DNA from: Zoogloea sp.
Lineage (GTDB): Bacteria > Pseudomonadota > Gammaproteobacteria > Burkholderiales > Rhodocyclaceae
NCBI GenBank assembly: GCA_023150125.1
Contig: JAKLLM010000004.1
Span: forward strand, 1-35,279
DNA: 35,279 nt
Reading direction: 5' to 3'
Part shown: positions 1 through 35,279 of the stretch, one piece after another
Position numbering within the stretch: position 1 is the first letter of the stretch
Layout: every line of letters begins with the position of its first letter
Made by a program: the position numbers and the translations under genes
Notes under the pieces: generated by a model
What the model saw: the letters and a program-made list of their open reading frames with translations, nothing else
Databases searched by the model: none
What the model was told of the DNA's origin: nothing

Positions 1-1
1 C

Positions 2-550
2 TTCCGCAGCGGCACGGTGGGGCAGTTCCTCCCCGGCCTGCAGCATCGGCTGCTGCCAGTGCCGGGCATCGCAGCGGGCGGCATGCTCCACGTGAAGGGC
101 CCCAACCTGATGTCCGGCTACCTGCGCTTCGAGAACCCCGGCGTGCTGCAGGCGCCCGTGTCGGCGGCCGGAGAGGGCTGGTACGAGACCGGCGACGTGG
201 TCGACGTGGACGCCGACGGCTTCGTGAAGATCGTCGGCCGGGTCAAGCGCTTCGCCAAGGTGGCCGGCGAGATGGTGTCGCTGGAGGCCGTCGAGAAGCT
301 CGCCGCCGCCGCCTCGCCCGGCGCCGCCCACGCTGCGTCGACCCAGCCCGACGCCAGCCGCGGCGAGACCATCCTGCTGTTCTCGACCGACCCGCAGCTC
401 ACCCGCGAGCGTCTGCAGACGGCCGCCCGCGACGGGGGCTGGCCCGAGATCGCGGTGCCGCGGCGGATCATCCAGGTCGACGCCCTGCCACTGCTCGGCA
501 CCGGCAAGATCGACTACGTCACCCTCAAACAGATGGCCGAGAAGGCCTGA
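2..550 (+). CDS. aas: AMP-binding acyl-[ACP] synthetase domain, C-terminal part (Aas-like), truncated by window start
   Basis: Open frame from base 2: [80 protein letters not shown], typical of the Aas acyl-ACP synthetase domain. Confidence 0.85.
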
Positions 551-565
551 ACCCGGAGGCACGCC

Positions 566-1390
566 ATGAACCAAACCCTCGCCGCGCTGCTGCTCGCGCC
601 TGTCATCGCCACCGGCTGCGCCACCTGGTTCGACCAGGGCAGGCAGGCCCAGCGCGCCACGGTGGTCGATTACCTCTACCCGAAGGGCGAGCAGCCGACG
701 CTCACCCCGAGCACCCCCGAGCTGAAGCTGCCCCTGCGGGTCGGCATCGCCTTCGTGCCCGGCGAGCGCGCCGCCGATCTGCCCGAGGCCGAGCGCGAAC
801 GCCTGCTGCGCAAGGTGAAGGACGCCTTCGCCAGCCGGCCCTACATCGCCGCCATCGAGGTGATCCCCACCACCTACCTGCGCGCCCGCGGCGGTTTCGA
901 CAACCTCCAGCAGGCGGCGCAGATGTTCAACGTGGAGGTGGTGGCGCTGCTGTCCTACGACCAGGTGCAGTTCAGCGACAGCAACCGGCTGTCGGTCTTC
1001 TACTGGACCATCGTCGGCGGCTATTTCGTGAATGGCAGCCAGTACGACGTGAACACCCTCGTCGACGCCTCGGTGTTCGACGTGAAGAGCCGCCAACTGC
1101 TGTTCCGCGCGCCCGGCTCCAGCCAGATCAAGGGCAGCTCGCCGCTGGTGAAGTTCAGCGAGGCCTCCCGCGAGGCCCGTGGCGAAGGCTACCGGCAGGC
1201 CATCGACACGCTGATCCCGCAGCTCGACGCCCAGCTCGAGAACTTCAAGGTCAGGGTGAAGGAAGAAAAAGTCGCCCATGTGGTGAACAAACCCGGCTAC
1301 AGCGGTGGCGGTGCAAGCGATCTCGCCGGCCTCGGCCTGTTCGGCGTGCTGGCGGCGCTGGCTGCCCTGCGCAAGCGCCGTGTCGGCTGA
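566..1390 (+). CDS. Rhombotarget-type lipoprotein with GlyGly-CTERM-like C-terminus
   Basis: Signal peptide with lipobox (APVIATGC). C-terminal tail GYSGGGASDLAGLGLFGVLAALAALRKRRVG = Gly-rich motif + TM helix + basic end. Directly precedes a rhombosortase. Confidence 0.85.
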   Translation: MNQTLAALLLAPVIATGCATWFDQGRQAQRATVVDYLYPKGEQPTLTPSTPELKLPLRVGIAFVPGERAADLPEAERERLLRKVKDAFASRPYIAAIEVIPTTYLRARGGFDNLQQAAQMFNVEVVALLSYDQVQFSDSNRLSVFYWTIVGGYFVNGSQYDVNTLVDASVFDVKSRQLLFRAPGSSQIKGSSPLVKFSEASREARGEGYRQAIDTLIPQLDAQLENFKVRVKEEKVAHVVNKPGYSGGGASDLAGLGLFGVLAALAALRKRRVG

Positions 1391-1919
1391 ACGCCTGCTG
1401 CTGGGCTTGCTGGCCATGCTTCTCGTCACCGCCAACCTGCTGCCCGGCGACGCCGTCGAATGGCGCCGCGGAGCCATCGGCCACGATGAGCCGTGGCGGC
1501 TGTGGACCGGCCAGTTCTGCCACTGGTCGGGGCTGCACCTGGCCGGCAACCTGGCCGCCGCCGCGGCCATCGGAGTGATCATCGGCAGGCCCGTCCGCCG
1601 CTGGCTGGCCGCGCTGCCGCTCGTCGCCCCGCTGCTGTCGCTGTTCCTGCTGGTGGCTGCGCCCGGGCTGGAAAGCTACCGCGGGCTGTCGGGGCTGGTC
1701 GGCGTGCTGGTCGCCGCTGCAGTGGTCGAGGGCGGCACGCCCGGCCGGCTGCTCGGCATCGTCTATCTTGGCAAGCTGGTTTTCGACGCCGCCACCGGCA
1801 GCGGGTCGGCGCTGCTGCCGGCCGGCATCGGCGTCACCTGGGCGGCCCACCTCGGCGGCCTGCTGATCGGCGCCGCGCTGGCCGTGGCTTTCCGCATTCA
1901 TGACAGGCGCCCGCGATGA
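1380..1919 (+). CDS. Rhombosortase (rhomboid-family intramembrane serine protease)
   Basis: Multi-TM; FCHWSGLHLAGNL, GLSG (Ser) and TWAAHLGGLLIG (His) motifs. GTG start at 1380 fits better than the ORF-track ATG at 1305, which lies inside the lipoprotein gene; stop overlaps next ATG. Confidence 0.85.
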   Translation: MSAERLLLGLLAMLLVTANLLPGDAVEWRRGAIGHDEPWRLWTGQFCHWSGLHLAGNLAAAAAIGVIIGRPVRRWLAALPLVAPLLSLFLLVAAPGLESYRGLSGLVGVLVAAAVVEGGTPGRLLGIVYLGKLVFDAATGSGSALLPAGIGVTWAAHLGGLLIGAALAVAFRIHDRRPR

Positions 1920-3148
1920 AGCGCCGTAGCTTCCTGTCCGGCGCGGTGGGCGCCGCCATCCTTGGCCTCGGCGGCAGCGTGTTCGCCCGCCAGCAGCTGT
2001 GGAACCCCTGCCACGCGGCCCTGCCGCCCGCCATCGCCGGGCACGACATCGTCCGCGCCGCCTGGGACGGCATCGATGCAGCCCAGGTGTGGGACTGCCA
2101 TGCCCACCTGGCCGGCATCGGCGACGGGGGCAGCGGCATCCGGATCAACCCGCGCATGTTGAGCCCGCTGCACCCCACCGAATACCTGCAGCGCCTGTTC
2201 TACCTGAATGCCGGCTGCGCCCACCAGGCGCCGGGCCGGGTAGACCAGAGCTACCTGGAACGCCTGCACAACCTCGCCGACGGCATGCAGCCGGGCTTCA
2301 AGCTGCTGCTCTTCGCCTTCGAGCAGACCCACGACCGCGCCGGCCGGCCGCACCCCGAGCTCACCGCCTTCCACGTCCCCAACCACCACGCCCGCGACGT
2401 GGCCCGGGCCCACCCGGCCTACTTCGAGTGGGCCTGCTCGATCCATCCGCTGCGCGAGGATTGCGTGGAGGCCCTCGAAGACGCCGCCCGCGACGGCGCC
2501 CGGGCAGTCAAGTGGCTGCCGCCGGCGATGGGCATCGACCCAGCCACGCCGGCCTGCGACCGTTTCTACCGCGCCCTGGCCCGCCTCGACCTGCCGCTGA
2601 TCACCCACGCCGGCGAAGAAAAGGCCGTCCACGGCGCCGGCGAAGCCGGCTGGGGCAACCCGCTGCGCCTGCGCCGGGCCCTCGACCACGGCGTGCGGGT
2701 GGTGGTCGCCCACTGCGCCAGCCTCGGCGACGACCACGACGAAGACCGCGGCCAACACGGCCCGCGGGTGTCCAGCTTCAGCCTGTTCACCCGCTTGATG
2801 GGCGAAGCCCGCTACGAAGGCCGCCTGTTCGGCGACATCTCGGCGATCACCCTACGCAACCGCCAGCTGTCCACCCTGCGCCAGCTGATCGAACGGGACG
2901 ACTGGCACCCGCGCCTGCTGTTCGGCACCGATTACCCACTGCCCGGCATCCTGCCGCTGGTCTCGCTGTGCCGGCTGGCCGCCGAGAAGCTGCTGCCCGA
3001 GGCCGCGCTGCCGGTGCTCGAAACATTGCGCGAACACAATCCGCTGCTCTTCGACTTCGTGCTCAAGCGCCAGCTCCGCGCCGGCCGCCGGCACCTCGCC
3101 GCCAGCATCTTCGAGACACGCCGCATCTTCGATCGGAAATCTGCATGA
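1916..3148 (+). CDS. Amidohydrolase-family metal-dependent hydrolase with possible Tat-type N-terminus
   Basis: N-term MKRRSFLSGAVGAA; WDCHAHL (HxH), ITHAGEE, VAHCAS, LLFGTDYPL motifs of amidohydrolase-2 fold; ATGA overlaps with both neighbours. Confidence 0.8.
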   Translation: MKRRSFLSGAVGAAILGLGGSVFARQQLWNPCHAALPPAIAGHDIVRAAWDGIDAAQVWDCHAHLAGIGDGGSGIRINPRMLSPLHPTEYLQRLFYLNAGCAHQAPGRVDQSYLERLHNLADGMQPGFKLLLFAFEQTHDRAGRPHPELTAFHVPNHHARDVARAHPAYFEWACSIHPLREDCVEALEDAARDGARAVKWLPPAMGIDPATPACDRFYRALARLDLPLITHAGEEKAVHGAGEAGWGNPLRLRRALDHGVRVVVAHCASLGDDHDEDRGQHGPRVSSFSLFTRLMGEARYEGRLFGDISAITLRNRQLSTLRQLIERDDWHPRLLFGTDYPLPGILPLVSLCRLAAEKLLPEAALPVLETLREHNPLLFDFVLKRQLRAGRRHLAASIFETRRIFDRKSA

Positions 3149-5022
3149 GCCAATTCCGCCTCCTCCGCGAACGACGTTTCCGGCCCTTCTTCCTGACCCA
3201 GTTCCTGGGCGCCTTCAACGACAACCTGTTCAAGAACGCGCTGGTGGTGCTGCTCACCTTCCAGGCGGCGAGCTGGACGACGATCGCGCCGGCGCTGCTG
3301 GCCAACCTGGCGGCGGGCATCTTCATCCTGCCCTTCTTCCTGTTCTCGGCCACCGCCGGCCAGCTCGCCGACAAATACGACAAGGCGCGCCTGACCCGCC
3401 TCGTGAAGGTGCTGGAAATCGCCATCATGCTGGTCGCGCTGGCCGGCTTCGTGCTGCACAGCCTGGCGGTGCTGCTGGGCGCGCTGTTCCTGCTGGGCTG
3501 CCACTCGACCCTGTTCGGGCCGGTCAAGTACGCGCTGCTGCCCCAGCATCTCCACGAGGACGAGCTGGTCGGCGGCAACGCGCTGGTCGAAGCCGGCACC
3601 TTCGTGGCGATCCTGCTCGGCACGCTGGCCGGCGGAATGCTCGCGGCGGCCGAGCACGGCGCGCTGTGGATCGCCGCCGCCGGCCTGATGGTGGCCCTCG
3701 CCGGCTACCTCACGAGCCGCGGCGTGCCGCCCGCCCCGGCGCCGGAACCCGGCCTCAAGGTCAATCCCAACCCACTCACCGAAACCTGGCGCAACATCGG
3801 CTTCGCCCGCGAGAACCAGCCGGTGTATCTGGCGATCCTCGGCATCTCGTGGTTCTGGCTCTACGGCGCGCTGTTTCTGGCCCAGTTTCCGGCCTATGCC
3901 AAGAGCGTGATCGGCGGTGGCGAAGGCACGGTGACGCTGCTGCTCGCCACCTTCACGGTGGGCATCGGCCTCGGCTCGCTGCTGTGCGAAAAGCTCTCGG
4001 GCGGGCAGATCGAGATCGGCCTGGTGCCCTTCGGCTCGATCGGCCTGACGATCTTCGGGCTGGACCTGGCCTTCGCCTCGCCGGCCGGCCTGCCGGCGGG
4101 GGCACCGCTGGCGGTCGCCGAGGTGCTCGCCCAGCCGGGCGTCGTCCGGGTGCTGGTTGCGCTGCTGATGCTGGGGGTGTTCGGCGGCTTCTTCATCGTG
4201 CCGCTCTACGCGATGATGCAGAGCCGTTCGGCGGCGGCGCATCGGGCCCGGGTGATCGCCGCCAACAACATCATGAACGCCCTGTTCATGGTGGCCGGCG
4301 CCCTGGCTGCCGGTGGCCTGCTGAGCGCCGGGTTGTCGATCCCGGCGCTGTTCGGCGTGGCCGCGGTGATGAACGCTGCGGTGGCGGTGTATATCTACCG
4401 GCTGGTGCCGGAGTTCCTGCTGCGTTTCATCGTCTGGATGCTGATCCACACGGTATACCGCCTGCGCACCCGCGGCCTCGAGCACATCCCCGAGGACGGC
4501 CCGGCGGTGCTGGTCTGCAACCACGTGAGCTTCGTCGACGCGCTGGTGATCTCGGCGGCGTGCCGGCGGCCGATCCGCTTCGTGATGGACCACCGGATCT
4601 TCCGCTGGCCGGTGCTGTCGTTCGTGTTCCGCCACAGCCGGGCGATCCCCATCGCGCCCGCCAAGGAGGATGCGGCGATGATGGAGGCGGCCTTCGCCGA
4701 GGTCTCCAGCGCCCTCGCGGCGGGCGAGCTGGTCGGGCTGTTTCCGGAGGGGCGGATCACCTTCGACGGTGAGATCTCGCCCTTCAGGCCGGGCATCACG
4801 CGCATCCTGGATGCCAACCCGGTGCCGGTCGTGCCGATGGCGCTACGCGGGATGTGGGGCAGCATGTTCTCGCGCAAGGACGGCCCGGCCCTGAGCCGCC
4901 CGCTGCGCCGCGGCCTGTTCAGCCGGATCGAACTGGCCGTCGGCCCGGCCCTGCCCCCGGAGCGCATCTGCCTGCCGGGCCTGCAGCTCCAGGTGGCGGA
5001 GCTGCGGGGCGACTGGAAATAG
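3145..5022 (+). CDS. MFS transporter fused to PlsC acyltransferase (LplT/Aas-like lysophospholipid flippase-acyltransferase)
   Basis: FFLTQFLGAFNDNLFKNALVVLL.. (LplT-like MFS), then NHVSFVD (HX4D) and FPEGRIT of PlsC. Start at 3145 overlaps upstream stop; the 1999 start in the ORF track is spurious. Confidence 0.88.
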   Translation: MSQFRLLRERRFRPFFLTQFLGAFNDNLFKNALVVLLTFQAASWTTIAPALLANLAAGIFILPFFLFSATAGQLADKYDKARLTRLVKVLEIAIMLVALAGFVLHSLAVLLGALFLLGCHSTLFGPVKYALLPQHLHEDELVGGNALVEAGTFVAILLGTLAGGMLAAAEHGALWIAAAGLMVALAGYLTSRGVPPAPAPEPGLKVNPNPLTETWRNIGFARENQPVYLAILGISWFWLYGALFLAQFPAYAKSVIGGGEGTVTLLLATFTVGIGLGSLLCEKLSGGQIEIGLVPFGSIGLTIFGLDLAFASPAGLPAGAPLAVAEVLAQPGVVRVLVALLMLGVFGGFFIVPLYAMMQSRSAAAHRARVIAANNIMNALFMVAGALAAGGLLSAGLSIPALFGVAAVMNAAVAVYIYRLVPEFLLRFIVWMLIHTVYRLRTRGLEHIPEDGPAVLVCNHVSFVDALVISAACRRPIRFVMDHRIFRWPVLSFVFRHSRAIPIAPAKEDAAMMEAAFAEVSSALAAGELVGLFPEGRITFDGEISPFRPGITRILDANPVPVVPMALRGMWGSMFSRKDGPALSRPLRRGLFSRIELAVGPALPPERICLPGLQLQVAELRGDWK

Positions 5023-5029
5023 GCCTCGT

Positions 5030-5623
5030 TCAGCCCGGGCTCAGGGCGCCGAGCGAGGCTTCGGCACGCTCGAGCCGCGCGGCGAGCCGCGGACGCACCG
5101 TCAGCATCGCAAAGCCGATGCCGGCCAGCGTCAGCCCGGCGAACAAGCCCATGAAGCCGGTGTACCCCAGCATCGCGGCAACCGGCTTGGCGACACCGAC
5201 GAAGGCGGCGTAAAGCCACGACGTGGCGCTGATCGCACCGAAGATGACCGGCATCAGAGCGGCCTGCTGGGGGTCGGCCTGGGGCGTCGCCATCCGCGGG
5301 AACGCGATCAGGTGCAGGCCCAGGCTGTTGACGGTCAGGACCGTCACCACGCTCAGCTTGGCCAGCAGCTTGGGCTTGGTGGCCAGCAGCTCGGTGTCGA
5401 AGCCGGTATCCATGCCGATCACCGCCAGGCCGGTGATCCACAGCACGACCAGGGCAAGGGTGGCCACCGAGGCAGCCCTGCCCAGCATGTTCATGTCGAT
5501 GCGATCCCGCGCAAAGATCGCGAAATCGCCAAAGGCTACCGCCACTGCGCCGATGGCCAGCGCGAGTACATGCAGATAGATTGCCAGCATCCTGACAATG
5601 GTAAGGAAGTCGGGGTTTTCCAT
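5030..5623 (-). CDS. Uncharacterised multi-TM membrane protein
   Basis: MENPDFLTIVRMLAIYLHVLALAIGAVAVAFGDF.., several hydrophobic helices; immediately downstream of the heme sensor gene. Confidence 0.7.
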   Translation of the reverse strand: MENPDFLTIVRMLAIYLHVLALAIGAVAVAFGDFAIFARDRIDMNMLGRAASVATLALVVLWITGLAVIGMDTGFDTELLATKPKLLAKLSVVTVLTVNSLGLHLIAFPRMATPQADPQQAALMPVIFGAISATSWLYAAFVGVAKPVAAMLGYTGFMGLFAGLTLAGIGFAMLTVRPRLAARLERAEASLGALSPG

Positions 5624-5631
5624 GATGGTCC

Positions 5632-6600
5632 TCAGCGTTTGTTCAGACGGCGGTAGAGATAGTCGATGGACGTATGCATCGCCTTCACGGCGGTGTTGAG
5701 TTCGTGGATCTCGTTGCGGGAGACATGCTCGCCCTCGATGAAATCCACCTTTTCGACCTGCGCACCCGGTTCGGAATTGGCCGCCGCCAGCGCGAACTCG
5801 CGCACCCGGCGTACCGGCACGATCACCTGCTGGCGGATGAACACCAGCAGGCCGGCAACCCCCAGGCCCATCGCGGCGAGGGCCATCCACACCTGGTTGT
5901 CGAAGCGCTGCACGAAGTCGGCGAGGCTGAATTCCAGCGGGATCGCCACACTGATCACGCCAGCCAGCTTGCCCTCCTCATAGCCGTAGCCCTGGGGCCC
6001 GGGATACAGCGCGGTGACGGCCGCCGGCGCCGCTGCGGGGGAACCGTGGCAGCGCATGCAGCCCTTGTCGGCCACCAGCCGGCGGGCATACAGCAGCTGG
6101 CCGCCGCGTACCTCGCTGTATTCGGAGGCGCCAGATTCGCGGATCGCGTTCATCGCGACCTTGTCGAACTCGCTCGGCGCGTTGTTGGGGTTCATGTAGC
6201 GGTCGGACGTCATGCGGAACTTTGCCTTCGCCGGCGAGGCGATCGTGATGTCGGACAGTTCCCGCTGCACCAGGGCCGGATTCTTGCGGTGAAAGGCCGC
6301 CGCGTTGGGCGCGGTGGTGGAATCATTTGCCCCCTGGGCCGTCGAGAGCTCCCGCTCGAGGAAGCTGCCGACCTCGAGCTTCGGGTCGCGGGGGTCGTCC
6401 TTCACCCAGATGCCCCGGTAGCGGCTCGCCCATTGCCCGAAGTTATCCACCATGTCGGCCACGGTCCGCGCCTGGTTGCGGGTTTCGCTGACATAGACGG
6501 ACGATCCGACCAGATAGCTGGCCACGGCAGCAATACATGCCAGGCCGATCAGCAATACGATGAATTGAAATGAAAGGGAGAGCTTCTTGAAGGCAGTCAT
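5632..6600 (-). CDS. Membrane-anchored Tll0287/DUF3365-like c-type heme sensor
   Basis: N-term TM, periplasmic region with CMRCH heme-binding motif, second TM and HAMP-like region; start MTAFKKLSLSFQF at 6600. Confidence 0.75.
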   Translation of the reverse strand: MTAFKKLSLSFQFIVLLIGLACIAAVASYLVGSSVYVSETRNQARTVADMVDNFGQWASRYRGIWVKDDPRDPKLEVGSFLERELSTAQGANDSTTAPNAAAFHRKNPALVQRELSDITIASPAKAKFRMTSDRYMNPNNAPSEFDKVAMNAIRESGASEYSEVRGGQLLYARRLVADKGCMRCHGSPAAAPAAVTALYPGPQGYGYEEGKLAGVISVAIPLEFSLADFVQRFDNQVWMALAAMGLGVAGLLVFIRQQVIVPVRRVREFALAAANSEPGAQVEKVDFIEGEHVSRNEIHELNTAVKAMHTSIDYLYRRLNKR

Positions 6601-6611
6601 GGCAATTGGAA

Positions 6612-7205
6612 TCAATCCAGCAATTCGGCAAGGAAATCGGCGCGGGCTTTGTCACCGCTCACGTGGGCGGCCACGGCCTGGGTGAATACATCGACGGCAA
6701 TACCACCGGGGTATTTCGGATAGAGATCGTCCAGCACGTCGTCGATCATCATGCTGGCCACTGGCCCGGCATATTTCTTCAATATGATCCGGGCCCGTTC
6801 TATGACGATGTCTATTTCCGGAAGCGGCCGCTCGAGCGCCCCTGGCAGCCCCGAGCTCGTCACCGCATTACCGACCGATTTGAGCGCATCCAGAATTGCC
6901 GTCGCGGTGCGGCTGATCGATGCCGTCGCACCGGAAGCCGTCGCCACCCCTTCCATGCCCGACATGATCGAGCTCGTCATCAGGAACAGGGGGGTCGAGA
7001 TCCCGTGCCGACGCATCTGGCGCCCCAGCCGGAACCCGCTGCCGCCATTGGCCAGCGGAGCCGCATCACAAAACACCGCGCCATACCTGAACGCCGCGCA
7101 CAGGCTCAGGGCCTCGTCCGCCGAATTGGTCACCTTGGCCACCTTGGCCAGACCTGGCGGAACGATTGCGGCATCGTTGGTAACGAACAGAATCGCTGTC
7201 GTCAT
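6612..7205 (-). CDS. Receiver-like protein with uncharacterised C-terminal helical domain
   Basis: MTTAILFVTNDAAIV..AVFCDAAPLANGGSGFRLGRQMRRHGISTPLFLMTSS.. resembles a response-regulator receiver, with the usual K position apparently R. Confidence 0.55.
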   Translation of the reverse strand: MTTAILFVTNDAAIVPPGLAKVAKVTNSADEALSLCAAFRYGAVFCDAAPLANGGSGFRLGRQMRRHGISTPLFLMTSSIMSGMEGVATASGATASISRTATAILDALKSVGNAVTSSGLPGALERPLPEIDIVIERARIILKKYAGPVASMMIDDVLDDLYPKYPGGIAVDVFTQAVAAHVSGDKARADFLAELLD

Positions 7206-7276
7206 CGGAAATCCCGGCTCGCATCTCAATGACACATAAGCGCGCGAATACCGAAAGCGCGCATACCCGTTTTGGG

Positions 7277-7318
7277 TCAGATATCTGAAATACAATCTGA
7301 CATATGAATTGTCAGATT
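7277..7318. promoter_or_regulatory. Two adjacent dyads sharing ATCTGA half-sites
   Basis: TCAGATATCTGA (7277-7288, perfect 12-bp palindrome) and AATCTGACA-TATGAAT-TGTCAGATT (7294-7318, perfect 9-bp arms), upstream of the minus-strand gene starting at 7205. Confidence 0.6.
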
Positions 7319-7338
7319 ATGCTAAATACCCGAAGAAA

Positions 7339-7358
7339 AGCCGCTATTCAAAGCGGCT
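7339..7358 (-). terminator. Rho-independent terminator, probably of yaeQ
   Basis: Minus strand AGCCGCT-TTGAAT-AGCGGCT followed by TTTTCTTC. Confidence 0.6.
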
Positions 7359-7362
7359 CCTC

Positions 7363-7380
7363 TTGTGACGCAATTCACAA
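7363..7380. promoter_or_regulatory. CRP/FNR-family-type palindrome
   Basis: TTGTGA-CGCAAT-TCACAA: perfect TGTGA-N6-TCACA. Confidence 0.45.
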
Positions 7381-7455
7381 TGTGGCAGTGATGGATTTCC
7401 ACCCACCCGGAATGGGCATTTAATTGCCCGGAGTGGGTATTTGGAGGGGTGTCCG

Positions 7456-7998
7456 TCAGGCGGGAAAGACGGAGCGAAGGGTAATGCTGAGGGTGGTATC
7501 GCCGGACGAAAACCAGATCTGCCCGTCCTGGACGGTGCAGCTGAGTTCCATGTTGCGTTCGGCCAGCCCGGCGAGGGCACGGGAATCTTCCTGAGCCAGG
7601 GCAAGGACGCGGAGTTTCGGCAGGCTCGACAGGCTGGCGGCATCCTTCTGCCACCACACATCCACCGCCCGGCCGCCGTAGGCCAGCACGATCACTTCGT
7701 CGGCCTTGCCGCACGCGCGGCGAAGCAGGCGCTCATCGGGCAAACCCACTTCGATCCAGCGGAGAATGCGGCCGGAATCGTCCTTCAACCACAGGGCCGG
7801 TTCGTCGTCGGTGGAGATGCCACGCCCAAACTGCAGGCGCTCGTCGCCATGGAGGGCAAAGGCGAGGATCCGGACCATCATCCGCTCGTCGGTCTCGGAC
7901 GGATGCCGCGCCAGGGTCAGCGTGTGTTCGGCAAAATACCCACGGTCCAGGTCGGACACATTGAGGGTGGCTCGGAAGATCGTGGATTTTAGGGCCAT
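7456..7998 (-). CDS. yaeQ: YaeQ family protein
   Basis: MALKSTIFRATLNVSDLDRGYFAEHTLTLARHPSETDERMMVRILAFALHGDERLQFGRGIS..DEPALW, characteristic YaeQ. Confidence 0.93.
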   Translation of the reverse strand: MALKSTIFRATLNVSDLDRGYFAEHTLTLARHPSETDERMMVRILAFALHGDERLQFGRGISTDDEPALWLKDDSGRILRWIEVGLPDERLLRRACGKADEVIVLAYGGRAVDVWWQKDAASLSSLPKLRVLALAQEDSRALAGLAERNMELSCTVQDGQIWFSSGDTTLSITLRSVFPA

Positions 7999-8022
7999 GG
8001 CAGCGATGAAGCGCTAAAAGAA

Positions 8023-8047
8023 AAACCGGGCCCCGAAGGCCCGGTTT
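8023..8047 (-). terminator. Rho-independent terminator of the Ala/Lys-repeat lipoprotein gene
   Basis: Perfect 10-bp stem AAACCGGGCC/GGCCCGGTTT with 5-nt loop, minus-strand T-rich tail. Confidence 0.8.
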
Positions 8048-8067
8048 GCGACAGATGACGACGGCGC

Positions 8068-8463
8068 TTACTTGCCGACGGCGGCCTTGGCCTTGTCGGC
8101 GGCTTCCTTGGTGGCATCGGCGGTGGCGGCGACAGCCTCCTTGCCCGCTTCCTTGGCAGCGCCGGCTGCTTCCTTGGCGGCAGCCACGGCATCCTTGGCT
8201 GCGTCCTTGGTCGCATCGACAGCTTCCTTGCCGGCTTCCTTTGTGGCGTCAACGGCCTCCTTGCCAGCTTCCTTGGCAGCGCCAGCGGCGTCCTTGGCGG
8301 CTTCCGCGGCCTGCTTGGCAGCTTCTTCAGCCTTCTGGGCAGCTTCCTTGGCGGCATCGACAACCGGAGCGGGCGCCGGGGCGGGAGCGGGCTCTTCCTT
8401 CTTGGAACAGGCGGCGAGACCAACGGCAATCAGGGTGGCGAGGAGCAGGGAACGGGTATTCAT
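8068..8463 (-). CDS. Small lipoprotein with Ala/Lys/Glu 11-mer-like repeats (LEA/apolipoprotein-like)
   Basis: MNTRSLLLATLIAVGLAACSKKE lipobox; repeated AAKEAGKEAVDATKEAGKEAVDATKDAAKDAV. Confidence 0.8.
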   Translation of the reverse strand: MNTRSLLLATLIAVGLAACSKKEEPAPAPAPAPVVDAAKEAAQKAEEAAKQAAEAAKDAAGAAKEAGKEAVDATKEAGKEAVDATKDAAKDAVAAAKEAAGAAKEAGKEAVAATADATKEAADKAKAAVGK

Positions 8464-8623
8464 CGGAAGATCTCCAGCAGGATAGTGAAAACGGGTTTTC
8501 AGGCAGACCGAAAGCGTCCGTGAAGCATGTGCATGCCATCCTAACGCAGCGGTACGGCCGCAAGATGACTCGGTGGCCAAAAAAAGCCACGCCTGCTTGC
8601 GCAGCATCGCTCCGGAAAAGAAA

Positions 8624-8657
8624 AATCCCCGCCCGGCAAAGCACCTGGGCAGGGATT
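8624..8657 (-). terminator. Probable rho-independent terminator of efp
   Basis: Minus strand AATCCCTGCCC...GGGCGGGGATTTTTCTTTT. Confidence 0.65.
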
Positions 8658-8683
8658 CTGCGGATTTCCTGCAGCGCGGGGGC

Positions 8684-9244
8684 TTACTTGACCCGGTTGC
8701 GGTACTCGTCGCTGCGGGTGTCGATCTCGATCTTGTCGCCGATTTCCACGAAGGCCGGGACAGACAGCTCGAAACCACTCGGGGCGATGCGGGCGGGCTT
8801 CAGGACCTTGCCGGAAGTGTCGCCCTTGACGGCGGGTTCGGTGTATTCGACTTCACGGACGACGGTGGTGGGCAGCTCCACGGAGATCGCCTTGCCGTTG
8901 TAGAAAACCACTTCGCAGGGCATGCCGTCGACCAGGTACTTGAGCGCGTCGGTCATGTTCTCGGCTTCGACTTCGTACTGCTCGTAGTCGGCGTCCATGA
9001 AAACGTACATCGGATCGGCGAAGTAGGAGTAGGTCACTTCCTTGCGGTCGAGGACGACGATCTCGAACTTGTCGTCAGCCTTGTAAACCGACTCCGACGG
9101 CGCGCCCGTCAGCAGGTTCTTGAGCTTCATCTTGACGACGGCGGCATTGCGACCAGACTTGTTGTACTCGGCCTTCTGCACCACGAGGGCGTCACTGCCC
9201 ACCATGATCACGTTGCCGGAGCGGAGTTCCATTGCGGTTTTCAT
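8684..9244 (-). CDS. efp: Translation elongation factor P
   Basis: [47 protein letters not shown].. ; tip residue Arg in KSGRNA. Confidence 0.96.
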
Positions 9245-9302
9245 GCTGTTTCCTGCTGAACGGTTGTTTACGCGGCACGTGCCACGGAGAATACGTAACC
9301 TG

Positions 9303-10481
9303 TCATTCTATCTTAAGTTCGCAAAATTGCACCAGCTTCGAGGCGAGCTCGCCGGCCGCCTCCAGCCGTTCCGCCCAGCGCTCACCGTGCTCCGCCAACG
9401 CAGGCAAGGCGGCCTCGAACGCCGGCCACGCTTCCGCCGCTCCCTGCCCACGGTTCCACGCGTGCCAGAAGTCGGCGAGCGCGCGGCGCGGGCCGCCATC
9501 GAGCCCGGCACCAAAACGCTCCAGAAAAGCGTCCAGCTTCACCATGTGGGCGTCCTCGTCCTGGGGATAGATGTGCCAGACGAAGGGCCTGGCGGCCCAC
9601 TGGGCCCGCACGAAGGAATCCTCCCCTCGCACGAAGTTCAGGTCGCAAGCCCATAGCAACTCGTCGTAGCGGCGCTGTTCGACGAAGGGCAGCACCTGCA
9701 CCGTCAGCGCGCCACGCTGGAACCGGTCGCCCACCGCCAGGCGGCCGGCACCGAGAGCCGGCGCCAGGCTGGCCACCACCCGGCCTTCCGGAACCAGACA
9801 CGTCACCGGGCGCGAGGCGTGGCGCCAGGCCTCGAGCAAACCCGCCAGCCCGGCGTTCTCGTAGGAAAACAGGGATACGCACAGCTCGCCCGGCACAGGT
9901 GGCGGGAGCCCGAGGGCAGAGCGGAACCCATTCACCGGAAACGCGGCACGGCGTGCGGCGTAGCCGGCCTCGCGCAGGACGCCGCCCGTCCGCGGATCGA
10001 AGCCCGGGAAGAAGAAGTGCTCGACGAGCGGCAGCCGGGGGTGGGGCGACGGCAGCGCGTGGCAGTCGGCAACCCAGCCTTCGGCGCTGAGGTACTCAAG
10101 ATTTATCCACACCGGCCTGGGCAAACGACGCGCCATGGCCTCGACGAAGACCTCTGGAAGCCGGCAGGCGAATGCGGCCAGCACCACCTGCCCGGGCTCA
10201 ACTGCCGGGAACGACGCATCCCAGCGCCGCACCTCCACGCCGTCGACCCACTGGGAGGCCTGCCCGGTGTCGAGAGAAGGGATCAGGCGCCCGGCGCTGT
10301 GCAGGTCGTCCACCCACAGACGCACGGAGATCCCGTGCTCCTCCGCCAGTTGCCGCGCAAGACGCCAGCACACGCCGATGTCCCCGAAATTGTCCACAAC
10401 GGAACAGAACAGATCCCAGCACCCCGACTGAGGTGGAACAGGGCACATCGAACGCGAACTCGCCATCAGGATTGGGGACAA
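9303..10481 (-). CDS. earP: EF-P arginine rhamnosyltransferase EarP (true start may be 10448)
   Basis: [37 protein letters not shown].. ; C-term [31 protein letters not shown]; adjacent to efp. Confidence 0.93.
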
Positions 10482-10497
10482 ACACGGGAGAAAAGCC

Positions 10498-10706
10498 TGA
10501 GCAGATTGTGCACAAAGCCCTTCGGCAAGGCGAGGCGGAATTTCATCAACAAAAGCCGCACACGTCCTCCGGTTACTTCTCGACAGCTTTTTGGGTTGTT
10601 CAAACCTTTGATAAAAATGAATTTTTAAGTGTTATCCACAGAAACCCGCGGAGCGTAAACGTAAACTTTATTTATATAAAAAAAAACTAGTAACAACCCC
10701 CTGCAA
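10498..10706 (+). repeat. OriC-like arm A: imperfect direct repeat with DnaA boxes and AT-rich stretch
   Basis: TGAGCAGATTGTGCACAAA ... TTGATAAAAATGAATTTTTAAGTGTTATCCACAGAAA ... TTTATTTATATAAAAAAAAAC; perfect TTATCCACA at 10632-10640. Confidence 0.7.
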
Positions 10707-10756
10707 ACCTTGCCCCTGTTTGCTCACCATCACCTGAAGACCTGGAGGCAACTCAG

Positions 10757-11026
10757 ATGCTCTCGATCACCGACCTGCTCGACTTCATCGATCTGGACAG
10801 GGAAACCGTCCAGGTCGTGAACCGGGCCACCCGACTGCCCGAGGAAGAAGCCATCGCGATCGCTTCGGAGCTCCTGCGTACGCACCGCGGCATCTACCTG
10901 CTTCACGAAATGTTCAAGGATCAGATCGCCGAAGCCGTCTCCGCGTGCGAAGTCGTCCAGGAACGCAGCCTGCGCAAGGCCTATGCCTACTTCGCGCGGA
11001 AGTACCCGATTCCCCACATGCTTTGA
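10757..11026 (+). CDS. Conserved-looking 89-aa hypothetical protein between the two oriC-like arms
   Basis: MLSITDLLDFIDLDRETVQVVNRATRLPEEEAIAIASELLRTHRGIYLLHEMFKDQIAEAV..; good upstream purine stretch (CTGGAGG). Confidence 0.75.
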   Translation: MLSITDLLDFIDLDRETVQVVNRATRLPEEEAIAIASELLRTHRGIYLLHEMFKDQIAEAVSACEVVQERSLRKAYAYFARKYPIPHML

Positions 11027-11267
11027 GCGGACTGTGCACAAAAGGTCGGATTGTTCTGGCACAAAATGTGGACAAGCGGCTCTCTGGCAGGAAACGAAAA
11101 TTTCATCCCCAAATTGTCCCGTGTCTGACGAGGCTTCTGTCCAGAGTGTTTTACAGATTTCAAGATCATGATTTAAAAGATTTTTATTTAGTTATCCACA
11201 GAAAGGTCCGAAGCATAGTTAACGTTGTCTTATATATATAAAGAAAAACAAGAACAACAAACCACAG
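11024..11267 (+). repeat. OriC-like arm B: imperfect direct repeat with DnaA boxes and AT-rich stretch
   Basis: TGAGCGGACTGTGCACAAA ... TGTGGACAA ... ATGATTTAAAAGATTTTTATTTAGTTATCCACAGAAA ... CTTATATATATAAAGAAAAAC; perfect TTATCCACA at 11192-11200. Confidence 0.7.
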
Positions 11268-11291
11268 CCAGGCAAGCAGCACACTGCCTGG
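11268..11291. repeat. Short perfect inverted repeat beside arm B
   Basis: CCAGGCA-AGCAGCACAC-TGCCTGG. Confidence 0.4.
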
Positions 11292-11400
11292 CGGGGGCTG
11301 TCGGCCTGTTTTGCAGGAATCTCGTGAAATCTGGCTCCGGAAGAGCTGACGGCAGGCTGCAAGAACCGATACACTGTGCCGCTGACCTCCGGAGCAAGCC

Positions 11401-11874
11401 TTGTATTTCGAACATATCGTCGAGATCAACGACCCTACGAACCCCCTTGCCGCCATCCTGAGTCCGGAACAGGTCTGGGCCGGGCTGATGTTCCGGGTAC
11501 ACGAGCCCGTGGCCTTCCTCCCTGGTCTCGACCGCTGTGTGGTCAGGCAGGAATCGCCAGGTCGGGTGACGCGGGAGCTGCATTTCGGCTCCGCCTGCAT
11601 CCTCGACACCGTGACCTTCAAACCACAGGAATGGGTGTGTTTCGAGTCCGCGGCAACGGCAGAGCACGCGGGCGGTCGCCTCACCATTCGGCTCGAACAG
11701 CCCGACGATGAACAGCTGTGCCTGCGCTTTACCTACGAGACCACGCTGTCTGAAGGTCTTGAAGAGGGGGAAAGCATCCAGGTTTCGGAGTTCGTCAAAT
11801 CGGCATACCGTGCCTCGGACGTGGATACGGTGCGGGTCATCCGCATGATCGCCACCACTGGGCGGCCGCACTAG
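11401..11874 (+). CDS. DUF1857/SRPBCC-like protein (TTG start)
   Basis: [46 protein letters not shown]..; no closer ATG. Confidence 0.7.
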
Positions 11875-11915
11875 CGCGCCTGTTCCAGGGATCCAACAGA
11901 CAATCAGGAGAACCC

Positions 11916-13049
11916 ATGAGCATCGACAGACCCGAGATCCGATCCTTCCAGCCGCCTGTGCGAACCCTGATGGGGCCCGGGCCTTCCGATGTGCCTCCGC
12001 GGGTTCTGTCGGCGCTGGCCCGGCCGACCGTCGGCCACCTGGATCCGGCCTTCGTCGGGATGATGGATGAGCTCAAGACCCTTCTCCGCTACGCCTTCCA
12101 GACCCGCAACGAGCTGACCTTTCCGGTTTCTGGCCCCGGTTCCCTGGGCATGGAGACCTGCTTCGTCAATCTGGTGAGCCCGGGCGACAAGGTCATCGTC
12201 TGCGTGAATGGCGTCTTCGGCGGCCGCATGGCCGAGAACGTCCGGCGCCTCGGGGGCGTGGCGGTGGTCGTGGAGGATCCGTGGGGCGCGCCGGTGGACC
12301 CGGCCAAGGTCGAAGAGGCGTTTGCCGCAAACCCCGACGCGGCCCTGCTGGCCTTCGTGCACGCCGAAACCTCCACCGGCGCCCTCTCCGATGCGGCTGC
12401 GCTGGCGGCGATCGCCCGGCGCCACGGCGCGCTGACGATCATGGATTGCGTGACTTCCCTTGGCGGTGTGCCGGTCCTGCTCGACGAGTGGGGCATCGAC
12501 GCAGCCTACTCGGGCAGCCAGAAGTGCCTGTCGTGCACCCCGGGCCTGTCGCCGGTGAGCTTTTCGGAGGCCGCAGTGGCGCGCATCAAGGGCCGCAAGA
12601 ACGCCTGCCCGAGCTGGTTCCAGGATCTCGGCCTGGTGCTGGGCTACTGGAGCGGTGCGAAGCGCACCTATCACCACACGGCACCGGTGAATCCGCTGTA
12701 CGGCCTCCACGAATCCCTGGTGATCCTTGCCGAGGAAGGCCTGGAAACCGCCTGGGCGCGCCACCGCGACAACCACCTGCGCCTGCGCGCCGGCCTGGAA
12801 GCCCTCGGCATGCGCTTCGTGGTGAGCGAGGAAGCCCGCCTGCCGCAGCTGAATTCGGTATGGGTGCCCGAAGGCGTCGATGAAGCGGCAGCGCGGACGC
12901 GTCTGCTGCAGGAGTTCGGCCTGGAGATCGGCGCTGGCCTGGGGGCCTTGGCCGGCAAGGTGTGGCGGATCGGCCTGATGGGGCATTCGAGCCGCCCGGC
13001 CAACGTGGCCTTGTGCCTGGCAGCCCTCGAAACGGTGATCAAGGGCTGA
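11916..13049 (+). CDS. Alanine/serine-glyoxylate aminotransferase family PLP enzyme
   Basis: [54 protein letters not shown]-lysine region; RIGLMGHSS. Confidence 0.9.
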
Positions 13050-13156
13050 GCCACATCATCGGTGGTGCCTGCGCCGGGCTCCTTGAAGGGCTGCCCGGCC
13101 GTTCTGGCTGGTAGAGCCAGGCGAGCCGGCGTGGGGGGCCGATTGCCGGCCGTTCG

Positions 13157-13405
13157 TCAGCGGGTCGCGGCGTCGATTTCCTTCTGACGCTGGGCGGCCT
13201 GTTGCTGGGTGTCGGCGATCTGCTGTTCGAGTTTTTCCTTCGTCGCCCGGGCGCTCTCGGCCTCGCTGGCCTTGAGTTTGGCGGCCGTGACGGCTGCGCT
13301 TCCGCTGTCACCCAGGCCACAGGCCGACAGGGGGAGCGACAAGGAGAGGGCGAACAGCAGGCTGACCGGCTGGGCGGAAAGGCAATGGAGGCGCTGGCGT
13401 TTCAT
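13157..13405 (-). CDS. Small putative lipoprotein with coiled-coil region
   Basis: MKRQRLHCLSAQPVSLLFALSLSLPLSACGLGDSGS lipobox; EKLEQQIADTQQQAAQRQKEID. Confidence 0.7.
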   Translation of the reverse strand: MKRQRLHCLSAQPVSLLFALSLSLPLSACGLGDSGSAAVTAAKLKASEAESARATKEKLEQQIADTQQQAAQRQKEIDAATR

Positions 13406-13567
13406 GGTGTTCTCCGTAGGTCTGGTGAACGGGGTTGAGCCGCCCCCTGCGTGAACGCAAGTCGCGGCTGGCCTGCTGCAACCATAGCGCTTTTGATGCC
13501 TTTCGTCATGCCCCCGCGCGGCACGGATGCCGCTGCAGGGGGCCGGCAACGCGGCTCGACAGGCGCC

Positions 13568-13840
13568 TTACTTTTTGGCGCCTTCAGCGCCGCTGACGGT
13601 GAGCTCGCCCTTCAGCTTGGTGATGCTCTTTTCGCCGAAACCCTTGACGTTCTTCAGGTCTTCGACGCTTTTGAAGGGGCCGTTCTTGCTGCGGTAATCG
13701 ATGATCGCCTTGGCCTTGGACGGGCCGATGCCCTTGATGCCGTCGAGGTCACTGGCTGTGGCCGTGTTGAGGTTGACGGCGGCAAGTGCCATGTTGATGC
13801 CGAAGATACCAAGGGCGAGGAAGGACAGGATGGTCTTCAT
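13568..13840 (-). CDS. ComEA-like helix-hairpin-helix secreted protein
   Basis: Signal peptide then VNLNTATASDLDGIKGIGPSKAKAIIDYRSKNGPFKSVEDLKNVKGFGEKSITKLK. Confidence 0.9.
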   Translation of the reverse strand: MKTILSFLALGIFGINMALAAVNLNTATASDLDGIKGIGPSKAKAIIDYRSKNGPFKSVEDLKNVKGFGEKSITKLKGELTVSGAEGAKK

Positions 13841-13990
13841 GGTGTGGGCTCCGCTGGTTGAGTGACGCTGTCATTGTAGTGTATATTTATACATAAATGA
13901 CAAGAGGGTCGGCAACATTTCGAGAGATTTTTTTTGCGACCAAACGGAGTGCCCGGCGTTAAATGGGCAATATCCGCCCCGGAGTGCGTC

Positions 13991-14566
13991 ATGAAACGCC
14001 TGCTTGCCGTCCTGTTTGCGACCACCTCTCTTGCGGGCTGCGTGGTGGCCCCGGTCGACCCGGGCCCTTATCCGATGCCGGACGGCCGCTATCCGGCGCA
14101 GTATCCTCCCGCCTATCCGGCGCCCTACCCGGGCTACGGCTACCCGGCGACGGGCACGGTGATCATCCAGCGGAGCTACACGCCGCCGCCGGTCATCATC
14201 CAGCGCTCGCCGCCTCCCGTGATCATCCAGCGTCCTCCTCCGCCACCACGGCACGGGTTCGAGCCCGGCCACGAGCGCTGGCGAGAGCGCCAGCCCGACC
14301 GCCGTCCGGACCGGGGCTTCGAGCGCGGGCCGTCCTTCGGGCCAGGGCAGGGGAATGGGCCGCAGATGGCGCCGGGCTTCACGCCGCCACCGCGCCCGCA
14401 GGCTCCGATGGGGCCGGGTGGCGGGATGCCGCCCAACCGCGGCCCGGACGCCCGGCCCGACAATCGTGGCCCGGATCGCGGGCCAGGCCGGGAGCCCCAG
14501 CGGGGCCCGGACAAGGGGCATGGTTTCGGCGGTGGCCACGGCCCGTCGGGCGAGATGCGGCGCTGA
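13991..14566 (+). CDS. Pro/Gly/Arg-rich putative lipoprotein
   Basis: MKRLLAVLFATTSLAGCVVAPVDP lipobox; tandem (PP)PVIIQR units and GPD/RGPD-rich tail. Confidence 0.75.
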   Translation: MKRLLAVLFATTSLAGCVVAPVDPGPYPMPDGRYPAQYPPAYPAPYPGYGYPATGTVIIQRSYTPPPVIIQRSPPPVIIQRPPPPPRHGFEPGHERWRERQPDRRPDRGFERGPSFGPGQGNGPQMAPGFTPPPRPQAPMGPGGGMPPNRGPDARPDNRGPDRGPGREPQRGPDKGHGFGGGHGPSGEMRR

Positions 14567-14664
14567 AGCGCTGCCGAGGCGATCAAGGCCGGGATAAATA
14601 TCGGCGGACTGGGTAGTATTCGGGCGGGCGGCGCACTTCCGGCGTCGCCCGCTTCCGTCAGCCG

Positions 14665-16473
14665 GTGCTCTCCATGTCCAGCCACGCCTCCTTTGCCACC
14701 CACGAACACCGGCTGAGTCTGGCCGAGATTCTCGATGTGCTGGTTGCCGACGGCCTGGTGGCGCGGGCCGACGCCGATGCCTTGTTGCTGGCCCAGCGCC
14801 ACAGGGCCGGCGAAGCCCATCCGCTGGCCGTCATCGCCGGCCAGAAGTGGCATGCGCTGCAGCAGCCCCATCGCCTGCTGGGGCTCGAGGAGCTGACCGA
14901 GTGGCTGGCGGGCAAGGTCGAGCTGGATTACCTGCGCATCGACCCGCTCAAGATCGACTTCGCGGCGGTGACCGGGGTGATGTCGTCGGCCTATGCCACG
15001 CGTTTCGGAGTGCTGCCGATCCAGGTGGGCCTGCGCGAGGTGGTGGTGGCGACGACCCAGCCCTTCCTGCGCGAATGGGAAAAGGAAGTCGCCGGCATCC
15101 TGAAGAAGGAAATCCGCCGCGTGGTGGCCAGCCCGGCCGACGTGGCGCGCTACCTGGTCGAGTTCTACAACCTGGCCCGCTCGGTCAAGAAGGCGGCCCA
15201 GACGAGCGGCGCCCACGGCATCGGCGCGACCTCCTTCGAGCAGCTGGTTGACCTGGGCCAGGGCAACCGCCAGTTCGATGCCAACGACCGGCACATCGTC
15301 AACATCGTCGACTGGCTGTGGCAGTACGCCTTCGAGCAGCGCGCCAGCGACATCCACATCGAGCCGCGGCGCGACATGGGGCTGGTGCGCTTCCGCATCG
15401 ACGGGGTGCTGCACCAGGTGTACCAGATGCCGATGAGCGTGCTCACGGCGATGACCAGCCGCATCAAGATCCTCGGCCGGATGGACGTGGTCGAGAAGCG
15501 CCGCCCCCAGGACGGCCGCATCAAGACCCGCGTGGCCAGCGGCAAGGAGGTCGAGCTGCGCCTGTCCACGCTGCCCACCGCCTTCGGCGAGAAGCTGGTG
15601 ATGCGCATCTTCGACCCCGAGGTGCTGGTGCGCAACATGGCCGAGCTGGGTTTTTCGGAGCAGGACGAGGCGCGTTGGCATTCGATCGCCGGGCGGCCCA
15701 ACGGCATCATCCTGGTCACCGGGCCGACCGGTTCGGGCAAGACCACCACGCTGTATTCGACCCTCAAGCAGCTCGCCACCCCCGAGGTGAACGTGTGCAC
15801 CATCGAAGACCCGATCGAGATGGTCGAGCCGGCCTTCAACCAGATGCAGGTGCACCAGGCCATCGACCTGGGCTTCGCCGAGGGCGTGCGGGCGCTGATG
15901 CGGCAGGACCCGGACATCATCATGGTGGGCGAGATCCGCGACCTGCAGACCGCCGAGATGGCGATCCAGGCGGCGCTCACCGGGCACCTGGTGCTGTCCA
16001 CGCTGCACACCAACGATGCGCCGGCGGCGCTCACCCGGATGCTCGACCTGGGCGTGCCGGCCTACCTTCTCAATGCCACCGTGCTCGGCATCATGGCCCA
16101 GCGGCTGGTGCGCATCCTGTGCCCGCACTGCAAGGAAGCCCACCCGCCGACCCCCGACGAGGAGGCGATCTGGGACCACCTCGTCACCCCCTGGAAGGCG
16201 CCGCGGCCCAAGCTCTTCCACCGCCCGGTGGGTTGCATCGAATGCCGCATGACCGGCTACATGGGGCGGATCGGGCTGTACGAGATCCTGCTGATGTCGC
16301 CGGAGCTCAAGAAAGCGATCGGCGGCGAGATCGACCTGGCCCGGGTGCGCGAACAGGCCATCCGCGAGGGCATGAAGCCGCTGCGCCTGTCGGGGGCGCT
16401 CAAGGTGGCCGCCGGCATCACGACCCTGGCCGAGGTGGTCAAGGTCGCCCCGCCCGCCGAGGCGGCCGACTAG
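14665..16473 (+). CDS. GspE/PilB/PulE-family secretion-type ATPase
   Basis: ASDIHIEPR, GPTGSGKTTTLYSTL Walker A, QDPDIIMVGEIRD Walker B, CPHCKEAHPP..CIECRMTGYMGRIGLYEI zinc region. Confidence 0.92.
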   Translation: MLSMSSHASFATHEHRLSLAEILDVLVADGLVARADADALLLAQRHRAGEAHPLAVIAGQKWHALQQPHRLLGLEELTEWLAGKVELDYLRIDPLKIDFAAVTGVMSSAYATRFGVLPIQVGLREVVVATTQPFLREWEKEVAGILKKEIRRVVASPADVARYLVEFYNLARSVKKAAQTSGAHGIGATSFEQLVDLGQGNRQFDANDRHIVNIVDWLWQYAFEQRASDIHIEPRRDMGLVRFRIDGVLHQVYQMPMSVLTAMTSRIKILGRMDVVEKRRPQDGRIKTRVASGKEVELRLSTLPTAFGEKLVMRIFDPEVLVRNMAELGFSEQDEARWHSIAGRPNGIILVTGPTGSGKTTTLYSTLKQLATPEVNVCTIEDPIEMVEPAFNQMQVHQAIDLGFAEGVRALMRQDPDIIMVGEIRDLQTAEMAIQAALTGHLVLSTLHTNDAPAALTRMLDLGVPAYLLNATVLGIMAQRLVRILCPHCKEAHPPTPDEEAIWDHLVTPWKAPRPKLFHRPVGCIECRMTGYMGRIGLYEILLMSPELKKAIGGEIDLARVREQAIREGMKPLRLSGALKVAAGITTLAEVVKVAPPAEAAD

Positions 16474-16574
16474 CGCCGGAAAGGCCGGGGATGAGGGCTA
16501 ATGCGGACAGCGCCCGGGCGGCGCTTCGGCTATCCTGCAGCCTCCTGCTGAGCGCAAGCCCCTGATTTTCTTCG

Positions 16575-17510
16575 ATGTCGTCCTTTCTCCACCAGCTTTC
16601 CCTGGCTGCACCGCTGTTCGCGCTGGTTTTTGTCGGCTACGGGCTGATGCGTTTCTCCGGCTGGCCGACCACCATGTCGGACAACCTGTCGCGCTTCGTC
16701 TTCTCGGTGGCGATGCCGGCGATGCTGTTCCGCATGATGAGCGACCTGTCGCGGCTGCCGCCGGTGGATGCACGCCTGTTGGCGGCCTTTTTCGGCAGCT
16801 GCCTGATCGTCTTCGTGCTCGGCCGCCTGGTGGCCTGGAGGTTTTTCGGGCTCGACGGGGCCGGGCAGTCGCTGTTCGGGCTGGGCGGGGTGTTCTCCAA
16901 CAACGTGCTGCTGGGCATCCCGCTCGCCAAGGTGGCGCTGGGCGAGGCGGCGCTGCCGTCGGTGGCGCTGGTGCTGGTGTTCAACTCGCTCACCCTGTGG
17001 ACCCTGGTCACCGTGTCGGTGGAATGGGCGCGGCACGGCAGCTTCACCGCCCACGGTTTCGTCAAGACGGTGAAGGCGGTGCTGACGACGCCGATTGTCG
17101 CGAGCATTTTGTCCGGCACCCTGTTCGGCCTCACCGGCCTGCCGGTGCCCGAGCTCATCGACCAGCCGCTGGCGATGGTGGCCACCGCTGCCGCGCCGCT
17201 GGCGATGATCGTGCTCGGCATGGGCCTCGCCGAATACGGCATCCGCGAAGGCTGGCAGATCAGTGTGGCGATCACCGCGGTGAAGCTGCTGGTGCAGCCG
17301 CTGGTGGTGTGGCTGCTGGCCCGGCTGCTCGGCCTGCCGCCCCTCGAGACGCAGGTGGTGGTGCTGCTCGCCTCGCTCGCGGTGGGGGCCAACGTGTATC
17401 TGATGGCGCGCCACTTCAAGGTGCTCGAAGGCCCGGTGGCGGGCAGCCTGATCCTGTCCACCATGCTGTCGGCGCTCACCACGCCGCTCATCGTCAGCCT
17501 GATGGGCTGA
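16575..17510 (+). CDS. AEC-family auxin-efflux-like transporter
   Basis: About 10 TM helices; FVGYGLMRFSGWP, FSNNVLLGIPL, SILSGTLFGLTGLPVPELIDQPLAMV. Confidence 0.85.
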   Translation: MSSFLHQLSLAAPLFALVFVGYGLMRFSGWPTTMSDNLSRFVFSVAMPAMLFRMMSDLSRLPPVDARLLAAFFGSCLIVFVLGRLVAWRFFGLDGAGQSLFGLGGVFSNNVLLGIPLAKVALGEAALPSVALVLVFNSLTLWTLVTVSVEWARHGSFTAHGFVKTVKAVLTTPIVASILSGTLFGLTGLPVPELIDQPLAMVATAAAPLAMIVLGMGLAEYGIREGWQISVAITAVKLLVQPLVVWLLARLLGLPPLETQVVVLLASLAVGANVYLMARHFKVLEGPVAGSLILSTMLSALTTPLIVSLMG

Positions 17511-17531
17511 CGGCGCCGCAGCGAACCCGCG

Positions 17532-20180
17532 ATGCGCCAGCGCCTCCTGCCCGCCTGCCTTGCCGGACTGTTGCTGCTGGCACCGGCGACATTTGCCTTC
17601 GCCGCGCCGCCGCCGGTGGTGGAGCGCACGCTGGCCACCCGTGCGGCACTGGACGCCTTGTTCTCGATGGAAGCCCTGGCGCCCGAAGGCTCAGCCCCCA
17701 CGCCGCCGCCCGATTTCAGCCCGGACGACGCCGACGAGGCGGCGCTGATCGCCTTCCTGGCCCGCCAGAAGCGCCGCGGTGCCGATCTCGACGCCTATCG
17801 CCAGCTGGGCACGCCGCTGCTCCACACGATCCGGGCCGGCCTGCACGACACCGCCCGCTGGCTGCTCGCCAACGGCGCCGATCCCCGCCTGCGGGTGCGC
17901 GATGCCGCCGAGGCCCCCACGGGTTTCCCGCCCCCCGACGCGCTGGGGGTGGCCGTTGCCGCGGGTGCCTGGAAGCTCGTCGACACCCTCCTGCATCAGC
18001 CCGCCTATGCCACGCTGTCGCCGCGGGACAAGGCCCGCGCGCTGTGGCCCTACGCCCTCGCCTCCGCCCCCCGCACGGCCGGGCTGTTTGGCCGGCGGAT
18101 GGCCCTGCCGTCCTTCGCCAGCGACCCCGAGCTGGCCAGCGCCCTGCTGGAGCATGCCCTGTGCAGCGGGCAGGCCGGGCTGGCCAAGGCCCTCCTTGCC
18201 GGCGACGGGGGCCGGCTGGGGGAGGGCAGTTTCGGCCCGTCCGCGGCGGGCTGCCTGCGGATCGAAGGCCGGGTTTCGCCGGACAAGCTCCCGGCACGCG
18301 AATGGCAGGACATCGAGCAGCGCCTCGGCCGGCCGGTGCTGCCCTGGCTGGTGATCCAGGCCGCCACGCCGGCGCGGGCGGCAGGCCTGTTGGCGTCCGG
18401 GCTGCGCAGCCCCTGGGGTGAGCCGGCGGCCTTGGGCCTCTACGTGCGCCATGCGCTGCGCGCGCCAGCGGGTATCCCGCTGCTGCGGGCAGTGCCGCCC
18501 GACGTGCTTCGATCAGCCTTGGATGACGACGCGATCCTCGCTGAATGGCTGGCCACCAGCGTCGACTGGCCCCAGGCCGATCTCGACTGGGCCCTCGCCC
18601 AGGTGGCGCCTGCGCGGCTCGCCGGGCAACTCGGGCCGCTGCTCGAACGCTGGGGGTATTCCCGCCTCGCCGGGCGCGACGTCAGGGACCGCGCTGCCCG
18701 CCTGGCCCGCTGGACGGCCCTCACCGGCCGCCTCGCCGCGCCGCTGCCGCCGGCGGGCAACGCCCCTTTCCTTTACGTGGTGCCGCCCGAACTCTGGCCG
18801 CGCTGGTTCGCGCTGGGTTACCGCCCGGCCGACCACCAGTGGGCCGACTGGCTGAGCGGGCTGGAGCCGGCCGGCCTGGAGCGGGTCTGGCCGCTGATCG
18901 CCCGGCACCAGCCCGACATTGCCCGGCGGGCGCCGACATGGCTGGTGGCGCCCCTGTCGGTGGGCCCCATCGACGATCCCGAGGCCCGGCGCCTGAGCTA
19001 CCGCGGCCGCTATCACCACGACCCGGATCTGCTCGCCAAGCTGCGCTTCCTGGCCGCCCGCGCGGGCCGGGTCGCGCAGCCCCGCTGGCTGGCCGCCGAG
19101 TTTGCGCTGGAGAAGCCCGCGCCCGGCGTCGCGCTGGCCCTCGCCCAAGGCTGGGTCAAGCCGGCGCCTGCGGCCAAGCGCCGCCAGCTGGAGCCGGCCC
19201 CGCTGGCCTGCATGCCCCGGCCCGGCCCCGGGCTGCGCCGGACGCTGGCGGTGTCAGGGGCGCTGCAGGGCGCAGATGGCGTCGTGGCCTCCATCGACGC
19301 CGTCCAGCCCCTCGCGCGGCCCGGTGCGGCGGCCTGTGAATGGCTGGTGAGCGGCGGTAGCGGTGGCGGGCGGGAGTACATCGACGAGGAGAGTTTCAGC
19401 CAGGGTGTGAACCGGCTGACGCCCTGCCCCGACGCCTGGCGCGTCGCCGCGCTGTGGCGGGAGGGTGGCGGCTGGCGGCCGGTCGAGGGTGAGGTGCCGG
19501 TCGGCCCGCTGCAGCCCATCCGCCTCGCCGGCGCCGGGCTGGCGGGCTTTGCCGCGCTGGAGGTCGATTACGGCACCTGCGGCCAGCGGGCCGCCGAGGT
19601 GTTCATCCCCCAGTTCAAGGCGGACGGCGGCCTGACGTTCAAGCCCGCCGGGCCCGGCGAGGCGCTGTTCGACGCCCTGGCGCTGCAATGCAGCTTCAGG
19701 AACCTGGCGGAGTGCCCGGGGCTGGCCAGCGGGCAGGAAACTCCAGCGGCTGCGCTGGGCGTGGCCGACTTTGCCGATCGCCACTGGGCGGCCGGCAAGG
19801 CGGCCTTCCTCGATGCGCTGGCCCGCTTCGACCGCAATGCGCTGGCCGAGGCTGAAGCCCAGGGGCTGTTTCCCCACTGGCTCGACGAGGCGGCCCGTGG
19901 CCTTGCCGCTGGGCCGGTGCCGAGCCTGCCGGAGCGCCGCCGCCGCATGGCCTGGTTGCAGGCCCGGCGCAACCCGCGCCCGGCGTATTCGGATGAAACC
20001 GTGGCGAGCCTGGTGCCCTGGCTGCCGGCCGAAGACTGGACGCCGCTCGTCGAGGCGCTGCGCTGCAGCCGCCCGTCCACCCTCGACGCGGCGCGTTCCC
20101 GAGCCCGCGAGCTGGGGCGCACCGATCTGGAGAGCCGCCTGCAGCGCGCCCGGGCGCAGGATTGCGAGGCCTCGCCATGA
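17532..20180 (+). CDS. Secreted 882-aa hypothetical protein with possible ankyrin-like N-terminal segment
   Basis: Signal peptide; LLHTIRAGLHDTARWLLANGADPRLRVRDA..LGVAVAAGAWKLVDTLLHQ resembles ankyrin repeats; remainder unrecognised. Confidence 0.65.
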   Translation: MRQRLLPACLAGLLLLAPATFAFAAPPPVVERTLATRAALDALFSMEALAPEGSAPTPPPDFSPDDADEAALIAFLARQKRRGADLDAYRQLGTPLLHTIRAGLHDTARWLLANGADPRLRVRDAAEAPTGFPPPDALGVAVAAGAWKLVDTLLHQPAYATLSPRDKARALWPYALASAPRTAGLFGRRMALPSFASDPELASALLEHALCSGQAGLAKALLAGDGGRLGEGSFGPSAAGCLRIEGRVSPDKLPAREWQDIEQRLGRPVLPWLVIQAATPARAAGLLASGLRSPWGEPAALGLYVRHALRAPAGIPLLRAVPPDVLRSALDDDAILAEWLATSVDWPQADLDWALAQVAPARLAGQLGPLLERWGYSRLAGRDVRDRAARLARWTALTGRLAAPLPPAGNAPFLYVVPPELWPRWFALGYRPADHQWADWLSGLEPAGLERVWPLIARHQPDIARRAPTWLVAPLSVGPIDDPEARRLSYRGRYHHDPDLLAKLRFLAARAGRVAQPRWLAAEFALEKPAPGVALALAQGWVKPAPAAKRRQLEPAPLACMPRPGPGLRRTLAVSGALQGADGVVASIDAVQPLARPGAAACEWLVSGGSGGGREYIDEESFSQGVNRLTPCPDAWRVAALWREGGGWRPVEGEVPVGPLQPIRLAGAGLAGFAALEVDYGTCGQRAAEVFIPQFKADGGLTFKPAGPGEALFDALALQCSFRNLAECPGLASGQETPAAALGVADFADRHWAAGKAAFLDALARFDRNALAEAEAQGLFPHWLDEAARGLAAGPVPSLPERRRRMAWLQARRNPRPAYSDETVASLVPWLPAEDWTPLVEALRCSRPSTLDAARSRARELGRTDLESRLQRARAQDCEASP

Positions 20181-20208
20181 GCGCCCACCCCACCCGCGAG
20201 AAGCTCCC

Positions 20209-21117
20209 ATGAACACCTTCCCCGGTCTGAAGCGCTGGCTGCCCGCGCTGGCCCTCGTCGTCCTGTCGTGCACCTGGGGTTACACCTGGGTGCTGGTCAA
20301 GCAGGCGCTCGAATACGCCTCGCCCTTCTCGCTGGCGGCCCAGCGGGCGGTGGGTGGCGCGCTGGCGCTGGTGCTGGCGGTGCACCTCACCGGCCGTTCG
20401 ATGGCCCTGGTCGCGCCGGGAGCGACAGTGCTGCTGGGCTTGATCCAGGTAGCCGGCTTCACGATCCTGCAAACGTCCGCGTTGGTCGAAGGCGGGCCGG
20501 GCAAGACCTCAGTGCTGATCTTCACGATGCCGATCTGGACCCTGCTGATGTCGTGGCCGCTGCTCGGCGAACGCGTCCAGGGCCGCCAGTGGCTGGCGGC
20601 GGTGAGCACCCTCGGCGGGCTGCTGCTGATCATCGAGCCGTGGAACATGCAGACCAGCCTGGCCAGCAAGCTGCTGGGCCTGTCGGCGGCCCTGTGCTGG
20701 GCGGTCGGCACGATCCTCATCAAGCGTTTGCGCCAGGCCCACCGGGTCGACCTGCTGGTGCTCACCATGTGGCAGATGATCTTCGGTTCGGTGCCGCTCC
20801 TGCTGCTGATGGTGTTCGTGCCCGGCCAGCCCACCGCGTGGACGCCCGATTACCTGCTGATGCTCACCTTCCTGTCGGTGGCCAGCGTGGCCATGTGCTG
20901 GTGGCTGTGGGGCTGGATCCTGAGCCGCGTGCCGGCCTGGGAGGCCAGCCTGTCGGTGCTCGGCACGCCGGTGGTGGCGATCCTGTCGTCGCGTCTCACG
21001 CTGGGCGAGGCCTTCAAGGCCAGCGAGGTGGCCGGCATCCTGCTGATCGGCGGCGGGCTGGCGCTGCTGTCACTGTTCGGCTGGCTGGCGAGCCGCCGCA
21101 GCGAGGCCGACAGCTGA
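20209..21117 (+). CDS. EamA/DMT family transporter
   Basis: SCTWGYTWVLVKQALEYASPFSLAAQRAVGGALAL; 10-TM pattern; GTPVVAILSSRLTLGE. Confidence 0.88.
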   Translation: MNTFPGLKRWLPALALVVLSCTWGYTWVLVKQALEYASPFSLAAQRAVGGALALVLAVHLTGRSMALVAPGATVLLGLIQVAGFTILQTSALVEGGPGKTSVLIFTMPIWTLLMSWPLLGERVQGRQWLAAVSTLGGLLLIIEPWNMQTSLASKLLGLSAALCWAVGTILIKRLRQAHRVDLLVLTMWQMIFGSVPLLLLMVFVPGQPTAWTPDYLLMLTFLSVASVAMCWWLWGWILSRVPAWEASLSVLGTPVVAILSSRLTLGEAFKASEVAGILLIGGGLALLSLFGWLASRRSEADS

Positions 21118-21201
21118 ACTTTCTGCGTCCGGAGGTATGCCCCCACGCCGCTTGTGGGTTATCTTCGCGGCCGTACCCGAATCACCGCCAGAGGAATCCC
21201 C

Positions 21202-21540
21202 ATGAGCAGCCTGCCCAAGTGCCCCCAGTGTTCGTCCGAATATACCTACGAGGACGGCGACAACTACGTCTGCCCCGAGTGCGCCCACGAGTGGCCGAAG
21301 GTCGCCGCTGCGGTGGCCGAGGACGTCAAGGTGATCCGTGACGCGGTGGGCAACGTGCTGCAGGACGGCGACACCGTCACCGTGGTCAAGGACCTGAAGG
21401 TGAAGGGATCGTCGTCGGTGGTGAAGGTCGGCACCAAGGTCAAGAACATCCGCCTCGTCGACGGCGACCACGACATCGACTGCAAGATCGACGGTTTCGG
21501 CCAGATGGGGCTGAAGTCGGAGTTCGTCAAGAAGGTCTGA
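21202..21540 (+). CDS. yjdM: YjdM/PhnA zinc-ribbon protein
   Basis: [79 protein letters not shown]. Confidence 0.95.
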
Positions 21541-21583
21541 CCGGGCGTAAGCTCACAATCCCGCCCCCCAACCGGAGAAGCCC

Positions 21584-22915
21584 ATGGCGTCCAGCCCCGA
21601 CAGCATCAGCATGGCCCTGTTCTGCGACTTCGAGAACGTCGCTCTCGGCGTGCGCGACGCGAAGTACGAAAAGTTCGACATCAAGCTGGTGCTCGAGCGC
21701 CTGCTGCTCAAGGGCAGCATCGTGGTCAAGAAGGCCTACTGCGACTGGGAGCGCTACAAGGGCTTCAAGGCGGCGATGCACGAGGCCAACTTCGAGCTGA
21801 TCGAGATCCCCCACGTGCGCCAGTCCGGCAAAAACTCCGCCGACATCCGGCTGGTGGTCGACGCCCTCGACCTCTGTTACACCAAGAGCCACGTGGATAC
21901 CTTCGTGATCATCAGCGGCGACTCCGACTTCTCGCCGCTGGTCTCCAAGCTGCGCGAGAACGCCAAGCAGGTGATCGGCGTCGGCGTGAAGCAATCCACC
22001 TCCGACCTGCTCATCGCCAACTGCGACGAGTTCATCTTCTACGACGACCTGGTGCGCGAGACCCGCCACGCTTCGGCCCGCCCCGAGCCTCGCGAGGCCC
22101 AGGCCCCGTCGTCGCGGCGCAGCCCCGAAGAAGAAAAGCGCCGCCGCGAGGAGCTCGACAGCCGCCGCACCCGCGCCGTCACGATGGCCGTCGAGACCTG
22201 CGACGCGCTGATCGCCGAGCGCGGCGACACCGGCAAGATCTGGGCCTCGATGCTGAAGGACGCCATCAAGCGCCGCCAGCCGGGCTTCAACGAGTCCTAC
22301 TTCGGCTTCAAGGCCTTCGGCAACCTGCTCGACGAGGCCCAGGCCCGCGGGCTGCTGGAGGTGGGTCGGGACGAGAAATCCGGCACCTTCGTGACCCGCG
22401 CCGGTGGCCAGTTGAAGGCTGAGCCGGTGGCAGTCGAGCCGCTGGCCATCCCCGCCGAGGCGCCGCCTGCCGAGGCACAGTCCGCTGAAACCCGCCGCCC
22501 GTCGCGGCGCAGTGGGCGCGGTGCCCGCAAGGCTCCGTCCGAGGTGGCCCCGCAGCCCGAAGTGGTGGCCGAGGCTCCCGCCGAGCCGGTGATTGAAGCC
22601 GTACCGGTGGCCGCCCCTGAAACCGAACCAGCCAAGGCGGACAAGCGTCGCAAGGGGCGCCGCTCCACCAAGGCCGACAGCGCGCCGCCTGCTGAAACCA
22701 CCGCCACCGCCGTCGAGCCCGCGTTTGAAGCGCCGCCCGCCGAGGAAACCCCCGCTGCCGCACCCAAGAAGGCCCGCAGCAGCCGCAAGAAAGCCGAGAA
22801 AAAGCCGGAAGCCGTCGAGGTCCCCCCAGCGGTGGCCGAAGCGCCGGCCGACGAAGCTCCTCGCAAGAAGCCGGCCCGCCGGCCCCGCAAGAGCCAGGAC
22901 AAGGCCGAGGGCTGA
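21584..22915 (+). CDS. NYN-domain (LabA/DUF88-like) protein with OST-HTH/LOTUS domain and disordered Ala/Pro/Lys-rich tail
   Basis: MALFCDFENVALGVRD.., VDALDLCYTKSHVDTFVIISGDSDFSPLVSKLRE (NYN acidic residues); IWASMLKDAIKRRQPGFNESYFGFKAFGNLLDEAQARGLLEV (LOTUS). Confidence 0.88.
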   Translation: MASSPDSISMALFCDFENVALGVRDAKYEKFDIKLVLERLLLKGSIVVKKAYCDWERYKGFKAAMHEANFELIEIPHVRQSGKNSADIRLVVDALDLCYTKSHVDTFVIISGDSDFSPLVSKLRENAKQVIGVGVKQSTSDLLIANCDEFIFYDDLVRETRHASARPEPREAQAPSSRRSPEEEKRRREELDSRRTRAVTMAVETCDALIAERGDTGKIWASMLKDAIKRRQPGFNESYFGFKAFGNLLDEAQARGLLEVGRDEKSGTFVTRAGGQLKAEPVAVEPLAIPAEAPPAEAQSAETRRPSRRSGRGARKAPSEVAPQPEVVAEAPAEPVIEAVPVAAPETEPAKADKRRKGRRSTKADSAPPAETTATAVEPAFEAPPAEETPAAAPKKARSSRKKAEKKPEAVEVPPAVAEAPADEAPRKKPARRPRKSQDKAEG

Positions 22916-22941
22916 TCCGCCATCAGCGGGCGCCGGGCGGT

Positions 22942-23343
22942 TTAGAAGCTCAGCGTCCGCCAGGCCGGGTCGAGGGTGCGCCCGATGAAGGCCGCCGCGC
23001 CGGCGTGCCCGGCGAGGCCCGGGATCAGTTCAGACTCGCTTACGCCGTGGCTCGCCAGGGCCGTCGGGCAGGCGAACAGCCTTGCACCGAAGCCGACGGC
23101 CTCGCGGCGGAAGTCGGCCACCGACTTGGCGCTGCCGGCGGCGGCCTGCAGGGCTTCGGCGACGCCCTGGCGGAGCAGCTCGACCGAGCGGGCGGTGAAA
23201 TACATCTCCACTTCCACATCCATCGCCGCAGCTGCCGCGGCGAAGTAGAAGGGCGTCGCGCAGAGTTCCGGCCGGCCCGGGTCGGCGGCCCACACCAGAA
23301 TGGCCAGCTTGTCGGCCGGGGGCGCCGGCGGTTCAGAAATCAC
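22942..23343 (-). CDS. DsrE/DsrF-like small protein
   Basis: KLAILVWAADPGRPELCATPFYFAAAAAAMDVEVEMYFTARSVELLRQG..FACPTALASHGV. Confidence 0.65.
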   Translation of the reverse strand: MISEPPAPPADKLAILVWAADPGRPELCATPFYFAAAAAAMDVEVEMYFTARSVELLRQGVAEALQAAAGSAKSVADFRREAVGFGARLFACPTALASHGVSESELIPGLAGHAGAAAFIGRTLDPAWRTLSF

Positions 23344-23809
23344 GGTTGTCCTCGTGGAACAGCGGCGCCGAGAAGTCGGCCAGATCCCGGAAGGCGTAGC
23401 GGTCCATGATCTTCTCGATCTCCGGCTGGGCTTCCGGCCAGGGCAGCAGCGCGCCGGGCGGGATCTCGCCGCTGGGCTGCAGCGTCACCAGCCAAGCGGC
23501 GAAGGGCTCGCGGTTCATGCTGCGGGCGGAGGGGTCGAGGGCCGGGTTGGCCTCTGCCAGTCGCGCGGCGAAGGGCGTCTTGACCGGGAAGACCGTCTTG
23601 CCCGCCTCCAGCAGGCCGAAGCTGCGGCCGGCATCCATCAACGCGCCCACCGGCTTGGGCGTGAACAGCAGGATCTCGCCCGACAGCGCGATGCCGAACT
23701 GCGTCACGCCGACCCGGTAGCGGCCGTCGCCCGACGGGGCGAACCACAGGTGGCTGTCGGGGTGGTAGAGCAGGGTGTCGGGAAAGTCGCAGCCGCGCAG
23801 CAGGGGCAT
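23333..23809 (-). CDS. GcvH-like lipoyl-domain protein
   Basis: MPLLRGCDFPDTLLYHPDSHLWFAPSGDGRYRVGVTQFGIALSGEILLFTPKPVG..GLLEAGKTVFPVKTPFAARLAEANPAL; Lys at the lipoyl-lysine position. Start taken at 23809, not 24196, which would run through the tRNA. Confidence 0.7.
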   Translation of the reverse strand: MPLLRGCDFPDTLLYHPDSHLWFAPSGDGRYRVGVTQFGIALSGEILLFTPKPVGALMDAGRSFGLLEAGKTVFPVKTPFAARLAEANPALDPSARSMNREPFAAWLVTLQPSGEIPPGALLPWPEAQPEIEKIMDRYAFRDLADFSAPLFHEDNRDF

Positions 23810-23854
23810 CGTGGTGTCGCCGGCAGGAGTGGCGGGAAAGGTGGCGGAAGAAAG

Positions 23855-23951
23855 TGGCGGAAGAGAATGGGAGTCGAACCCACCAGGGACCGCTTGACGG
23901 CCCCTCCTGGTTTTGAAGACCAGTCGCCCCACCGGGGGACGCATCCCTTCC
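23855..23951 (-). tRNA. selC: tRNA-Sec (anticodon TCA), CCA encoded
   Basis: Minus: GGAAGGGA...ACTGGTCTTCAAAACCAG..GGGGCCGTCAAGCGGTCCC..TGGGTTCGACTCCCA..TCTCTTCCGCCA; 8-bp acceptor stem, long variable arm, TCA anticodon. Confidence 0.95.
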
Positions 23952-23952
23952 T

Positions 23953-24196
23953 TTAAACCTAAAAACGGCAGTTGACCGCTTTCCGCAATCTCGAGAACAG
24001 CATGAACACTTGCGATAGTACCTTCGCCGATGTTCCCCCGGAGGTTGAGAGCGCTACACGCCCACTGGCACGCCTGGACGTGCGCCTGGCTTTGTCGCTC
24101 CGCCTTGCAGGCATGAGCCTGCGGCTTTGTCGCTTCGCGCCAGACATCCGCCCAGACGCACCATTGGGCGCGTCCAACTACCGTTTCTAGGTTCAA
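23953..24196. mobile_element. MITE-like element with imperfect 27-bp terminal inverted repeats
   Basis: Left TTAAACCTAAAAACGGCAGTTGACCGC (23953-23979); right reverse complement TTGAACCTAGAAACGGTAGTTGGACGC (24170-24196); 22/27 identical. Confidence 0.6.
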
Positions 24197-24197
24197 T

Positions 24198-26132
24198 TCA
24201 ATTCACGGCCAGATCGCCGCGGATCCGGTGTTGTTCGTCGTGGCCGCGGCCGAGCTTGCGAGTGTAGCCGACCCGGTCGAAGTATTCGAGGACCTGGATC
24301 GCCCGTTTGCGACCGAGGCCGGTCCGGTCGCGGAAGGCGGCGGCGCGGATGCAGCCGTCGGCCTCCATCAGCTCGGCGGCGATCGCGCCGAGCTGGCGCA
24401 CTGCGGCGGGGGCGTAGAACAGGTCGCGCACCACCTGGCAGGTTTCGCCGCAGGCGGCGAGGCGCTTGAGGAGTTCGCGGGTGGCGGCTTCGGGCTCACC
24501 GAGGCGCAGCGCGATGTCGCGCACCCACGGCGGGTCGAAGGGCTTGTCGAGGAGCCAGGGCAGCAGGGTGTCGGCGCGCCGGCGGTCGCGGGCGTCGAGC
24601 TCGAGGCGGTGGCCGTGCAGGTGCCAGGCGGCGCCGCTGCGGGCCAGCCGGCCTGCGGCGAGCCAGTGCTCGAGCCATTCGGCGAAGGCCGGCGCGGGCA
24701 GCAGCGGGGCGATCATGCGGCGCAGGCGGTCACGCTCGAGGCCGAGTTCGTCGGGGTGTTCGGCGTGGTGCCTGGCGAGGCGCGCCTCGACACGCTGGCC
24801 GAGGGCGTCGAGGGCAATATTGCCGATCAGCCAGCAGGTTTTGTCGTTGAAGCGGGCGGTGCCGGCCGGCAGCAGCGCGAGGAGGGCGTCGGGCGGGCGG
24901 TTCTCGGCGGCGGCGAGCTGGGCGAGGTCGAGGCCGAGGGGGGAGCAGGCGAGCAAGGCGTCGAGCCGCTCGGCCGGGTCGGCGACGGCGAGGGCGGCGA
25001 GCACGGCGAGCCGGTCGGGGTGGCGGCGGTGCCGCGGCGGGCCGAAGGGGTCGAGGATGCGGCCGCCACCCAGCGTGTTCTGGCCGTGGGCGTCGCGCAG
25101 CACGACGAGGTCGCCGCGGCAGGCGTGCAGCGGTGCGTCGGCGACGATCTGGGCGAGGCCGTGGCTGCCGGGGGCGAGGCCTGTCTTTTCGAGGCTGGCA
25201 TCGAGCAGCGCGACGCGGCCGCCGAGCTGGCGGGTGCCGTGGTGGATCTGCACGACGGCGCCGTGGGCGAGGGCGCGGGGCGCGTCGGCGGCGAGGCTGA
25301 GGGCGATGTCGAGGCGCTGGGCGGGCTGCGGCGCGGCCTGTCCGGTGAGCCAGTCGCCGCGGCGGACGTCATCCACCGCCAGACCGGCGAGGTTGAGGGC
25401 ACAGCGCTGGCCGGCCTGGCCGCTGTCGGCCTTGCGGTTCTGCACATGGAGGCTGCGCACGCGGGCAAGCGAGCCCGTGGGGGCGATGCGCACGCTGTCG
25501 CCCACTGCCACCCGGCCCGCATGGACGGTGCCTGCGACGATGGTGCCGGCGCCGGCGAGGGTGAAGACACGGTCGACGGCGAGGCGGAAGTCGCCCTCCG
25601 CGGCACGGGCCGGCAGGCTGCGGGCGGCGTCGATGAGGTGAGTGCGAAGGGCGTCGACGCCTGCGCCGGTGAGGGCCGACACCGGGAAGACCGGCGCGCC
25701 GGCCAGGCAGCCACCCGCCAGCAGGGCTTCGATTTGCCCGCTCACTTCGGCGAGGCGTTCGGGGCTGGCGCGGTCGGCCTTGGTGAGGGCCACGGCGCCG
25801 CGGGGGATGCCGAGCAGCTGGAGGATCTGCAGGTGTTCGCGGGTTTGCGGCATGGGGCCGTCGTCGGCGGCGACGATGAGCAGCGCGAAGTCGATGCCGC
25901 TGGCCCCGGCGAGCATGGTGGGGACGAATTTCTCGTGGCCGGGCACATCCACGAAGCCGACCACCTGGGCCGGCGAGCCGTCGCTGCCGGGCAGCGGCAG
26001 GTAGGCGTAGCCGAGCTCGATGGTGATGCCGCGGCGTTTTTCTTCGGGCAGACGGTCGGTGTCGGTGCCGGTGAGGGCGTGGACGAGGGTGGTCTTGCCG
26101 TGGTCGATGTGGCCGGCGGTGCCGATCAGCAT
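24198..26132 (-). CDS. selB: Selenocysteine-specific elongation factor SelB
   Basis: [57 protein letters not shown]-term winged-helix region. Confidence 0.97.
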
Positions 26133-27571
26133 GGGCTCAATCCTTCGGTGAGCTGGGCCACGAAGCGTGCCTCGTCGCCGGGCGGCAGGCAGCGCAGGTC
26201 GAGGTGCAGGGCCTTGTCGGCGATGCGCCCGATGACTGGCACTGGCAGGCCGCGCAGCGCGGCTTCGAGCTTGCCGAGCACGCCGCTGCCGCGCCCCACA
26301 GGGCGGAACACCAGCCCGGCCGAGGGCAGGCGGTCGACGGGCAGGCTGCCGGAGCCGATCTGCGACAGCATGGGCTCGATCGTGACGCTGAGCGGCCAGC
26401 CGGCCAGGGCCTGGGCGACGGGGGTGCGCAGGCGTTCGGCCTGGGCCAGCATGGCGTCGCGGGGGCGGGTGAGGAGCTGCAGGGTGGCGAGGCGTTCGGG
26501 CAGGCGGTCGGGGTCGCGGTAGAGGCGCAGCACGGCCTCGAGGGCGGCGAGGGTGATCTTGCCGACCCGCAGGGCGCGCTTGAGGGGGTTCTTCTTGATC
26601 TTGCCGATGAGATCGGCACGGCCGACCAGGATGCCGGCCTGGGGGCCACCGAGCAGCTTGTCGCCGGAGAAGGTGACGAGGTCGGCGCCGTTGGCGATGG
26701 CTTCGGCCGGCGTGGGTTCGTGGGGCAGGCCCCAGCGGGCGAGATCGGTGAGGGTGCCGCTGCCGAGGTCTTCGACGAAGGGCAGGCCGTGGGCGTGGGC
26801 GATGCGGGCGAGTTCGGCCTGGTCGACGCTGGCAGTGAAGCCTTCGATGGCGTAGTTGCTGGTGTGTACCTTCATCAGCAGGCCGGTGCGCGGGCCGATG
26901 GCGGTTTCGAAATCCCGCGCGTGAGTGCGGTTGGTGCAGCCGACCTCGACGAGGCGGGCGCCCGCACGCTGCATGATGTCTGGCACCCGGAAGGCGCCGC
27001 CGATCTCGACCAGCTCGCCCCGCGAGACGATGACTTCCTTGCGCTGGGCGAGGGTGTTGAGGAGCAGAAAGACCGCCGCGGCGTTGTTGTTGACGACGGT
27101 GGCGGCTTCGGCGCCGGTGAGCTCCTGGAGTAGTTCATTGACCACGTCGTCCCGGTCGCCGCGGCCGCCGCTGGCCACGTCGTATTCGAGGGCGCAGGGC
27201 GAGCGGGCGGCTTCGACCATCGCGGCGATGGCTTCTTCGGGCAGCACGGCGCGGCCGAGGTTGGTGTGCAGCACGGTGCCGCTGAGGTTGAAGACGGGTT
27301 TCAGCCGTGGTGCGGCGCGGGCAGCCAGGCGGGCTTCGGCGCTGGCGAGGAGGGTTGCGGTGTCGGGCGCCGGCTGGCCGCTGCCGATCGCCTGGCGGGC
27401 GTCGGCCAGGGTTTCGCGGAGCACGCGGGTGGCCTCGGCGCGCCCGTGGCGGTCGATGAGGGCAGGTGCCGCGCCGAGCAGCCGGTCGAGGCTCGGCAGG
27501 GCGCGGTAGGCGGAGCTTGCGGGGGCCGGCGAACTGCTGTCGGACGTGGTGCCATGGACCATGGACGCCAT
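26126..27571 (-). CDS. selA: L-seryl-tRNA(Sec) selenium transferase SelA
   Basis: [65 protein letters not shown]; overlaps selB start. Confidence 0.97.
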
Positions 27572-27622
27572 CGTGGGGGTTCTCCTCGGTTTGTCGTGGG
27601 GGTGTGTCGGGCTGGGCCCGAT

Positions 27623-28552
27623 TTACGGGAGGAACAGGAAGAGGTTGCGGCCGGCGCGGTGGAAGCCAGCCTCGTCGACGAGCATGTCGAGGGAGAGGGT
27701 GGCGAGGTCGTCGGCGAAGGCGTCGACGGCCGGGTCGGTTTCCATCGAGACGATCTTGAGGCTGGCCTGGCAGTCGGGGCAGGTTTCGGCCCTGACGGCG
27801 CGGTGGGCCGGGCCGCTGGCGCCTTCGAGGGCCTGGTAGGCGATGCCGCGGGTGTTCTGGCAGGGCACGCACTTGATGCGCGTGACGTGCCATTCGCAGG
27901 CGCACAGGCTGCAGGTGACGTAGCGCACACCGTGGCCGCCGTCGCCGATGCGCACGATGCTGGCCACCGGCGGTGCGCCGCAGGCCGGGCACTGGCCGCC
28001 TTCGAAGCCGGTGGGGATGTCGGTAGCGGCGAGGCCGAGGGCGGCGGCGGTCCACAACACCTGCAGGCTGGCGCCGATGAGCGGGGCGAGGGCCAGCTCG
28101 ACAGGGTTGGAGAGGTTTTCGTCGCCGCGCAGGATGCTGCGGGTGAGGGCGGCGAGGCGCTCCTCGGGGAAATCGGGAAGGGCCGCGATGGAGTTCTTGA
28201 GGCCGGCCGGGGCGTGGGGCACGACGGCGGTGGCGAGGTCGTGGAGCACGGCAATCCAGTCGGCCGGGAGCTGGGCGCCGTGGGCGTCGAGGGGCGGCAT
28301 GCCGTGCTGGCGGCAGCGGCGGAGGTGGGCTTCATCCGGCGGGGCGGTGGGGCCGCGGCCGTCGAGCAGGGCTTGCTGGGCGTCGGCGAGGCGGGCCGCG
28401 AAGGCGAGGAAGTCGGCCATCGCGTGGCCCTGGGCGAGGCTGCGCAGGCGCTCGGCCCGCCCGGCGAAGACGCGGGGCGAGGGCAGCCGGTTGGGGCTGG
28501 CCTCGCTGCCGGCCTGGGTGGCGATCTCTTCGGGGCTGAGGAGGGTGGGCAT
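27623..28552 (-). CDS. fdhE: Formate dehydrogenase accessory protein FdhE
   Basis: CxxC motifs CPACGAPP, CSLCACEW, CVPCQNT, CPDCQAS; located between fdo and sel genes. Confidence 0.93.
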   Translation of the reverse strand: MPTLLSPEEIATQAGSEASPNRLPSPRVFAGRAERLRSLAQGHAMADFLAFAARLADAQQALLDGRGPTAPPDEAHLRRCRQHGMPPLDAHGAQLPADWIAVLHDLATAVVPHAPAGLKNSIAALPDFPEERLAALTRSILRGDENLSNPVELALAPLIGASLQVLWTAAALGLAATDIPTGFEGGQCPACGAPPVASIVRIGDGGHGVRYVTCSLCACEWHVTRIKCVPCQNTRGIAYQALEGASGPAHRAVRAETCPDCQASLKIVSMETDPAVDAFADDLATLSLDMLVDEAGFHRAGRNLFLFLP

Positions 28553-28629
28553 GTTTGCGGGGTTTCCTGTGGGGCGGTGGCCCGTTGAAAAGGCCCGGAG
28601 GGGCGGGTGCGCCTCCGGGCCCGGGTGGC

Positions 28630-29256
28630 TTACTTGCCGGTCATCTGCTTGTACCAGGCCCGGTGGTGCTGCTTGGCCCAGGCGCGGGTGACGGTGCCGT
28701 AGAGCATCGCCCGGATGGTGCCGCGCACCCAGATGGCGGCATACACGTGGATGATGATCGCGGCGATCATCAGCGCAGCGAACACCGCGTGGAGCAGGGC
28801 GCCCAGGCGGACCACGCCGATCGGGAAGCTGGCGGAGAAGTACGCCCGCCAGATCACGATGCCCGACACGAACAGCACCAGCATGGCCACGCCGAGGAAC
28901 CAGAACAGCAGCTTCTGCCCCCCGTTGTACTTGCCCATCTCCGGCATGTTGTGGTCGTCGCCGTTGACCATCTCCTTGGCCCGTTTCACCCATTCCCAGT
29001 CGGCCTCGCGCATGCGGTTGAGGCCCTGGAAGCGGAAGAACATCACCACGAAGAACAACATCATCGCGACCCCGATGAAGGGGTGCAGGATGCGCGTCCA
29101 GGTGCCGCCGCCGAAGAGCATCGTGAGCGGGAACAGCGCCGGGTGGAACAGGGACAGCCCGGAGAGCGCGAGCAGGATGAAGCAGATGCCCGTGACCCAG
29201 TGGTTGGCCCGCTCCGAGGCGGTGTAGCGTTGCAGATCATGCGGATCGCGGATCAT
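28630..29256 (-). CDS. fdoI: Formate dehydrogenase cytochrome b556 (gamma) subunit
   Basis: [61 protein letters not shown]. Confidence 0.93.
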
Positions 29257-30148
29257 TTTTCGCCCTCCAGTTCACGCTCGACTTCGGCTTCGATCTCCTT
29301 CGACACTTCGTTCGGGCCCTTCATCACGTAGTGGAACAGGCCGCCCAGCGCCGCGGCGGCCATGCCGGCCATCGCGAGGGGTTTGGCGACGCTCTTCCAG
29401 AGGGTGACGGTGGGCGCGATCGTCGGGTCGGCCGGCAGGCCGCTGTACAGCGCGGGCTTGTCGGCGTGGTTGAGCACGTACATGACGTGCGTGCCGCCCA
29501 CGCCGGCCGGGTCGTACAGGCCGGCGTTCTTGAAGCCGCGCTCCTTGAGCTCGGTGACGCGTTCGGCGGCCAGCTCCTGCATGTCGACCTTGGAGCCGAA
29601 GCTGATCGAGCCGGTCGGGCAGACCTTGACGCACGCCGGCTCGAGCCCGACCGCGACGCGGTCGGAGCACAGCGTGCATTTGTAGGCCTTGCTGTCCTTT
29701 TGCGAGATGCGCGGGACGTTGAACGGGCAGCCGCTCACGCAGTAGCCGCAGCCGATGCAGTTTTCCTGGTGGAAATCCACGATCCCGTTGGCGTACTTGA
29801 TGATCGCCCCGGCGCCGGGCAGGCCTTGAGGCAGCCCGGGTCCTCGCAGTGCATGCAGCCGTCCTTGCGGATCAGCCACTCGAGGCCGCGCTCTTCGGTC
29901 TCGACTTCGGCGTAGCGCATGACCGTCCAGCTCTGGTCGGTCATGTCCCGCGGGTTGTCGTAGGTGCCGGCACAGGTGCCGACTTCGTCACGCAGGTCGT
30001 TCCACTGCATGCACGCCACCTGGCAGGCCTTGCAGCCGATGCACTTGGAGACGTCGATGAGTTTGGCGACCTCGAGGGTCTTGCGCGCCTGGGGCGATTC
30101 GGTGGTGGTGGCCGAGCGCTTGGCGATGTCCAGTGATTGCAGTGCCAT
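29253..30148 (-). pseudogene. fdoH: Formate dehydrogenase iron-sulfur (beta) subunit, split by an apparent -1 nt frameshift near 29807-29810
   Basis: [26 protein letters not shown] continues in another frame as [31 protein letters not shown]; ORFs 29735-30148 and 29253-29879 overlap at a G4 run (minus strand). Could be sequencing error. Confidence 0.85.
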
Positions 30149-30158
30149 GGCGATCTCC

Positions 30159-33083
30159 TCAGGCTTTCTCGACGTTGACGAGGAAGGACTTGAACTCCGG
30201 CGTCTGGGTGTTCGCGTCTCCCACGAAGGGCGTCAGGGTGTTGGTGATGAAGCCGTTCTTGGCCACACCCTTGAAGCCCCAGTGGAGCGGAATCCCGACG
30301 TGGTGCACCGTCTTCCCGTCCACCTGCAGCGGCTTGATGCGCTTGGTGACCACCGCCACTGCCTTGATGTAGCCGCGGTTGGAGCTCACCTTGACCTTGT
30401 CGCCGGCCTTGATGCCCTTCTCGGCTGCCAGCGCCTCGCCGATCTCGACGAACTGCTCGGGCTGGGTGATGGCATTCGACTCGACGTGCTTGGTCCAGTA
30501 GTGGAAGTGCTCGGTGAGCCGGTAGGTGGTGGCCGCGTAGGGGAAATCCTTGGCGGTGCCGAAGGCTTCCATGTCGCCCTTGAAGACCCGCGCGGCCGGG
30601 TTGGAGACGGCCTTGGGGTTGTTGGGGTGCATGGGGTTGGTGCCGATCGGCGTCTCGAAGGGCTCGTAGTGCTCGGGGAAGGGGCCTTCGTTCATCATGC
30701 CGCGGGCGAAGAAACGCGCGACGCCCTCGGGGTTCATGATGAAGGGGCCCATGCCGTCTTCGGGGGCGGAATCCGCCTTGAAGTCGGGCACGTCGGAGCC
30801 CAACCACTTGCTCTGGGCGGCGTCCCACCACACCTGCTTGCGCTTGGCGTCCCAGGGTTTGCCGGACGGGTCGGCCGAGGCGCGGTTGTACAGGATGCGC
30901 CGGTTGGCCGGCCAGGCGAAGGCCCAGCCGAGGGTCTGGCCGTTGTGCCAGGGGTCGGCGGTGTCGCGCCGGGCCATCATGTTGCCCTTTTCCGTCCAGG
31001 CGCCGGAGAAGATCCAGCATCCGCAGGCGGTGCTGCCGTCGTCCTTGAGCTGGGCGAAGCCGTCGAGCAGCTCGCCGGCCTTCTTGACGAGCTTGGTCGG
31101 GTCCTTGGCGTCGAACTGGTCGGCCAGGGCCTTGCCGTTGTACTCCTTGGCGAGCTCCTCGGGCGAGGGTTCGTCGGGGCGCTTGTAGGCCCAGGCGAGG
31201 TTGAGGATCGGGTCGGGGAAGGCGCCGCCGTCCTTCTTGTACATCTCCCGCAGGCGCAGGAACAGGCCGGCCATGATCTCCGGGTCGGTCTTGGCCTCGC
31301 CCGGGGGTTCGGCGCCCTTCCAGTGCCACTGCAGCCAGCGGCCGGAGTTGACGATGGCGCCGTCTTCTTCGGCGAAGCAGGTGGTCGGCAGGCGGAACAC
31401 CGTGGTCTGGATCTTGGCCGGGTCCACGTCGTTGAACTCGCCGTGGTTCTGCCAGAACTCGGAGGTCTCGGTGGCCAGCGGGTCCATGATGACGAGGAAC
31501 TTGAGTTTGGACAGCGCCGCGCTCACCTTGGCCTTGTTGGGGAAGGAGTTGAGCGGGTTGAAGCCCTGGGCGAAGTAGCCGGTCATCTTGCCCTGGTGCA
31601 TCAGCTCGAAGACCTGCAGCACGTCGTAGGTTTTATCGAGCTTGGGCAGGTAGTCGAAGGCCCAGTTGTTGTCCTTGGTGGCGGCAGCGCCGTACCAGGC
31701 CTTCATCAGGCTGACGTGGAACTTGCCGTAGTTCTGCCAGTACGACAGCTGCCCCGGCCGCATGGGCTTGGGCGCGCGCTTGGCGATGTAGGCGTCGTAG
31801 TCGGTCTCCTTCTCGCCGGGCAGGGTCATGTAGCCCGGCAGCAGGTTGGACAGCAGCCCGAGGTCGGTGAGGCCCTGGATGTTGGAGTGGCCGCGCAGGG
31901 CGTTCACGCCACCGCCAGCGCGCCCGATGTTGCCGAGCAGCAGCTGCACCATCGCTGCGGTGCGGATGATCTGCGAGCCGGTGCTGTGCTGGGTCCAGCC
32001 GAGGGCGTAGAGGATGGTCATCACCCGGTCGGGGGTGTGCGTGGAGGCGAGCATCTCGGCCACCTGCAGGAACTTGTCCTTGGGCGTGCCGCAGATCTTC
32101 TCGACCATCTCGGGCGTGTAGCGGGCGAAGTGGGCCTTCAGCAGGTTCCAGACGCAGCGCGGGTTTTCGAGGGTCGGGTCGGTCTTGACGTAGACCTTGT
32201 TGCCGGCGATCAGGTAGTTGATCACCCCGCCCAGGAAGGCGATGTCGGTGCCGGTGCGGATGGGCGCGTAGAGGTCGGCCAGCGCGGCCGAGCGCGTGAA
32301 GCGCGGGTCCACGACGACCAGTCGGGCCTTGTTCTTCGCCTTTGCTTCGGTCACCCATTTGAAGCCGCAGGGATGGGCTTCGGCAGCGTTGCCGCCCATG
32401 ATCAGCACCACGTCCGCATTCTTGATGTCGGACCAGTGGTTGGTCATGGCGCCACGGCCATACGTCGGGGCAAGACTTGCCACCGTCGGGCCGTGTCAGA
32501 CACGCGCTTGGTTGTCGAAGGCGAGCATTCCCAGGCTGCGCACCACCTTGTGGGTGATGTAGCCTGCTTCGTTGCTGGAGGCGGAGGCGGCGAGGAAACC
32601 GGTGGTGAGCCAGCGGTTCACCGTCACGCCGTCGGCGTTCTTGGCGATGAAGTTGGCGTCGCGGTCTTCCTTGACCAGCTTGGCGATGCGGGTGAAGGCC
32701 TCGTCCCAGCTGATGCGCTTCCATTCCTTGGAGCCGGGTTCGCGCACTTCCGGGTACTTGAGCCGGTTCTTGCTGTGCACGAAGTCGAGCAGGCCGGCGC
32801 CCTTCGGGCACAGGCTGCCGCGGTTCACCGGGTGGTCCGGGTCACCCTCGATGTGGAAGATCTCGGCGTGGGCGTTCTTGGCCTTGTCACCCAGGCTGTA
32901 CATGATGATGCCGCAACCGACCGAACAATACGGGCAGGTGTTGCGGGTTTCGGTGCTGCGGGCGAGCTTGAAAGTGCGGACTTCGGCCAGCGCGGCGGTG
33001 GGCGAGAAGCCCATCGCGACGAGACTCGATCCGGTCAAGCCCCCGGCGGCCACCTTGAAGAACTGGCGCCGTGAGAGTTGCAT
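30159..33083 (-). CDS. fdoG: Selenocysteine-containing formate dehydrogenase alpha subunit (UGA=Sec at 32496-32498), Tat substrate
   Basis: [53 protein letters not shown] continuous across in-frame TGA; ORF track splits it at the UGA. Confidence 0.95.
32455..32498 (-). promoter_or_regulatory. Bacterial SECIS element immediately downstream of Sec UGA
   Basis: Minus: TGACACGGCCCGACGGTGGCAAGTCTTGCCCCGACGTATGGCCG; apical hairpin GGCAA-GTC-TTGCC (32469-32481). Confidence 0.8.
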
Positions 33084-33133
33084 GTTTCGTCTTCCTCCTC
33101 CGGTTGTTGTGACAAGCGTGCGTTGGTGAACCT

Positions 33134-33149
33134 TGCAAGCCTCGCGCCA
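33134..33149 (-). promoter_or_regulatory. Sigma-54 (RpoN) promoter upstream of fdoG
   Basis: Minus: TGGCGCGAGGCTTGCA versus TGGCACGRNNNTTGCW; GG/GC separated by 10 nt. Confidence 0.75.
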
Positions 33150-33202
33150 GCTTCGCGTGCCTTTCAAAACAGGGATTTAGTGGTGCTCACTGAAAAAAAT
33201 TG

Positions 33203-33235
33203 GGACATTTTGTCCTTGGCTAGGACAGATTGTCT
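33203..33235. promoter_or_regulatory. Two enhancer-like dyads GGACA-N3-TGTCY
   Basis: GGACATTTTGTCC (33203-33215) and GGACAGATTGTCT (33223-33235), centres 20 bp apart, about 85-105 bp upstream of the predicted sigma-54 start. Confidence 0.6.
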
Positions 33236-33370
33236 ATGTGCAGCGCAGCGTAATCCCGGCATGAGAGCCAGTCTTCTTCAAGACTTGCAATGTCCTCGAT
33301 ACCTAGACGTGGGGACAAGCCCCCTGCAATCTTCAGTAGCAGCGTTTATGGCAGATGCTGTTTTTTTTAT

Positions 33371-33397
33371 TAAGAAACGAAAATATCGTGCCGATAA
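33371..33397 (+). promoter_or_regulatory. Sigma-28 (FliA)-like promoter element upstream of crfC homolog
   Basis: TAAGAAAC-N11-GCCGATAA; exact GCCGATAA -10, weak -35. Confidence 0.4.
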
Positions 33398-33547
33398 GCT
33401 AAGCGTCATTGGACGAACACAAGGGCGTGGCTCGCTCCCGGAGCGCATGACCACGACACCTACTACAGCAGCCGGACCGAACAGCAGATGAAATATGCAA
33501 GTCCGCATCTGCTCAGGGAATCAATGAAACCAACCGAGTGAATCGAC

Positions 33548-35279
33548 ATGCACGAGAAAAATATCGACCTGCTCTGCGAAGAAGCCCGACGCTTGCTCAA
33601 AACTGAGATCGACTTCCTGAAAAAAATGCAGGATGAATCAGGTGTCATTGTCCAGGCGCATGAAGGTGAGAGTCAGACCTTTGACCGTGATTCCATTCTC
33701 AAGCACGGTGAGGTGCTTAAGGGTGAGCTGACCAAGCTTGAAGAACTCGAGATGGTACTGGCGGTTGTTGGCACGATGAAGGCCGGCAAGTCCACCACCA
33801 TCAATGCGATTGTCGGAACCGAAGTGCTGCCCAACCGCAATCGTCCGATGACGGCCTTGCCGACGCTTATCCGCCATACTCCCGGCCAGACCGAGCCGGT
33901 ATTGAAATTCGACAACAACACACCCATCAACGATTTGATGAGTACTTTGCACAAGATCGTCCAGAGTTCCAAGGCAAAAGACTACGTTGATGATTTGAAG
34001 CGCAATCCAGACATGGAAGAACTGATTGCGCTGATCGATCGGAAGGCCACTTTCAAGCCGATCTACCAGGGTTCTGAATCCATTTTTTGGTTCCTCAAGA
34101 GCCTGAACGATCTTGTGCGCTTGTGTGGGGATATGCAGGTGGATTTTCCTTTCACTAGCTACGACGAAATCCATGAAATGCCGGTGATCGAGGTGGAGTT
34201 TGTGCACCTGCGCGAAATGAAGGCGACCAACGGACGCCTGACCTTGCTGGATACTCCGGGCCCCAACGAGGCAGGTCAGCAGCATCTGCGCAAGATGCTC
34301 AAGGAGCAATTGACCAAGGCCTCTGCGGTTCTGGCAATTCTCGATTTCACGCAGCTCAAATCGGATGCGGACGCTGAAGTCCGCAGGGAACTCGAAGAAA
34401 TCGCTGGTGTGGCTGAAGGCCGTCTTTTCACGCTGGTTAACAAGTTTGATCAAAAGGACAGGCACGGCGACGACGAGGAGCAAGTCAAGGCCTTCGTGTC
34501 CGAGAAGCTGATGGAGGGGCGGATCGAAAAGAGTCACGTGTTTCCGGTCTCGTCCAAGTGGGGCTACCTTGCGAACCGAGCGAGGAACGAGCTCTTTGTG
34601 AATAAAAAGCTGCCCGACGCAACGGAGCATTCGTGGGTTGTGGATTTTGCCGAAGAAGCTTTTGGTCGTAGGTGGGAAAGCAAGATCGGCGACGCGGAAG
34701 AGGTGAAACATGCGGCCGACGAACTCTGGAAAGACTCCCTCTTTACCGAGCCGATGGAGAAGGTCATCCATGCAGCCCATGCGGGTGCTGCGGCCTATGC
34801 CATCGATTCGGCAGCTGCCAAGCTGATCGATATCGCCAAGCGGGCGGACAATTTCCTCGGGCTGCGTGAGAGTGCCTTGACAAAAAGCGCTCGAGAGCTC
34901 CAAAAGCATATTGCTGAACTACAAAAAGATATGGAGAAAATAGCCGCCAGCGAGAAAGTCACAGTCAATAAAGTGAATGAAATGCTGGCCGGCCTTACGA
35001 AGGGAACGGGTGCGCTGTTTGGTCAGATTGAGAAGAATGCGCTGGAGACGCTTGCCACGTATTTCAAGGAGGGAAAGAGGCAGGAACGCATTCTGGCCGA
35101 AGAGAAGAAGCGGAGCAAAAAGAGCGAGACTGAAGACCATTGGGGCGGCGGCCTGTTTTCCTCCACGCTCAGATCTATCTCCTCGTCCAGCAGGAAGTCC
35201 TCCTCCAGCATCGATGTTGATTTTGACCCCTCTAGCCCGATCATCAAGTTCGATGGGCAGAAGGAGGCCCGAGTCCTGC
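33548..35279 (+). CDS. crfC: CrfC/YjdA dynamin-like GTPase, truncated by window end
   Basis: VVGTMKAGKSTTINAIVGTEVLPNRNRPMTALPTLIRHTPGQ; LTLLDTPGPNEAGQQHL; LVNKFDQKDR; PVSSKWGYLANRARNEL. Missing from ORF track because it has no stop inside the window. Confidence 0.92.
   Translation, partial: MHEKNIDLLCEEARRLLKTEIDFLKKMQDESGVIVQAHEGESQTFDRDSILKHGEVLKGELTKLEELEMVLAVVGTMKAGKSTTINAIVGTEVLPNRNRPMTALPTLIRHTPGQTEPVLKFDNNTPINDLMSTLHKIVQSSKAKDYVDDLKRNPDMEELIALIDRKATFKPIYQGSESIFWFLKSLNDLVRLCGDMQVDFPFTSYDEIHEMPVIEVEFVHLREMKATNGRLTLLDTPGPNEAGQQHLRKMLKEQLTKASAVLAILDFTQLKSDADAEVRRELEEIAGVAEGRLFTLVNKFDQKDRHGDDEEQVKAFVSEKLMEGRIEKSHVFPVSSKWGYLANRARNELFVNKKLPDATEHSWVVDFAEEAFGRRWESKIGDAEEVKHAADELWKDSLFTEPMEKVIHAAHAGAAAYAIDSAAAKLIDIAKRADNFLGLRESALTKSARELQKHIAELQKDMEKIAASEKVTVNKVNEMLAGLTKGTGALFGQIEKNALETLATYFKEGKRQERILAEEKKRSKKSETEDHWGGGLFSSTLRSISSSSRKSSSSIDVDFDPSSPIIKFDGQKEARVL

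Follow-up and report, generated by a model that had tools for sequence, protein, structure and literature searches.

A putative two-module chromosomal replication origin located beside earP and away from dnaA in Zoogloea

Where does chromosome replication begin in a bacterium whose most origin-like locus has no dnaA beside it? The usual site of a bacterial origin adjoins dnaA, and the question was raised by a 35,279-nucleotide stretch of DNA (the window, hereafter) from the wastewater bacterium Zoogloea, contained in an assembly of 3.55 Mb (421 contigs, 82.5% complete). An original prediction, made from the letters of the window, described two oriC-like repeats flanking a small gene and proposed a bipartite, possibly relocated origin, or else a site at which DnaA is titrated. 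Here, we argue that the two repeats (arms) very probably form the chromosomal oriC of Zoogloea, bipartite, displaced from dnaA and composed of two copies of one module. The anatomy of this module, its conservation and the switch in GC skew at the site are read directly from sequence, while the steps of initiation are treated as a proposal.

Two repeat arms and their DnaA boxes

The two repeats with a common layout were found where they had been described, on the plus strand. Arm A (putative oriC module 1, 10498-10697) and arm B (putative oriC module 2, 11024-11260) are both kept across Zoogloea and align locally with a score of 58, against a mean of 18 and a maximum of 30 in 1,000 dinucleotide-shuffled pairs. 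Common to both are TGAGCNGANTGTGCACAAA (10498-10516 and 11024-11042) and AATTTCATC (starting at 10539 and 11099). Between them lies an ORF of 89 amino acids (10757-11026, plus strand), the stop codon of which doubles, as predicted, as the opening triplet of arm B. The left flank is formed by earP (9303-10481) and efp on the minus strand, and earP keeps this left-hand place next to the putative origin in Zoogloea as well as in several further genera of the family; the right flank is formed by an AtaL-type gene (PF08982, 11401-11874), a frequent neighbour on this side, and a gene for a PLP-dependent aminotransferase, both on the plus strand.

By motif search, each arm holds one strong DnaA box, GTTATCCACAG, on the plus strand (10631-10641 in arm A, 11191-11201 in arm B). 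These are the only exact matches in the window, where three sites with at most one mismatch stand against 0.16 expected. The 35 kb contain three copies of the perfect 9-mer TTATCCACA (10103, 10632 and 11192; 0.03 expected), so that two of the three perfect boxes of the window sit in the arms, as the original prediction had them, and the third (10103-10111, plus strand) is situated within earP, also in several relatives. A further box-like site, TTGTCCACA, lies within earP at 10390-10398 (plus strand). The extra, near-perfect box that had been noted in arm B, TGTGGACAA, is present at 11067; read on the minus strand it is an inverted box, TTGTCCACA (11067-11075), and its counterpart in arm A is a palindromic pair of weak boxes, TTGTGCACAA (10506-10515), with a minus-strand box at 10507. 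In both arms, the inverted box precedes the strong box by exactly 125 bp (10507 to 10632; 11067 to 11192). Taken more loosely, eight of the nine TTRTNCACA sites of the 35-kb window fall within 1.1 kb (10103-11200), the expectation for the whole window being 0.55. This clustering, the earP box at 10103 and the 125-bp inverted boxes had gone unremarked in the original prediction. A cluster of boxes well above chance is one of the marks by which a bacterial oriC is recognised, and it is found at the arms.

A/T-rich elements in both arms

A second mark of an oriC, an easily melted A/T-rich element adjoining the strong boxes, is also present in the sequence. The arms had been called the A/T-richest spots of this region. 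In the stability calculation, the four 40-bp stretches that rank lowest in the whole window are all situated in them (10656, 11155, 11215 and 10596). In arm A, these comprise a block upstream of the strong box (10596-10630) and a putative DNA unwinding element (TTTATTTATATAAAAAAAAAAC, 10656-10695), the lowest-ranking 40 bp of all by stability; in arm B, the equivalent block (11155-11190) and putative unwinding element (TTATATATATAAAGAAAAAC, 11215-11255). By sequence stability, a candidate element is hence carried by both arms, not one, and the spacing from the TATATA tract to the strong box is conserved among relatives. The DnaA-trio, defined as at least three NAN trios no more than 16 bp from a DnaA box (PMC8287927), was not found at the published spacing, a point against an origin here; trio-like runs, missing in some arms, start 21-27 bp away from the strong box.

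Conservation of the arms within Zoogloea

A model for the arm core, built from sequence only (91 positions; 22 sequences of 11 species), recovered exactly two copies, beside earP, in 23 of the 24 Zoogloea genomes; the sole exception, G001, is 72% complete. The loss of the arms in relatives, which had been named as an outcome that would count against the prediction, was therefore not seen. In 11 to 12 species the TATATA tract is retained in both arms, as is the strong box, which shows few substitutions.

These data bear on the reading in which the locus is indeed an origin but only one arm works, the other being a decayed or regulatory duplicate. It draws on known bipartite origins, in which the unwinding element is present in one sub-region (PMC4285127, PMC5043019), and on several other genera, in which a single match to the arm model was detected. 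Against it stand the presence of both arms in nearly every genome of the genus and the retention, in both, of box and tract. We regard a single functional arm as unlikely, albeit worth keeping in mind, and favour an origin in which both modules take part.

The small gene between the arms

Close orthologues of the 89-aa protein were recovered by a protein search from 11 further Zoogloea genomes; these have the same arm-ORF-arm layout, with the arms about 560-595 bp apart. Another 11 genomes of the genus have no such gene at this site, and their arms, still beside earP, are about 355-430 bp apart. Considering that about half of Zoogloea have directly adjacent arms, the two-part layout does not depend on the small gene, nor is the gene a core part of the origin. 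On an earP tree its presence needs three changes, such as a single gain with two losses.

The gene itself is real and under purifying selection, as judged from codon comparison (dN/dS ~0.1-0.2; 0.09-0.18 for the closest pairs), and it is preceded by a good ribosome-binding site. Its product is predicted to be a small all-helical protein (mean pLDDT 84.8, with the first ten residues poorly modelled); searches returned no Pfam or NCBIfam match, no convincing PHROGs match, no relative among viral contigs and, with the fairly confident predicted model as query, no PDB fold at E up to 0.001. Relatives in named records are nearly all from Zoogloea, including Z. ramigera NBRC 15342. A more distant relative (~32% identity) is encoded between apparent serS and rarA genes in the two genomes inspected (L021 and L023, near position 1500 in each), where serS and rarA (a replication-associated recombination protein) were recognised by reading the sequence and not by family search; similar matches were obtained from most Zoogloea genomes and several others of the family. 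Position alone suggests a link of the 89-aa protein to replication, and the gene may act locally at the origin, as an accessory or a regulator.

The presence of a plus-strand gene downstream of each arm, the first with its good ribosome-binding site, would also suit a pair of DnaA-regulated promoters serving the 89-aa gene and the AtaL-type gene, respectively. The arms remain where the 89-aa gene is absent, and this reading leaves unexplained both the switch in skew and the inverted orientation that the arms have in other genera; we consider it extremely improbable.

Location of dnaA and GC skew

No dnaA was found in the window, as had been stated, nor in the whole assembly (82.5% complete). 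The gene was recovered from 19 of the 20 relatives checked; hence, while the original observation stands, its absence here most likely reflects an incomplete bin, and a loss of dnaA is rejected. On the Zoogloea contigs that carry both, dnaA lies 38-93 kb from the arms (G006, 38 kb; G017, 40 kb; G011, 65 kb; G019, 73 kb; G015, 85 kb; G021, 86 kb; G020, 93 kb), and the arms thus do not occupy the usual position next to the gene. DnaA-type sites near the Zoogloea dnaA are limited to one within 3 kb, and the densest cluster was located at the arms on all four contigs examined (6-8 sites in 1.3 kb).

Sites resembling parS were observed 7-16 kb from dnaA, and not at the arms, which counts against placing the origin at the latter. 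In G021 (177938 and 178731) they are near dnaA, some 78 kb away from the putative origin, so that partition site and origin would be separated.

Cumulative GC skew was computed on contigs of 245-320 kb, each a part of a chromosome, and in three relatives its minimum fell at arm B (to within ~0.6 kb) and not at dnaA. The minimum is at 100,343 in G021 (strong box at 100,090, dnaA at 185.7 kb), at 104,309 in G020 (strong box at 103,747, dnaA at 196.7 kb) and at 154,146 in G015 (arm B match at 154,631-154,720, dnaA at 69.4 kb). A minimum at dnaA, the outcome that the original prediction had put forward as contrary to an origin here, was not seen. In G021 the stretch from the arms to dnaA has the sign of skew expected for a replichore leaving the arms, and in the window itself the minimum (12,144) is reached ~0.9 kb from arm B. 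G003 and G006 agree less closely, with minima ~7 kb and ~12 kb from the arms; for the window, G006 and the short G008 contig, a single change point in skew is best placed away from the arms. The skew pattern of one contig could, in principle, also result from an old inversion with the arms and dnaA as its endpoints, but this would leave the box clusters, and the recurrence in other genera, unexplained.

Clusters of DnaA boxes remote from dnaA are the typical look of datA and DARS sites, and the arms might accordingly be taken for a titration or reactivation site that happens to be near a true origin next to dnaA. The cluster away from dnaA fits, and an A/T-rich element is by itself no proof of unwinding. 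Such sites are, however, distinct from the start of replication, whereas here GC skew reaches its minimum at the arms and not at dnaA, and the Zoogloea dnaA has no box cluster of its own.

The 125-bp module beyond Zoogloea

The core of each arm can be described as two DnaA boxes in inverted orientation whose starts are 125 bp apart, the second box being strong and followed by an A/T-rich tract. When inverted box pairs 20-400 bp apart were collected from 2.1 Mb of sequence of the family, 28 of 56 had a distance of exactly 125 bp, six of 124 and three of 126, counts that are not independent since some stretches overlap and the genomes are related. In the order as a whole, the inverted 125-bp pattern was detected in 30 of 399 genomes (the backwards control gave one match).

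In several other families the pattern (124-126 bp) is situated within ~1.5 kb of dnaA, in the usual position of an origin (G230, G273, G332, G198, G270, G404, G375 and G465). The Zoogloea module has the inverted-box geometry of these dnaA-adjacent origins and differs from them in lying 38-93 kb off. Displacement recurs in family f27, where the pattern and dnaA share a contig in five genomes at distances of 14-181 kb (G196, G322, G416, G528 and G473). Within the family of Zoogloea, the arm model matches 54 of 151 genomes, the weaker matches being near threshold; some are ~1.2 kb from dnaA (G033, G034, G116, G118, G120, G163 and G166) and others about 7-110 kb from it (G062, G067, G073, G081, G090, G094, G095, G106, G132, G153, G155, G160, G183, G188 and G190). 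Several of the displaced modules in other genera adjoin earP and efp, and those found 50-54 kb (G094) and 110-113 kb (G073) from dnaA are at or near switches in skew (50.5 kb and 121.6 kb, respectively).

These observations return us to the datA- or DARS-like reading. In other families, modules of the same geometry occupy the usual position of an origin next to dnaA, and a titration site need not move along with the skew switch in other genera, as these modules do; we hold such a site to be very improbable. The two-module origin is the preferred reading, in which the bipartite and relocated parts of the original prediction gain from the skew minima, the conservation within the genus and the dnaA-adjacent geometry elsewhere, and the small gene proves dispensable to the layout.

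What lies between the modules varies. Apart from nothing or the 89-aa gene, the spacer is rsuA in G137 and G067, and rdgC, an AtaL-type gene and rsuA in G160 and G132 (rdgC was also seen in G094), where the name rsuA is given from the pseudouridine-synthase and S4 domains and, in G132, from N-terminal resemblance only. More speculatively, and rather doubtfully as it stands, one may picture an origin type common to the family: two DnaA modules of fixed geometry that moved to earP, with interchangeable spacer genes (none, the 89-aa gene, rsuA or rdgC-ataL-rsuA) and with the 89-aa protein as a local regulator of initiation in Zoogloea.

Comparison with known origins and a proposed mechanism

Bipartite origins and origins remote from dnaA are each already known. 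In Bacillus subtilis and Helicobacter pylori (oriC1-dnaA-oriC2) two clusters of DnaA boxes enclose a gene and are accompanied by A/T-rich unwinding DNA (PMC4285127, PMC5043019). Zoogloea likewise has two box clusters and A/T-rich DNA and, in part of the genus, a gene between them. Unlike in these species, the spacer is not dnaA and changes with the genome, and the two parts repeat one and the same module, A/T-rich element included. The oriC of Escherichia coli lies between mnmG and mioC as one uninterrupted origin, at about 42 kb from dnaA. The putative Zoogloea origin resembles it in being apart from dnaA, as is established for E. coli (PMC8287927), and departs from it in having two modules beside earP. 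The combination of duplicate modules with variable spacers other than dnaA was not found in the openly licensed papers searched, although an automatic prediction (e.g., in DoriC) may already exist; nor did these papers, of which the Zoogloea papers were judged by title, yield a matching origin for Zoogloea, Rhodocyclaceae or Azoarcus, or a dnaA-remote origin of this kind.

We envisage that the strong boxes of the two modules would be bound by DnaA, whose gene is tens of kilobases distant, and that the fixed spacing of the inverted boxes would set the geometry. By analogy with other bipartite origins (PMC5043019, PMC4285127), DnaA probably bridges both modules into one complex. The A/T-rich element beyond the strong box would then open, in one or possibly both modules, and two forks would depart from the site.

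Known bipartite origins usually have dnaA as the spacer, and here the two parts endure without it and with other genes between them. Since the spacers differ between related genera, the role of the spacer and the bridging by DnaA become comparable across close relatives. Chromosome records of the family that start at dnaA may not start at the origin, and inverted DnaA boxes 125 bp apart offer a simple signature for locating origins in the order.

Other features of the window

The remainder of the window holds several long ORFs. One of 882 amino acids (17532-20180), without a Pfam match, lies among the GC-richest parts of the window (~76%). The GC content drops to ~52-54% at 33000-35000, as compared with 65-75% elsewhere, and this low-GC part contains an ORF of 423 amino acids (33638-34909), again without a Pfam match. 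A third, of 1036 amino acids (29964-33074, plus strand), gave no Pfam match either and is overlapped by long minus-strand ORFs (30159-32483 and 29941-31329) that possibly encode a formate dehydrogenase with a selenocysteine codon. On the minus strand, a selenocysteine cluster is composed of tRNA-Sec (23855-23951), selB (24198-26132), selA (26126-27571) and fdhE (27623-28993).
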